Shown here one piece after another: positions 1 through 64,000 of a stretch of DNA of 64,000 nucleotides. Below the pieces are notes generated by a model. The model was not told the DNA's origin, made no database searches, and saw nothing but the letters and a program-made list of their open reading frames with translations. The stretch comes from Bifidobacterium pullorum DSM 20433 (GTDB taxonomy: Bacteria > Actinomycetota > Actinomycetes > Actinomycetales > Bifidobacteriaceae), in the NCBI RefSeq assembly GCF_000771405.1, contig NZ_JDUI01000001.1, positions 186,001-250,000 on the forward strand, in the 5' to 3' direction. Both the position numbers and the translations under genes were made by a program. The first letter of the stretch is position 1; each line of letters begins with the position of its first letter.

Positions 1-132
1 CACGATGAGGAACGGCGCGACGCGCGCCACGACCGAACGACGACCGCGGTGCACACCCACGGGGCCGCTCGGCGGATTGTCGAAGGCATCCCGCGGATAC
101 GACTGGTAGCTTTCCTTCTCGCTGTGCGCCAT
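1..132 (-). CDS. N-terminal fragment of a probable membrane protein (partial)
   Basis: An open frame starts at the ATG at 130-132 on the minus strand and runs off the left edge; 44 codons are visible. It begins [15 protein letters not shown], continues with a Pro/Gly-rich, basic stretch (residues about 18-35) and then turns hydrophobic ([10 protein letters not shown]), as expected just before a first membrane segment. A GAAAGG ribosome binding site lies 8 bases before the ATG. The gene is divergent from ung. This pattern of a short cytoplasmic basic tail followed by a membrane anchor resembles actinobacterial LytR C-terminal-domain proteins, but the diagnostic domain would lie outside the window, so the family is only a guess. 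Confidence 0.6.
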
Positions 133-261
133 CAGAGTTCCCTTTCACGTCTGGTTCCATGCACGAGTGTAGCCGTCGCCATCGCCAGCACGCCACAGGC
201 AGGCGGCAGCGTATACCGGATATGCACAGGTTCATCGAACGAGACGCCTAGAGTGGGAGGC

Positions 262-996
262 ATGAGCACCACACATGTCAAGCCTCTGTCGGAGCTGGTC
301 GACCCCGGGTGGGCCGAAGCGCTGGCCGACGTCGAACCGGCCGTCCACGCCATGGGCGATTTCCTGCGGGGCGAGCTGGCCGCGGGCAGACGGTATCTGC
401 CGGCGAGCCGCAACATCCTGCGAGCCTTCACCATTCCGTTCGACAGCATCAAGGTGCTGATCGTCGGGCAGGACCCCTATCCGACCCCCGGCCATCCGGT
501 GGGGCTCAGCTTCTGCGTGGCGCCGGACGTCAGGCCGCTGCCCAAAAGCCTGGTCAACATCTATAAGGAGCTTGTCGACGACCTTGGCGTACCGATGCCG
601 GCCAACGGCGACCTGACGCCCTGGACCGGGCAGGGGGTGATGCTGCTCAACAGGTGTCTGACCGTACAGGTCAACAGGCCCGACAGCCATCAAGGCAAGG
701 GGTGGGAGCAGATCACCGACGCGGCGGTCCGCGCATTGAACGCCCGCACGGACGAACAGGGGCGCCCCAAGCCGCTGGTGGCGATCCTCTGGGGGCGCAA
801 GGCGCAGACCCTCGCTCCCCTGCTGAACAACGCCTTCATCATCACCTCGCCCCATCCAAGCCCCCTATCGGCATCACGGGGATTCTTCGGGTCGAAACCG
901 TTCTCCCGAACCAACGAGGCGCTGATCCGGATGGGGGCGAAACCGGTAGATTGGTCCCTTCCGGCCGCCGACCCTCCCAATCAGCGGTTACAATAA
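262..996 (+). CDS. ung: uracil-DNA glycosylase (family 1)
   Basis: Removes uracil from DNA by hydrolysing the N-glycosidic bond, the first step of base excision repair. The 244-residue product has the water-activating loop GQDPYP at residues 69-74 and the DNA-intercalation loop HPSPLS at 198-203, followed by [12 protein letters not shown], all hallmarks of UDG family 1. The frame is open further upstream, but the ATG at 262 is preceded by GGGAGG at the right distance and matches the usual family length of about 220-245 residues, so the longer reading is rejected. The gene is monocistronic in appearance, with a 40-base gap to the MoxR gene. Confidence 0.97.
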
Positions 997-1036
997 CTGA
1001 CCTGAGTGAGCACACAGCCGACCGGAAGAAACCATC

Positions 1037-2101
1037 ATGCCGATTTTCCCCACCCACGCCTCGTCATCAGCGCAACCCGCACTCCAGCAGCAGACGCCAA
1101 CGCCCCACCCGCTCAGCCGGGAGGACCTCGCCCGTGCACGTCAGCTCGCCGACCGCATCCGCGCACGCTTCGCCCAGACCCTGGTCGGGCAGGACAACCT
1201 GCGCGAATCCCTGATCGTCACCCTCGTCGCCGGGGGGCATATCCTCATCGAATCGGTGCCCGGCCTGGCCAAGACCACGGCCGCCCAGACGCTGGCCACA
1301 TCGGTGTCCGGTACGTTCAAACGCGTGCAGTGCACCCCCGACCTCATGCCCTCCGATCTGGTCGGCACGCAGGTGTTCGATTTCGCCTCCCAGCGTTTCA
1401 CCACGCAGATCGGCCCGATTCACGCGAACTTCGTACTGCTGGATGAGATCAACCGGTCCAATGCCAAAACCCAGTCGGCCATGCTCGAGGCCATGGCCGA
1501 AGGCGCGACCACCATCGGCGGCGAGCGCATCGCGCTGCCCCGACCGTTCATGGTCATCGCCACCCAGAATCCCGTCGAGGAGGAGGGTACGTTCAATCTG
1601 CCGGAGGCGCAGATGGACCGTTTCATGATGAAGGCCGTCATGACCTATCCCACGGCCGACGAGGAACGGCGCATGCTGGCGCTGCTCACCCGGCGCGGCT
1701 CCGATGTGGTCGATGTCAACGCGCTCAGCCATGACGTGCTGTCCATCAGCGACGTGGAGTTCCTGCGCGCCTCGGCGCGACGCGTGCACGTTGCCGACGC
1801 GGTCATGCGCTACGCGGTCGACCTGGCCGCCACCACCCGCGGCGCTGGCCCCCATCCGCTGCAGGGCCTCGACGCCCTGGTGCGTCTGGGCGCCAGCCCC
1901 CGCGCCTCGATCGCGCTGGTCCGCATCGGACAGGCGTATGCGCTGCTGTCCGGGCGCGACTACGTGGTGCCCGAGGACATCAAGGCATTCATCCACGAGG
2001 TGATGCGGCACCGCATCATTCTCACGTTCGAGGCGTTGGCGGACGGAGTCGCCACCGATCAGATCATCGATTCGGTCGTCAAGGCGGTTCCCGTCCCATG
2101 A
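1037..2101 (+). CDS. MoxR-family AAA+ ATPase
   Basis: A 354-residue AAA+ ATPase of the MoxR/RavA group, thought to act as a chaperone for VWA-domain partners. The Walker A region is at residues about 72-81 (ESVPGLAKTT; the family usually has EG where this has ES), Walker B is LLDEINRSN near 133-141, and sensor-1 is ATQNP near 180. The first 30 residues are Pro/Gln-rich and variable. The stop codon overlaps the start of the DUF58 gene, and the following five genes are joined by 1-4 base overlaps or gaps, so they are almost certainly one transcript. The MoxR-DUF58-VWA order is the classic moxR/bat-type arrangement. The start is supported by GGAAG upstream. Confidence 0.93.
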   Translation: MPIFPTHASSSAQPALQQQTPTPHPLSREDLARARQLADRIRARFAQTLVGQDNLRESLIVTLVAGGHILIESVPGLAKTTAAQTLATSVSGTFKRVQCTPDLMPSDLVGTQVFDFASQRFTTQIGPIHANFVLLDEINRSNAKTQSAMLEAMAEGATTIGGERIALPRPFMVIATQNPVEEEGTFNLPEAQMDRFMMKAVMTYPTADEERRMLALLTRRGSDVVDVNALSHDVLSISDVEFLRASARRVHVADAVMRYAVDLAATTRGAGPHPLQGLDALVRLGASPRASIALVRIGQAYALLSGRDYVVPEDIKAFIHEVMRHRIILTFEALADGVATDQIIDSVVKAVPVP

Positions 2102-3054
2102 TGAGCCGGGATCCGAACGCCGGCAAGGAGATCCGGGCCAAGATCGAGGCGCTGGGAACGTCGCTGAGCCTGCCCACCGTGCGCAAGGCGCTCGGCGTGC
2201 TGGAGGGCGAGCATGCCTCGCAGCGCAGGGGCGGCATCGACGAGCTGATGGACATCCGCCCCTATGCCGCAGGCGACGAGGCCCGCCATATCGATTGGCG
2301 CACCAGCGCTCGCGTCGGCCGCCCGATGGTGGTGCAGCGCGAGCGGCCTTCGACCAGCCGTGCATGGCTGCTGCTGGACGTGGGCCGGGAGATGACCGGC
2401 GCATGCCCCTCCGGCGAACATGCCTATGAGGTGGCCGCCAACGCGTTGCGCATGTTCGCCGCGTTGAGTCTGCGTCGTTCCGATGACGTGTCGCTGGTGT
2501 TCGGCGACGCCGCCAGCATCACCCGCGTGCCGTTCAACGGGGGGTTCGCCCAGTTCGAGCATGCGCTCGACCTGGCGTTGCAGCGGACCTGGGACCGTCC
2601 GCGCAATATCGATGCATTGCTGGAGTACGCCCGGCGCATCCGCGACCGTCGCGCACTCATCGTGCTCGCCACCGACGAGCATGCCCTGGTCGACGGGCAT
2701 CTGGCGACGATCCGGCGCATCGCGCGAACGCACCCGATGGTGTTCATCGATGTGGCCACAGCGAACCCGTTCGGCGCAACCGGCGGGCGGGGACTGCGCG
2801 ACGGCGTGTCCGGCCGTGCCGTGCCGGCGTTCCTGCGAAACGCCCGTTCCCGCGACGAGGTCGATGTCCACCGCGCGTATCGGGCAGCGTCGATGGAACG
2901 GGAGCTGGCCCGGTGCGGCTCGCATATGATTCGCTCCGGTTCCAGCGAGGCGATGTTCGCCGCGTTCGTGCATCTGGTGTCGGACACGCTGGCCCGCTCG
3001 ACCCAAAACCAGCTGCGGCCCGCCGTCATGCCGGCCCTGCAGGCGGGAGGATGA
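2098..3054 (+). CDS. DUF58 domain protein of the MoxR cluster
   Basis: 318 residues. The DUF58 signature is visible as DIRPYAAGDEARHIDWRTSA (about residues 51-70), which in the family precedes a degenerate VWA-like fold. No membrane segment is evident, although many DUF58 proteins carry two at the N-terminus; this one starts directly with a charged region, so it looks cytosolic. It overlaps the MoxR stop codon (ATGA), with a second possible ATG at 2101. The role in the family is poorly defined. By position it is expected to work with the MoxR ATPase and the membrane VWA proteins that follow. Confidence 0.88.
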   Translation: MMSRDPNAGKEIRAKIEALGTSLSLPTVRKALGVLEGEHASQRRGGIDELMDIRPYAAGDEARHIDWRTSARVGRPMVVQRERPSTSRAWLLLDVGREMTGACPSGEHAYEVAANALRMFAALSLRRSDDVSLVFGDAASITRVPFNGGFAQFEHALDLALQRTWDRPRNIDALLEYARRIRDRRALIVLATDEHALVDGHLATIRRIARTHPMVFIDVATANPFGATGGRGLRDGVSGRAVPAFLRNARSRDEVDVHRAYRAASMERELARCGSHMIRSGSSEAMFAAFVHLVSDTLARSTQNQLRPAVMPALQAGG

Positions 3055-3055
3055 G

Positions 3056-3580
3056 ATGCAGCTGTCCATTCCCACGGATGATCTGGTCGTCGGCGCTCCC
3101 CTCGACCTGGCGATGCCGTTGGTCGCCGTGCTCATCGGTTGCGTCGTGACCGTGGCCGTGCTGATCGCGTTGGCCGTCGTGCTTTCGAAACCCAGACGGC
3201 CCCGCGCATCCGCACCGGTGCGCGGCGTCCACCGCACGTCGACGGGCAAGGCCGTCTGGCACGAGCGGATCGACGCGATCGTCCAGGACCATGCCCGCGG
3301 TTCGATCGACCGCGACGAGGCGATGATTCGTCTGGCCGCCGTGGCACGCGACTACGCCTCCGCGGCCAGCGGGCGGGACCTGAGCTCCCAGACGCTCACC
3401 GACCTGCACCGGCAGCGGTCCGATTCCTCGCAACGAGACGGGTTCAATCTGCTGCGCCAGACCATCGGCGCGTTGTATCCCGCGGAATTCGCCGATCCGT
3501 CCGTCAACGACGCCGCCCGCGGCATCGACGTGGCCCACGCCGCCGAATGGGTGTCCGCGCTCGTGGAAAGGTGGCGATGA
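3056..3580 (+). CDS. single-pass membrane protein of the MoxR-VWA cluster
   Basis: 174 residues. One strong transmembrane helix lies at about residues 18-43 (LAMPLVAVLIGCVVTVAVLIALAVVL), followed by a basic linker and a soluble helical domain of about 110 residues. The position between DUF58 and the first VWA gene, the single helix and the size match the DUF4381-type component of bat-like clusters, but I cannot confirm the family by eye. A GGGAGG ribosome binding site lies inside the end of the DUF58 gene, and the stop overlaps the next start, so translation is coupled. Confidence 0.8.
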   Translation: MQLSIPTDDLVVGAPLDLAMPLVAVLIGCVVTVAVLIALAVVLSKPRRPRASAPVRGVHRTSTGKAVWHERIDAIVQDHARGSIDRDEAMIRLAAVARDYASAASGRDLSSQTLTDLHRQRSDSSQRDGFNLLRQTIGALYPAEFADPSVNDAARGIDVAHAAEWVSALVERWR

Positions 3581-4644
3581 TGAGCCTGTCCTGGCAATGG
3601 CCCTGGGCCGCGCTGGCCGCCGGGCTGGCGATTATCGCGATCGTCGTCGTGATGCTGGTCGCCTCCACGCGTCGGCACCGCCGCGACGACGGGGAGCGTG
3701 TGTTCAGTCTGGATGACGATCTGCGCACGGAACACGCCTCACGCCTGTTCCGTCAATGGAAGCTGCTCGGAAGGATGGCCGTCGTGCCGTTGGCGTTGGC
3801 GTTGGCGATCGGCGTTTCGCTCGTCGCGCGACCCTCGCAGGTCGATGTCGGCGCCGAACGCGCCAGCGACCGCGACATCGTGCTGTGCCTCGACGTCTCC
3901 GGATCGGCCCTGCCCTATGACCGGCAGGTCATCGACACCTACCGTGATCTGGTGCGCAGCTTCGAAGGCGAGCGCATCGGACTGAGCATCTTCAACTCCA
4001 CCTCGCGGACGGTGTTCCCCCTCACGGACGACTACGATCTGGTCACTTCCCAGCTGGACGAGGCCGAACGGCTGCTGCGCGGCGTGGAATCGCAGGACGA
4101 CATCGACGCGATGAGCGACGAGGACTACCAGCGGATCTCGAACTGGTTGGAAGGCACGCAGAACCGCACCAACGCCACATCGTTGATCGGCGACGGACTG
4201 GTCAGCTGCGCCGCGATGCTCCCCGGATTCGCCTACGGTTCGGCGGGGCGGGACGGAGACGAACGCCACCGCGCCGCTTCGATCGTGCTGGCCACCGACA
4301 ACGTGGTGTCAGGCGACCCCACATACACGCTGTCCGAGGCGCTGGAACTGACCGACGCCGCGGGCATCGGCGTCGACGGGCTGTATTCCGGCCCGCGTGA
4401 AAGCGAGAACGGCGCGGAGGCCGCCGATATGCGCACCCTGATCGAATCGCATGACGGCGTGATGCTGACCCAGTCGAACGGCGGATCGGTCGAGGAGCTG
4501 GTCAAACGCATCGAACGCCGCCGGGTGGACGAGAACGAGGAACGCACCAGGGCCGCGCTGATCGACGCTCCCGGATGGTGGACCTTGGCGTTGGCCGCTG
4601 CGGCCGCGGTCTGGCTGATGTTGGCTTGGAGGTTGCGGCGATGA
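3577..4644 (+). CDS. membrane-anchored VWA-domain protein (BatA-like)
   Basis: 355 residues counted from the ATG overlapping the previous stop; the frame is open further upstream but that part lies within the preceding gene. Two N-terminal membrane helices (about 7-28 and 61-80) are followed by a von Willebrand A domain with the metal-binding MIDAS motif DVSGS near residue 107, then a C-terminal membrane helix (WWTLALAAAAAVWLMLAW). The topology places the VWA domain outside the membrane. VWA proteins of this type bind divalent metal and are partners of MoxR ATPases. The last bases overlap the start of the second VWA gene. The domain assignment is firm; the biological role is unknown. Confidence 0.88.
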   Translation: MMSLSWQWPWAALAAGLAIIAIVVVMLVASTRRHRRDDGERVFSLDDDLRTEHASRLFRQWKLLGRMAVVPLALALAIGVSLVARPSQVDVGAERASDRDIVLCLDVSGSALPYDRQVIDTYRDLVRSFEGERIGLSIFNSTSRTVFPLTDDYDLVTSQLDEAERLLRGVESQDDIDAMSDEDYQRISNWLEGTQNRTNATSLIGDGLVSCAAMLPGFAYGSAGRDGDERHRAASIVLATDNVVSGDPTYTLSEALELTDAAGIGVDGLYSGPRESENGAEAADMRTLIESHDGVMLTQSNGGSVEELVKRIERRRVDENEERTRAALIDAPGWWTLALAAAAAVWLMLAWRLRR

Positions 4645-5663
4645 ATTCCTGGACGTTCTCCCCCGTGATGGGTTGGCCGGTCGGCGGCACCGTGGCGGCC
4701 GTGATGCTGGCGCTCGCCGTCGTAGAGGTGGTGCTCCATGTCGTACGGCGTCGTTCGAGCGATGAGACGACCGCCGCCTGCGTGCGACGTGTGCTGATCG
4801 TCGTCGTGGTGGCCGTCATGGCGCTGACGCCGAGCAGGGTCACCTCCACGACCAGCCGTGCCGTGAACGCCACCGACGTGGTGGTGGCCGTCGACGTGAC
4901 GGGTTCGATGGCGGTTTCGGACGCCCGATACGGCACCGACCAGCCTGTCAGCAGGCTGGATGCCGCCCGTCAGGCCGTCCATGGGCTGACGGCGATGTAT
5001 GCGGACGCGAGCTTCGCCGCCGTGCGGTTCGGCGCGTCCGGAACGTTGGACGTGCCGCTGACCCCGGACACGCTGGCCATCGACAACTGGGCGGACACCC
5101 TGTCGGTCGAGGCCACCTCGGTGTCCGCGGGCTCGAGTCTCGACGCCCCGTTGGATCAGCTGCTCATCACGCTGAGGTCGATCCGGGAGCAACGCCCCGA
5201 TGATGCGATCATCCTGTACCTGATCACCGACGGCGAGCAGACCTCGAATCGTACGCGCCGCACGTTCTCCACGCTGCGCCGGTACCTTGACGACGCCCTG
5301 GTGATCGGGGTGGGCTCGACCGAAGGCGGCATGGTGCCGCTGGTCTCCGACGGTGTGGACGGCACGGCCGACGGGCAGTGGGCGGTCGACCCGGCCACGG
5401 GCGAACCGGGCATCTCCGTGATGGACACCGCCGGCCTTGAGGAGCTGGCCGACGAGATGAGCGGCGGCACACTGCTGCTGGATGCCATGACGACGATCGA
5501 CGCCGGTGTCTCCAAGGAGGCGTCGGACCGATGGCGGGTGACTGAAACCTCCAAGGAACGTACACGGCTGACGCCTGTGGTCTGGCCGCTGGCGATCGCC
5601 GCCGTCGCGCTGCTGGCTTGGGAACTCGGCGCATGGCTGGCGCTTTCGAGGAGGATGCTATGA
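4641..5663 (+). CDS. second membrane-anchored VWA-domain protein (BatB-like)
   Basis: 340 residues. Two N-terminal hydrophobic segments (about 10-32 and 50-66) precede a VWA domain with the MIDAS motif DVTGSMAVS near residue 88 and a second metal-site segment LITDGEQT near 195. A C-terminal membrane helix (VVWPLAIAAVALLAWELGAWLAL) ends the protein. The start overlaps the stop of the first VWA gene (ATGA), and the C-terminus overlaps the next start in the same way. The two VWA proteins are similar in layout but different in sequence, as in bat clusters of other bacteria. They probably form a complex at the membrane. Confidence 0.88.
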   Translation: MNSWTFSPVMGWPVGGTVAAVMLALAVVEVVLHVVRRRSSDETTAACVRRVLIVVVVAVMALTPSRVTSTTSRAVNATDVVVAVDVTGSMAVSDARYGTDQPVSRLDAARQAVHGLTAMYADASFAAVRFGASGTLDVPLTPDTLAIDNWADTLSVEATSVSAGSSLDAPLDQLLITLRSIREQRPDDAIILYLITDGEQTSNRTRRTFSTLRRYLDDALVIGVGSTEGGMVPLVSDGVDGTADGQWAVDPATGEPGISVMDTAGLEELADEMSGGTLLLDAMTTIDAGVSKEASDRWRVTETSKERTRLTPVVWPLAIAAVALLAWELGAWLALSRRML

Positions 5664-6229
5664 GCACACGTACCGTCGCCCGCGCTCCGCTACCGATGCG
5701 TGTGGCGCTGATCGTCCTGGCGGTGGCGGTGGCGTGCCTCGCCGCGCTGACCGTCGTCAACCTGTCCGCCGCGGTTCTCCACGATGAGGCGACGCAGGCG
5801 CTGGAACGCAATGTGGCGGAGGCCGCCGACGACACGTCGAATCTGGAGATGCTGCGCATCCGGCAGCAGCAGGTCGACGCCCAGTTCGAGGACGCCGGCC
5901 GCTATGGCATGGCGCTGCTGCCGGCGCTGCGGTCCTCCATCGAGACGAATGCCGCCGTCTCCCAAGCGCTGACGCAACGCATCCAGGAGGAGCTCGACCG
6001 CCAGCAGCAAGGCGACGCCGACACAACCGACTCGTCCGACCCGCAGGAGGACGGAACGGCATCCGAGGGCGGCGGGCTGACCGAGGAGCAGCGCAGACGC
6101 GTCGAGGAACTGCTGCAATCCAATCAGTCGTCCACGCCTGCCGAATCGTCCGGAACCGATTCCCAGGACGGGGATTCCGCGAACGGCGGCGACGACGGGG
6201 AATCCACCGTCGAGAGCAAACCCTGGTGA
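5660..6229 (+). CDS. membrane-anchored protein with acidic low-complexity tail
   Basis: 189 residues, no recognised family. One signal-anchor helix at about residues 12-38 (ALIVLAVAVACLAALTVV region) is followed by a mainly helical, probably coiled-coil region (about 45-115) and a long Ser/Asp/Glu/Gly-rich tail to the C-terminus. It starts on the last codon of the second VWA gene behind a GAGGAGG site and is therefore the last tightly coupled member of the MoxR operon. The layout suggests an extracytoplasmic structural or adaptor role for the VWA proteins. No catalytic motif is visible. Confidence 0.75.
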   Translation: MSTRTVARAPLPMRVALIVLAVAVACLAALTVVNLSAAVLHDEATQALERNVAEAADDTSNLEMLRIRQQQVDAQFEDAGRYGMALLPALRSSIETNAAVSQALTQRIQEELDRQQQGDADTTDSSDPQEDGTASEGGGLTEEQRRRVEELLQSNQSSTPAESSGTDSQDGDSANGGDDGESTVESKPW

Positions 6230-6326
6230 CACCGGCGACACGCCACGATGTGGATAACTGCCAGCGTTCGACCACATCGGCCCATTCGGCTGGACGCGCG
6301 CCGAAGGTGGCGTGTTCCATGGATGC

Positions 6327-6677
6327 ATGAGCAGCACGACATCATTGTTCCCCGGCACGCCAGTGCCGTCCGAGGGCCTTCAGGCCGCAGGCTTGCAGGG
6401 GTTGTCGGTGGCGACGATCACACCGTTCGCCTCGGCGGCATGCCCCTGCCGGCAGGCCGTCGAGGACAGCCGTGCCGCACTCCGGAATTCCGCCCTGCTC
6501 AGCGAGCAGGCCGCCCTCGCCGTGGCCGCGTTGCATATGCAGGCGGAAGGGCTGGATTGGACCGGTAACGCGGCGACGATGTTCCGCCAACGACTCGGCG
6601 AGCTCGACGGCGAGGCGCGTCTGTTCGACACGGATGCGCGCGAGACCTGGCGGCTGTCCCTGACGGAGACGTCATGA
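6327..6677 (+). CDS. WXG100-like small helical protein
   Basis: 116 residues from the ATG at 6327; a GTG at 6312 in the same frame is possible. The second half reads as two amphipathic helices joined by a W-T-G turn (GLDWTGNAATMF), the signature of WXG100/ESAT-6-like proteins exported by type VII systems. An Ala/Gly/Ser-rich segment precedes it. Its stop overlaps the start of the hydrolase gene, so the two are translationally coupled, as WXG partners and their effectors usually are. No EccC-type ATPase is present in the window. The family call rests on the motif and predicted helix-turn-helix layout only. Confidence 0.65.
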   Translation: MSSTTSLFPGTPVPSEGLQAAGLQGLSVATITPFASAACPCRQAVEDSRAALRNSALLSEQAALAVAALHMQAEGLDWTGNAATMFRQRLGELDGEARLFDTDARETWRLSLTETS

Positions 6678-8251
6678 GCTGGCAGGTCACGGCCACCATC
6701 CACGGCGGTCAGGCGTATGCCGCCGCCACCGTGGAGGAGTATTCGGGGTTTGCGACGCAGATGGCGGAAACGGCCCGGCGGTGGCGGACGCTTGCGGCCT
6801 CCTGGAACACCACGATGATGCTGCTGGGCAACCGCCGCGTCAGCGCTCCCCTGTGCCCGGTGCTGTCCGGAGGGAGCGCGACGCCGGTGGTGGGGCATGT
6901 CACGATCCCCTTCCAGCAGATCACCGATCGTTGCGCCGATCTCATCCGTCGCGGCGGCGTGGTGGCCGACCGGCTCGACGAGTTGGCGGATCTGCTGATC
7001 CGCGCCTATTCCCTGTATTCGCATGCGGAGCGGAATACCCAGCGGATGCTGACCGAACTGGTACAGCTGGCCAGCTACCAATTCCCCGGACACGCCTTGG
7101 TGGGGACCACGGCCATCGCCGTCGGAGGATTCCTGGCGGGATCCCTGGCCGAAGGCGGCGCCAACGGCATCCACGCTTTGGACGCAACGGCATGGGCCCA
7201 GGAGGGGTTGATGGACGGACTGGCGTCGAAGGTGGCCGGCGTCGGCGCCCTCAAGGGCCTGGTCTCCTCCGACGAGGTCAACCAGGCGGCCGAACGGGTC
7301 GCCTCGGTGACGGCACCGCTGTACGGCGCGTTTCAGGGCGATGTGCTGCAGGTCAGGCAGGTGCATTCGCGCACCGAAGTGGTGCGCGAATCGCATTCCG
7401 TGGCCGAGGCGATGGAGAATCTGCGACGGCTCGGCGAGGAACGGTTGGGCAAGATCGACCTGAACAGCGGGCTCGAGTACGGCACGATCGCCATCCAGGA
7501 GTATCGCAAGGCCGACGGCTCGTCCTCCTGGCTGGTCACGATCCCCGGCACCGACGGCAAGCTCGATTCGCCGTTCGGCTGGCCGCAGAACGTGGAGCTG
7601 ATGAGCGACGATCCGGAACGGCGCATGCATGCCGACAGCGCCCGCATGGTGTTGGAGGCGATGGAACGCGCCGGCATCGGCGAGGACGAACCGGTGGCGT
7701 TGATTGGGCATTCGCAGGGCGGCATCGTGGCTGCGGCCATCGCCGCCGACATGGCGGATGTCTACACGATCGAGCATGTGGTGACCTGCGGCTCTCCGGT
7801 CGCCAACCATCCAATCCCGGAGAAGACCTGGGTGACGAGTGTGGAGATCGACGACGAACTGGTGGCCGCGTTGGATGGCGCGGCCAATCCGGCGACCGAG
7901 AACTGGCTGACTGTCAGCGGCACCGTGCACAAGGTGCCCGGCAGCCTGACCACCAGCGTCAGCGAGGAGGGGTACTGCGTGCCGGGCATCGGGCCGGGCG
8001 CCGAGGACCCGTTCACGGCGGCCAGCGTGCGCGACACCGGCGAGGACAAGGAGATCACCCACTGGCTCAAATACCATCAGGCCGCCTACCAGAACGCCAC
8101 CGACCTGGGCTCTCCCGCCGTGCAACGCCATGAGGCGCACTTCCAGGAGGTTCTGGACGGCGAGCTGGTCTCCACCACCTACTGGCAGGGCCGCATGACC
8201 AAATCCGCCACCGTGGCGCCGGGCGAGCCGGTCAACCCACCGCGTCTATGA
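6674..8251 (+). CDS. alpha/beta hydrolase with helical WXG-like N-terminal region
   Basis: 525 residues. The C-terminal half is a lipase/esterase-type alpha/beta hydrolase: the nucleophile elbow GHSQGG puts Ser347 at the active site, and candidate acid and base residues are in TSVEIDDELVAAL and EITHWLKYH. The N-terminal about 240 residues are helical and Ala/Gly-rich, with a long amphipathic stretch (about 88-140) resembling ESX-type substrates, and a hydrophobic Gly-rich segment near 140-170. There is no classical signal peptide. Coupled overlap with the WXG100-like gene suggests a secreted or surface hydrolase chaperoned by the small protein. The substrate cannot be told from the sequence. 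It ends the MoxR cluster. Confidence 0.75.
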   Translation: MSWQVTATIHGGQAYAAATVEEYSGFATQMAETARRWRTLAASWNTTMMLLGNRRVSAPLCPVLSGGSATPVVGHVTIPFQQITDRCADLIRRGGVVADRLDELADLLIRAYSLYSHAERNTQRMLTELVQLASYQFPGHALVGTTAIAVGGFLAGSLAEGGANGIHALDATAWAQEGLMDGLASKVAGVGALKGLVSSDEVNQAAERVASVTAPLYGAFQGDVLQVRQVHSRTEVVRESHSVAEAMENLRRLGEERLGKIDLNSGLEYGTIAIQEYRKADGSSSWLVTIPGTDGKLDSPFGWPQNVELMSDDPERRMHADSARMVLEAMERAGIGEDEPVALIGHSQGGIVAAAIAADMADVYTIEHVVTCGSPVANHPIPEKTWVTSVEIDDELVAALDGAANPATENWLTVSGTVHKVPGSLTTSVSEEGYCVPGIGPGAEDPFTAASVRDTGEDKEITHWLKYHQAAYQNATDLGSPAVQRHEAHFQEVLDGELVSTTYWQGRMTKSATVAPGEPVNPPRL

Positions 8252-8257
8252 CCACCC

Positions 8258-8418
8258 CGCCCGGCCTGTACGGACTGTGACACAACTACACCAACACGCC
8301 CGGCTTCTGCGGACTGTGACACTTCGTGACTCTGATACATTCACCAGACCCGCAGAATACCAAGGTTTTGAACTTGCATCACGGTCACAGAAGTGTCACA
8401 GTCCGTACAGGCCGGGCG
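8258..8418. repeat. inverted-repeat element, MITE-like
   Basis: A perfect 26-base inverted repeat bounds this stretch: left arm 8258-8283 (begins CGCCCGGCCTGTACGG) and right arm 8393-8418. A third copy, in the left-arm orientation with 3 differences, lies at 8297-8322, and its similarity to the right arm continues inward, so 8297-8342 and 8373-8418 form arms of about 46 bases around a loop of about 30. No open frame of note lies inside. I see no clear target-site duplication. It abuts a truncated gene, which fits insertion or recombination at this point. It may also act as a transcription terminator for the hydrolase gene. Confidence 0.75.
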
Positions 8419-8517
8419 TGTCCGAATGCCGCTGCGGCGCAAACCGACTAGCACCTTGACGACATCGGTGCCGATAAAGGACATGAGGCGGTCGGGATAT
8501 CGCGGACGGTCCACCAT
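8419..8517 (-). pseudogene. truncated 5' end of an AAA ATPase gene (DUF4143-type)
   Basis: On the minus strand from the ATG at 8515-8517, 33 codons read MVDRPRYPDRL...TDVVKVLVGLRRSG, then meet the inverted repeat. This is the standard beginning of the large DUF4143-type ATP-binding protein family, in which xVKVxxGxRRSG is followed directly by KSTLL to complete the Walker A motif. Here the frame breaks inside Walker A (GLRRSG then IRT), exactly where the 26-base repeat starts. The other 350 or so residues are absent, so this is a remnant. The family call comes from pattern memory and a short stretch, hence moderate confidence. Confidence 0.6.
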
Positions 8518-8528
8518 TTGGCTTCGTG

Positions 8529-8546
8529 TTTCTTGTATACAAGAAA
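8529..8546. promoter_or_regulatory. perfect 18-base palindromic operator
   Basis: TTTCTTGTATACAAGAAA is a perfect 9+9 palindrome of the type bound by dimeric repressors, such as GntR-like or other helix-turn-helix regulators. It lies 11 bases upstream of the truncated ATPase start on the minus strand and about 90 bases upstream of purB on the plus strand. A second, imperfect copy follows 40 bases away, centre to centre. The regulator is not identifiable from the window. Confidence 0.65.
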
Positions 8547-8568
8547 CTAGCAGCTTATTTCGCAATGT

Positions 8569-8586
8569 CTTCCTGTATATAAGAAA
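8569..8586. promoter_or_regulatory. second, degenerate operator copy upstream of purB
   Basis: CTTCCTGTATATAAGAAA matches the perfect palindrome at 8529-8546 in 14 of 18 positions. The 40-base centre spacing (about four helical turns) would place two bound dimers on the same face of the DNA. The TATAAG inside it could serve as a -10 element for purB, in which case repressor binding would block transcription. This is inference. Confidence 0.45.
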
Positions 8587-8633
8587 TCAGGATGCCCGCC
8601 GCAGCATCGCGGGGTGGCGGTAGTCTTAGGGGC

Positions 8634-10079
8634 ATGAAGCTTACCGATATCTCCCCCGCAATCGCATTGACCCCCCTGGACGGCCGTTACCACAAGCAGA
8701 CCGCCGACCTCGTCGAATACCTGAGCGAGCCCGCGCTCAACCGCGAGCGCATCCACGTCGAGGTCGAGTGGATGATCCTGCTGGCCAACGGCTTCGACGG
8801 CAACGGCAACCAGCCGATCGTCGAAGGCGTCCAGCCGTTCACGCAGGCCGAGATCGACTTCCTGCGCTCCATCCCCGAGGATTTCGGCGCCGAGGGCATC
8901 GCCGCGCATGCCGCGCACGAGGCCGTCACCCACCATGACGTGAAGGCCGTGGAGTATTACATCGACGACCAGATCGACAAGGCGGCCGCCGTGCTCGGCC
9001 CGGACACGCAGCTCAACGAGCGCATCAAGACGCTGGTGCATTTCGCCTGCACCTCCGAGGACATCAACAACCTGTCCACGGCGCTGTGCGTTAAGCAGGC
9101 GATGGAGCGGGTCTGGCTGCCCTCGTTCCGCGCGATCGTCGACCATCTGGCCGCCAAGGCCGAGGAATACCGCGACATGCCGCTGCTCTCGCTGACGCAT
9201 GGACAGCCGGCCACACCGACCACGCTGGGCAAGGAGCTCGCCGTCTACGTGTACCGTCTGAACCGGCAGCTGAAGCATCTGGAGTCCCAGGAGTATCTGG
9301 GCAAGATCAATGGCGCCACCGGTACCTTCGGCGCGCATCTGGCCGCGCTGCCCGAGGTCGACTGGGTGGCGGTGTCCCGCGAGTTCGTCTCGAACCGCAT
9401 GGGACTTACCTGGAACCCGCTGACCACGCAGATTGAGAGCCACGACTGGCAGGCCGAGCTGTACTCGACGGTCTCGCATGCGAACCGCATCATGCACAAC
9501 CTGTGCGTGGATGTGTGGATGTACATCTCGCGCGGCGTGTTCGCGCAGGTGCCGGTCAAGGGTGCCACCGGCTCCTCCACGATGCCTCACAAGGTCAATC
9601 CGATCCGCTTCGAGAACGCCGAGGCCAACTTCGAGCTGTCCTGCTCGCTGCTGGACACGCTGTCGGCCACGCTGGTGGAATCCCGTTGGCAGCGCGACCT
9701 GACCGATTCGACCACCCAGCGCAACATCGGCTCCGCACTCGGCTATTCGCTGCTGGCGCTGAACAACCTGCTGGGCGGGCTGAACTCGATCCATCCGAAC
9801 GCGGCCGTCATGCAGCGTGAGCTCGACTCCAACTGGGAGGTGCTCGGCGAGCCGATCCAGACCGCGATGCGCGCCTGCGAGCTCAAGGGTCTGCCCGGCA
9901 TGGACAAGCCGTACGAGAAGGTCAAGGAGCTGATGCGCGGCCATGAGATCAGCCGCGAGGACGTCGAGCAGTTCATCGACGGACTGGCCTTCGACGACGA
10001 GACCGCCGCACGCCTGAAGGCCCTGACGCCCGCCTCCTACACCGGCGTGGCGAACAAGCTGGTCGATTTCGACCGCTGA
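8634..10079 (+). CDS. purB: adenylosuccinate lyase
   Basis: Cleaves SAICAR to AICAR and adenylosuccinate to AMP, releasing fumarate, in purine synthesis. 481 residues. The fumarase/aspartase superfamily signature GSSTMPHKVNP is at about residues 315-325, and the substrate loop SLTHGQPATPTTLG is near 184-197, giving the E. coli-type PurB. The frame is open 14 codons upstream, but the ATG at 8634 gives the usual N-terminus MKLTDISPAIALTPLDGRY. It stands alone, away from the other pur genes, behind two palindromic operators and the repeat scar, so its control may differ from purC/L/F/M/D. Confidence 0.96.
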   Translation: MKLTDISPAIALTPLDGRYHKQTADLVEYLSEPALNRERIHVEVEWMILLANGFDGNGNQPIVEGVQPFTQAEIDFLRSIPEDFGAEGIAAHAAHEAVTHHDVKAVEYYIDDQIDKAAAVLGPDTQLNERIKTLVHFACTSEDINNLSTALCVKQAMERVWLPSFRAIVDHLAAKAEEYRDMPLLSLTHGQPATPTTLGKELAVYVYRLNRQLKHLESQEYLGKINGATGTFGAHLAALPEVDWVAVSREFVSNRMGLTWNPLTTQIESHDWQAELYSTVSHANRIMHNLCVDVWMYISRGVFAQVPVKGATGSSTMPHKVNPIRFENAEANFELSCSLLDTLSATLVESRWQRDLTDSTTQRNIGSALGYSLLALNNLLGGLNSIHPNAAVMQRELDSNWEVLGEPIQTAMRACELKGLPGMDKPYEKVKELMRGHEISREDVEQFIDGLAFDDETAARLKALTPASYTGVANKLVDFDR

Positions 10080-10100
10080 CCCGAATCCGTTCGATATGCA

Positions 10101-10134
10101 CCGACCTCCCGGCATCCCCACACCGGGAGGTCGG
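10101..10134 (+). terminator. terminator of purB
   Basis: A perfect 12-base-pair stem (CCGACCTCCCGG at 10101-10112 with 10123-10134) and a 10-base loop lie 21 bases after the purB stop. There is no U-run, as is common in actinobacteria. Confidence 0.7.
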
Positions 10135-10157
10135 TCCGTCCCAAGGCAGGTGGATGG

Positions 10158-12620
10158 ATGAGCGAGGAACACACGAAGCGCGGCAATCCGCAAACGGATG
10201 GCGCAGCCGATGGGAGTGTCGTCATCGATGACATCCCGCCCCGGCGCACGCGGGACTTCGCCGATCTGATGCATGCCGCCGGCGCACTCGTGCTCGCCGT
10301 GCTCATGCTGCTTGTCGCCGTGTATCTGCGCGGTCTGACCCGAGGCATGGAATCCGACGTGCACAACGCCGGGCAGGCGATCGGCTGGGTCATGGATGTG
10401 CCGGCCTCGCTGCTCCAGCAGATCATCACCATCGTGATCGCGATCAGCGTGCTGTTCCAGCTGCTGGTCAACCGGGAATGGCTGCAGTCCGCGATCTCCC
10501 TGATCGCCATGTTCGGCGGCTACGCCGCGGTGTGGGCGTTGTCGTCCATCATCACCCTCACCGGATTCGATCCGTTGATCCAGGGATTGGAATCGCCCGG
10601 CGCGCTCAGCGGCTCCGGCCTGGTACCGGATTTCTACGCCGGATTCGCCGCCTTCCTGACCACGGCGGGTCCCCGCCGCATGCGCTCCGCAGTCAAATGG
10701 AGTTGGAACGCGCTGTATGCGCTCGGTGTCCTGCTGGTGGTGCTGTCCTGGAATTCCGTGCCCGGCGTGGTGTTCTCGTTCGCTGTGGGACGCATCGTCG
10801 GCATGGTGATCCGGTTCGCCGTCGGCACACGCAATCAGGGCGCGTGGGGCACCCAGGTGGTGCAGAGCCTGCAGGGCATCGGACTGGATGTCCGTTCGCT
10901 GACGCGCCGTCCGGAGGCCCACGCCGAATCCGGCATGCTGAAGACCACGCTCGACGACGATCTGGCGGAGAACTCCCGCGTCTATGACATGGTCGACGGA
11001 CAGGGGCGGCGCTATACCGTATCGGTCATCGACGGACAGGAGCACAACGCCGGTTATCTCAATCAGCTCTGGCAATGGCTGCGCCTGACCGGAGTGACGA
11101 TGAGACGCGACCGTTCGGTCTCCGACGCCGTCCACCACCACCTGACCATGCTGCTGTCGCTGGACAACATCGGTCTGGCCGCATCGCGCCCATACGGCAT
11201 CGCCGATTGCGGGGAATCCTCGCTGCTCGTGCTCGACGCCGAGTCCACCGCCCTGCCGTGCAACCTCAACACGCTCACCGACGACGACGCCGTCGCGTTC
11301 ATGCGATACCTCGACGTGGCCCATCGGCATGGGCTGTCGCATCATCGCATCACCCCGGACACCCTGGCCCGCCTGCCGATCGGCTCCCCCGTCATCGCGG
11401 GGTGGCAGAACGGCGATTGCACCAGCACAGGCGCGAACCTTTCGATCGACAAGGTGCAGTTGCTTGTCCTGATGGCGGTGCTGCTCGACGTCGACAGGGC
11501 CGTGGCCGCAGGACGGCTGGTCTGGGGCGACGAGACCATGATCGGCCTGCTGCCGTTCGTGCAGAAGGCCGCCATTCCCGCCGCCACGCGCGCGCTCAAC
11601 CCATGGAGCAAACGGCTGCTCGACGACGTGCGTGATGCCCTGCGCGCGCTTGCGCCGCAGGAGGTCTCCGAGGCGATGGAACCGGTGACGATCTCCCGGT
11701 TCAACATCCGTTCGTTCATCACCATCGTGCTGCTGATCGTCGCGGTGTCGGTGGTGTTCACCCAATTGCGCCCGGACGAGGTCATCGCGGCCGTGTCGAA
11801 CGCCAACCCGTTCATGGCGGTGCTGTGCGTGCTGTTCGGTTTGCTGGCGTGGGCGGGTTCGGCGCTGACGCTCGGCACGTTCATGGACCCGCAGCGTCGC
11901 AACACCATTGGCTTGCTGTGCTCCCAGGCGGCATCCGGATTCACCGCGGTCTCGATGCCGGCCGGCGTCGGCCCCGCGTTCGTCAATCTGCAGTTCCTGA
12001 GGAAAAGCGGCTACCGCAATACCGCGGCGACGGCCATCATGAGTGCGGTCTGGGCCATCCAGGGCGGCACCACCATCGCGCTGGTGCTGTCCATCGGCAT
12101 CTTCACCGGCCGCAATATGCTCTCCGGCATGATCCCCACGAACACGCTGATCATCGTCATCGCCGCCGTGGCCCTGCTGCTGTCCATCGCCATGGCCATA
12201 CCGCCGGTCCGTCACGTGGTGGCGCAGCGGTATCTGCCCCTTGTCAAGGCGTATGCGAGGCAGCTGGTCAACGTGCTCAGCCAGCCCAAACAGCTGGTGA
12301 TGGGATTGGCCGGGGCGTTGGTGTTGAACATCGCCACCGGGCTGGGCTTCTGGGCCGCGCTGATGGCGTTCGGGCAGCCGACGAACCCGCTGGAGACCAC
12401 CTTCGTGTTCCTGCTGGCCAACACCCTGGGTTCGGCGGTCCCCACCCCCGGCGGCCTGGGCGCGGTGGAGGCGGCGCTGACCTTCGCCTTCACCTCCGTC
12501 GGGGTGCCGCCCGCCGTGGCGCTGTCGGCGACGCTGGTCTACCGTGTGGCCTTCTACTGGCTGCGCATCCCGATGGGTGCGCTGGCCATGAAATGGCTGG
12601 ATCGGCACAATCTCATCTGA
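10158..12620 (+). CDS. multi-domain membrane protein with LPG-synthase-type transmembrane domain
   Basis: 820 residues. The N-terminal part (about 35-230) holds several membrane helices. A soluble middle region (about 255-500) has the feel of a degenerate protein kinase fold: GVTMRRDRSVSDAVHHH, then VAHRHGLSHHRITPDTL, reminiscent of the kinase HxGxxHxxxxPxN catalytic loop but lacking its Asp. The C-terminal part (about 505-810) is a polytopic domain of the lysylphosphatidylglycerol synthase membrane/flippase family (UPF0104), with its typical TPGGLGAVEAALT motif near 765. The soluble aminoacyl-transferase domain of true MprF is missing, so aminoacyl-lipid synthesis is unlikely. Lipid or glycan translocation is more plausible, but this is inference. 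Confidence 0.82.
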   Translation: MSEEHTKRGNPQTDGAADGSVVIDDIPPRRTRDFADLMHAAGALVLAVLMLLVAVYLRGLTRGMESDVHNAGQAIGWVMDVPASLLQQIITIVIAISVLFQLLVNREWLQSAISLIAMFGGYAAVWALSSIITLTGFDPLIQGLESPGALSGSGLVPDFYAGFAAFLTTAGPRRMRSAVKWSWNALYALGVLLVVLSWNSVPGVVFSFAVGRIVGMVIRFAVGTRNQGAWGTQVVQSLQGIGLDVRSLTRRPEAHAESGMLKTTLDDDLAENSRVYDMVDGQGRRYTVSVIDGQEHNAGYLNQLWQWLRLTGVTMRRDRSVSDAVHHHLTMLLSLDNIGLAASRPYGIADCGESSLLVLDAESTALPCNLNTLTDDDAVAFMRYLDVAHRHGLSHHRITPDTLARLPIGSPVIAGWQNGDCTSTGANLSIDKVQLLVLMAVLLDVDRAVAAGRLVWGDETMIGLLPFVQKAAIPAATRALNPWSKRLLDDVRDALRALAPQEVSEAMEPVTISRFNIRSFITIVLLIVAVSVVFTQLRPDEVIAAVSNANPFMAVLCVLFGLLAWAGSALTLGTFMDPQRRNTIGLLCSQAASGFTAVSMPAGVGPAFVNLQFLRKSGYRNTAATAIMSAVWAIQGGTTIALVLSIGIFTGRNMLSGMIPTNTLIIVIAAVALLLSIAMAIPPVRHVVAQRYLPLVKAYARQLVNVLSQPKQLVMGLAGALVLNIATGLGFWAALMAFGQPTNPLETTFVFLLANTLGSAVPTPGGLGAVEAALTFAFTSVGVPPAVALSATLVYRVAFYWLRIPMGALAMKWLDRHNLI

Positions 12621-12690
12621 TTCGTGCCCCTTTTTGTGCAAACTATCGCGAAAACCCTTGTAATTGGCGGTTCTTGCCAGTTTTCTGCGC

Positions 12691-12696
12691 TATTAT
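12691..12696 (+). promoter_or_regulatory. possible -10 element of the HU gene
   Basis: TATTAT lies 60 bases before the HU start, in the only AT-rich stretch of the gap after the flippase-like gene. No convincing -35 hexamer is found at 16-18 bases, so this is a weak call. Confidence 0.35.
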
Positions 12697-12756
12697 CGGT
12701 GATGAACGTTGGATGCCGCAGAATCGTGGCATCCCCTGACCCAAGAAGGATGCTGT

Positions 12757-13038
12757 ATGGCATACAACAAGTCTGATCTCGTGTCGAAGATCGCCCAGAA
12801 GTCGAACCTGACCAAGGCTCAGGCTGAGGCTGCTGTCAACGCTTTCCAGGATGTGTTCGTCGAGGCCATGGAGTCCGGCGAGGGCCTGAAGCTCACCGGT
12901 CTGTTCTCCGCCGAGCGCGTCAAGCGCGCCGAGCGCACCGGCCGCAACCCGCGCACCGGCGAAACCATCAAGATCCCCGCCTCCTACGGCGTCCGCATCT
13001 CCGCCGGCTCGCTGCTGAAGAAGGCCGTCACCAAGTAA
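12757..13038 (+). CDS. hup: nucleoid-associated DNA-binding protein HU
   Basis: 93 residues, the normal HU size. It binds and bends DNA without much sequence preference and organises the nucleoid. The sequence shows the N-terminal dimerisation helices (MAYNKSDLVSKIAQKSNLTKAQAE) and the arm motif GRNPRTGETIKIPASYGVRISAG with the conserved RNPxTG, where Pro intercalates into the DNA. The AAGAAGGA ribosome binding site at 12743-12750 fixes the ATG at 12757 over a longer in-frame reading. It is monocistronic, followed by a strong hairpin. Confidence 0.96.
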   Translation: MAYNKSDLVSKIAQKSNLTKAQAEAAVNAFQDVFVEAMESGEGLKLTGLFSAERVKRAERTGRNPRTGETIKIPASYGVRISAGSLLKKAVTK

Positions 13039-13063
13039 GTTTGCCCTTTCAGGACACTGGTGC

Positions 13064-13101
13064 CGTGTGGGCCCCGACCATTGTTGGTCGGGGCCCACAC
13101 G
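13064..13101. terminator. strong terminator between HU and pafA (convergent)
   Basis: A perfect 17-base-pair stem (13064-13080 with 13085-13101) and a TTGT loop lie between the convergent HU and pafA genes. It can serve both strands. Confidence 0.8.
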
Positions 13102-13125
13102 TGTATGGGGCCTCCGTGCGGCGCG

Positions 13126-14652
13126 TCACAGCGCCGCCAGCAATGATCGGAAATCCTCGGTGACCGTGTCGTCGAACGGATCGAGCAGCACGAGTTCGCG
13201 CCGCACCGGCGCATGCACCGTCAACCGCGTCCAATCACAGGAATACTGGGCGCCCGAGGTCTTCGCCTCCCGGACGAACCGTCCGCGCAGCAAGGCTCTG
13301 GTGCCATGCGGGGGCTCATGGACCGCCGTTCGGACCCGCGCGGCATCCACCGGCATCGACATCGCGCCGCGTGCGGTCAACGCCTCATAGGTCCTGCCAT
13401 TGGCGACGTCATGGTAGTCCAGGTCGATCTGCGCCAATCGGGCCGGGTCGATATCGGGGTGACGCGCCGTCATCGCCTCCAGCAGGCGGCGTTTGGCCAT
13501 CCAATCCACACGGTCCGCCATGGCATCGAAACGGCCTCCCGCGATGGCGTCCAGGACGCCACGCCACTGCTCCACCACGGTACGGGCGTGGGTGCCGTTC
13601 AGGGATTGGTCCACCGCATCGCCGTACCGTTCGAGGAAACGTTCCACCACCGCGCAGTACCGATACTGCATGGCCAGCGCCGTGACGCCGAAGTCCTCGC
13701 CCCCCGCGGCACGTACGGCGTCCCGCCGGAATCCGGGCTCGTCGACCACGTCAAGCCGCGCATCACGGCAGCCCAGGTCGCGGTTCACCGCACGGTTGGC
13801 GGCGTTCGGATCGGCCAGGGCACAGGTCTCGAACCCGGTCGGGCAGCCATGCCGCACCGCCGATTCCATCACGCACAGCACCAGATGCGTGGTGGCCATT
13901 TTCATCCACGTGGCGAACTGGGAACGGTTGGAATCCCCGATGATCACGTGCAGACGCCGGTACGAGTCGGGGTCGGCGTGCGGTTCGTCACGGGTGTTGA
14001 CCATCGGGCGGGCCCGCGTGGTGGCCGAGGACACCGCCTCGTCCAGGAAATCGGCACGCTGCGTGATCTGGAATCCGCCGGACGTCACCCGCCCCGCGCC
14101 GGTGAAGATCTGCCGGGTGATCAGGAACGGCAGCAGCTGCCGCTCGATCATCGTCAACGGCACATACCGGAGCACCAGATAGTTCTCGTGGCATCCGAAG
14201 GAATGGCCCGCCGAATCGGCGTTGTTCTTGTACACATGAACGGTCAGGCCGTCGCCGTGCGAGCTCCGCAGCCGCTCCTGGGCCTCGAGGGCCAGCCGGC
14301 GCATCACGGCCTCCCCGGCCAGGTCCTGCGCCAACGCGTCCATCGGGTCGCGGGCCTCCGCCGTGGCGTATTCGGGATGTGAGCCGACATCCAGATACAG
14401 TCTGGAGCCGTTCTCCAGATACGTATTGGTGGATCGCGTGTTCGCCACCACCGGCCGGAACATCTCCATCGCCACCGCTCCGGCGTCGCAGGCGGCGTCA
14501 GCCCCGGTCACGCTGACGCCGTACTCGGTTTCGATGCCGAAGATCCGGTCGAACCGGTCCGCGCCACCCGGCACGGACGCCGGTTGCTCATCGGAACGCC
14601 GCGAGGCATCCGACACCGGATGGTTGCCGCTGTCACGCAGCTGGGGCATCAC
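13126..14652 (-). CDS. pafA: Pup--protein ligase
   Basis: Attaches the small protein Pup through its C-terminal glutamate to lysines of target proteins, using ATP. 508 residues; carboxylate-amine ligase fold related to glutamine synthetase. The N-terminal catalytic strand FGIETEYGVSV is near residue 38, and the nucleotide-binding segments HVYKNNADSAGHSFGCHENY and GRVTSGGFQITQRAD are clear. The first 36 residues form a Ser/Pro/Asp-rich extension not usual in PafA, which normally starts close to the ETEYG strand. The start codon is GTG, overlapping the pup stop (GTGA), or the ATG one codon later. Together with pup it forms a coupled pair. Confidence 0.95.
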   Translation of the reverse strand: MMPQLRDSGNHPVSDASRRSDEQPASVPGGADRFDRIFGIETEYGVSVTGADAACDAGAVAMEMFRPVVANTRSTNTYLENGSRLYLDVGSHPEYATAEARDPMDALAQDLAGEAVMRRLALEAQERLRSSHGDGLTVHVYKNNADSAGHSFGCHENYLVLRYVPLTMIERQLLPFLITRQIFTGAGRVTSGGFQITQRADFLDEAVSSATTRARPMVNTRDEPHADPDSYRRLHVIIGDSNRSQFATWMKMATTHLVLCVMESAVRHGCPTGFETCALADPNAANRAVNRDLGCRDARLDVVDEPGFRRDAVRAAGGEDFGVTALAMQYRYCAVVERFLERYGDAVDQSLNGTHARTVVEQWRGVLDAIAGGRFDAMADRVDWMAKRRLLEAMTARHPDIDPARLAQIDLDYHDVANGRTYEALTARGAMSMPVDAARVRTAVHEPPHGTRALLRGRFVREAKTSGAQYSCDWTRLTVHAPVRRELVLLDPFDDTVTEDFRSLLAAL

Positions 14653-14840
14653 TCGCCGCCTTTTTGCACGAAACTGTTCACGTACTCCTGCGCGTTGGTC
14701 TCCAGCACGCTCTCGATATCATCCAGCACCGCGTCCAACGCGTCCACGGACCCGTTCATCCGGGACTCGCCCATGACCGTCGGCTGTTCCTGCGGCTGCT
14801 GCGATTCCTGATTCCGCGCTTGTGCGAACTCCTGCGGCAT
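14649..14840 (-). CDS. pup: prokaryotic ubiquitin-like protein Pup
   Basis: 63 residues, intrinsically disordered in type, Gln/Glu/Ser-rich, with the conserved C-terminal half (VLDDIESVLETNAQEYVNSF) that contacts the ARC/Mpa coiled coil. It ends in Gly-Gly-Glu, not Gly-Gly-Gln, so it can be ligated without prior deamidation by Dop. The ribosome binding site AAAGGGGAG lies 7 bases before the ATG. The stop is shared with the pafA start. The presence of Pup, PafA, Dop and ARC together makes the call secure. Confidence 0.95.
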   Translation of the reverse strand: MPQEFAQARNQESQQPQEQPTVMGESRMNGSVDALDAVLDDIESVLETNAQEYVNSFVQKGGE

Positions 14841-14891
14841 GCTATGCTCCCCTTTCCGTCATCCCGTCCATACCGGACGTGCCGGCATCCG

Positions 14892-15734
14892 TCAGCTCTC
14901 GATCAGATACGGACGCAATTCGTTGATGATGATGCCGTTCGAGGCGACCACATCATTGTTGCTGCGCCAATGGATGTCGTTGCCGTTCCACTGCCGCAGC
15001 TTGCCCTGGGATTCCCACAGCACCACGGCGCCCGCGGACACGGCGGGCACGTCCCAGGTGTGCAGGTGAGGCTCGAAATAGGCGTCATACGTGCCGTCCG
15101 CCACCTTGCACAGGTCCAGGGACACCGGCCCCACACGCTTGATGTCGGTCGGGCGGCCGGCGATCGAGGAGACCACCTTCAGTGCGCGCTTCGATTCCTC
15201 CTGCACGTACGACATGCCAAAGCTGACCACCGAACCGTCCAGCGAGGACGTGGTGGAGGGGATGATCTTCTCCCGCTTGTCGCCGATCGGCGTCTTGCGC
15301 ACCCGAATCGCCCCCTGCCCGCGCGCGGCCATATACGTCATGTCCAGCGCCGGGGCGTGGACCACGCCGAGGATCGGCTGGGCGGAACCATACTCGTTGA
15401 CCTCGAACAGCGAGATGGTGATCGACCATTCCGGCATGTTGCGGATGAAGTTCACCGCGCCGTCGATATTGCCGGGGCACCAGTAGCGCTCGCCTGGGCG
15501 GCACTCCTCCGGACGGTCGTTCCACAGGCCGTTGAACGGTTCGAGCTGCATCAGCCGCTGGCCGAGGAAATCCATCAGCTTGTAGTTGATATCTAGGTCG
15601 AACTGGGTGGATTCCTTCGGCACCTTCAACCGGTTCAGCTTCCGGGGCGTGGTCTGTTCGCTCAGCACGTGCTTGCCCGCGTCCACCGCGATGCGGGCCA
15701 CGGCCAACGTCATTTCCTGCAGTTCCATCGTCAT
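14892..15734 (-). CDS. inositol-monophosphatase-like protein with altered metal site (probable pseudoenzyme)
   Basis: 280 residues of the IMPase/FIG superfamily, lying between pup and dop in the pupylation locus. The signature that normally reads WxxDPxDGTxNF appears here as WCPGNIDGAVNF (about residues 85-96). The first metal-binding Asp is Gly and the Thr is Ala; only the second Asp is kept. The upstream Glu-Glu metal ligands are not in their usual context (NDRPEE). The C-terminal motif survives as WDVPAVSAG. Length and overall pattern are intact, with no stops, so selection seems to maintain the protein. Loss of ligands argues against ordinary phosphomonoesterase activity; a binding or regulatory role is possible. 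Confidence 0.75.
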   Translation of the reverse strand: MTMELQEMTLAVARIAVDAGKHVLSEQTTPRKLNRLKVPKESTQFDLDINYKLMDFLGQRLMQLEPFNGLWNDRPEECRPGERYWCPGNIDGAVNFIRNMPEWSITISLFEVNEYGSAQPILGVVHAPALDMTYMAARGQGAIRVRKTPIGDKREKIIPSTTSSLDGSVVSFGMSYVQEESKRALKVVSSIAGRPTDIKRVGPVSLDLCKVADGTYDAYFEPHLHTWDVPAVSAGAVVLWESQGKLRQWNGNDIHWRSNNDVVASNGIIINELRPYLIES

Positions 15735-15801
15735 CTCATTTCATCCTGCGCCGTTTCCTGATTCCGGCGATTCCTCATTCGTTACTTCCAGTGGGGCGAT
15801 T

Positions 15802-17445
15802 CTACCGGGTATTCCCGGCATCCGCACACAACGCGCCGAACAGTCCGGCCGCATCACACGATTCCTCCACGGCCTGTTCGCATCGATCTCGGTTATACGC
15901 CAACGGGTCCGTGCAATCCAGTGTACGCAATCCCGAGGGCAGGCTCGCATCACGGACCGTCAGCTGGGACCACGATGCGGCCACCGTCTGTTCGGGGTAG
16001 CGCCGCACCAGCATGGCGCGCAGCCATGCGCGGGTGTCGGAGGGCGGTTCGGTCGCCGCCTGTTCCACCCGCTCCCGTCCGTCCAGATGCGTGATGGACG
16101 CCGACAGTCGCTCTGTCAGCGATGTGCCGGGATCCAGCACCGCCCAAGCCAGGTCCAGCGCCGCCAGCCGCGGATCATCCCACCCGGCGGCCACCCCGGC
16201 CATGCCGGAACGTGCGTCCGCCGCCCCCGCGGAGCTTCCGCCCGCATGCCGCTTACGGCGGTAGCGTTCCATCAGCTGCCATTTGAGCAGCCATTCGATC
16301 CGTGATGCCTCGTCGCGCATCGTCAGACGGGCATCGTCACCGGCGTGGCGCATGGCGGCCACATCAGCCAGTGCCTGGCCCCACATCGCCATGACCCTCG
16401 CCGTCGATTTGTCCGGCCACAACGGCTCCCCGCGGTTGTCGGTACCGTATACCGCGGCGGCGAGCCGGTAGACGGCGCCGCGCAGACGCACCTGCATGTT
16501 CCACGCGTCGGTGCACCTTCCCGATTCCAGGGCCAGCGGGGCGGACAGCGTCAGGTCGCGGGAGACCGTGTGCAGCGCTTCGACCGGATCGGCCAGCATC
16601 AGCCCGTCCATCAGCGAGTCGAAATCGGTGCCGGATTCGTCCAGATGTTCCAGCAGCCACAGGATCATCGATGTAGTGCCGAGTTTGAGCAGCTGCGGCA
16701 CGTCCATGCGGTTCGCGTCGCCGACGATGACGTGCAGGCGGCGATGGTCCGCCGTGCTGTGCGATTCGTCGCGGGTGTTGATGATCGGCCGGTCGAACGT
16801 GGTCTGCAATCCCACGCGCATGTGGATGTAGTCGGCGCGCTGGCTCAGCTGGAACCCGGCCTGTTCGCCGCGTTCGCCCAGGCCCACGCGGCCCGATCCG
16901 GCATAGATCTGCCGGCTGACCAGGTGGGCCGTCATCAGCGCCGTGACACGCTCGAACGGCACGGCGCGGTCCATCATGTAGTTCTCGTGTGTCCCCCAGC
17001 TGGCCCCTTTGCCGTCCACGTTGTTGCGGTGCAGTTCGATGACGGCGTCGGCGGTGGATGCGCGGCGGGCGGCTTCGGCCATGATCAGGTCTCCGGCATG
17101 GTCGTAGCGCACCGCGTCGAACGGATCGGTGGTCTCCGGCGACGAGTATTCGGGATGGGCATGGTCGACGTAGACGCGGCCGCCGTTGGGGGCGATGACG
17201 TTGACGATCTGCAGCTGCGGCTCGTCGGTCAGCATGTCCGGGCGCGCGGCGGCACGGGGCAGGCGATGCCCGCGCGCGTCGTTGACCGGATCCTCCCCCC
17301 GGTAGTCCCACCGGATATGCGAGGTGGCGGGGTCGGCGGCGGCCGCCACCACATCGAAGGACAGGCGCACCGGGTTGTACCGGTCCGCACCACGCCGGGA
17401 GACGGCGTATTCGGTTTCCGTGCCCATGACACGACGTACGCTCAT
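15802..17445 (-). CDS. dop: Dop: deamidase/depupylase of Pup
   Basis: 547 residues, homologous to PafA. In other actinobacteria Dop deamidates Pup-GGQ and removes Pup from conjugates. The catalytic N-terminus VMGTETEYAVSRRGADRY and the nucleotide-binding stretch ELHRNNVDGKGASWGTHENYMM are present, as is GRVGLGERGEQAGFQLSQRADY. The region after the first strand (about 25-70) corresponds to the Dop-specific loop absent from PafA. A GGAGG-like site sits over the end of arc, 13 bases away, so the two are cotranscribed. As Pup here ends in GGE, depupylation is the more relevant activity. Confidence 0.93.
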   Translation of the reverse strand: MSVRRVMGTETEYAVSRRGADRYNPVRLSFDVVAAAADPATSHIRWDYRGEDPVNDARGHRLPRAAARPDMLTDEPQLQIVNVIAPNGGRVYVDHAHPEYSSPETTDPFDAVRYDHAGDLIMAEAARRASTADAVIELHRNNVDGKGASWGTHENYMMDRAVPFERVTALMTAHLVSRQIYAGSGRVGLGERGEQAGFQLSQRADYIHMRVGLQTTFDRPIINTRDESHSTADHRRLHVIVGDANRMDVPQLLKLGTTSMILWLLEHLDESGTDFDSLMDGLMLADPVEALHTVSRDLTLSAPLALESGRCTDAWNMQVRLRGAVYRLAAAVYGTDNRGEPLWPDKSTARVMAMWGQALADVAAMRHAGDDARLTMRDEASRIEWLLKWQLMERYRRKRHAGGSSAGAADARSGMAGVAAGWDDPRLAALDLAWAVLDPGTSLTERLSASITHLDGRERVEQAATEPPSDTRAWLRAMLVRRYPEQTVAASWSQLTVRDASLPSGLRTLDCTDPLAYNRDRCEQAVEESCDAAGLFGALCADAGNTR

Positions 17446-17458
17446 GTCTCCGCCCCTC

Positions 17459-19015
17459 CTATGCCGTCGGTCCGTCGGAGGCCGGGCGGATGCGGGTCAC
17501 GCCCCCGGATTCCAGTCCGGTGATCCGAGACCATTGCGTCGGATCCGCGTCCAGGATGGAATCCGTGGTTTCCTGGAACTCCTCCTGCGCGGCCTTGCCC
17601 AGCATGTCGACGTTCAACGCCACGGCGGCCCCGGTTTCGATCGAGGCCTTGACCGCGCGTGTCTTGGCGCGGTCCACGATGTTCCTGAGCATGGCGCCGG
17701 AGACCACGTCGGCCAGATGGACGGCATGCCATTGGCCGTGCTCGTCACAGACGTCGCACACATGCCGGTGTTCGTCGCGCGCGTAGATGTCGCCGACCAG
17801 CACACGGGCCAGGGCGTCCGCGTCCACGCCGTGTTCCAGCGGCAGGTCGTCGGTCAGGTAATGGCGGATGATGTCGGACGCCTGCTGCGGGCCCGGACGG
17901 TCCACGCGGATCTTCACGTCCAGACGGCCGGGGCGCAGCACGGCCGGGTCGATCATGTCCACCCGGTTCGAGGCGCCGATGACCATCACGTTGTCCAGTT
18001 GCTCCACGCCGTCCAGTTCGGCCAGGAACTGCGGCACGATGGTGGTCTCCACGTCGCTGGAGACGCCCGAGCCGCGGGTGCGCAGCAGCGAGTCCATCTC
18101 GTCGATGAACACGATGACGGGCCGTCCGGTGGCGGCGCGTTCACGGGCGCGGGCGAAGATCATGCGGATGAGCCGTTCCGATTCGCCGACGAACTTGTTG
18201 AGCAGTTCGGGGCCCTTGACCGACAGGAACACACCGCCGGCCTGCGTTCCCTCGGCGAGCATGTGCGCCACGGCCTTGGCGATCAGCGTCTTGCCGTTGC
18301 CCGGAGGGCCGTACAGCAGCACGCCCTTGGGCGGTTTCAGATTGTAGCGTTCGAACAGTTCGCGATGCAGGAACGGCAGCTGCACGGCGTCGCGGATGCG
18401 CCCGATCTGCTCGTCGAGGCCGCCGATGTCCGCAAAGGTCACGTCCGGGGTCTCCTCCAGCACCAGATCGGCGTCATCCTCGCCGGGCAGCAGTTCCAGC
18501 GCCAGCCGGCAGGAAGGATCCACCGTCACGCGGTCCGCGGGGTTGATGCTCATGCCGGCGAGCGCGGTCGAGCGACGGACCAGGACGGGGTTGCCCGCGT
18601 TGTCCGTCACGATCAGGCGGCCGTCGTCAAGCGTCTGCGCCACGCGGCGCACGGGGCCGACGCCGTCCATGTCGCGCTGGTCGACCAGCACCATGTTCTC
18701 GTTGAGCAGTACGGTGCGTCCCGGTTCGAGTCCGGCCGGGTTCAGCGATGCGGCTATGGGCACGATCATGCGCCGGGTGCCGGCGATGACCTCGGCGCTG
18801 GCGTGGCGGACGCCGTCCTCGTCGATATGGCTGCCGTCCACGCGCACCATGGTGGCGAAGCTCAACGGGGGCCGGGTGATCTGGCTGATCTGGGATTTGG
18901 CTTTCGCCAGTTCCTTGCCGGCACGGGTCAGTGCTTCGGCCAGCGCATGGTTGCGTGCCATGAGCCGGTCGTTCAACGCCGCCAGATCCTGCGGCGGCTG
19001 CGCATCCTGCGTCAT
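17459..19015 (-). CDS. arc: AAA ATPase ARC (Mpa-type proteasome-associated ATPase)
   Basis: 518 residues. An N-terminal coiled coil (about 10-50), which in the family binds Pup, is followed by two OB-fold interdomain segments and one AAA domain with Walker A GPPGNGKT near 235-242, Walker B VIVFIDEMDS near 298-307 and the arginine-finger region after it. The C-terminus ends in ...RIRPASDGPTA and lacks the QYL-type tail that docks on the 20S proteasome. No prcB or prcA gene lies in the locus. The enzyme presumably unfolds pupylated proteins or disassembles complexes without degradation, as proposed for Corynebacterium. The start overlaps the stop of the DedA gene. Confidence 0.93.
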   Translation of the reverse strand: MTQDAQPPQDLAALNDRLMARNHALAEALTRAGKELAKAKSQISQITRPPLSFATMVRVDGSHIDEDGVRHASAEVIAGTRRMIVPIAASLNPAGLEPGRTVLLNENMVLVDQRDMDGVGPVRRVAQTLDDGRLIVTDNAGNPVLVRRSTALAGMSINPADRVTVDPSCRLALELLPGEDDADLVLEETPDVTFADIGGLDEQIGRIRDAVQLPFLHRELFERYNLKPPKGVLLYGPPGNGKTLIAKAVAHMLAEGTQAGGVFLSVKGPELLNKFVGESERLIRMIFARARERAATGRPVIVFIDEMDSLLRTRGSGVSSDVETTIVPQFLAELDGVEQLDNVMVIGASNRVDMIDPAVLRPGRLDVKIRVDRPGPQQASDIIRHYLTDDLPLEHGVDADALARVLVGDIYARDEHRHVCDVCDEHGQWHAVHLADVVSGAMLRNIVDRAKTRAVKASIETGAAVALNVDMLGKAAQEEFQETTDSILDADPTQWSRITGLESGGVTRIRPASDGPTA

Positions 19016-19716
19016 TCGCTCCGTTCGCCTCCGTTTCGTCGGTTCCTCATCAGATTACGCGCCCAACGGGCGACGAACGCCACGATGACCACGATGAAGA
19101 CGACGATGACGATGTCCTCGAAGATGTTGAGCGCCCCCAGGATGGAACACCACTGGTCGCCCAGCAGGTATCCGGCCGTCACGAGAATCGTGTTCCAGAC
19201 CGCCGATCCGAGCAGCGTCCAGCCGGTGAAGGTCAGGAAGTTCATCCGGTTGAATCCGGCCGGGATCGAGATCAGCGAACGGACCACGGGGATGACTCGG
19301 CCGATCAGCACCGACCAGTGACCGTACTTGGTGAACCAGCGGTCGGCCTTGTCCACGTCGCCGCGGTCCACGCCGGGGATCTTATCCACGGCGCGGTGGA
19401 TGCGGTGCAGGCCCACCCAGCGGGAGATGCCGTACAGCGCCCAGGCGCCGAGCACCGATCCCACGGTGGCCCAGACGATCGCCTCGACCAGGTTGAAGCT
19501 GCCGCGCGCGGCGGTGAAACCGGCCAACGGCAGGATGACCTCGCTGGGAATCGGGGGGAAGATCGATTCCAAGGCGATGGCGAACGCCACACCGATGCCC
19601 CCGACCGTATCCATGACCGAGACCAGCCAATCCGTGATCGCGCCGATGATGCCGCCCTCGTTGGTCTCACATAACGGGGCCGCGGCGGCAAGAACAGAAA
19701 AATCCATACCGGCCAT
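19012..19716 (-). CDS. DedA-family membrane protein
   Basis: 234 residues with several membrane helices and the family core ALESIFPPIPSEVILPLAGFTAARG (about 48-72; E and the PPIPSE motif are the diagnostic part) and GRVIPVVRSLISIPAG near 150. DedA/SNARE-associated proteins act in lipid transport, including undecaprenyl-phosphate recycling in some members. The ATG at 19716 is the first; a second lies at 19707. It shares 4 bases with the arc start, so it leads the arc-dop operon. It is divergent from serB with only 29 bases between starts, so the promoters overlap. Confidence 0.9.
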   Translation of the reverse strand: MAGMDFSVLAAAAPLCETNEGGIIGAITDWLVSVMDTVGGIGVAFAIALESIFPPIPSEVILPLAGFTAARGSFNLVEAIVWATVGSVLGAWALYGISRWVGLHRIHRAVDKIPGVDRGDVDKADRWFTKYGHWSVLIGRVIPVVRSLISIPAGFNRMNFLTFTGWTLLGSAVWNTILVTAGYLLGDQWCSILGALNIFEDIVIVVFIVVIVAFVARWARNLMRNRRNGGERSE

Positions 19717-19745
19717 TGTCCCAACGATTGCAGAAAATCGACAGT

Positions 19746-20417
19746 ATGCCCGAAGAAACTTTGCAACCCCTTGACGAGCCGACGCTAACCCAGCCCGGGC
19801 TGCTGGTCATGGATGTGGATTCCACGCTGATCGACGAGGAGGTCATCGACCTGCTGGGCGACGCCGCCGGAGTGGGCGATCGCGTGGCGCGGATCACGGC
19901 CCGCGCCATGGCCGGGGAATTGGATTTCGCTCAGGCGCTGCGCGCCCGTGTGGCGCTGTTGCAGGGTTTGCCGGCATCGGTGTTCGATGAGGTCCGTGCC
20001 GGCGTCCATTTCACCAACGGCGCGCTGGCGTTGATCGGCACGCTGCACGGGCACGGGTGGACGGTCGGCGTGGTGTCCGGCGGATTCCACGAGGTGGTGG
20101 ATGATCTGGTCGCCGACGCCGGCATCGACCACGCGTTGGCGAACCGCCTGGAAGTGGTGGACGGCGTGCTGACCGGGCGCGTGGTGGGCCCGATTGTGAC
20201 CCGTGATCTCAAGCGACGGTCGCTGGTCTCATGGGCACAGTCCGACGGCGTGCCGATGCGCCAGACCGTTGCCCTGGGCGACGGTGCGAACGACATCCCG
20301 ATGATCCTTGAGGCCGGGCTCGGCGTGGCGTTCTGCGCCAAACCGGCGGTGCGCGCCGCGGCGCCCCATGCCATCGACGAGCGTGACCTGACGCGCGTGC
20401 TGGATCTGCTGCGCTGA
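19746..20417 (+). CDS. serB: phosphoserine phosphatase
   Basis: Dephosphorylates O-phosphoserine in the last step of serine synthesis. 223 residues, HAD superfamily: nucleophile motif DVDSTL at about residues 24-29, motif II VVSGGF near 110, Lys at DLKRRS near 156 and GDGANDIPMI near 181-190. The Asp-x-Asp-Ser-Thr form is typical for SerB. The ACT-type regulatory domain found in longer SerB proteins is absent. The ATG at 19746 has no good ribosome binding site and may be leaderless. An upstream TTG in frame would overlap the DedA start and is not preferred. Confidence 0.93.
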   Translation: MPEETLQPLDEPTLTQPGLLVMDVDSTLIDEEVIDLLGDAAGVGDRVARITARAMAGELDFAQALRARVALLQGLPASVFDEVRAGVHFTNGALALIGTLHGHGWTVGVVSGGFHEVVDDLVADAGIDHALANRLEVVDGVLTGRVVGPIVTRDLKRRSLVSWAQSDGVPMRQTVALGDGANDIPMILEAGLGVAFCAKPAVRAAAPHAIDERDLTRVLDLLR

Positions 20418-20469
20418 TACGGCGTCCGTCACGGGCGGAATGCCGATGACGGGCGCCCGGGACTCGTCA

Positions 20470-21435
20470 TCAGGCGCAGTATGCGGCCTCGCCCAGCCGG
20501 GCGCCGCGCGCCCAGTCGGCGGCGCGCATCGCCTTCTTGCCCTGCGCCTTGACCTCGGTCAGTTCCAGCGGATCGCTGGCAGTGCCGACCCAGACGTTCT
20601 TCTTGCCGACGCGCAGCATGCCCGGCTTGAGATCCGTCGGCACGGCGGGATGCGTCATATCGGCCGGACGTGCGGCGAGCACATGCAGGACGACCGGCTC
20701 GGCATCGCCCTGCGCATGCAGCTCGCACCAGGCGCCGGGGTTGGGCGTGCAGGCGCGGATCTGCCGGTCCACGGCGAACACCGGCACGTCGAAACGGATG
20801 CGGGCGTCCTCCACGGTGATCTTCTCGGCCTTCTCATAGGCCCCCTGCAGTTGTTCGACCGGCACGATCCGGCCTTCCGCCATGCCCAGCAGCGCGGAGG
20901 CCAGCAGATGCGAGCCGTCCTCGGCCAGACGGGCCAGCAGTTCGCCCGAGGTCTCATGGGCGCCGATCGAAACCGTGGATTGGGCCAGAATCGGGCCGGC
21001 GTCCATGCCGCGGGTGATGCGGAACACCGTGGCGCCGGTCACGTCGTCACCCGCCCAAATGGCGCGCTGCACCGGTGCGGCGCCACGCCACTGCGGCAGC
21101 AATGAGAAATGCAGGTTGTACCAGCCCATCGGCAAGGCGTCGAGCACATCCTGCTTGAGCAGCCTGCCGTAGGCCACCACGGCGGCGGCCTCGGCGCCGG
21201 TGGCGGTCAGCTCGGTGAGGAACGTCTCCTCCCCCGGGTCGGATTCGATGACCGGCAGTCCCAGTTCCAAGGCCGCCTGCTTGACCGGACTGGGCATCAG
21301 CCTGCGGCCGCGCCCGGTCGGCGCATCCGGCCGGGTCAGCACGGCCACCACTTCGAAATGCTCGGCATCACCGGCCAGCGCCCGCAACGAGGGCACCGCC
21401 ACCTCGGGAGTGCCTGCGAACAGCACCTTCACCAT
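20470..21435 (-). CDS. fmt: methionyl-tRNA formyltransferase
   Basis: Formylates initiator Met-tRNA with 10-formyl-THF. About 321 residues. The N-terminal strand [16 protein letters not shown] and the catalytic region [20 protein letters not shown] (about 107-126) with Asn/His, followed by the Asp in GMDAGPIL, are as in the family; the C-terminal OB-like domain follows. AAGGAG upstream favours the ATG at 21435 (6-base spacing) or the adjacent one at 21438, rather than an earlier in-frame Met. It is on the same strand as the HAD gene and priA, a common priA-fmt neighbourhood. Confidence 0.95.
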
Positions 21436-21499
21436 CATCGACTCCTTACGTTCATGACTCCGCCACCATTCCACGTCTCAAGGACGTGCCGCGTAGGTC

Positions 21500-22204
21500 T
21501 CAGACCACAGCCGGGATGTCCACGCCCGCTTCGATCAGCACGTCACGCAGCCGGCGTGGGTCGCTGAACCGGATGCCGCGGATGCCCGCGGCGTTCGCCC
21601 CGACGATGTTCATGGCCTTGTCGTCGATGAACACGGCGGTCGACGGTTCGATGCCGAACTCATGCAGCGCATACTCGTAGATGTCACGATGCGGCTTGCG
21701 CAGCCTCACATATCCGGAGACCACCTTGCCGTCCAACCGCTGCAGGATCGGGCAGCATTCCTCGGCGATCGGGTAGAGCTCCTTCTCCCAGTTCGACAGC
21801 CCCCACACGCCGATGCCCGCGGCCTTCAGATCGTCGACGAGCACGCGTGCGCCGGGCACGACGCCGGTCAGCGAGTCGCGGAAGTTCGCCACATAGTATT
21901 CCAGGATGTCGGCCCATTCGTCCCCATGCGTGCGGCGCATCCACGCGATGGCCTCCTCATGCGGCGCGCCGCCGTCCATCATGTCGTTGGCGTCGTAGAA
22001 CCCCGAGACGTCGTTGTCGAGGAAGCGTTCCACGGTCCGCTCGCTGTACCGGGGCACCAACACGGCCGCCGGATCCCAGTAGATCAGCACGTTGCCGAAA
22101 TCGAAGATCACGTTCTCGATCGGCTTGCCCGCGGCCTCGGACGCCGCATCGTCGGCGACCATCACGTCGTAGTCCATCTCCGGTTCGCCCGGCCATCCCT
22201 TCAC
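21500..22204 (-). CDS. HAD-superfamily phosphatase (YihX-like)
   Basis: 234 residues. HAD motif I is IFDFGNVLIYWD near residues 33-44, motif II LSNWE near 137, the conserved Lys lies in RLRKPHRDIYEYAL near 168, and motif IV is VFIDDKAMNIVGA near 190. The FDFGNV form and the helical cap with DGGAPHEEAIAW are typical for subfamily IA3/YihX-like sugar-phosphate phosphatases; the substrate is unknown. Translation starts at a GTG behind an excellent AAGGAGG (5-base spacing). It lies between priA and fmt and is probably cotranscribed with them. Confidence 0.85.
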   Translation of the reverse strand: MKGWPGEPEMDYDVMVADDAASEAAGKPIENVIFDFGNVLIYWDPAAVLVPRYSERTVERFLDNDVSGFYDANDMMDGGAPHEEAIAWMRRTHGDEWADILEYYVANFRDSLTGVVPGARVLVDDLKAAGIGVWGLSNWEKELYPIAEECCPILQRLDGKVVSGYVRLRKPHRDIYEYALHEFGIEPSTAVFIDDKAMNIVGANAAGIRGIRFSDPRRLRDVLIEAGVDIPAVV

Positions 22205-22290
22205 GGCATCCTCCTTGCCATCGGTCTGCGTCGCCGTCCGGTTACGCCCGCACGGCGGTGTCCATCCCAGTCTAGCCGAGCCGGCTCCCG

Positions 22291-24516
22291 TCAGGTCAGG
22301 TCCTTCGGATCCAACTGGAAGCGCAGCTCCCCCGGCTCGCGCGCGGCCACATGCCTGGCGATTTCAACGCGCAGCCGTCTCGCCAGTTCGGCGCGTTGGG
22401 ACAACGGCACCCTGACCACCGCCTTGACCCGGTCCTGCGTGGCCTCCAGCTCACGCGCGTCGATCGTGCGCGGTTGCGCGATCGGCACCGGACCCCACAC
22501 CGACGGCATCTCACCCTGCGTGGTATCGACGACGGCAAGGTCGCCGCGGAACGCGCCGATATGCTCCAACGCCGTGCGTACCGCGTCCCGTCGTCCCCAT
22601 ACGCAGGCCGCGGCGGCCACGGGAGGCAGTCCGGTCTCGGCGCGTTCCGCCAGCTCCCGTTCGGCCAGCACCGTACCGTCCCACAACGCCAGCGACCTGG
22701 CCAGCACCGGATCCGTCTCACCCAATATCAGCGCCTGCCCGCCGCGGGAACGCGGCGCGCACATCGCCACGGCGCGCATCCACGCCGTCAGCGTGTCCAC
22801 GCGCGCGTCCACGCCCGTCTCGTACAGACTGGTCCAGGCGTCGAGAATCGCCACGGCACGGTATTCCGAGCGGCCCGGCGTATCGCCGCGCACCCTCGGT
22901 TCCGCACCCGGCGTGGCGATGACGATCATCGGGGTGCAGGCGATGTCCTCCACAATCCCCCGCGGCTGGTTCGGGCTCGAGGTGACGATCGGCACGTAAC
23001 GGAACAGTCCGCGCAGCTCCTGCGCCGTTCCCGCCGCACCGACGCGCACCACACGCATCCGCTCGCCGCCGCATCCGGGGCAATGCCAGCCGACCGCGGC
23101 GGCCCCGCACCACAGGCACCGGGCCACACCCTGCTGCGGCCGCGCCAACGGCCCCGTGCACCGCGGGCACCGCGCCCTGCGATGGCAGGCGGCGCAGCTC
23201 AACGCCTCGTTCACCCCGTCCCGGGGAATCGACAGCAGCACCGGGCCGTTTTCCAACGCCTTGGAAAGAATCGTGACCGCCGTATGCGGCACGCGGGCGC
23301 CGACCGTCGTATCCCCCAGTCGTCCCAACTCCTCACGGTTCAGCCAACGCACCCAGGGCATGCGGTCCTTGACCACGGACTGCAGCGGTCTGATCGACGT
23401 GCTGAACCCGCTGACCGGGGTCTGCGCCACATGATTCGCGCCGCATTCCCACTGGCTGATCGGGCTGCGCGCGTTCGCCATGGCGACGAACACGCCATCA
23501 TGGCTGCGGGCCCGCAGACGCAGGACGCCGCGGGCATGGGCGTACGGCATCATGCCGTCGGCGTTCTGATAGTCGATGTCCTCATAGATCAGGAACAGCG
23601 CCGGCCCCTCGACCGGCGCGTACATCGCCGCCCGTGTGCCGATGACGCACCGCACCCTGCCCGTGGCCACGGCCAGATACGCGCGATACCGTTCCGCGGG
23701 CGGCAATGCGGCGTTCAGCACGGCCACGTCGCCGTCAAACCCGCCATGCGACGCGCCGGTCCGTTCGAACATCCGCAGGCCCAACGCCGTCAGTTCGCGC
23801 GATAGGTCGTCCACCTCGCGCATGGTGGGCAGCACGATCACCACGGCCTTGCCGGCTGCGAGCGCGGTCGAGGCCATCCATCCGGCCAGCCGGCACCATT
23901 GCCCGGCACCCGGCAGCGGATCGAGGGCGAAGGCGCGGAACCGGCCGCCGTGCAACGCCTCATCCAATCCCTGCAGGCCGTCGTAGAGGGGGGTCAGCGT
24001 CCGGCGCAGTTCATCCGCCGCGCCGCGTCGGGCCTCGTCGTCGGCGCGCCCGTGCGCAGGGGAGGCGACCATGCGCTGCTCCTGCTCCACGCGGGCGACG
24101 CGCGGGGGCACCGCCAGCCGCAGGATGTTGGCGCGCGTGCCTCCGTAGGCGTCCGCGATCAGCGTGATGTCCTCGCGCATCGATGCCGGCACCAGCACGT
24201 CGGGGCCGAACACGCGTTCCAGATAGCGCAGCGACGAGGCCGGCGTATCGCTGCGGTCGGCCCGTTCCCACACCACGCCGTTGACGCGGCGCCCCCCGAA
24301 CCGCACGCGGACCAGCACGCCCGGGCGCACATCATCGGACTGCCGCTCGTCGATCAGGTAGTCGAAGGTCTGGCCCAGATGGGTGGCCTGCACATCAAGC
24401 ACGACGCGGGCGATCGGCCGCTCGGGGGCGGGAACGCGCTCCGCGGGCGCGCGTTTGCGGCGCTTGCGCGGTGCCAGACCGTCAAGCGCCAGCTGTTCGG
24501 CGTCCGCTGTGCTCAT
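22291..24516 (-). CDS. priA: primosomal protein N' (PriA), actinobacterial form without Walker A
   Basis: 741 residues. PriA reloads the replicative helicase at stalled forks. The N-terminal DNA-binding domain (VVLDVQATHLGQTFDYLID) and two zinc-binding Cys clusters (CAACHRRARCPRC and CLWCGAAAVGWHCPGC, about 445-490) are intact. The helicase core is eroded: where helicase motif I (GxTGSGKT) should be, the sequence reads AGQWCRLAGWMASTALAAGK, without the P-loop. The DEAH box is represented by IYEDIDY. This is the known actinobacterial state in which PriA keeps structure but probably not ATP-driven unwinding. It is upstream of the HAD gene and fmt on the minus strand. Confidence 0.9.
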   Translation of the reverse strand: MSTADAEQLALDGLAPRKRRKRAPAERVPAPERPIARVVLDVQATHLGQTFDYLIDERQSDDVRPGVLVRVRFGGRRVNGVVWERADRSDTPASSLRYLERVFGPDVLVPASMREDITLIADAYGGTRANILRLAVPPRVARVEQEQRMVASPAHGRADDEARRGAADELRRTLTPLYDGLQGLDEALHGGRFRAFALDPLPGAGQWCRLAGWMASTALAAGKAVVIVLPTMREVDDLSRELTALGLRMFERTGASHGGFDGDVAVLNAALPPAERYRAYLAVATGRVRCVIGTRAAMYAPVEGPALFLIYEDIDYQNADGMMPYAHARGVLRLRARSHDGVFVAMANARSPISQWECGANHVAQTPVSGFSTSIRPLQSVVKDRMPWVRWLNREELGRLGDTTVGARVPHTAVTILSKALENGPVLLSIPRDGVNEALSCAACHRRARCPRCTGPLARPQQGVARCLWCGAAAVGWHCPGCGGERMRVVRVGAAGTAQELRGLFRYVPIVTSSPNQPRGIVEDIACTPMIVIATPGAEPRVRGDTPGRSEYRAVAILDAWTSLYETGVDARVDTLTAWMRAVAMCAPRSRGGQALILGETDPVLARSLALWDGTVLAERELAERAETGLPPVAAAACVWGRRDAVRTALEHIGAFRGDLAVVDTTQGEMPSVWGPVPIAQPRTIDARELEATQDRVKAVVRVPLSQRAELARRLRVEIARHVAAREPGELRFQLDPKDLT

Positions 24517-24560
24517 GCAGTCCAGATTAGTGCAGCGGTTGCGCGCACGCGACCCGACGC

Positions 24561-25772
24561 CTACCGGATGGCGACCTTGAGCGCCTCGACCTTATCGGTG
24601 CGCTCCCAGGTGAAGTCGGCGTCCTCACGGCCGAAATGGCCGTAGGCGGCGGTTTTCGCGTAGATCGGACGCTTGAGGTCCAACTCGTCGATGATGGCGG
24701 CCGGCCGCAGGTCGAACACCTCACGCACCGCGTGCTGGATCTGTTCGCGGCTCACGCCTTGCTCGGTGCCGTACGTGTCCACGTTGATGCTCACCGGGTC
24801 GGCCACGCCGATCGCGTAGGCCACCTGCACCTCCACCTTGCGGGCCATGCCGGCGGCCACGATGTTCTTGGCCACCCAACGCGCCGCGTAGGCGGCGGAC
24901 CGGTCCACCTTGCTCGGGTCCTTGCCGGAGAACGCGCCGCCGCCATGATGAGCGGCACCGCCGTACGTGTCGACGATGATCTTGCGTCCGGTCAGCCCCG
25001 AGTCGGCCGCCGGGCCGCCCAGCACGAACGAACCGGTGGGATTGACCAGCAGACGGTAGCCGTCGTGCGCCACGCGATCGCCGCACACCTCATCCAGGAC
25101 CGGTTCGATGACGTGCCGGGCCAACTGGTCGGACAGCCATTCGCGAGTGGGTTCGGGATCGTGCTGCGTGGAGACCAGCACGGTATCGATGCGCACCGGA
25201 CGATCCCGGTCGTCGTATGCCACGGTCACCTGCGTCTTGCCGTCCGGACGCAGATACGGCACGATGCCCTGCTTGCGCACCTGGGCCAGCCGGTACGCCA
25301 GCCGGTGTGCCAGATGAATCGGCATCGGCATCAGCACGTCGGTCTCGTCGCAGGCGTAGCCGAACATCACGCCCTGGTCGCCCGCGCCCTGCGCCTGATA
25401 CCGTTCCTCACGGCTGGCCTTCGACTCCTGTTCGCGGTTCAGCCGCTCCACCCCCTGGTTGATCTCGGCGCTCTGCTCGGTCAACGACACCAGCACGCCG
25501 CAGGAGTCGGCATCGAGGCCCACGCGCGAGCTCGTGTATCCGATCCCGCGCACGGTGGAGCGCACGATGTTCTGGATGTCGCTGTACCCCTCGCTGGTCA
25601 CCTCGCCGAAGACGAAGAACTGTCCGGTGGTGGCGCAGGTCTCCACCGCCACATGCGAATGCGGATCCTGGCGCAGCATGTCGTCCAGAATCGCATCCGA
25701 GATCTGGTCGCAGATCTTGTCAGGATGGCCTTCGGTCACCGACTCCGCGGTAATCAATCTTGCTTCCCTCAT
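24561..25772 (-). CDS. metK: S-adenosylmethionine synthetase
   Basis: Makes S-adenosylmethionine from methionine and ATP. About 403 residues. All three family signatures are visible: [17 protein letters not shown] near residue 14, [14 protein letters not shown] near 130, and [19 protein letters not shown] near 265. AAGGAG lies 7 bases before the ATG at 25772 and 4 before the one at 25775; the frame is open upstream for 57 more codons but lacks family sequence. A leader of nearly 200 bases separates it from rpoZ, suggesting RNA-level control (see the leader entry). Confidence 0.96.
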
Positions 25773-25971
25773 CATTGCGCTCCTTCTCGTAGTCGTCGGG
25801 GCACCCGCTCGGCACCACCGCGAGGGGGCATACGTCATCGGCACGGCCCGATACGCGACGTCCCGGCCGGTTCCCATGCCGCTGGCACGGTTCCCGGTCG
25901 GGACGTACTGGTGTTGGAGGCCGGCTGCGGCGATCGGGCCGCGCATCTCGCCCGCCGGCGCCTCACGAAGA
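25773..25971 (-). promoter_or_regulatory. structured leader upstream of metK, candidate SAM riboswitch
   Basis: The 199 bases between rpoZ and metK are rich in inverted repeats on the minus strand. A helix pairs 25832-25841 with 25848-25852 and 25857-25861 (10 base pairs with a 4-base bulge), and CCGTGCC pairs with GGCATGG a little further upstream. Bifidobacterial metK genes are the known home of the SAM-VI riboswitch, which acts near the ribosome binding site. I cannot match the consensus by eye, so the riboswitch is suggested by position and structure only. Confidence 0.4.
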
Positions 25972-26256
25972 TCAGTTGCCCTCGCTCAGATCGTCCTCGC
26001 CAAGGGTCTCCTCGAGCAGACCGCTGTTGATCTCACGGAACGCAATCGACAACGGCTTCTCCTGGTTCTGATATTCGACCAGCGGACCCACGTTCTGCAG
26101 CAGGCCCTCGTTGAGCTGGGTGAAATAGGAGTTGATCTGACGGGCGCGCTTGGCCGCGAAGATGGCGAGCGCGTACTTGGAGTCAGCATGCTCCATCAGA
26201 TCGTCGACGGGCGGATCCGCCAGACCCTGCGGGGTGGGATCGGTACCGAAAGCCAT
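25972..26256 (-). CDS. rpoZ: RNA polymerase omega subunit
   Basis: 94 residues, helping assembly of RNA polymerase by folding the beta' subunit. The conserved core [30 protein letters not shown] (residues 15-44; SKY, A-AKRAR are the key positions) is present, followed by a coiled segment and an acidic tail. GGGAGA sits 7 bases before the ATG at 26256. It lies upstream of metK on the same strand, as is common in actinobacteria (gmk-rpoZ-metK), but here it is separated from gmk by ilvD and a membrane gene on the other strand. Longer readings of this frame upstream are antisense to ilvD and not real. Confidence 0.94.
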
Positions 26257-26388
26257 ATGATGTTCTCCCATGCTTGAGAATACGTATTCCAACCGTGTAA
26301 GTATACCCCACCGCCCCGATATAGCGGCCCGTTCCACGATGTGACCAGCGACGGGCGGCTGTCCCCTCGCCTCACTTGAATGGTGAGC

Positions 26389-28248
26389 ATGGAAATGCGT
26401 TCTGAAAAACTGATGAAGGACCGCACCTTCGCGGGTGCGCGCGCCCTGTACCGTGCCGCTGGCGTCGACGCCAAGGATTTCGGCAAGCCGATCGTGGCCA
26501 TCGCCAACTCGTTCTCCGAATTCGTGCCCGGCCACGTGCACCTGCAGCAGGTGGGCCGCATCGTCTCCGAGGCCGTCAAGGCGGCCGGCGGCATCCCGCG
26601 CGAGTTCAACACCATCGCCGTGGACGACGGCATCGCGATGGGCCACACCGGCATGCTGTACTCGCTGCCGAGCCGCGACATCATCGCCGACGCGGTGGAG
26701 TATTCGGTCAACGCGCACTGCGCGGACGCGCTGGTGTGCATCTCGAACTGCGACAAGATCACCCCGGGCATGCTGATGGCCGCCCTGCGTCTGAACATCC
26801 CGACGATCTTCGTCTCCGGCGGCCCGATGGAGGCCGGCACCACCGTGCTGCCCGATGGCACCGTCAAGCAGAACACCGACCTGATCGACGTCATGTACGC
26901 CACCGCGGACGACGGCGTCTCCGAGGAGGATCTGCTGGCCTATGAGAAGACCGTGTGCCCGACCTGCGGCTCCTGCGCCGGCATGTTCACCGCGAATTCG
27001 ATGAACTGCCTGACCGAGGCGATGGGCCTGGCCCTGCCCGGCAACGGCACCACGCTCGCCTCGCACGCCTACCGCAGACAGCTGTTCGAGAAGGCCGGCC
27101 GCGTGATCGTGGACCTGGCGAACCGCTACTACCATGAGGACGACGCCTCGGTGCTGCCGCGTTCGATCGCCACCAAGCACGCGTTCGAGAACGCGATGAC
27201 GATGGATGTGGCGATGGGAGGCTCCACCAACACCGTGCTGCACATCCTGGCGGCGGCCCAGTCCGCCGACGTGGACTTCACGCTGGACGATATCGAGCGC
27301 ATCAGCCACACCGTGCCGTGCATCTGCAAGGCAAGCCCGTCCGGCGAATGGGAGATCTCCGACGTGCACCGCGCCGGCGGCATCACCGGCATCTTGGGCG
27401 AGCTCGACCGCGCCGGCAAGCTGCACCGCGACGTGCATTCGGTGGACTATCCCTCGCTCGAAGCCAAGCTGGACGCCTGGGACATCATGCGTCCCACCTG
27501 CACCGAGGAGGCCAAGCAGCTGTTCCACGCCGCCCCGGGCCATATCGTCTCCCCCGAGCCGTTCACCCATGAGACGCTGTTCGATACGCTGGACACCGAC
27601 CGTGTCAACGGCGCGATTCACGACATCGACCATCCGGCCGTGACCGAGGGCGGCCTGGCAGTGCTGCGCGGCAACCTGGCCCCCGACGGCTGCGTGGTCA
27701 AGACCGCCGGCGTGCCCAAGGAGATCTGGAAGTTCCACGGACCGGCGCTGGTCGTCGAATCCCAGGAGCAGGCCATCGAGGTCATCCTCAACGACACGCT
27801 GAAGCCCGGGCAGGCGCTCGTGATCCGCTACGAGGGTCCGAAGGGCGGCCCGGGCATGCAGGAGATGCTGTACCCGACCTCGTTCGTCAAGGGCAAGGGC
27901 ATCGGCAAGGAAGTGGCGCTGATCACCGACGGCCGGTACTCCGGCGGCTCCTCCGGCCTGTCCATCGGCCATGTGGCACCCGAGGCGGCGAACAAGGGAC
28001 CGATCGCGCTGATTAAAAACGGCGACATGATCGACATCGACATCCCCGCACGCACGATCAACGTGGAGCTGACCGACGAGCAGCTGGCCGAGCGCCGCGC
28101 CGAACTCGAGGCCGGCGACGGCTATGTGGCGCACCGCGACCGCAAGGTCAGCCAGGCGCTGAAGGCCTATGCGGCCTTCGCCCGTTCGGCGGACAAGGGC
28201 GCGACCCGCGACCCCGAACTGATCGACAGGCTCAGCGGCCTGGCCTGA
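26389..28248 (+). CDS. ilvD: dihydroxy-acid dehydratase
   Basis: Converts 2,3-dihydroxy-isovalerate and its isoleucine-pathway analogue to the 2-oxo acids, using an Fe-S cluster. 619 residues. The cluster-binding segments are clear: [11 protein letters not shown] near residue 121 and [18 protein letters not shown] near 192. The C-terminal signature [18 protein letters not shown] is also present. Several in-frame starts lie within 15 bases (26380 ATG, 26383 GTG, 26389, 26395); [14 protein letters not shown] is the usual N-terminus. It stands alone between the divergent rpoZ and a terminator pair. The rpoZ-ilvD gap of 130 bases must hold both promoters. Confidence 0.96.
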
Positions 28249-28291
28249 TGACGGGACCTGCGGATTCCGTCGCAGCGCGACCGTTTCCCAT

Positions 28292-28327
28292 CAGTTGCCG
28301 GCGATTCATCCGAATCGCCGGCAACTG
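28292..28327 (+). terminator. terminator hairpin 1 after ilvD
   Basis: A perfect 16-base-pair stem (CAGTTGCCGGCGATTC at 28292-28307 with 28312-28327) closed by a 4-base loop, 43 bases after the ilvD stop. Confidence 0.75.
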
Positions 28328-28344
28328 CGTTGTGACGAAATCTC

Positions 28345-28375
28345 GTCTTGGTTGCCCCTCAGGGGCAACCAAGAC
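28345..28375 (+). terminator. terminator hairpin 2 after ilvD
   Basis: A second perfect stem (GTCTTGGTTGCCCC at 28345-28358 with 28362-28375), loop TCA, 17 bases after the first. The tandem arrangement may insulate the next gene from ilvD transcription or form part of the leader of that gene. Confidence 0.65.
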
Positions 28376-28475
28376 ACCGTCCCTCCCCCTCAAGCGAAAA
28401 AACCTGTACGATGAAAGATTGGTGTGCCTACCGCGGCATACCTTTTACCGAGAGAACATCCTGAAGGGATTATTC

Positions 28476-28934
28476 ATGACTTCTTCCAACCAGTCCGTTT
28501 CCGCCGAGCGCGGCGCGCTGAAGATCTTCGGCGTCCTGTTCATCATCCTGGGCATCGTCTATCTGATCGGCGGCGGCGTGATGATCGCCGGCGCTCGTTT
28601 CGTCGACCCGAACCTGACCGTGAACGTGGCCGAAGGTCTGGACCTCAATGTGATGGTCTGGGGTCTCGCCTTGGCCATCTGGTGGCTGATCAGCGGCCTG
28701 TTCTACGTCATCTTCGGTGTGCTGGGCATCCATGGCGCCAAGAACCCCGCCAAGATCGGCGTGTTCATGGTGCTCGCCTGGATCGTGGTCGTCTTTGGCC
28801 TAATCGGCGTGATCCTGTCGCAGCTGCTCAACGGCATGACCTCCGTGAGCTGGTTCGCCTGGCTCGTGTTCGCGGTCACCATCGCCAGCGCCGTCTACGC
28901 CACCAACATCCACAAGAGCGTCAAGAACAGCTGA
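28476..28934 (+). CDS. small four-helix membrane protein
   Basis: 152 residues with four predicted membrane helices (about 15-37, 56-80, 94-115, 120-140), including FGVLFIILGIVYLIGGGVMI and a short first loop. No catalytic motif is visible and I do not recognise a named family. The short cytosolic tails and evenly spaced helices resemble DUF4064-like or general stress membrane proteins. GAAGGGA precedes the ATG at 28476. The leader from the preceding hairpin is AT-richer than its surroundings, suggesting its own promoter. It is convergent with gmk. Confidence 0.7.
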   Translation: MTSSNQSVSAERGALKIFGVLFIILGIVYLIGGGVMIAGARFVDPNLTVNVAEGLDLNVMVWGLALAIWWLISGLFYVIFGVLGIHGAKNPAKIGVFMVLAWIVVVFGLIGVILSQLLNGMTSVSWFAWLVFAVTIASAVYATNIHKSVKNS

Positions 28935-28956
28935 CCTCAACCGTCCCCTTGCTGAA

Positions 28957-28999
28957 GGGCATGAAAAAAGCCTCGCGATGCGAGGCTTTTTTCATGCCC
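28957..28999. terminator. bidirectional terminator, 20-base-pair stem
   Basis: Perfect palindromic arms 28957-28976 and 28980-28999 around GAT. The stem contains AAAAAAGCCTCGC with the matching GCGAGGCTTTTTT, so both strands present a stem followed by U-rich sequence. It lies between the convergent membrane protein gene and gmk. Confidence 0.92.
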
Positions 29000-29013
29000 G
29001 AACACAAAAGTGT

Positions 29014-29637
29014 TCACAGTCCGTATTCTTTGGCGATGACGGACCAGAGTTCGTTGGCGGCCTGATCGACGTCGGCGTTGACGATGACGACGTCGAATTC
29101 CGATTCGGCGGCCAGCTCCACGCGCGCGGTCTCCAGACGCCGATTGCGCTGTTCCTCGGTCTCGGTGCCGCGGCCGGTCAGACGGCGCACCAGCTCGTCG
29201 AAACTCGGCGGCGCGAGGAACACCGACACGACCTCCATACCGAGTTCGGCGGCGCGCTCCTTGACGCGGCGCGCACCCTGCAGATCAATCTCCAGGATGG
29301 TCGGCACGTTGGCGGCCAGATGATCCAATACCGGCTTGAGCGGCGTGCCGTAATGCGCCATGCCGTGCACCACGGCGGTCTCCAGGAATTTGCCGGCGCG
29401 TTCGTCGGCCAGGAACTGCTCCTCGGTCATGAAGTGGTAGTTCACACCGTCCACTTCGCCCGGTCGCGGGTCACGCGTGGTGGCGGACACCGACAGCCAG
29501 ATCTGCGGATGATCGGCGCGCAGCTTGGCCTCGACAGTGCCTTTGCCCACGCCGGCGGGCCCGGTGAGCACGATAAGACGCCCGCCAGGCGTCCCGGAAG
29601 CGGTTGCGGCGGTCATGTTGTCATGTGCGGGATTCAC
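29014..29637 (-). CDS. gmk: guanylate kinase
   Basis: Phosphorylates GMP to GDP. 207 residues from a GTG that overlaps the pyrF stop (GTGA) with GGAGG upstream inside pyrF; the in-frame ATG at 29616 gives 200 residues but lacks a ribosome binding site. P-loop TGPAGVGKGTV near residues 25-35, then the GMP-binding segment SVSATTRDPRPGEVDGVNYHF. It is the last gene of the efp-nusB-carA-carB-pyrF-gmk run, ending at the 20-base-pair terminator. Linkage to pyrF joins purine and pyrimidine nucleotide supply. Confidence 0.94.
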   Translation of the reverse strand: MNPAHDNMTAATASGTPGGRLIVLTGPAGVGKGTVEAKLRADHPQIWLSVSATTRDPRPGEVDGVNYHFMTEEQFLADERAGKFLETAVVHGMAHYGTPLKPVLDHLAANVPTILEIDLQGARRVKERAAELGMEVVSVFLAPPSFDELVRRLTGRGTETEEQRNRRLETARVELAAESEFDVVIVNADVDQAANELWSVIAKEYGL

Positions 29638-30572
29638 TTGGCTTCCACCTCCGGCTCCTCGGCGCCCTCCTGCGTGGCCTCCATCAGCGCCTGACGCACG
29701 TCGAGCGCGATGGCCTCGGTGGCCTGCGACAGCGAGGCGATGTCCGGCCCGTGGGCGGCGATGAACCGTGACACGGTCACCAGCACGTTGCCCTTGGTGC
29801 CTTTGAACACCGTGCGCAGGTCCTTGGCCTCGGCACCCTGCCAACCGTATCCGGGAGACAGGATGGGACCGGTGAACTTCGCCGGGTCCACGCCGCTGTC
29901 ATTGATCCACTGGCCGATGGTGGCGCCGATGATCAGACCGACCGATCCCATGCCGTCGATGCCGGTGTTGAACTTCTGCGCCGTGCTCGCGATGCCGTAG
30001 GCCACGGTCTTGCCCTTGTACTCGCCGCTCTGGCGGATGGCGGTCTGCATGCTCGCGCCCTCCGGGTTGGAGGTCAGCGAGGCGATGAACACGCCGCGGC
30101 TGTTGTTCAGCGCGTCGTTGATCACGCCCTGCAGCGAGCGTGCGCCGTAATACGGCAGCAGGGTGATCGCGTCGGCGAGCAGCGGGGCGCCCGGTTTGAA
30201 ATAGGCATCGGCGATGGCCGAGATCGTGGTGTTCAGACCGCCGTGCAGGCAGTCGACGATGGTGATGATCTCCATCTGCCGGGCCGCGTACAGCACGCGT
30301 TCCAGGGCGGCGAAGCCCTTGGACCCGTACCGTTCGAACATCGGCACCTGGAATTTGACCGCCGCGGCGCGGCCGTTCGCGGCTTGCAGCATGCGCATCG
30401 CGAACAGCTCGGCGCCGTCGGCGTCGACGTTGTACCCCCAGTCGGTGAGGAGCTTGCGATGCGGGTCGATGCCCACGCACAATGGACCGTATTTGTCCAT
30501 CGAATTCTTCAGACGCAGACCGAAATCGGACCTGCGCATCTGCATCTCTTCACTGCTGACGGTATCCGGCAT
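29634..30572 (-). CDS. pyrF: orotidine 5'-phosphate decarboxylase (type 2)
   Basis: Decarboxylates OMP to UMP. 312 residues, the longer type-2 subfamily found in actinobacteria. Substrate and catalytic segments are GPLCVGIDPH near residue 30, AAAVKFQVPMFERYG near 72 (catalytic Lys) and TIVDCLHGG near 103; the phosphate loop is GPILSPGYGWQGAEAKD near 240. The ATG at 30572 lies 6 bases after the carB stop, so it is part of the carAB operon. In-frame TTG two codons earlier is unlikely. The last about 20 residues form an acidic tail. Confidence 0.94.
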   Translation of the reverse strand: MPDTVSSEEMQMRRSDFGLRLKNSMDKYGPLCVGIDPHRKLLTDWGYNVDADGAELFAMRMLQAANGRAAAVKFQVPMFERYGSKGFAALERVLYAARQMEIITIVDCLHGGLNTTISAIADAYFKPGAPLLADAITLLPYYGARSLQGVINDALNNSRGVFIASLTSNPEGASMQTAIRQSGEYKGKTVAYGIASTAQKFNTGIDGMGSVGLIIGATIGQWINDSGVDPAKFTGPILSPGYGWQGAEAKDLRTVFKGTKGNVLVTVSRFIAAHGPDIASLSQATEAIALDVRQALMEATQEGAEEPEVEAK

Positions 30573-30578
30573 CGTCAA

Positions 30579-33948
<3,370 letters not shown>

Positions 33949-33956
<8 letters not shown>

Positions 33957-35166
33957 TGCGGGTTTCCTCCTTGGACGAACGCATGAGATCGACGAAACGG
34001 TCGAACAGGTACGAGGCGTCGTGCGGACCGGCCGCGGCCTCGGGATGGTATTGCACGGAGAATGCGGGGATGTCGACGCACTGCAGGCCTTCGACCACAT
34101 CATCGTTCAGATCGATGTGGGAGACGAACACCTTGCCGTAATGGCCGTCACCGTACGGGGAGGGCACCGGGTCGCCGATCGGGGCGTCGACGGCGAAGCC
34201 GTGGTTGTGCGCGGTGACCTCGATCTTGCCGGTGGTCATGTCCTTGACCGGCTGGTTGATGCCGCGGTGGCCGAACTTGAGCTTGTAGGTGCCGAAGCCG
34301 AGGGCACGGCCCAGCAGCTGGTTGCCGAAGCAGATGCCGAAGAACGGGTAGCCGGCGTCCAGCACCTGGCGCAGCAGCGCCACCTCCGGCTCGGCCTGCT
34401 CCGGGTCTCCCGGGCCGTTCGAGAAGAACACGCCATCCGGATTCAGCGCCTGCAGCTGTTCGAAGGTGATCGTGGACGGCACCACATGCACGCGGCAGCC
34501 ACGCTCGGCCATGCGATGCGGGGTCATCGCCTTGATGCCCAGATCGACCGCGGCCACGGTGAACAGCGGCTCCTTGCCTTCGAACTCGCCGCACGGTTCG
34601 ATGGTGTAGGTCTGCTTGGTGCTGACCTCGTCATACAGGCTCAGCCCCTTCATCTGCGGGGTGGCCTTGACCTCGTCGAGCAGGTCGTCGATGGCGCGCA
34701 GGCGGCCGTTGGCATCCAGCAGGGCCTCACCTGAAAAAACACCCGCACGCATCACGCCTGCGGAACGCAAATGGCGGACGAGCTTGCGGGTGTCGATACG
34801 GCAGATGCCGACGATGCCATTGGCGACCAGATCGTCATCAAGGCTGCCTGTGGCACGCCAATTGCTGACGTTCGGGCTGGGGTCGCGCACCACATACCCG
34901 GCGACCCAGATCCTCGAGGATTCCGGATCCTCGCCGTTGATGCCCGTATCGCCGATGTGCGGGAACGTCTGGACCACGATCTGGCGGTCATAACTCGGAT
35001 CGGTCAGCGTCTCCTGATATCCGGTCATGCCGGTGGCGAAGACGATCTCGCCGCTGGTCGAGCCACGCGCACCGTAAGGCTCCCCCACATACACCTGTCC
35101 GTCCTCGAGCACGAGAACGGCGTCGTCGGTGGAGAACATCACGGTTCCGGAATCGGTCTGGTTCAC
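33949..35166 (-). CDS. carA: carbamoyl-phosphate synthase small subunit
   Basis: Glutaminase subunit delivering ammonia to CarB. About 405 residues. N-terminal domain motif [17 protein letters not shown] near 43; class I amidotransferase triad: nucleophile Cys in [16 protein letters not shown] near 277 and His/Glu in [11 protein letters not shown] near 380. A GTG at 35166, 5 bases after AAAGGGGG, is the best start; a TTG directly before it is less likely. It overlaps carB by 8 bases. Confidence 0.96.
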
Positions 35167-35209
35167 CAAAACCCCCTTTATCCTTGGGTTGAATCTACCC
35201 CTCAGGATA

Positions 35210-35238
35210 CCGGCCGGCTGGGACTCACAACCGGCCGG
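35210..35238 (-). terminator. hairpin in the nusB-carA gap, possible attenuator
   Basis: CCGGCCGG at 35210-35217 pairs with CCGGCCGG at 35231-35238, loop 13 bases. It lies between the nusB stop and the carA start inside the operon, so it may reduce read-through or mark RNA processing. There is no U-tract on the minus strand. Confidence 0.4.
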
Positions 35239-35251
35239 AATCCTTGAAAAT

Positions 35252-35809
35252 TCAGTCGTTTTCTACGGACTCGCCGGACTGTTCGGCGGCGTCGGCATCG
35301 GTTGCGCCGGATTCGGATGCCCCGTCCTGCACGGGGATGACCGCGTCGGCCCCGTCGGACGCCGCGGCGTCCCCATCGGCCTGTTCGGATCCGTCCTGCG
35401 GCGCATCCTGCGGCTTGTCGGCGCATACGGCGCTCAGCAGGCCATGGATGAACGACGGCGCGTCGTCGTCGCACAGCGTCTTGGCCAGCCCCAGCGCCTC
35501 GTCGATGGCGACCTTATCCGGCACCTCGTCGTTGAAGAGGATCTCCCAGGCGGCGATGCGCAGGATGTTGCGATCCACCACGCCCATGCGCTTGACCTTC
35601 CAACGGGTGGAGTGCTCGTCCAGGGTGCGGTCGATCTGGCGACGATGTTCGGCCACGCCACGCACGATCTCGATGGCGTAGTCGGGCAGCGGGGTCTGGG
35701 CGCCCGGCATCGCGATGCGCTCAGCAAGAAGGGACAGGATGTCCTGTCCCTTCTCATCCGCTTCGTACAACGTGTTCAGAGCCCTCTTGCGGGCGGTGGA
35801 ACGTGCCAT
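35252..35809 (-). CDS. nusB: transcription antitermination factor NusB
   Basis: RNA-binding factor that with NusE acts in antitermination at rRNA operons. 185 residues. The core (1-135) is standard: [21 protein letters not shown], then [15 protein letters not shown] near 77 and [31 protein letters not shown]. The last about 50 residues are an acidic, Ala/Asp/Ser-rich tail not usually found in NusB and probably disordered. It follows efp by 26 bases and precedes carA by 85. Confidence 0.93.
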
Positions 35810-35835
35810 GAAGCTCTCGGTGTCCCTTCTTCAGG

Positions 35836-36402
35836 TCAGTTGTTCTCGCGACCGAGGTAGGAGCCGTCGCGGGTGTCGACCTTGACCTTCTCGCCCTCGC
35901 CGATGAACAGCGGGACCTGGATCTCGGCGCCGGTCTCCACGGTGGCGGGCTTGGTGCCGGCATTGGAGCGGTTGCCCTGCAGACCGGGCTCGGTGTGGGT
36001 GATGGTCAGCACCACGGAAGCGGGCAGTTCCACGCTCAGCGGGGTGCCGTCATGGAAGCTGACGATGCAGTCGGTGCCCTCGAGCAGGTACTTGCTCTGC
36101 TCGCCGACCAGGGTCTTCGGGATGTAGATCTGGTCGTAGGTGGTCATGTCCATGAAGACGTAGTTGTCGCCGTCCTCGTAGGAGTACTGCAGGTTGCGGT
36201 TGTCGACGGTCTCGAACTCCATCTTCATGCCCGCGTTGAAGGTCTTGTCCACGATCTTGCCGGACAGCACGTTCTTGATGGTGGTGCGCACGAAGGCCGG
36301 GCCCTTGCCGGGCTTGACGTGCTGGAACTTGATGACGGTCCACAGCTGGCCGTCCAGGTTCAGGACGGAACCGTTCTTGATGTCATTGGTAGTCTGTGCC
36401 AC
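35836..36402 (-). CDS. efp: translation elongation factor P
   Basis: Rescues ribosomes stalled on polyproline. 188 residues, three-domain family length. The loop bearing the conserved modifiable Lys is [17 protein letters not shown] (Lys near 33), and the C-terminal segment [29 protein letters not shown] is the standard signature. The start is a GTG at 36402, with AGGTGA 9 bases upstream. It leads the efp-nusB-carAB-pyrF-gmk run. Confidence 0.96.
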
Positions 36403-36571
36403 TGTTGTTCACCTATTCACTCGATGGTTGTTGGCGACGTTCAAAATGAGCCTTGCCTATTATGCCACCATGCCTATACAGGCGTATCACACGTCCGACA
36501 GCCGGATGGTCGGCCTGCGGATTGCGGTCACCTTCGGTCCCGGCATCCGCCGTTTCCATCCCCCGATATGC

Positions 36572-36607
36572 GGAATGCCCCGAAACCCAACGGTTCCGGG
36601 GCATTCC
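36572..36607 (-). terminator. terminator of tuf
   Basis: A stem of 11 plus 4 base pairs with one mismatch (36572-36587 with 36592-36607) lies 43 bases past the tuf stop in the efp-tuf gap. The rest of this 247-base gap shows no other gene. Confidence 0.75.
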
Positions 36608-36649
36608 CTATGCGCTAGTTCAGGCGCACCGAATCATCGCCGATGGAAA

Positions 36650-37849
<1,200 letters not shown>

Positions 37850-37956
37850 TGTGTGTTGTCCTCCTGGACGTCTCGTAGTACTCCCCGGGCTTGTGGCCCG
37901 AGGCACTCGCTACATTGTACTGGGTTGCTGGGTTGTGCCACCGTGGTGCCCTGAAC

Positions 37957-37990
37957 CCAGTCAGCGCTACAAAATATTAGCGCTGACTGG
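37957..37990 (-). terminator. terminator of fusA
   Basis: A perfect 13-base-pair stem (37957-37969 with 37978-37990) with an AT-rich 8-base loop lies 30 bases beyond the fusA stop on the minus strand. It would end the rpsL-rpsG-fusA transcript and leave tuf on a separate one. Confidence 0.75.
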
Positions 37991-38020
37991 AGACAGATGC
38001 GACCATTGCGGCAGCGCGTG

Positions 38021-40150
38021 TCACTCGCCGCGCTGCGCCTTGATGATCTCGTCGGAGACGTTCTTCGGAACCTCAGCGTACGAGTCCATCTGCATGGTGA
38101 ACATGGCGCGGCCCTGGGTCTTCGAGCGCAGGTCGCCGATGTAGCCGAACATCTCGGACAGCGGGACCTTGGCGTCGATGACCTTGACGCCGGTGGCGTC
38201 GGTCATGGACTGGATCTGGCCACGACGGGCGTTCAAATCGCCCATCACGTCGCCCATGTACTCCTCCGGGGTACGGACCTCGACGGCCATGATCGGCTCG
38301 AGGATGACCGGGTGAGCCTTCGGAGCGGCCTCCTTGAAGCACATGGAGCCCGCGATCTTGAAGGCCATTTCCGAGGAGTCGACGTCGTGGGTCTGGCCGT
38401 CGGTGACGGTCGCCTTGACGCCCACGACCGGGAAGCCGGCGAGGACGCCGGATTCCATGGCCTCCTGCACGCCAGCATCGATCGAAGGAATGAATTCCTT
38501 GGTGATGTGGCCGCCGGTGACCTCGTTGTGGAACTCGTAGGTCTCGCCGTTCTCGGTGTCGAGCGGCTCGAAGTTCATCAGGACCTTCGCGAACTGGCCG
38601 GAACCACCGGTCTGCTTCTTGTGCGTGTACTCCTGGTTCATGACGGCCTTGCGGATCGTCTCACGGTAGGCGACCTGCGGCTTGCCGACGTTGCACTCGA
38701 CCTTGAACTCGCGGCGCAGACGGTCGACGATGATGTCGAGCTGGAGCTCGCCCATGCCGGAGATCAGGGTCTGGCCGGACTCCTCGTCGGTCTTGACCTG
38801 GAAGGTCGGATCCTCGTCGGACAGCTTGGCCAGGGCGATGCCCATCTTCTCCTGGTCGCCCTTGGTCTTCGGCTCCACGGCCACCTCGATGACCGGGTCC
38901 GGGAAGGTCATGGACTCCAGGGAGATCGGGGCCTTCTCGTCGCACAGGGTGTCGCCGGTGGAGACGTTCTTCAGGCCCACGAAGGTGTAGATGTTGCCGG
39001 CGGAGGCGCCGTCGACCGGGTTCTCCTTGTCGGCGTGCATCTGGAAGATCTTGCCGACGCGCTCCTTCTTGCCCTTGGTGGAGTCGAGCACGTTGTCGCC
39101 GGGCTTGACGGCGCCGGAGTACACGCGCACGAACACGAGCTTGCCGTAGAACGGGTGGGTCGAGATCTTGAACACCAGAGCCGAGAACGGATCGGAGATG
39201 ACCGGCTTGCGGTCGATCTCGATGGACTCGTCCTTCGGGTCGAAGCCGACGATGGACGGCACGTCCTCCGGGCTCGGCAGGAAGTCGACCACGGCGTCCA
39301 GCATCGGCTGCACGCCCTTGTCCTTGAACGCGGAGCCGCACAGCACCGGGTAGGCTTCACGGGCCACGGTGAGCTTGCGGATGCCGGCGCGGATCTCGTC
39401 CTCGCTCAGCTCGCCGGACTCGAGGTACTTCTCGAGCAGCTCCTCGTCGGACTCGGCGACCATGTCCAGCAGCTCGGCGCGGTACTGCTCGGCTTTGTCC
39501 TGCAGGTCGGCCGGGATGTCCACGGTGTCGTAGTGGGCGCCCATGTCGCCCTTCACGTCGTTCCAGACGTAGGCCTTCATGCGGATCAGGTCCACGACGC
39601 CGACGAAGTCGTTCTCGGCGCCGATCGGCAGCTCGACGACCAGCGGGGTCGCGCCCAGCTTGTCCTTGATGGTCTGGACGGAGTAGTAGAAGTCGGCGCC
39701 CAGCTTGTCCATCTTGTTGATGAAGCAGATGCGCGGGACACCGTACTTGTCGGCCTGACGCCACACGGTCTCGGACTGCGGCTCCACGCCCTCCTTGCCG
39801 TCGAACACGGCGACGGCGCCGTCGAGGACGCGCAGCGAACGCTCGACCTCGGCGGTGAAGTCCACGTGGCCCGGGGTATCGATGATGTTGATCTGATACT
39901 TGTCCTCGGTGTCGTGGGTCTGGCGGTTCCAGAAGCAGGTGGTGGCGGCGGACTGGATGGTGATGCCGCGCTCCTGCTCCTGGGCCATGAAGTCCATCGT
40001 CGAGGCGCCGTCGTGGGTCTCGCCGATCTTGTAGTTCTTGCCGGTGTAGTACAGGATACGCTCGGTGGTGGTGGTCTTACCGGCATCGATGTGGGCCATG
40101 ATGCCGATGTTGCGGACCTTGTTCAGGTCAGTGAGCACGTCTTGTGCCAT
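38021..40150 (-). CDS. fusA: elongation factor G
   Basis: GTPase that drives translocation. 709 residues. GTP-binding motifs [15 protein letters not shown] near residue 19, [20 protein letters not shown] near 91 and NKMDKLGAD near 145, plus the C-terminal domains IV and V ([23 protein letters not shown]). AAGGAAAA lies 7 bases before the ATG. It follows rpsG by 32 bases in the str operon. Confidence 0.98.
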
Positions 40151-40182
40151 GAGTGTTTTCCTTAGCTCTCGTTCTCGAGTGA

Positions 40183-40653
40183 TTACCAGCGGTAATGAGC
40201 GAACGCCTTGTTGGCCTCCGCCATCTTATGAGTATCCTCGCGGCGCTTGACAGAGGCGCCCAGGCCGTTGGAGGCATCCAGGATCTCGTTGGCGAGACGC
40301 TCGGCCATGGTCTTCTCGCGGCGGGCGCGCGAGAAGTCGGTCAGCCAGCGCAGCGACAGCGTGTTGGCGCGGGCCGGCTTGACCTCGACCGGCACCTGGT
40401 AGGTGGCGCCGCCGACACGGCGGGAACGCACCTCGAGGCTCGGACGGATGTTGTCCAGAGCGCGCTTGAGAACGGCGACCGGCTCCTGGTCGGTCTTCTC
40501 CTTGACCATGTCGAGCGCGGAGTAGACGATGTCCTCGGCGATCGACTTCTTACCGTCCAGGAGGATCTTGTTGATGAGCTGGGCCACGACGGTCGAGCCG
40601 TAGATCGGATCGGGCAGCAGCTGATGCTTCTTGGCAGGTCCTTTACGCGACAT
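40183..40653 (-). CDS. rpsG: 30S ribosomal protein S7
   Basis: Primary 16S rRNA-binding protein of the small-subunit head. 156 residues, the standard length, beginning [20 protein letters not shown] and containing the family core [20 protein letters not shown] and [16 protein letters not shown]. It follows the rpsL stop by only 5 bases, with GAAGTAAGAG as a modest ribosome binding site overlapping the rpsL end, so translation is likely coupled. Confidence 0.98.
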
Positions 40654-40658
40654 ATCTC

Positions 40659-41030
40659 TTACTTCGCCTTCTTTGCTCCATACAGGGAACGACCCTGCTT
40701 ACGGTCCTTGACACCCTGGGTATCCAGCGCGCCACGCACGATGTGGTAGCGCACGCCCGGCAGATCCTTCACACGGCCGCCGCGCACGAGCACGATGGAG
40801 TGCTCCTGCAGGTTGTGGCCCTCACCGGGGATGTAGGCGGTGACTTCGACGCCCGAGCTCAGACGCACACGGGCGACCTTACGCAGAGCCGAGTTCGGCT
40901 TCTTCGGGGTGGTGGTATACACACGGGTGCACACGCCGCGGCGCAGCGGGCTGCCCTTCAGGGCCAAAGTCTTCGACTTCTTCGGCTTGGCCTGACGTCC
41001 CTTGCGGACGAGCTGTTCAATCGTAGGCAA
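40659..41030 (-). CDS. rpsL: 30S ribosomal protein S12
   Basis: Decoding-site protein. 123 residues from a TTG start at 41030, which gives the universal N-terminus [12 protein letters not shown] and sits 7 bases after GGAGAA. No ATG lies at a sensible place, and the longer in-frame reading from further upstream does not resemble S12. The streptomycin-related loop [15 protein letters not shown] and [26 protein letters not shown] are normal; the Lys in TPKKPNS is the wild-type, streptomycin-sensitive residue. It is the first gene of the str operon, with a leader of about 205 bases. Confidence 0.97.
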
Positions 41031-41242
41031 CTGAATTCTCCGATTCGTTGGTTGTTCTTCATCTGTGGAGCCGCCACACTGCGCCCACACTTCCCCTGAA
41101 TCGGAAAGACAGCCCAGTCCACCGGCCCGATGGCCCCTTGCCCTCCTGCCGCCGCATTACTGCGCGCATTCCCACGGACTCGGGGATGTCCCGCTACCCG
41201 CGCCTGTCACATAAGGCACGCTAGCGGCACACACAAATATTC

Positions 41243-41251
41243 AGCATACCA
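41243..41251 (-). promoter_or_regulatory. candidate promoter of the str operon (extended -10)
   Basis: On the minus strand the sequence reads TGGTATGCT, an extended -10 element (TGn followed by TATGCT), in an AT-rich island about 210 bases before the rpsL start. A clear -35 is not seen, which is acceptable for extended -10 promoters. The remaining leader to 41031 shows no gene. Confidence 0.5.
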
Positions 41252-41336
41252 GAGCCCCGGACAACGCGTGTCGCCACAGGCCCGGACGGGCCCCGGCGAC
41301 GCCCCGCCGGGCATCCGCGCGAATGCCCCTCACACA

Positions 41337-41377
41337 CGGATGGGCCCGGTGTCGTTACCTGGCACCGGGCCCATCCG
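41337..41377 (-). terminator. terminator of the candidate RNA
   Basis: A perfect 15-base-pair stem (41337-41351 with 41363-41377, CGGATGGGCCCGGTG and its complement) with an 11-base loop. No U-run follows, as at other terminators in this window. Confidence 0.7.
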
Positions 41378-41625
41378 CGAAAGGAGGTGATCGTCTTCAG
41401 TTATCTTCATCCGCGCCACCTTGCGCGGAACCAACATCCTCAGTCAGCCACTATCCATCATCCATACCCTCGGCGCAGGTCTGACGGCTCCCTCGCCGTA
41501 TGCCCATCTCAATCCTCGTGCAACCTGCGCAACTCTGTTACGTTATTGGAGGCGTTGCACGAATCGGAGGATTGGTGCTTCGTTACCGCCTGGCGGATTC
41601 CCACCCGACCATAACTCCGGCCTCC
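41337..41625 (-). ncRNA. candidate structured non-coding RNA upstream of rpsL
   Basis: About 289 bases with a near-consensus promoter directly before it and a terminator stem at its end. Inside, 8 plus 7 base pairs form a nested long helix: CGTGCAAC with GTTGCACG and CAATCCT with AGGATTG, separated by a 6-base bulge. GCGCAGG in its loop can pair with CCTGCGC downstream, making a pseudoknot around the hairpin ACGGC/GCCGT. The 5' end (GGAGG, AGTTAT) can pair with the 3' end (ATAACT, CCTCC). Just before the terminator lies GATCACCTCCTTTC, 14 bases identical to the 16S rRNA anti-Shine-Dalgarno tail. No protein frame fits. It does not match tmRNA, SRP RNA or RNase P RNA as I know them; a 6S- or Ms1-like RNA is possible. 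Confidence 0.6.
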
Positions 41626-41631
41626 ACTTAC

Positions 41632-41660
41632 AGTATACCGGCGCACCCCTGAAATGTCCA
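41632..41660 (-). promoter_or_regulatory. sigma-70-type promoter of the candidate RNA
   Basis: On the minus strand: -35 TGGACA (41655-41660), a 17-base spacer and -10 TATACT (41632-41637). This is among the best promoter matches in the window and points away from any protein gene, into the structured region. The start of transcription is expected near 41625. Confidence 0.65.
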
Positions 41661-41792
41661 CCCCAAAAACGCCGAAAACCCAATGTTTCGTAGCGCTCAG
41701 CGCATACGCTTGCATCGCACGCAGACGCACACGCCATGGTAGGTTCCGTGCTGTTTGATCACGATCGAGCCGCACACCCCGCACATACGGCA

Positions 41793-41844
41793 GGCCCCGT
41801 GCCGCCCGCGTCGCGGTCATCGACGCACGGGGCGGCACGGGGCC
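41793..41844 (-). terminator. terminator of the small helical protein gene
   Basis: A long stem pairs 41793-41813 (GGCCCCGTGCCGCCC part perfect) with 41821-41844, with a small bulge, 36 bases after the stop at 41881. Confidence 0.7.
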
Positions 41845-41880
41845 CAAACGCGACGCTCCGGCCAGGCCGGACACACCGCC

Positions 41881-42147
41881 TTACTTGCCCAGCACCTTGT
41901 TGACCAGGTCCTCCGGCAGGCCGACCTTCTCGGCCAGCCCCTTGAGATCGATGTCGTCGACCTTGTCGCCGACCATCTCCTTGAGCTGACCGAGCTTCTC
42001 GCCCAGCTCCTGCGGGGTCAGACCGGCATTCTCGGCCATGCCCTTGATGTCCTCGCCCACGGCGGCCAGATCATCGAGGCCGAGGCCGTTGTCCAGGTTG
42101 ACGCCGTGGTCCTTGGCGAAATCCTTGATGTTGTCAAGAATCGACAT
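41881..42147 (-). CDS. small, mainly helical conserved-type protein of unknown function
   Basis: 88 residues, acidic and Leu/Gly-rich (MSILDNIKDFAKDHGVN...). It is made of four or five short amphipathic helices broken by Gly and Asp; one part (GLTPQELGEKLGQLKEMVGDKVDDIDLKGLAEKVGLPEDLV) holds two similar helix-turn units. No signal peptide, membrane helix, Cys or catalytic motif. AAGGAG lies 7 bases before the ATG at 42147, and a strong hairpin follows, so it is a real, single-gene unit. I do not recognise the family. Location between the candidate RNA and tRNA-His gives no clue. Confidence 0.7.
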   Translation of the reverse strand: MSILDNIKDFAKDHGVNLDNGLGLDDLAAVGEDIKGMAENAGLTPQELGEKLGQLKEMVGDKVDDIDLKGLAEKVGLPEDLVNKVLGK

Positions 42148-42369
42148 ATATGCTCCTTGGTGATTCAGTGTTGCCCCAATACGTGGGGACGCCACCATTC
42201 AGGCTATCGGCCCACGCCCATGCCGCGGGGTTTTCGGCGCCAAAGAATGGCTTTCGGGGTATGCCGGCACGGAAATTCACCTCCGCGACGCGCCGAAGAT
42301 GCATTGTCCCGAAAATCATGTATAGTATCCATCTGTTGTGCGAATCCGGGAAACCGGATGCCACACATG

Positions 42370-42445
42370 GTGGATATAGCTCAGTCGGTAGAGCAGCTGA
42401 TTGTGGTTCAGCAGGTCGCGCGTTCGAGCCGCGTTATCCACCCCA
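42370..42445 (+). tRNA. tRNA-His (anticodon GTG)
   Basis: A full cloverleaf: acceptor GTGGATA/TATCCAC, D stem GCTC/GAGC, anticodon stem GCTGA/TCAGC with loop TTGTGGT (anticodon GTG), T stem GCGCG/CGCGT with TTCGAGC loop. The 3' CCA is encoded (42443-42445). G at 42369 can supply the extra G-1 that marks tRNA-His, facing C73. A -10-like TATAGT lies about 45 bases upstream. Confidence 0.96.
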
Positions 42446-42448
42446 TCA

Positions 42449-42475
42449 CCCCGCGCAAGCGGGGTTTTTCTTTTT
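42449..42475 (+). terminator. terminator of tRNA-His
   Basis: CCCCGC-GCAA-GCGGGG stem (42449-42464) followed by TTTTTCTTTTTT, a classic intrinsic terminator and the clearest U-run in the window. Confidence 0.95.
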
Positions 42476-42583
42476 TCACGTCCATGCGCCGACGCGTGGC
42501 CGTGCTTCCCGGATTGCCCCTTGGTGGGGATACACTGCACCTCGATTACAGAATCACCCCTCACCATGAGGAAGGAACCGACC

Positions 42584-43609
42584 ATGCTGTCCTTTGAGAA
42601 CGACTACTGCTGCGGCGCCCACCCCAGCATCCTCGAACGTCTGGAAGCCACGAACGCCACGCAGTTCCCCGGCTACGGCACCGACGCCGTCTGCGAATCC
42701 GCCAAGGCCCGCATCCGCGAGGCCTGCGGCACGCCGGATGCGGATGTGCGCTTCCTGGTCGGCGGCACCCAGACCAACCAGACCATCATCGACGCCATCA
42801 CCCCCGCCTATGCAGGCGCGGTGGCCGCCGCCACCGGGCACATCAACGTGCATGAAGCAGGCGCCATCGAAGCCACCGGACACAAGGTGCTGACGCTCCC
42901 CCACCATGACGGCAAGATCGCCGCCGCCGAGCTCGACGACTACTGCGCCACGTTCTACGCGGACGGCAACTACGAGCATATGGTGTTCCCCGGCACCGTC
43001 TACATCTCCCACCCCACGGAATACGGCACGCTGTACACGCTGGACGAGCTGGAGGCCCTGCGCGGCGTCTGCGACCGCTACGGCATGAAGCTGTTCCTCG
43101 ATGGTGCACGCCTGGGGTACGCCCTGACCGCCGACGGCACCGATGTCACGCTCGAGGACATCGCCCGGCTGACCGACGTGTTCTACATCGGCGGCACCAA
43201 GGTCGGCGCCCTGTTCGGCGAGGCCGTCGTGTTCCCGAAGAACGACGCGCCGAAGCACTTCCTGACCACCGTCAAACAGCACGGCGCGCTGCTGGCCAAG
43301 GGCTGGCTGCTCGGCCTGCAGTTCGACACGCTGTTCGAGGACAACCGGTACATGGACATCGCCCGGCACGCCAACGAGGCGGCCGCACGCATCCGCGCGG
43401 TGCTACGCGAACGCGGCTACACGCTGACGATGGAGACGCCCACCAACCAGATCTTCATCACGATGGACAACGACACGATCGCCCGCCTGCAGGAGCATGT
43501 CCGTCTCGGATTCATGGAGAAGGCCGACGACACGCACACGGTCATGCGCATCTGCACCGCCTGGTCGACCACCGACGAGCAGGTCGACGAACTGATCGCG
43601 GTGCTGTGA
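42584..43609 (+). CDS. low-specificity L-threonine aldolase (PLP enzyme)
   Basis: Cleaves L-threonine or allo-threonine to glycine and acetaldehyde. 341 residues of the beta-eliminating lyase/threonine-aldolase family. The cofactor Lys sits in FYIGGTKVGALFGE near residue 205, and the PLP-facing Asp/Arg are in LFLDGARLGYAL near 170. N-terminal FENDYCCGAHPSIL matches the ltaE-type substrate region. GAGGAAGGA upstream supports the ATG at 42584. It is monocistronic, with a hairpin shared with the convergent glycosyltransferase gene. Confidence 0.9.
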   Translation: MLSFENDYCCGAHPSILERLEATNATQFPGYGTDAVCESAKARIREACGTPDADVRFLVGGTQTNQTIIDAITPAYAGAVAAATGHINVHEAGAIEATGHKVLTLPHHDGKIAAAELDDYCATFYADGNYEHMVFPGTVYISHPTEYGTLYTLDELEALRGVCDRYGMKLFLDGARLGYALTADGTDVTLEDIARLTDVFYIGGTKVGALFGEAVVFPKNDAPKHFLTTVKQHGALLAKGWLLGLQFDTLFEDNRYMDIARHANEAAARIRAVLRERGYTLTMETPTNQIFITMDNDTIARLQEHVRLGFMEKADDTHTVMRICTAWSTTDEQVDELIAVL

Positions 43610-43673
43610 CCCTCCCCCGTGTCTCAGTCACGGCACCGCCGACTCCGACACGGACGATGCTGCGCTCCGATAC

Positions 43674-43715
43674 ACGCATGGGGCCGACGATGAATCCGTC
43701 GCCGGCCCCATGCGT
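43674..43715. terminator. bidirectional terminator between convergent genes
   Basis: ACGCATGGGGCC (from 43674) pairs with GGCCCCATGCGT (to 43715), extended by GACG/CGTC around an ATGAATC loop. It can serve both the threonine aldolase and glycosyltransferase genes. Confidence 0.8.
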
Positions 43716-43736
43716 TCCCCGCGCCACGCGCTCCCG

Positions 43737-44915
43737 CTACGCGTTGTGCGACCCGGCGCGTTCGGCGATGACCTCGCGTTCCATCGCCGCGAACCGGCGC
43801 ACGCTGGCCTCCACCGAATAGTGCTCCCTGGTGTGCTCGGCATACCGCGCGCCCCATGCGGACAATTCCCGCGGATGGTCGATCCACCAGTCGATGCGCC
43901 GGGCGAGCGCCGCCGCATCCCCCACCGGAAACAGCGATTCGTGCAGCAGCGCGAACTGTCCGGCGGCGCTCAGGTCGGAGGCGGCGATCACCGGCACCAG
44001 CCCGCTTGCCATGCCTTCGATGACGCTCACCGATTCCAGGTCGGCGATGGACGGATGCACGAACAGGTCACCGGAACGCAGCAGCTCCGGCATGTCGGCG
44101 TTGCGGTGGAAGCCGATCTCCACCTGCCCCGGCAGCAAACGGTCCGCCGTCCGCTGCAACCGCTGCTTCAACGGGCCAGTTCCGGCGATCGTCAACCGGA
44201 TGGAGGCGGCGTGCCGGCACATCGACGCCGCACGGATCAGGGTGATCTGGTCCTTCTCATTGCTCAGACGCCCCGAGGCGACGATATGGAACGGTTGCGG
44301 CGCCGGGGCGTCGGTGGCGCGCTGGATTTTCGGTGTGAACCGCGGCTCATACCCGTTGGAGATCACGCTGATCGGCGTTGTGTAGCCGTGGGAGCGCAGC
44401 AGGCTCGCGCCGAGCTCCGTGGGCACGTGGATGCGGTCGACCTTGGAGAACAGCCACCAATCGAACAGATGGTAGATGATCGAGTCGATGCCGGGCACAT
44501 GCTTCAACGGTCCGGCCGAATACGTGATGTTCTCGGGCTGCACGTGGTAGCCGGCGGTGACCGGGATCCCCATCTGCCGGGCCACGCGGCAGGCATGCTG
44601 GCAGAATCGGAACGGCGTGTACAGGTGCACCACATCCACGCCCAGGAACGCGGCCCGGAACAGGGTGTCGCTGGGCTCGGCGAACTGCATCTGCTGCTTT
44701 CCCGCCACCCAACTGACCAGGGGCACATGGTTGACCCGCGCGGGGAAGTCGGGGGCGCCGATGCCCACCAGACGCACGCGATGCCCCTGCCGCTTGAGTT
44801 CGTCCGCCCATTGCAGCGCCGAATTCGACGTGCCGTTGCCGCGGTTGCCGGAGGTGTCGACCACCATCGCGATGGTCAGCGGCCGACCTCTATCCCCATA
44901 CGCGTTTTCGCTCAT
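43737..44915 (-). CDS. family 4 glycosyltransferase
   Basis: 392 residues, GT-B fold. The N-terminal domain begins with TIAMVVDTSGNRGNGTSNSALQWADEL (about 14-40), and the nucleotide-sugar-binding domain has SNGYEPRF, ASGRLSNEKDQITLIRAA and the E-x7-E motif SIADLESVSVIEGMASGLVPV near 305-325. The pattern resembles diacylglycerol glucosyltransferases and other lipid or mannosyl transferases; the VHLYTPFRFCQHA segment with its HxxxP pattern is typical of that group. The acceptor cannot be decided. No other cell-envelope genes are adjacent, and it is divergent from purT. Confidence 0.87.
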   Translation of the reverse strand: MSENAYGDRGRPLTIAMVVDTSGNRGNGTSNSALQWADELKRQGHRVRLVGIGAPDFPARVNHVPLVSWVAGKQQMQFAEPSDTLFRAAFLGVDVVHLYTPFRFCQHACRVARQMGIPVTAGYHVQPENITYSAGPLKHVPGIDSIIYHLFDWWLFSKVDRIHVPTELGASLLRSHGYTTPISVISNGYEPRFTPKIQRATDAPAPQPFHIVASGRLSNEKDQITLIRAASMCRHAASIRLTIAGTGPLKQRLQRTADRLLPGQVEIGFHRNADMPELLRSGDLFVHPSIADLESVSVIEGMASGLVPVIAASDLSAAGQFALLHESLFPVGDAAALARRIDWWIDHPRELSAWGARYAEHTREHYSVEASVRRFAAMEREVIAERAGSHNA

Positions 44916-45070
44916 CCCCTCATCCTACTGCGGTTCCGCCGGCGGTTTCCCGCGGTGCCGCGACATCCGCCGAAAACCGGACAGCGCCCAGCGGTCTGTG
45001 CAACCGCGGTCACACCGCATATGCCGGCATGCGTGCCACGGACATCGCCGGACGATGGCAGAATGTGAGT

Positions 45071-46390
45071 ATGACGCAGAACACGATCGATCAGTCCGCC
45101 AATCAGTCCACCGCCACCGTTGCCGTTCCCGACGCCGGGCATGCGACGGCCCGCCCGCTCGGCACGCCGTTGGGCAGCCGCGCCACCCGCGTGCTGTTCC
45201 TGGGCGCCGGTGAACTCGGCAAGGAGGTGGTGATCGAGCTGATGCGGCTCGGCGCGTGGGTGTGCGCCGCCGATTCGTATGCCGGCGCCCCGGCGCAGCA
45301 GGTGGCGCATGAGGCGCGCGTGCTGGATATGGCCGACGCCGCGCAGCTGCGCGCGTTGTTCGACGAGGTGCGTCCCGACATCATCGTGCCGGAGGTGGAG
45401 GCCATCGCCACCAGCGAGCTGGCGGATGCCGCGGCCGCGGGCATGCAGGTGGTGCCGAGCGCCGAAATCGCCGCGATCTGTATGGACCGCGAACGCCTGC
45501 GCGTGCTCGCCCACGAGGAATTGGGTCTGCCGACCACGCCGTACCGGTTCGCCGGCTCGTTGGAGGAGCTGCGCGACGGTGCCGGGGTTGTGGGGTATCC
45601 GTGTGTGGTCAAGCCGGTGATGAGTTCGTCCGGCCATGGCCAGTCGATCGTGCGCTCGGCCGATGGGATCGAGGCGGCGTGGATCGAGGCGCAGACCGGA
45701 CGGCGTGCGGCCGGCGAGGGGGATGTGTCGCGCGTGATCGTGGAGGCGTTGGCACCGCTGGATTATGAGCTCACCGTGCTGACCGTCAGTTCGTCCGCGG
45801 GCATTGTGGCCTGCGCGCCGATCGGACAGCGTCAGGAAAGCGGCGATTACCGGGAATCCTGGCAGCCGGCGGCCACCGACGCCGCGGTGCTGGAGCAGGC
45901 GCGGCGCATCGCGCGGACCGCCGTCGAGGGACTGGTCGGCAAGGCGCGGGCGACCGGCGAGCATGGTTGGGGTGTGTTCGGCGTGGAGCTGTTCGTGCTG
46001 ACCGATGGCTCGGTGCTGTTCAACGAGGTCTCCCCCCGCCCGCACGACACCGGCATGGTGACGATGGCCTCGCAGCGGCTGAGCGAGTTCGCGCTGCATG
46101 CGCGCGCGATTCTGGGCCTGCCTGTGACCGACGGCCATGTGGCGCTGTCGATTCCGCAGGGCACGGCCGCGGCCAGCCATGCGATCGTGGTCGAAGGCGA
46201 CGGTCAGGCCGTGTTCTCGAATGTTCCGGCGGCACTGGCCGAACCGGATACCGATCTGCGCATCTTCGCCAAGCCCGAGGTACACGGGCACCGGCGCATG
46301 GCCGTGGCGCTGGCGATCGCGCCGACGCCCGACGAGGCGCGCGCGAAGGCCGGCCGTGTGGCCGATGCGCTCCGTATCGACGTGCGGTGA
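45071..46390 (+). CDS. purT: formate-dependent phosphoribosylglycinamide formyltransferase (PurT)
   Basis: Makes formyl-GAR from GAR, formate and ATP. 439 residues, ATP-grasp family: N-terminal VLFLGAGELGKEVVIELMRLGAWV near 42-65, GAR-binding region SAEIAAICMDRERLRVLAHEELGLPTTPY, ATP-binding KPVMSSSGHGQSIV near 180 and metal ligands in FGVELFVL and FNEVSPRPHDTGMVT near 312-330. A variable Thr/Ala-rich tail of 35 residues precedes the core; the ATG at 45071 lacks a strong ribosome binding site (GTG at 45065 is an alternative). purT leads purC and purL. No purN is seen here. Confidence 0.93.
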   Translation: MTQNTIDQSANQSTATVAVPDAGHATARPLGTPLGSRATRVLFLGAGELGKEVVIELMRLGAWVCAADSYAGAPAQQVAHEARVLDMADAAQLRALFDEVRPDIIVPEVEAIATSELADAAAAGMQVVPSAEIAAICMDRERLRVLAHEELGLPTTPYRFAGSLEELRDGAGVVGYPCVVKPVMSSSGHGQSIVRSADGIEAAWIEAQTGRRAAGEGDVSRVIVEALAPLDYELTVLTVSSSAGIVACAPIGQRQESGDYRESWQPAATDAAVLEQARRIARTAVEGLVGKARATGEHGWGVFGVELFVLTDGSVLFNEVSPRPHDTGMVTMASQRLSEFALHARAILGLPVTDGHVALSIPQGTAAASHAIVVEGDGQAVFSNVPAALAEPDTDLRIFAKPEVHGHRRMAVALAIAPTPDEARAKAGRVADALRIDVR

Positions 46391-46400
46391 ATCCCCGGGG

Positions 46401-46438
46401 CGGCCTTCCGGGCCGTGACGCATCCGTGACGTGGATGC
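46401..46438 (+). terminator. weak hairpins after purT
   Basis: CGGCC-TTCCG-GGCCG (46401-46415) and GCATCC-7-GGATGC (46420-46438) follow the purT stop. They are short, so termination may be partial, leaving some read-through to purC. The 185-base gap to purC shows no other gene. Confidence 0.4.
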
Positions 46439-46575
46439 CTCGCGGTCCATGGCGGGAATCCGGAATGATGGCATGACTCGGCCCGTGTCGGTTGTAGTCG
46501 GCGGTTGGTAGCCTGTACCTCGTACCATTCACCCTTGATATCCCGCGGTTTGACGCGGTTTGCGAAAGGCAGATC

Positions 46576-47328
46576 ATGGAGAAGCTGGAGAAGCTCTACG
46601 AGGGCAAGGCCAAGAAGCTGTATGCAACGGACGACCCGGATGTGCTCTGGGTCGAGTACATGAACCAGGCCACGGCCGGCAACGGCGAGAAGAAGGCCCA
46701 GATCGAAGGCAAGGGCTCGCTGAACAACCGCATCACCTCCGTGATCTTCGACCTGCTCAAGGCCCGTGGCGTGGACAGCCATTTCGTGCGCCGCATCTCC
46801 GAGACCGAACAGCTGGTCAAGAAGATGGACATGTACCCGCTGGAGATCATCATGCGTAACACGGCCGCCGGCTCGTTCGCCAAGCGCTACGGCGTGGAGG
46901 AGGGCACCGAGCTGCGGAAGCCGATCCTGGAGTTCTGCCTGAAGTCCGATGCGCTGGGCGACCCGTTCATCAACGAGGACGGCATCGTGGCCCTCGGCCT
47001 GGCCGATGAGGATGAGATCGCCGAGATCTCCCGCCAGGCACGCGCCGTGAACGCCGCGCTGCTGGACATCTTCGCCAAGATCGACGTCAAGCTCGTCGAT
47101 TTCAAGATCGAGGAGGGCAAGACCTCGGACGGCACGATCCTGCTGGCCGACGAGATCACCCCCGACACCTGCCGCCTGTGGGACCAGAAGGATCACAGCG
47201 GCAAGATCGAGCACCTGGACAAGGACCTGTTCCGCCGCGACCTGGGCAACATCATCCCCGCCTACGAGGAGATCTACGACCGACTGATGGCGCTGGCCGC
47301 CTCCGAGGGCGTCGATTCCGCCGAGTGA
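46576..47328 (+). CDS. purC: phosphoribosylaminoimidazole-succinocarboxamide synthase
   Basis: Joins CAIR and aspartate to SAICAR using ATP. 250 residues, the usual size. Opens [20 protein letters not shown] with the nucleotide-binding EGKAKK, followed by [11 protein letters not shown], the first signature [19 protein letters not shown] near 95, and [10 protein letters not shown] and [13 protein letters not shown] near 175-205. GAAAGGC lies 5 bases before the ATG. A 10-base-pair hairpin separates it from purL, but the two are clearly one unit. Confidence 0.97.
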
Positions 47329-47335
47329 CATCCGA

Positions 47336-47360
47336 GCCCGCATCCTGACAGGATGTGGGC
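47336..47360 (+). terminator. hairpin between purC and purL
   Basis: GCCCGCATCC (47336-47345) pairs with GGATGTGGGC (47351-47360), loop TGACA, followed by TTATTCG. It may be a partial terminator or RNA-processing element adjusting purL output. Confidence 0.5.
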
Positions 47361-47389
47361 TTATTCGACCATTGAAGGAGTTATCAATC

Positions 47390-50300
47390 GTGGTTTTTCG
47401 CGTATACGTGGAAAAGAAACCCGGCTTCGACGTCGAGGCGCAGCAGCTCGCCGGCGAGCTGAGGACCATCCTCGGCATCGAGGCGTTGGAGGGCGTGCGC
47501 ATCGTCAACCGGTATGACGTGGAGGGCATCAGCCAGGAGCTGTTCGAGCAGGCCACTCCGACCGTGTTCAGCGAGCCGCAGGTCGATACCGTCGGTGCCG
47601 ACCTGCCGGATTTCGGCGATGCGGCCGTGTTCGCCGTCGAGTACCTGCCCGGTCAGTTCGATCAGCGCGCCGATTCGGCCAGCGAATGCATCCAGCTCAT
47701 CAGCCAGGGCGAACGCCCGACCGTGCGCTCCGCCAAGGTGTATGCCCTGTCCGGAGCGTTGTCCGACGCCGACATCGAGGCCGTCAAGCATTACGTCATC
47801 AACCCGGTCGAGGCCCGCGAGGCCTCGCTGGAGACCAGGACCACGCTGAAGATGGAGGTCGCCCAGCCGGGCAAGGTGGAGGTCATCGCCGGATTCAACG
47901 ATCTGGATGATGCCGGTCTGCAGGCGTTCATCGACGAACGCGGCCTGGCGATGGATCTGGCGGACGCCCGGTTCTGCCAGCGGTATTTCCGCGGCGAACA
48001 CCGCGATCCGACGATCACCGAGATCAAGGTCATCGACACCTACTGGTCGGATCACTGCCGTCACACGACCTTCGGCACGCAGCTGGAGCATATCGAGATC
48101 GACGACGCGACGGTCAGGGCCGCATTCGACCGGTACATGGCCATGCGCCACGAGCTGGGACGCGACGAGCGTCCGGTCACGCTGATGGACATGGGCACGA
48201 TCGGCGCCAAGTGGCTCAAGACCAACGGCATCCTGAAGAATCTGGACGAATCCGATGAGATCAACGCCTGCACGGTGAAGGTCCAGGTCGATGTGGACGG
48301 TGAGATGCAGGATTGGCTGTTCCTGTTCAAGAACGAGACGCACAACCATCCCACCGAGATCGAACCGTTCGGCGGCGCGGCCACCTGCATCGGCGGCTGC
48401 ATCCGCGACCCGCTGTCGGGCCGCTCCTACGTGTATCAGGCGATGCGTGTGACCGGCGCGGCCGATCCGACCGTCCCGGTCTCGCAGACGCTCGAGGGCA
48501 AGCTCCCCCAGCGCAAGCTCGTCACCACGGCCGCTGCCGGCTACTCGTCGTACGGCAACCAGATCGGTCTGGCCACCGGCCAGGTCGATGAGCTCTACCA
48601 CCCCGGCTATGTGGCCAAGCGCATGGAGGTCGGCGCCGTGGTGGGCGCCACCCCGGCCGATCATGTCCGCCGCGAGGAGCCCGCCCCCGGCGACAAGATC
48701 ATCCTGCTCGGCGGCCGCACCGGCCGTGACGGCATCGGCGGCGCCACCGGCGCCTCCAAGTCGCAGAATGTGGAGAGCCTGGAGGATTGCGGCGCCGAGG
48801 TGCAGAAGGGCAACGCGCCGATCGAACGCAAGCTGCAGCGCCTGTTCCGCCGCGGCGACGCCTGCCGTCTGATCAAGCGCTGCAACGACTTCGGCGCGGG
48901 CGGCGTATCCGTGGCCACCGGCGAGATCGCCGACGGCCTGGACATCGATCTGAACACCGTGCCGAAGAAGTACGAGGGCCTGGACGGCACCGAGCTGGCG
49001 ATCTCCGAATCCCAGGAGCGCATGGCCGTGGCCATCGCGGCCGAGGACGTGGATGAGTTCCTGGGCTATGCGCGCGAGGAGAATCTGGAGGCCACGGTCA
49101 TCGCCACCGTCACCGAGGAGAAGACCCTTAAGATGACCTGGAACGGCGACGTGATCGTCAGCCTGTCCCGCGAATTCCTCAATTCGAACGGCGCCCCCAA
49201 GCATATGGACGTGCATGTGGAGTCCGGTGCCGGCTACGCCACCCCGTGGATGTCCGGCACGCTGTCCGAACGCATGGACAAGCTCGTCACCGATATCAAC
49301 GTGGCCTCGAACAAGGGCCTGTCGGAGCGATTCGATTCCACGATCGGCGCGGGCACCGTGCTCATGCCGTTCGGCGGCCGCAAACAGCTGACCCCGAACA
49401 TGGCCATGGTCGCCAAGTTCCCGGTGTTCGGCGAGACCACCACCGCCTCCGCGATGGCGTGGGGCTTCAACCCGTATATCTCCGAGAAGAACCAGTTCAC
49501 CGGCGCGTATCTGGCGGTCGTCGAATCGCTGTCCAAGCTGGTGGCCGCCGGTTTCGAGCATGAGAAGGCCTATCTGAGCTTCCAGGAGTATTTCGGCAAG
49601 CTCAAGGACGATCCGACCCGCTGGGGCAAGCCCGTCGCCTCGGTGCTCGGCGCGCTGATGGCGCAGGCCGATTTCGGAGTCGGCGCGATCGGCGGCAAGG
49701 ATTCGATGAGCGGCAGCTTCGAGGACCTCGACGTGCCGCCGACGCTGATCTCCTTCGCCGTGGCGGTGGGCGACATGCGTCACACCACCTCCCCCGAATT
49801 CAAGAAGGCCGGTCACCGCGTGGTGCGCATCGCCCCGCGCTATCTGGCCGACGGGTTGACCCCGGACAAGGACGGTCTGCTGGCCGCAATGACGATGGTC
49901 GAATACCTCGTCGACTTCCATGACGCGGTCGCCGTCTCCACGCCGGGCTATGGCGCGACGGCCGAGGCACTGTTCAAGATGACGGTCGGCAACGGCATCG
50001 GCGTCAAGCTCGACCCGTCCATCGCCCTCGACGACCTGTTCACCCCGGCCTACGGTTCGTTCCTCGTCGAACTCGACGACTACGCCGAACTGCCCAAGGT
50101 CACGAACCTGGTGGAGGTCGGCCAGATCGGCGTGACCTGCGAGGACTACGTGTTCGAGGCCTGCGGCGAGACGCTGGATCTCAACGACCTGCAGGACAAG
50201 TGGGAGGGCGGCATCGAATCCGTGTTCCCGTACCGCAGCGAGGGCAAGGCCGCCGAGGCACCGGTCGAGACCGTGTCGTTCGAAGCACCGAAGAAGACCG

Positions 50301-51124
50301 TGTATACGGGCTCCGCGGTGGCCAAGCCGCATGTCATCATCCCGGTCTTCCCCGGCAACAACTGCGAGTACGATTCCGCCGCCGCGTTCGAGCGTGCGGG
50401 CGCCGACGTGACCACGCTGGTCATCAACAACCTGACCCCGTCAGCCGTCGCCGAGTCGACGCAAGCGTTGGTCGACGAGATCCGCAGGAGCCAGATCGTG
50501 ATGATCCCCGGCGGATTCTCGGGCGGCGACGAGCCGGATGGCTCCGCGAAGTTCATCACCGCGTTCTTCCGCGCCCCCGCGGTCACCGACGCAGTGCGTG
50601 ACCTGCTCAAGAACCGCGATGGCCTGATGCTGGGCATCTGCAATGGCTTCCAGGCGCTCATCAAGCTGGGTCTGGTGCCGTTCGGCGACATCGTGCCGAT
50701 GACCGCCGAATGCCCGACGCTGACGTTCAACACGATCGGCCGCCACCAGAGCCGTCTGGTGCGCACCCGTGTGGCGTCGAACCTCTCGCCGTGGCTGTCC
50801 AAGACCTCGGTCGGCGACGTGCACACGGTGGCCATCTCCCATGGCGAGGGCCGTTTCGTGGCCTCGGACGAGGTGCTGGCGCAGCTCAAGGCCAACGGCC
50901 AGATCGCCACGCAGTACGTGGACGAGGCCGGCGTGCCGTCGATGGACCTGAGCGTGAACCCGAACGGCTCGCTGCTGGCCATCGAGGGCATCACCAGCCC
51001 GGACGGCCGCGTGTTCGGCAAGATGGGCCATTCGGAGCGTTCCGGCAACGGCCTGTACGTCAACGTGCCGGGCAACAAGTACCAGCCGATCTTCGAGGCC
51101 GGCGTCGAGTACTTCGCCGCCTGA
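47390..51124 (+). CDS. purL: phosphoribosylformylglycinamidine synthase, single-chain with glutaminase domain
   Basis: Turns FGAR into FGAM using glutamine and ATP. 1244 residues: an N-terminal PurS-like region (1-80), a linker, two PurM-like halves with [26 protein letters not shown] near 315 and [12 protein letters not shown] near 770, and a C-terminal class I amidotransferase with nucleophile Cys in [16 protein letters not shown] near 1086. This is the shorter single-chain form shared by clostridia and bifidobacteria rather than the 1300-residue proteobacterial type. The start is a GTG at 47390, 9 bases after GAAGGAG; a TTG at 47372 would place the ribosome binding site within the gene. 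Confidence 0.95.
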   Translation: [1244 protein letters not shown]

Positions 51125-51161
51125 CGGCCGCATTGTCGTAACACATTCGGTAATAGCGGAT

Positions 51162-51203
51162 GCTGATGGACTGTGTCATATTGCCGCATCACAGTCCGTC
51201 AGC
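51162..51203 (+). terminator. terminator of purL, first hairpin
   Basis: GCTGATGGACTGTG (51162-51175) pairs with CACAGTCCGTCAGC (51190-51203), 14 pairs with one G-T, loop 14. The GGACTGTG core recalls the repeat near 8258. Confidence 0.65.
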
Positions 51204-51230
51204 GACAATCTCAGCATATGCAACCATTCG

Positions 51231-51276
51231 TTGTGCCCGGTTCTACGCGGTTTCCACCGCATGGAACCGGGCACAA
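51231..51276 (+). terminator. terminator of purL, second hairpin
   Basis: TTGTGCCCGGTTC (51231-51243) pairs with GAACCGGGCACAA (51264-51276); an inner GCGG/CCGC continues the stem. Tandem with the first hairpin, it should end purL transcription well before the accessory genes. Confidence 0.7.
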
Positions 51277-51326
51277 TCGTATGTTGCACACGCAAACGCC
51301 CCATATCGAACATGCCGGAATTATTC

Positions 51327-51451
51327 ATGCATATTATGCATATGGTTATGGCAAGTCGTCATTGTTTAACGCCGTCGATGCAACGCTAGAATATAACTGC
51401 ACAGCCAACGAATCGACAACAACCTACATTGCCGTTCAGTCACGCATGACT
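51327..51451 (+). promoter_or_regulatory. AT-rich control region of the dehydrogenase-flavodoxin pair
   Basis: This stretch holds two ATGCAT palindromes (51327-51332, 51336-51341), a promoter-like TTTAAC - 16 bases - TAGAAT (51365-51392), and an inverted repeat AGTCA-CGCA-TGACT (51438-51451) just downstream, where a repressor would block transcription. The base composition is clearly more AT-rich than the rest of the window. The regulator is unknown. Confidence 0.4.
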
Positions 51452-51483
51452 CATACCAAATGCGCATGTGGAAAGGTGAATCC

Positions 51484-52533
51484 ATGAAAGCAGCAGTATT
51501 CGTCGAGCCGCACCGTATGGAAGTCCACGAGGTGCCGATGCCCGAAATCAGGAAACCAGGCGATGTGATCGTTCGCGTTATCAAGGCCTGCGTCTGCGGT
51601 TCCGATCTATGGTGGTTCCGCGGCATCGGTCAACGCCAGCACGGATCGCTCACCGGTCATGAAGCGCTGGGTGTTGTTGAACGAATCGGCGACGATGTAC
51701 ACACCCTACAAGAAGGCGATTTCGTCATCGTGCCGTTCACCCACTGCTGCGGCGAATGCGCAGCATGCAAGGCGGGGTTCGAGTCCAACTGTTTCAACGC
51801 CGAGCCGGGTGGCAATGCCGGATACCAAGCTGAATATATGCGCGTCTATTCGGCCGACACCTCACTGGTCAAGGTCCCGGCGGATCCCCATGAACTATCC
51901 GATGAGACCATTGCCTCACTGCTGACCGTCGCCGACGTGATGTGCACCGGCTATCACGCGGCAACATGTGCAAGAGTTCAGCCCGGCGGTACAGCGGTGG
52001 TATTCGGGGACGGCGGTGTGGGACTGTGCGGCGTGCTGTCCGCCAAGCTGCAAGGTGCCGAACGCATCATCGCGATGAGTCGCTATGAAGACCGTCAGCA
52101 AGTCGCCCGCGCATTCGGCGCGACCGACATTGTCCCGGAACGTGGCGACGAGGCCGTCTCCCGTGTTATGGAACTGACCGATGGCATAGGTGCCGACAGT
52201 GTACTTGAATGCGTTGGCACCGAACAATCGACCCTATCCGCGCTGGCCGTGGCCCGCCCAGGCGGGTTCATCGGCCGCGTCGGCGTGCCCCATACCACCA
52301 ACATCGATGTCAACAACCTGTTCTGGCGCAACGTCACACTCAGCGGCGGGCCTGCCTCCGTTACACCGTACGCGAACGGCAAGAACGGGCTGGTGGCGAA
52401 AATCCTCAATGGCGACATCAATCCGGGCATGATCTTCACCGCCGATTTCGACCTTGATCATGTGCAGGATGCATACGAGGCCATGGACGAACGCCGTGCC
52501 ATCAAGTCGATGATCTCCATCGGCGCGCTGTGA
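51484..52533 (+). CDS. zinc-dependent alcohol dehydrogenase family protein (MDR)
   Basis: 349 residues. Catalytic zinc ligands: Cys in KACVCGSDLW near 38 and His/Glu in TGHEALGVVE near 60. The structural zinc lobe is FTHCCGECAACKAGFESNC (near 85-103), with the usual four Cys. The Rossmann fold follows (VVFGDGGVGLCGVLSAKL near 180), then GIGADSVLECVGT. AAAGGTGAA lies before the ATG at 51484. The substrate is not predictable. Base composition is a little lower in GC than the neighbours, and the gene sits behind a distinctive AT-rich promoter next to a flavodoxin, which suggests an acquired, inducible redox pair. Confidence 0.87.
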   Translation: MKAAVFVEPHRMEVHEVPMPEIRKPGDVIVRVIKACVCGSDLWWFRGIGQRQHGSLTGHEALGVVERIGDDVHTLQEGDFVIVPFTHCCGECAACKAGFESNCFNAEPGGNAGYQAEYMRVYSADTSLVKVPADPHELSDETIASLLTVADVMCTGYHAATCARVQPGGTAVVFGDGGVGLCGVLSAKLQGAERIIAMSRYEDRQQVARAFGATDIVPERGDEAVSRVMELTDGIGADSVLECVGTEQSTLSALAVARPGGFIGRVGVPHTTNIDVNNLFWRNVTLSGGPASVTPYANGKNGLVAKILNGDINPGMIFTADFDLDHVQDAYEAMDERRAIKSMISIGAL

Positions 52534-52594
52534 ATCAATTACATCGGCACCATCAACAGCCGATGAACCATTTTCATCAGAAAAGGACTACTGC

Positions 52595-53074
52595 ATGAGC
52601 ATCAAGCTGGTTACCTATTTTTCCGCTTCCGGTACGACACGTACCGTTGCCGAACATTTGGCCAAGGCCATCAACGCCGACATCGTCGAGCTGATTCCGG
52701 CCCTGCCCTATACCGCATCCGATCTGAACTGGACCGATCATGCGAGCCGTTGCGTGCGCGAGCATGAGAATCCGTCGATCCGTCCGGAGATCGCCGACAT
52801 GCCGGACATCTCCGCCTATGACACGGTGTTCGTCGGCTACCCGCTGTGGTGGGAGCAGGCGCCGAACATCATCCGCACGTTCCTCGAAGGACAGGATTTC
52901 TCCGGCAAGACCGTCGTGACGTTCGCCACGTCCTCGACGAGCACCCGTGGCGCTGACGGCGCGCATCTGCACGGATGCTGCTCGACAGAGACGAACTGGA
53001 AGACCGGCAAGCGCCTGACCACGCGCGACGGCGAGGCCGCGCTGTCCCAGTGGGTCAAGGAACTGGGCCTGTGA
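52595..53074 (+). CDS. flavodoxin-like protein
   Basis: 159 residues of the flavodoxin fold. The FMN phosphate loop is YFSASGTTRTVAEHLAKAI (9-27; SASGTTR is the key part), and the next FMN-contacting loop is VFVGYPLWWEQAPNII near 80-95, the WW pair stacking on the flavin ring. The size and this pattern match bacterial flavodoxin/NAD(P)H-quinone-reductase-like proteins often induced under stress. It is 61 bases downstream of the alcohol dehydrogenase, with AAAAGGA before the ATG, and shares its terminator. It probably transfers electrons for, or is co-induced with, that enzyme. Confidence 0.87.
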   Translation: MSIKLVTYFSASGTTRTVAEHLAKAINADIVELIPALPYTASDLNWTDHASRCVREHENPSIRPEIADMPDISAYDTVFVGYPLWWEQAPNIIRTFLEGQDFSGKTVVTFATSSTSTRGADGAHLHGCCSTETNWKTGKRLTTRDGEAALSQWVKELGL

Positions 53075-53109
53075 ATCCATAACATACCCGAGATATCCGC
53101 CACGTCAAT

Positions 53110-53143
53110 CGGTTGAGCTCCGGCATCACCCGGAGCTCAACCG
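53110..53143. terminator. terminator after the flavodoxin gene
   Basis: A perfect 14-base-pair stem (53110-53123 with 53130-53143, CGGTTGAGCTCCGG), loop CATCAC, then TTTAACG. It can also serve the convergent small gene at 53209. Confidence 0.85.
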
Positions 53144-53208
53144 TTTAACGACGATCCCCTGCCCTGACGCTCGATGCGCCGACAACCCGAAGGCGCCGAT
53201 CGCCGGCG

Positions 53209-53439
53209 TCAGGCGGGAATCCAGCCTTCGTCCACACCGTCGACGGGCGCGTTCTCGGCCGCCACCCGCTTCTCGTTGCGGGCAGCGGTTTCGGCGATGA
53301 TGGCGTCATATCCGGCCACCGCAGCGAACGGCATGAACTGGGCGGCGCGGTTATGCCGCGACATCGGCGGATGCCGCCGCGAGACGTGATGCGGCAGGTT
53401 GATGATGTCGTCATACCGGTGTGTGGTTTCAAGCGCCAT
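53209..53439 (-). CDS. small YDDII-type protein linked to Y-family polymerase
   Basis: 76 residues. The pattern YDDIINLPHHVSRRHPPMSRHNRAAQFMPFAAVAGYDAIIAE (about 9-50; YDDII, LPHHVS, P-MS--RAAQF-PFAA--GYDA are the fixed parts) is a recurring small family found next to UmuC-type polymerase genes in Firmicutes and some actinobacteria. Function unknown; it is probably an accessory or regulator of the polymerase. GGAGGACGCC precedes the ATG at 53439, which is 12 bases after the polymerase stop, so the two are cotranscribed. Confidence 0.75.
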   Translation of the reverse strand: MALETTHRYDDIINLPHHVSRRHPPMSRHNRAAQFMPFAAVAGYDAIIAETAARNEKRVAAENAPVDGVDEGWIPA

Positions 53440-53451
53440 GGCGTCCTCCGT

Positions 53452-55092
53452 TCATGCGGCGTGCCCTCCGATCTGCCGGTTGCGCTGTTGTCCGGTGGCA
53501 CCGGGTTCCATGTTCATCGCCTTGATGACGGCGTTCCTGCCGAATTTGTGCTTGACATCCAGCAGCGTCTGTTGGATGTCGCGTTCACGTGACGCCGCCG
53601 ATTCCCCCGCATCAACAGGCTGTTCATCGGAAGCGTCCACGCCCCGCCGTGCCCCGCCGTTCCGGCGATCGCCGGTCCGGCCCGCGTCAATGGCGTCTCG
53701 CGGTCCCCCATCCGCAGCCAGCGCGGAGAACAGGTCGGGCTGCTCGTACCCAACATCTTCCGTCTTCGATGCCTCTGCCGGATGCAGGTCGTCGGCGACC
53801 ACGGTGATGCGACGCACCATCAGCGAGGGATCGACCAATCGGTTGAACAGTTCCGTCATCACCTCACGCAACCGGGTCGCCGAATCCGTCCGCTTGCCCA
53901 ACGGTATGGAGCCGTTCGCGGGTTTGGGGACAGTACGTCCGTACCGGTCCTCCTTCACCGGCCCGGCGTATGCACGCGTTCCCCCGCCGTTGCCCAGCGG
54001 CGCGCATTCCAGCTTGGACGGGTCCACGTTGCCGATGTCATAGCCGACGGCCAATCCCACACGGCCAGCCAACAATCCTTGCGCGGTCAAATCCAACGCC
54101 ACCGAGTCGGCCATCTCCTTGGCGATCAGCCGTGCCGTGGCGAAATCGACCGGCCCCTGCAGCACCTGGCCGGAGCTGATGCTGTGGCCTTCCGGCCGGT
54201 ACGCCTTGATGTCGGCGATCGTGCACGGCTCCCACCCCCAGGCGTGGTCGATGAGCAGTTCGGCGTTGACCCCAAACATCCGATAGAGCAGGTCCTCGTT
54301 GTAATAGTCGGAGGCGGAGCCGAGCGAGCAACGGGCGATATCCCCCATGGTCAGCAGCCCCTGCGCCTCCAGCTTCCTGGCATACCCGTGTCCGATCCGC
54401 CAGAAATCGGTCAACGGGCGGTGATCCCACAACAGCCGCCGATAGGACATCTCATCCAACTCGGCCACACGCACGCCGTCGGCGTCGGCGGGGATGTGCT
54501 TGGCCACGATGTCCATGGCCACCTTGGCCAGATACAGGTTGGTGCCGATGCCGGCTGTGGCCGTGATGCCGGTGGCGGCCGCGACGTCGCGCACAATCGC
54601 GGCGGCCATCTGCCGCGGGGTCATGCCACGCGCGCGTAGATACCGCGTGGCGTCGATGAACACCTCATCGATCGAATACACATGGATGTCCTCGGCGGCC
54701 GCATACCGCAGATACACACGGTAGACATCACCGCTGCACCGCAGATAGTGCGACATACGCGGCTTGGCGATGATCAGTCCGGCTGCACGCTCCGGGTAAT
54801 CGGCCAGCTCGGCCGCATCGAACGACTCCCCCGCCAGCCGCCGGCCCGGCGCCCGCAGACGACGCTCCTCATTGATCGCCCGCAGCCGTTCCCGCACCTC
54901 GAACAACCGGCACCGCCCCGGCAGCCCGTATGCCTTCAACGACGGCGAGACCGCCAGGCAGATGGTTTTGTCCGTACGGGATTCATCCGCCACCACCAGA
55001 TGCGTGGACAGCGGGTCGAGTCCCCGTTCCCGGCATTCCACGGAGGCATAGAACGACTTGAGGTCGATGGCAAGATACACCCGTTCACGCAT
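53452..55092 (-). CDS. Y-family DNA polymerase, UmuC-like
   Basis: 546 residues, a translesion DNA polymerase likely induced by DNA damage. Catalytic Asp residues: YLAIDLKSFYASVECRERGLDPL (near 7-30) and HVYSIDEVFIDAT with the SIDE motif near 133. Palm-finger features, helix-hairpin-helix and little-finger regions follow, then a long disordered Asp/Gly/Arg-rich C-terminal stretch (about 455-520). The ATG at 55092 with GGAGGGGGG upstream is preferred over an earlier in-frame Met. An SOS-box-like palindrome lies 58 bases upstream. This form, with the YDDII protein, is an accessory polymerase distinct from the DinB type. Confidence 0.88.
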   Translation of the reverse strand: MRERVYLAIDLKSFYASVECRERGLDPLSTHLVVADESRTDKTICLAVSPSLKAYGLPGRCRLFEVRERLRAINEERRLRAPGRRLAGESFDAAELADYPERAAGLIIAKPRMSHYLRCSGDVYRVYLRYAAAEDIHVYSIDEVFIDATRYLRARGMTPRQMAAAIVRDVAAATGITATAGIGTNLYLAKVAMDIVAKHIPADADGVRVAELDEMSYRRLLWDHRPLTDFWRIGHGYARKLEAQGLLTMGDIARCSLGSASDYYNEDLLYRMFGVNAELLIDHAWGWEPCTIADIKAYRPEGHSISSGQVLQGPVDFATARLIAKEMADSVALDLTAQGLLAGRVGLAVGYDIGNVDPSKLECAPLGNGGGTRAYAGPVKEDRYGRTVPKPANGSIPLGKRTDSATRLREVMTELFNRLVDPSLMVRRITVVADDLHPAEASKTEDVGYEQPDLFSALAADGGPRDAIDAGRTGDRRNGGARRGVDASDEQPVDAGESAASRERDIQQTLLDVKHKFGRNAVIKAMNMEPGATGQQRNRQIGGHAA

Positions 55093-55149
55093 CACGCCCC
55101 CCTCCGTTGCCTGCCGTACCGAGAACAATGCCACCAGCATAGCAAATCA

Positions 55150-55167
55150 TTCGAACATTTGTACGAA
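55150..55167 (-). promoter_or_regulatory. LexA-type SOS box upstream of the polymerase
   Basis: TTCGAACATTTGTACGAA is 7 of 9 symmetric. Its core CGAACATTTGTACG is one base from the Gram-positive SOS consensus CGAAC-N4-GTTCG. Being 58 bases from the start of a UmuC-like gene makes LexA control likely. The rest of the 55093-55414 gap, between this operon and the nucleotidase gene, shows no gene. Confidence 0.7.
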
Positions 55168-55414
55168 CCGCGACGTGTCATACGATCCGGACCGAGCGAT
55201 GTCGCGCAATCCGGACGGGATACATCACGGTCCGGTCGCGGAACACGTCCCGGAAAATACAAGACCGGACATGGGATCAGGCACAAGGCCCATCGCACAG
55301 CCCCGGATACGACAAGACCGCTGGCACTCGACCCGATTCCGGAATCGAATGCCGGCGGCCCTCGTATCAGTCCGTCGAATCACGGGCAATCGTCATCCGA
55401 CGACGACCACCGTC

Positions 55415-58400
55415 TCAACACTGACGCTGGCGGCGCACGACGATAACCGTGGCACCGGCCGCAGCCAACACGGCGCCGACTGCGACCAGCGCCACCGCGG
55501 AACCGGTCTGCGACAGCTTGCCGGACGTCTTATCGCCAGACTGCTGGGCCCCGTCCTGCGGCTTCTTATCCGGCTGGTCGGCACCCGGCTGGCCGCCGTC
55601 ACCGGTCTCGTCACCGGGCGCATCGCCGGGCACAACCTCGGAACCTTCGCCACCGGCCGGGTTACGGGAATCCTTGGCGGCCTGAATCTCAGTATCAGTG
55701 AACAGGGAGATGACCTCGGCGTTGCGCAGGTCGACCGCGCCGGTCGCAGGGTCGACCAGTTGCGCCAACTCGTCGGAGGTCAGGGTCTTGGTCACGTGCA
55801 CCCAACCGGCGCCCGGACCATTGGACACATCCTGATAGTTGCCGGCATCCACGCCTTCGACCACACCGAAATCCACGCCGTTGACATGCAGGTCGATGGC
55901 CTTAGGCGCGGCCTCGCCGGCCGTGTAAGCCAGACCGGTCACATCGAAGGACAGCGTGTCACCGTCCAGCTTGATGTTCGAGAAACCGGCCGACAGGCGG
56001 GTCTTGGGCGCGACGATATTCGGGTTCGCCTTCAGATACTCGACGAAACCGTCGAGGTCCACGAACCCGGTGTCCACATAGTCGGCCCCCTCCTGGAAGA
56101 CGGTGAAGTTGTCGCCGCCGGCCAGCAGGAAGGAGTTGCCGGCCACCTTGAAGGTGTCATCGTCCTTGACCTCTTTGCCGTTGACACGCAGGTCGAAGAC
56201 GTGTCCGCGCGGGACGTCCACGCCGTCCACGGTTTCAGTGGCGGTCTCGTACTTGTAGGTCACGTTGCTGGACACCCCCAGCCACAGCACCGGGCGATCC
56301 TCGCCCGCCGGCTGCCACTGCTGCTCGAACATGGTCTTCAGCTGCGCGCCGGTCAGTGTCACGACCGCGTTGGTGTTGCCGAACGGCAGCACGTCGTGCG
56401 CCTCCTGATAGGTGACGATGCCGTCGCCATTCGGGTCGAGGTCGGCGCGCAGGCCGCCGGGGTTGATCACGCCGATGTCGGCGGCACCCTCCCCCATCGA
56501 ATAGTTGGCGGCCCACAACGTCACGTCACCCTGCAGATGGCCGAGCGTGGATTCCACACCGCGGTTGTTGCCGTTACCGGTCACGTCGCCGGGCTTGTCG
56601 GAACCGCGGTTGAACACGGAACCTTCGGCGACGGTGCCGAGTTGCCGCTTGCCGATTTCCTGGGCCTGCGCGTTCGCGGCATCATAGATGCCCTGGGTCT
56701 CCGGCTCGGGATCATACAGCGGAGTCTCGCCGTCCTCCGCGAACACGCTGTGCACACCGAAGTCGCCCGCGGTCACCGCGTCATCGGTGCCGATGGTCAG
56801 ATCCACGGTGGCGAACGCGGTGCCGTAGTTGGCGGCCTGCAGAATCGGGGCACCGGACGCGGTGCTGGCGGCCTGGTCCAGATGCGTGTGTCCGGCGAAC
56901 ACCGCGTCCACGTTCGCGTTCAGAGCGGTCAGCGAGTTCGCGTCGGTGTGGGCGAGCGCCACCACGGCATCCGCTTCGCCGTTCGACGTATCACCGTCGG
57001 AAAGCTGATCGGCGTAGCGGTTGATCGCCTCGATCGGATCGGAGACGGTCACGCCCTGCATGCCTGCGGGACTGACCGAGCCGAGCAGGTCATCGTAGAC
57101 GCCTCCGATGAAGGCGACCCGCTTGCCGCCGACCTCGACGATCGCGTACGGCTGAACCGCGCCGTCCAGCGCGCCGCCCGTCACGTTGGAAACCACGTAT
57201 TGCGCGGGAGAGACGCCGGGCATGATCCGGTCGACCAGGTCGGAGGCGCCCTTGTCGAACTCGTGGTTGCCCGTGGTGGAGACGGCCAGGCCCATGGCCT
57301 TAAGCTGTTCCATGGCCGGCTCATCGTTCTGCAGCGACGAGGCGTAGGCGGAGGCGCCGACCAGATCGCCCGCGCCGACGAACACGGTGTTCGGGTTCTG
57401 CTCACGGACCTCGTTCAGAGCGGTCGCCAAATACGGGCCATTTTCGATGTGTCCGTGGAAGTCGGTGATGCCGAACACGGTGACGGTGGTGTCCGAAGCC
57501 GTCACGACCTCCGGCGCGTCCGCGTCCTCCACCTTGGTTACGGTGCCGTTCCCGTCAAGCGTGACCTTGGAGCTCAGCGCACGGGCCAGATTGATGCGCT
57601 GCCAGCCTTCGGAGCTGGAGTCCAGCGGATAGCCGGAATCGATGGCGGTGGCGGCGAGCACGGCCTCGCGCTGCGCATCATTGAGATCCGGGTAGGCGTA
57701 CCGCAGCAGCTCGGTGGCACCATCGGGGGCCACGAACGGCTGGCCTGCGGCGTTGACCTGTTCAAAGCCGTAGGTCATGCGGGCCGTGTAGGCGGCGATG
57801 GCGGAGGCGCGATCGGTCACCGGCTCGGTGGAAACGACATCGGTGAACGTGTTCCGGTAGCCGTTCTCGTCGTCGGCACCGGTGTTGACGATGCATTCGG
57901 CGAGCGTGTCGCCGTGTCCGTCCTGCTGGCAGCGCCGGGTCAGGTAGTCGCGCAGCTGGGTGCGGGCCGCGTCGACGGTGTCGCCGTTGGCCTCGAAGTA
58001 TGCCGCGTTCGAAGCCGCGCCGCCGATGCGGCCTGCCATCACGTCCAGCGGATAGTGCACGCCGAGCGCGATGCGGTTGTTGCCCGCTTCGGAGGCGCGG
58101 GCCAGGATTTCCGGCGCAAGCTCGGGGACCATGGTGGCCAGCGTCACGGCGCGGGAATAGGCCTTGTTGGTGTGACCGGAGGGGAAGGAGCCCTCGGTGT
58201 AGTTCTTCGGGTAGTCGGCGCTGTGGGTGGCGCCGTCGTTGCCCAGCCCATCCGCGACCTTGGATATCGTCAGCACGTCGGACAGCGTGCCCATGTCGTT
58301 GGTGCCGTCCGTGCTGTAGTCGGCGTTCGGCAGCCAGGTGGTGCGTTCGGTATACGGACGCGGATACTGGTAGACCTCCTTGGCGGGATTGGCGCTCCAG

Positions 58401-58849
58401 CCATTGCCGTTCATCACGTTGGCCACCAGCTCGAGGCTGCCGTCGTTGTAGCCTTCCTCGAAGTACTTTCCGATGATGGGGCCAAAGCCGTCCTTGAAGG
58501 CGAAGGCGACGTTCTTGTCGGCATCGCGGTCGGCGAGCGCACGGGCGGTCTGGTCGGCATCGGCCGCGGCCTTGTTGTTGATGGCGACGATGGTCTCGTC
58601 GTTTCGCCGCAGCACGGCCTCGCCGGTCTCGGTCACGGCGCCGCCAACACCGGTACCGTCATATGGCTCGCCGGGAGCGGTCCAGTATGTGCCGTATTCG
58701 CCGAGCAGACTGGTCAGGTAGGCTTCCCCGGATTCGAAACCGGGGACGCCGGCCGCCTGCGCATCGGTGGAGGGGACGATGGCGAGCATCGTTGCCGCGG
58801 CTGCCGCCACAACGATTGGACGCCTCAGACGCATAACCAAGTGATTCAT
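55415..58849 (-). CDS. wall-anchored bifunctional PAP2 acid phosphatase / 5'-nucleotidase
   Basis: 1144 residues. A Sec signal peptide (cut near AQAA, residue 33) is followed by a class A acid-phosphatase (PAP2-like) domain with PSGHTNKAYSRA near 222 and RIALGVHYPLDV near 258. A calcineurin-type metallophosphoesterase follows: ITDFHGH near 458, GAGDLVGAS near 483, TTGNHEFDKG near 513 and FAGHTHLD near 655. Then come the 5'-nucleotidase C-terminal domain with INPGGLRADLD and an EF-hand-like DPNGDGIVTYQE, and a Pro/Gly/Asp-rich wall spacer ending in LSQTG (a sortase LPxTG variant), one membrane helix and RRQRQC. It would hydrolyse nucleotides outside the cell for nucleoside salvage. Fusing the two phosphatase folds in one chain is unusual. 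Confidence 0.87.
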   Translation of the reverse strand: MNHLVMRLRRPIVVAAAAATMLAIVPSTDAQAAGVPGFESGEAYLTSLLGEYGTYWTAPGEPYDGTGVGGAVTETGEAVLRRNDETIVAINNKAAADADQTARALADRDADKNVAFAFKDGFGPIIGKYFEEGYNDGSLELVANVMNGNGWSANPAKEVYQYPRPYTERTTWLPNADYSTDGTNDMGTLSDVLTISKVADGLGNDGATHSADYPKNYTEGSFPSGHTNKAYSRAVTLATMVPELAPEILARASEAGNNRIALGVHYPLDVMAGRIGGAASNAAYFEANGDTVDAARTQLRDYLTRRCQQDGHGDTLAECIVNTGADDENGYRNTFTDVVSTEPVTDRASAIAAYTARMTYGFEQVNAAGQPFVAPDGATELLRYAYPDLNDAQREAVLAATAIDSGYPLDSSSEGWQRINLARALSSKVTLDGNGTVTKVEDADAPEVVTASDTTVTVFGITDFHGHIENGPYLATALNEVREQNPNTVFVGAGDLVGASAYASSLQNDEPAMEQLKAMGLAVSTTGNHEFDKGASDLVDRIMPGVSPAQYVVSNVTGGALDGAVQPYAIVEVGGKRVAFIGGVYDDLLGSVSPAGMQGVTVSDPIEAINRYADQLSDGDTSNGEADAVVALAHTDANSLTALNANVDAVFAGHTHLDQAASTASGAPILQAANYGTAFATVDLTIGTDDAVTAGDFGVHSVFAEDGETPLYDPEPETQGIYDAANAQAQEIGKRQLGTVAEGSVFNRGSDKPGDVTGNGNNRGVESTLGHLQGDVTLWAANYSMGEGAADIGVINPGGLRADLDPNGDGIVTYQEAHDVLPFGNTNAVVTLTGAQLKTMFEQQWQPAGEDRPVLWLGVSSNVTYKYETATETVDGVDVPRGHVFDLRVNGKEVKDDDTFKVAGNSFLLAGGDNFTVFQEGADYVDTGFVDLDGFVEYLKANPNIVAPKTRLSAGFSNIKLDGDTLSFDVTGLAYTAGEAAPKAIDLHVNGVDFGVVEGVDAGNYQDVSNGPGAGWVHVTKTLTSDELAQLVDPATGAVDLRNAEVISLFTDTEIQAAKDSRNPAGGEGSEVVPGDAPGDETGDGGQPGADQPDKKPQDGAQQSGDKTSGKLSQTGSAVALVAVGAVLAAAGATVIVVRRQRQC

Positions 58850-59023
58850 ATGCTTTTACTCTTCCTGTACAGATGGTGCGGGCGGTGTGCCACACAGCCT
58901 TTCACGGTAAACACACAATTTGAACGACGCGGCAGAACAATGTGAACGCCCCCGCTCGATTCGGTGAACCGCAGTTGAATGCCGTCGGTACCGCCCGCGC
59001 GGGCAACACCCGGGATGTAGCCC

Positions 59024-59050
59024 TTGATTGCTATCGTTGTGCTGTAATGC
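59024..59050 (+). promoter_or_regulatory. possible promoter of purF
   Basis: TTGATT (59024-59029) and TAATGC (59045-59050), spacer 15, lie 30-55 bases before the purF start. The short spacer makes this tentative. Confidence 0.3.
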
Positions 59051-59078
59051 TCCACGCCTTAACAAGGAGGCATCTGGC

Positions 59079-60611
59079 TTGTCCGCCGAACTTGAAGACA
59101 TCCACGAGGAATGCGGCATCTTCGGCGTCTGGGGGCACCCGGACGCGGCCCGACTGACCTACTTCGGCCTGCACGCGCTGCAGCACCGCGGGCAGGAGGG
59201 CGCCGGCATCGTCTCGAACGACCACGGCCATCTGATCGGACACCGCGGACTGGGTCTGCTCACGCAGGTGTTCTCCGACGAACGCGAGATTCAGCGGCTC
59301 AAGGGCGACCGCGCCATCGGCCATGTGCGCTATGCGACCGCCGGCTCCGGCTCGACGGACAACATCCAGCCGTTCATCTTCCGCTTCTCCGATGGCGACA
59401 TGGCGCTGGCCCACAACGGCAACCTGACCAACTGCCCCACGCTGCGACGCGAGCTCGAATCCCAGGGCGCGATCTTCCGTTCGAACTCGGATACCGAGGT
59501 GCTCATGCACCTGATCCGCCGCTCCGAGCAGCCCACCTTCATGGACAAGCTCAAGGAGGCGCTCAACACCGTCCACGGTGGGTTCGCCTACCTGCTGATG
59601 ACCGAGAACGCCATGATCGGCGCGCTCGATCCGAACGGCTTCCGCCCGCTCTCCCTGGGACGCATGACCAACGGCGCCTACGTGCTCGCCTCCGAGACCT
59701 GCGCGCTGGATATCGTCGGCGCCGAGCTCGTGCGCGACATCCGCCCCGGCGAGATCGTGGTGGTCGACGATGACGGCTACCGCATCGACACCTACACCGA
59801 CCGCACGCAGCTGGCGATCTGCTCGATGGAGTTCATCTACTTCGCCCGCCCCGATTCCAACATCTACGGCGTGAACGTGCATTCGGCCCGCAAGCGCATG
59901 GGCGCCCGTCTGGCGCAGGAGTCGCCGGTGGACGCCGATATGGTCATCGCCGTGCCGAACTCGTCGCTGTCCGCTGCCTCCGGCTATTCCGAACAGGCGC
60001 ATCTGCCCAACGAGATGGGTCTGATCAAGAACCAGTACGTGGCCCGCACCTTCATCCAGCCGACGCAGGAGCTGCGCGAGCAGGGCGTGCGCATGAAGCT
60101 CGCCGCCGTGCGCGGCGTGGTCAGCGGCAAGCGCGTGGTCGTCGTCGACGATTCGATCGTGCGCGGCACCACCTCCAAGCGCCTGGTCCAGCTGCTGCGC
60201 GAGGCCGGCGCCTCCGAGGTGCATATGCGCATCTCCTCGCCGCCGCTGAAGTACCCCTGCTTCTACGGCATTGACATCTCCACCACCAAGGAGCTGATCG
60301 CCGCCAAGAAGTCGGTCGAGGAGATCCGCGAGTTCATCGGCGCCGACACGTTGGCCTTCCTCAGCCTCGACGGCCTGATCGAATCGATCGGCTTGAACGC
60401 CGATGCCCCGTACGGTGGCCTGTGCGTGGCGTACTTCAACGGCGACTACCCGACCGCCCTGGACGACTACGAGCAGGATTTCCTGGCCTCGCTGACCCCG
60501 GAGGACCGTGTGCGCATCCCCAAGTTCGCCTTGGACGACAGCGACTACCAGGGCAACGAGTTCTCCTGCCAGAAGGGCCTCAAGCCCGGCGAATGGCCGC
60601 CCAAGCAGTGA
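59079..60611 (+). CDS. purF: amidophosphoribosyltransferase
   Basis: Commits PRPP to purine synthesis by forming phosphoribosylamine with glutamine. 510 residues from a TTG 8 bases after AAGGAGG; no ATG fits. It has an 11-residue propeptide before the catalytic Cys12 (EECGIFGV), so it is a self-processing, Bacillus-type enzyme. The glutaminase domain is followed by the PRPP loop [17 protein letters not shown] near 355. Three of the four Fe-S cysteines of the Bacillus type appear present (AICSMEF, YPCFYGI, GLCVAYF), but the last of the CxxC pair is Tyr. It is cotranscribed with purM and purD. Confidence 0.95.
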
Positions 60612-60680
60612 CGGCACCCATCCTTCACCCATCAACCCAAGCAACCATCGCAGCGCCAGCTGCACCAAGAAAGGGAGATC

Positions 60681-61715
<1,035 letters not shown>

Positions 61716-61737
61716 GTTTTTTGAGGAGGTAGCAAAC

Positions 61738-63003
61738 ATGAAGGTTCTGGTTATCGGTTCCGGTGCCCGCGAGCATGCCATCGCCCATGCGCTGCTGCGT
61801 GGCGGCAGCGTCGACGAGGTCACGGTGGCCCCCGGCAATCCCGGTATGGAGCTCGACGGCATCCGCACCCAACGAATCAATCCGTCGAATCATGCGGCCA
61901 TGATCGATTTCGTCAAGGACAACGGTTACGACTGGGTGTTCGTCGGCCCCGAGGTGCCGCTGATCGAGGGCATCGTCGACGACTTCGAGGAGGCCGGCAT
62001 CAAGGCGTTCGGCCCCAACAAGGCCGCCGCGCAGATCGAGGGGTCGAAGGATTTCGCCAAGCGTCTGATGGCCCGGCACAGCATCCCCACCGCCCAGTAC
62101 CGCACCTTCGACGAGCTCGAGCCGGCCGAGGACTATGTGCGCGAACACGGTGCCCCGATCGTGATCAAGGCGGACGGCCTGGCCGCCGGCAAGGGCGTGA
62201 CCGTGGCGATGGACGAGGATACCGCGCTGCACGCGCTGGAGGACATCTTCGTCGACCACCGCTTCGGTTCCGCCGGCGCCAAGGTGGTCATCGAGGACTT
62301 CCTGGAGGGTCAGGAGTTCTCACTGATGAGCTTCGTGCACGGCACCGATTTCTGGCCGATGCCGATCTCGCAGGACCACAAGCGCGCCTATGACAATGAC
62401 GAGGGTCCGAACACCGGTGGCATGGGTGCCTACAGCCCTGTGCCGCAGATCGGGCAGGACGTGGTCGATGCCGCCATCGAGACGATCGTGCGCCCGACCG
62501 TGGAGGCCATGGCCGCCGAGGGCACGCCGTTCACCGGCATCCTGTACGCCGGCCTGATCGCCACCGCCGATGGCCCGAAGGTCATCGAGTTCAACGCCCG
62601 TTTCGGCGACCCGGAGACCGAGGTCGTGCTGCCGAAGCTGACCAGCGACCTGGGCGCCGGCATCGACGCGATCCTCAACGGCGGCGCTCCGGAGTTCGCC
62701 TGGGATGAGGAGCACGCCACCCTGGGCGTCGTGCTCGCCGCCGACGGCTACCCGAACAACGTGATCAAGGGTGCGGCGATCCCTGAGATCCCGGTGGACG
62801 AGTCCAGCCACGTGTACTACGCCGGCGTGGCCTCCACCGAGCATGGCGGCCTGATGGCCTCCTCCGGCCGCGTGCTGCTCGTCGAGACCACCGCCGACGA
62901 CATCAAGGCCGCGCAGGACAAGGTGTATGCCATCATCGACAAGCTCGACACCTCCGGCATGTTCTACCGCCACGACATCGGTGCCAAGGCGCTGAACGCC
63001 TGA
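61738..63003 (+). CDS. purD: phosphoribosylamine--glycine ligase
   Basis: Makes GAR from phosphoribosylamine, glycine and ATP. 421 residues, ATP-grasp: MKVLVIGSGAREHAIAHAL at the start, the second domain IVIKADGLAAGKGVTVAMD near 141-158, and the signature DNDEGPNTGGMGAYSP near 219-234; ligands in VIEFNARFGDPETE near 283. GAGGAGGT lies 8 bases before the ATG at 61738; the frame is open further upstream within purM but that is out of phase. It ends the purF-purM-purD operon at a strong hairpin. Confidence 0.97.
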   Translation: MKVLVIGSGAREHAIAHALLRGGSVDEVTVAPGNPGMELDGIRTQRINPSNHAAMIDFVKDNGYDWVFVGPEVPLIEGIVDDFEEAGIKAFGPNKAAAQIEGSKDFAKRLMARHSIPTAQYRTFDELEPAEDYVREHGAPIVIKADGLAAGKGVTVAMDEDTALHALEDIFVDHRFGSAGAKVVIEDFLEGQEFSLMSFVHGTDFWPMPISQDHKRAYDNDEGPNTGGMGAYSPVPQIGQDVVDAAIETIVRPTVEAMAAEGTPFTGILYAGLIATADGPKVIEFNARFGDPETEVVLPKLTSDLGAGIDAILNGGAPEFAWDEEHATLGVVLAADGYPNNVIKGAAIPEIPVDESSHVYYAGVASTEHGGLMASSGRVLLVETTADDIKAAQDKVYAIIDKLDTSGMFYRHDIGAKALNA

Positions 63004-63027
63004 GCCGCGGTACCGTCCTAACGCCAC

Positions 63028-63073
63028 GGACCCCTGGCGGGCATCCCGAGACCGGGTTGCCCGCCAGGGGTCC
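63028..63073. terminator. terminator of purD, shared with a convergent gene
   Basis: A perfect 16-base-pair stem (63028-63043 with 63058-63073) with a loop that itself can form CCCG/CGGG. It separates purD from the convergent aldehyde dehydrogenase gene and can serve both. Confidence 0.88.
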
Positions 63074-63100
63074 GACCGTATGGCGGCTGCCGTAGCCTCG

Positions 63101-64000
63101 CTACACCAGTTTGCCGATGATCGCGATCAGCTTCTGACGCAGATCGTTGAACGGCGGGTAGATGAACTGGAGTGTGTCGGGGAACAGTGGCTTGGAGATC
63201 ACGGTCTTCTTGTGGCTGAAGATGCGGAAGCCCTCCTTGCCGTGGTAGGCGCCCATGCCCGATTCGCCGGTGCCGCCGAACGGCAGGCGGCTGGAGATCA
63301 GGTGTCCCAACGGCAGCGAGTAGCCGATCGCGCCGGCGTTCACGTCGCGCTCGAACACGCCACGCGTCTTCAGATTGCGCGAGAACACGTAGGCGGCCAA
63401 CGGCCTGCTGCGGGCGTTGATGAACTCGATGGCCTCCCGGGCGTCCTGTACCACGATCACCGGCAGGATCGGGCCGAAGATCTCCTCGCCCATCACCGGA
63501 GCGTCCGGCGAGGTGCCGAACAGCACGGTCGGCGCGATATACCGGTCGGCGCGGTCGGTCTGGCCGCCGCAGACGATTTGTCCGGCGGGGTCATGCGCGT
63601 CGCCGCTCTGCGGCAGCAGACGCGACAGCCGGTCGAAGTGTCGCTCGTTGATGATGCGCGCGAAGCTGTGCGAGGCCTGCGGATCCTCGCCGTAGAACTC
63701 GGTGACGGCCAGTGCGATCCGCTCCGCCAGGACCTGCGCCACATCCGGTGTGGCCAGCACGTAATCCGGCGCCACGCAGGTCTGGCCCGCGTTGGTGAAC
63801 TTGCCCCAGGTGATGCGCCGCGCCGCGGTGGCGAGGTTCACGGTGCCGTCCACGAAACACGGCGATTTGCCGCCCAGTTCAAGGGTGACTGGCGTAAGGT
63901 GCTCGGACGCGGCCTTCATGACGATGCGCCCGACGCGCCCGCCGCCCGTATAGAAAATATGGTCGAACGGCTCGGCCAACAGGTCGGTGGTCTCGTCCGG
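63101..64000 (-). CDS. aldehyde dehydrogenase, C-terminal part (partial)
   Basis: The frame runs from the stop at 63101 past the right edge; 300 codons are visible, so the first 150 or so residues are outside. NAD-binding and catalytic parts are present: IFYTGGGRVGRIVM, LTPVTLELGGKSPCFVD (Glu base), FTNAGQTCVAPDYVL (nucleophile Cys), EEIFGPILPV and LPFGGTGESGMGAYHGKEGFRIFSHKK. The compact C-terminus with a hydrophobic tail (PPFNDLRQKLIAIIGKLV) resembles class-3/fatty-aldehyde-type ALDH. The substrate is unknown. Confidence 0.92.
   Translation of the reverse strand, partial: PDETTDLLAEPFDHIFYTGGGRVGRIVMKAASEHLTPVTLELGGKSPCFVDGTVNLATAARRITWGKFTNAGQTCVAPDYVLATPDVAQVLAERIALAVTEFYGEDPQASHSFARIINERHFDRLSRLLPQSGDAHDPAGQIVCGGQTDRADRYIAPTVLFGTSPDAPVMGEEIFGPILPVIVVQDAREAIEFINARSRPLAAYVFSRNLKTRGVFERDVNAGAIGYSLPLGHLISSRLPFGGTGESGMGAYHGKEGFRIFSHKKTVISKPLFPDTLQFIYPPFNDLRQKLIAIIGKLV

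Follow-up and report, generated by a model that had tools for sequence, protein, structure and literature searches.

Upstream of rpsL in Bifidobacterium pullorum DSM 20433, the minus strand codes for a structured RNA of 294 nt to the close of its end hairpin (41631-41337), in a single full-length copy in the source genome. Coordinates refer to the window, that is, the whole 64,000-nt stretch of DNA that was analysed. This RNA almost certainly represents a real family, and one apparently undescribed. Our best explanation, put forward tentatively, is that of a small structured RNA specific to Bifidobacterium, independently transcribed and probably acting in trans, whose copy of the anti-Shine-Dalgarno sequence would block Shine-Dalgarno (SD) sites of mRNAs. 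The preliminary description of the locus, made from this one sequence, had proposed a structured RNA missing from the annotation and equipped with a promoter and a terminator. That proposal is strongly supported by the conservation of the RNA, the covariation of its 5' domain, the retention of a -10 box in the homologues, the changing gene neighbourhood and the lack of an Rfam match. The features are listed in the table.

Table. Features of the RNA locus in B. pullorum DSM 20433 (positions in the window).
Feature	Position	Strand	Basis
-35 hexamer TGGACA	41655..41660	-	promoter scan
-10 hexamer TATACT	41632..41637	-	promoter scan; a -10 box kept in 41/41 long homologues
5' domain, three-way junction (model R1)	41546..41628	-	covariation among homologues
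Core hairpin ACGGC-GAGGGA-GCCG	41485..41499	-	pattern recurrence in homologues
Hairpin TCCGCGC[AAGGTG]GCGCGGA, purine-rich loop	41410..41429	-	recurrence in long forms
ACCTCCTT, identical to the anti-Shine-Dalgarno tail of 16S rRNA	41381..41388	-	sequence match
Longer 16S match ATCACCTCCTTTC	41379-41391	-	sequence match
End hairpin of 15 perfect pairs with an 11-nt loop, probable terminator	41337..41377	-	sequence and homologues

Transcription unit and fold of the RNA

The promoter noticed earlier, TGGACA-17-TATACT at 41660-41632 on the minus strand, agrees with the consensus at 10 of 12 positions, with 0.4 such sites expected in shuffles. In all 41 long homologues, the 14 nt that precede the 5' domain hold a -10 box of the form TA(T/C)A(A/C)T (TATACT in 28, TATAAT in 8, TACAAT in 3 and TACACT in 2). 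The perfect GC-rich stem of 15 bp claimed for the other end is likewise present (41377-41363 with 41351-41337). No clear U tract was seen after it in the window (...CCGTGTGTG) and it was absent from the output of the terminator scan; a T-rich stretch follows the end hairpin in several relatives. The hairpin itself recurs with 13-20 pairs, G-T allowed, in 41/41 long forms and with 9-12 pairs in nine short forms. The segment 41631-41328 folds at -128.7 kcal/mol, below all 100 shuffles (z -3.74), a value that must be due in part to the end hairpin.

The 5' domain is modelled as a three-way junction made of P1 (41626-41620 with 41553-41547), a P2 hairpin and P3 (41578-41575 with 41560-41557). Covariation was measured on a sequence-only alignment of the 41 5' domains, 38 of them distinct, against 500 shuffles. 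Double-sided changes were seen in 13 of the 25 junction pairs (shuffled mean 8.0, reached by 1/500 shuffles), 95.0% of the junction cells were paired (shuffled 89.2, reached by 0/500; 31-42% when the partner was slid as a control) and the covariation score was 0.296 (shuffled 0.191, reached by 0/500), figures to be read with the caveats that related sequences can beat shuffles without any structure and that the fold was derived from 16 of the same sequences, so that part of the excess is expected. The pairs of the 5' domain contain 83 G-U cells against 19 C-A cells, and it is therefore on the minus strand that the structured RNA lies. Taken together, the compensatory changes support the predicted three-way junction.

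This fold is not the one first proposed. A long nested helix had been described, which we took as TTCGTGCAAC/GTTGCACGAG (10 pairs, one G-U) with CAATCCTC/GAGGATTG (8 pairs); it is present in the sequence, yet its inner arm is not conserved, the longest exact complement to the 9 nt of that arm being 9 nt long in the window and 3-7 nt long in the other 40 long homologues. The bases of this helix also belong to the covariation-backed junction. A pairing of the 5' and 3' ends had been suggested as well, whereas covariation links the 5' end to a stretch inside the RNA, in helix P1, and not to the 3' end. What is conserved among bifidobacteria is thus the RNA, with a fold that differs, and not the helix originally put forward. 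On the minus strand of the window, at 41510-41574, the helices TTCGTGCAAC/GTTGCACGAG and CAATCCTC/GAGGATTG compete with the conserved junction, the former being found in this genome alone among the 41; the competing helices could be a switch or the product of chance.

Two further hairpins recur between the junction and the end hairpin. The core hairpin, of pattern [ACG]CGGC-N4-9-GCCG, is found in 30/41 long and 9/9 short forms. The purine-loop hairpin, searched for with a stem of at least 4 pairs, has a loop RRNGYR in 33/41 long forms, and in 27 of these RRGGYG; a 34th match, in G038, was judged unrelated and excluded. Its stem bases vary across 26 distinct hairpins. As to coding potential, the 50 RNAs differ widely in their longest complete frame on the RNA strand (1 to 66 aa); among the eight longest frames, only those of close pairs, such as G101/G120, look alike. 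Upstream of the RNA, the minus strand (41881-42147) codes for a protein of 88 aa, P0001, with no Pfam match at E<=0.001.

Distribution, two forms and gene context

Plain DNA search gave matches in 7/99 genomes, the own genome included and mostly fragments, the closest relative being G041 with 72% identity; a covariance model was therefore built. This model, R1, made from sixteen 5'-domain sequences, replaced a strict motif pattern that had matched 16/112 genomes. At E<=0.01, R1 found matches in 42 of the 112 genomes of the genus, 41 of them strong (E 1.6e-27 to 7.1e-11); weak second matches in G011, G050, G055, G120 and G137 (E 0.001-0.01) were left out of the counts. The remaining genome, G009 (E 0.001), was dropped, as it had no -10 box and a weak downstream hairpin. 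Besides the own genome, R1 gave 2 weak matches in 149 genomes of the order, some of the genus included, and 1 in 296 genomes of the class. The weak matches (G009, G229, G210 and G302) were all rejected: none has a -10 box, and the best hairpin downstream of each scores 8.7-11.0, where the 41 long forms reach 17.2-26.5. No convincing homologue outside Bifidobacterium was thus found in the order sample (149) or the class sample (296).

A looser pattern scan of 84,980 species genomes pointed to the same genus, with 30 of its 38 loci in Bifidobacterium. All 30 match R1 with E below 1e-11; the other 8, which have no R1 match at E<=1, were discarded as chance. Among the named carriers are B. pullorum subsp. 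gallinarum, B. biavatii, B. callitrichos, B. catenulatum subsp. kashiwanohense, B. ruminantium, B. merycicum, B. boum, B. thermophilum, B. subtile and B. tsurumiense.

We then have a shorter form of the RNA. Among the 70 genus genomes without R1 match, rpsL was located in 69 and 60 upstream regions were compared, nine of which carry a -10 box, the core hairpin and the end hairpin without the 5' domain, with the motif CCTCCTT in 8/9. A second covariance model, R2, built from these nine sequences and applied to 71 genomes (the 70 and G009), gave 19 matches at E<=0.01. Of these, 11 are strong and extend over the full length (E<=1.1e-25), the nine source sequences counted among them, 6 take in the tail and end hairpin only, and 2 are of full span but weak. 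The long form is accordingly present in 41/112 Bifidobacterium genomes and the short form in 11 more, neither full-length form being found in 60/112; the search filters lose weak matches, so the numbers of carriers are lower bounds. To the end of the end hairpin, the long form measures 225-451 nt and the short form 167-184 nt.

R2 also finds the 3' part of 15/27 long-form sources at E<=0.1, the window not being among the 15; in every case the match is on the strand of the RNA and follows the 5' domain. Five of these matches have E<0.001 and the rest 0.004-0.09, and five cover the end-hairpin part only. This supports a common descent of the 3' modules of long and short forms, with a link that is weak for many long forms. 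In four other regions upstream of rpsL (L126, L130, L133 and L155), an end hairpin with the loop GUGACANGGUCUCC stands with little or none of the remaining RNA, suggesting that these regions may be remnants.

The gene that follows on the same strand is not constant. Of the named Bifidobacterium loci, 30 in all, 12 have rpsL there and 14 the threonine aldolase LtaE, while in 4 neither was seen. A tRNA-His was found at 17/30. This variation argues for a separate transcription unit that probably acts in trans. Had the RNA served the rpsL (str) operon in cis, as its leader or attenuator, as the same-strand position of rpsL in the window and in 12/30 named relatives might indicate, the threonine aldolase gene would not be expected downstream on the same strand in 14/30; in the window, moreover, rpsL has a conserved leader of its own, which follows the end hairpin and precedes the gene. 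A cis-acting role is hardly credible on these grounds, and it was rejected because the downstream neighbour varies.

The rpsL leader is a second conserved structured element, at 41184-41234 on the minus strand of the window, of the form GUGUGUGCC..CCUUAUGURACAGG..GGGAUAUCC. Double-sided changes occur in 6/15 of its predicted pairs among 46 distinct sequences, 45 of them from other loci, and Rfam gave nothing for it at E<=1 when the window was searched. It may be a leader of the ribosomal-protein type belonging to the str operon.

An anti-Shine-Dalgarno motif before the end hairpin

The tail of the RNA carries CCUCCUU, the core of the 16S rRNA anti-Shine-Dalgarno sequence, a feature absent from the preliminary description. 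CCTCCTT lies at most 45 nt before the end hairpin in 34/50 RNAs (26/41 long and 8/9 short forms), against a mean of 0.075 and a maximum of 2 over 2000 rounds of shuffled tails, a comparison that leaves the relatedness of the sequences unaccounted for. Beyond the seven letters used for selection, the best kept are A at -1 (25/34) and C at +8 (28/34). The remaining 16S letters are poorly kept: the GATC upstream, at positions -5 to -2, is matched in only 11-18/34. Only the letters that pair with SD sequences are therefore kept, as expected if pairing to SD sites matters, and a stronger claim of 16S mimicry was dropped for that reason.

The 3' end of 16S rRNA is read by factors such as Era, KsgA, a maturation nuclease or S1. 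The RNA might instead be a decoy of this end, which would bind a tail-reading factor and tune ribosome assembly or translation globally. The longer match ATCACCTCCTTTC occurs just twice in the draft genome, in this RNA and at the 3' end of 16S rRNA, as a decoy would have it; the poor keeping of the longer match in the homologues (GATC, the letters at -5 to -2) and the lack of the motif in 16/50 RNAs make this explanation improbable.

The same 16 RNAs without CCTCCTT, about 12 of which have no close substitute, also count against pairing to SD sites. Some tails are variant (TCTCCTT in G106, CTCCTTT in G038, CCTCCTC in G143 and CCTCCTCTT in L131) and could still pair with purine-rich SD sequences. 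No raised accessibility of the motif was found, the predicted mean unpaired value over the 34 RNAs being 0.41 against 0.44 upstream; in tails of the G001, G022/G121 and G129 types, however, a small hairpin is predicted whose loop holds all or part of the motif. The RNAs without CCTCCTT, the average accessibility and the 60/112 genomes without a full-length form stand against the SD-blocking model, whereas the variant tails and these loop positions speak for it.

Also against the model, CCTCCTT is over-represented in the window (12 against 3.55 expected), presumably as the antisense of SD sites. An SD-like 5-mer precedes only 9/80 mechanical ATG frames of at least 200 aa in the window, a crude count that tells little, as genes are a minority among frames of this kind. 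Besides the copy in its tail, the window RNA contains CCUCC twice, once in the loop of P3 and once in the 3' strand of P1. The former is seen in 1/41 long forms, and the latter changes with its partner (GCCUCC or GCCUUC); the RNA of G041 has two CCUCC copies.

Read on the opposite strand, the motif is AAGGAGG and could be the ribosome binding site of a small ORF. An ATG lies 4-11 nt after AAGGAGG in 10/34 RNAs against 2.1 in shuffles, and any start codon in 15/34 against 8.1, which speaks for such an ORF; 24/34 RNAs, the window included, have no such ATG, and among the 10 homologues that have it no peptide common across lineages was found, the peptides (11-57 aa) being alike only within close relatives. 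As the G-U and C-A counts and the conserved -10 box both point to the minus strand, we judged an opposite-strand binding site very unlikely after this test of SD-start spacing.

Comparison with known RNAs and proposed role

With Rfam 15, the whole window gave only the nearby tRNA-His. No clear match to a known family was found at the gathering thresholds, where the window and the loci of 20 relatives gave tRNA only. At permissive settings the segment 41200-41800 gave four matches, all far below gathering, and at E<=0.1 ten further loci gave tRNA and three matches far below gathering. No description of the RNA was found in the portions of the open-licence PMC literature consulted. In the part of PMC5746004 available, the B. 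breve list comprises RNase P, tmRNA, 4.5S RNA and three riboswitch-type elements and does not include this RNA; none of the 11 small RNAs of B. animalis given in the excerpt of PMC4338058 neighbours rpsL, and the excerpts of PMC2864571 and PMC10832533 do not mention it.

The preliminary guess of a 6S-like RNA such as Ms1 is not supported: there is no 6S match, no rod closed by pairing of the 5' and 3' ends, and the gene context appears to be different. 6S (RF00013) gave no match in the window or the segment, and none at E<=1 in a set of 29 genomes that includes 19 of the genus. 6S RNA is a rod closed by its two ends with a central bubble, while the 5' end of the window RNA pairs internally by covariation. 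Ms1, which binds the RNA polymerase core, is likewise actinobacterial and of similar length, but the window RNA has no end-closed rod. The gene context of Ms1 includes a HAD hydrolase; the neighbours sought and found here are rpsL, LtaE and tRNA-His. According to the excerpt of PMC9130861, the Bifidobacterium intergenic regions syntenic to Ms1 are too short for Ms1.

6C RNA carries C-rich single-stranded letters able to pair with G-rich mRNA starts. The window RNA is also actinobacterial with C-rich letters that could so pair, but is about four times as long as the 75-position model RF01066, which has no match in the window or in 19 genomes of the genus. The closest precedent in mechanism that we found is that of the rhizobial NfeR1/alpha-r14 small RNAs, which silence mRNAs at the ribosome binding site through anti-SD motifs (PMC10746234, in the part available). 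As described there, alpha-r14 carries an unpaired CCUCCUCCC in each of its three hairpins, whereas the window RNA has three CCUCC (P3 loop, P1 strand and tail), none of them within CCUCCUCCC, and differs further by its covarying three-way junction, its phylum and its lack of an Rfam match.

The RNA could also be an abundant RNA associated with RNA polymerase, a functional counterpart of 6S, Ms1 or CoRP without sequence relation to them. Parts of PMC11077062 report that neither 6S nor Ms1 was found in, for example, Bifidobacterium bifidum, where an unknown type of polymerase-bound RNA is expected, and the lack of a 6S match in 19 genus genomes agrees with this. The same excerpts describe CoRP of Corynebacterium as an RNA of about 500 nt that was shown to bind RNA polymerase (core and holoenzyme), restricted to its genus and near tRNA genes; the window RNA is similar by description in being genus-restricted, structured and near tRNA genes (tRNA-His at 17/30 named loci). 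A polymerase-associated RNA is unlikely given the lack of a rod closed by end pairing, the complete lack of the 5' domain in the short form and the 60/112 genus genomes with neither full-length form, and it gives the recurrent anti-SD motif no role.

In the SD-blocking model that we prefer, the (A)CCUCCUU motif would base-pair with the AAGGAGG Shine-Dalgarno sequences of mRNAs, and this pairing would block binding of the 30S subunit to the mRNA. The 5' domain and the purine-loop hairpin may give the RNA stability, serve as a protein-binding site or regulate the exposure of the motif. SD pairing does not account for the 5' domain, which is better conserved than any other part of the long form. 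A broader and more speculative proposal, which we consider doubtful, is that of a modular RNA that joins the 5' junction to a copy of the ribosome's anti-SD sequence, would modulate translation initiation (or RNA polymerase) globally and would evolve by gain or loss of whole modules.

Few small RNAs seem to have been described in Bifidobacterium, a major gut and probiotic genus. A covarying family without Rfam entry is a concrete candidate for the replacement of 6S/Ms1 in this genus, the question raised in the portion of PMC11077062 available, and it bears on whether anti-SD small RNAs, found in rhizobia, are at work in actinobacteria too.
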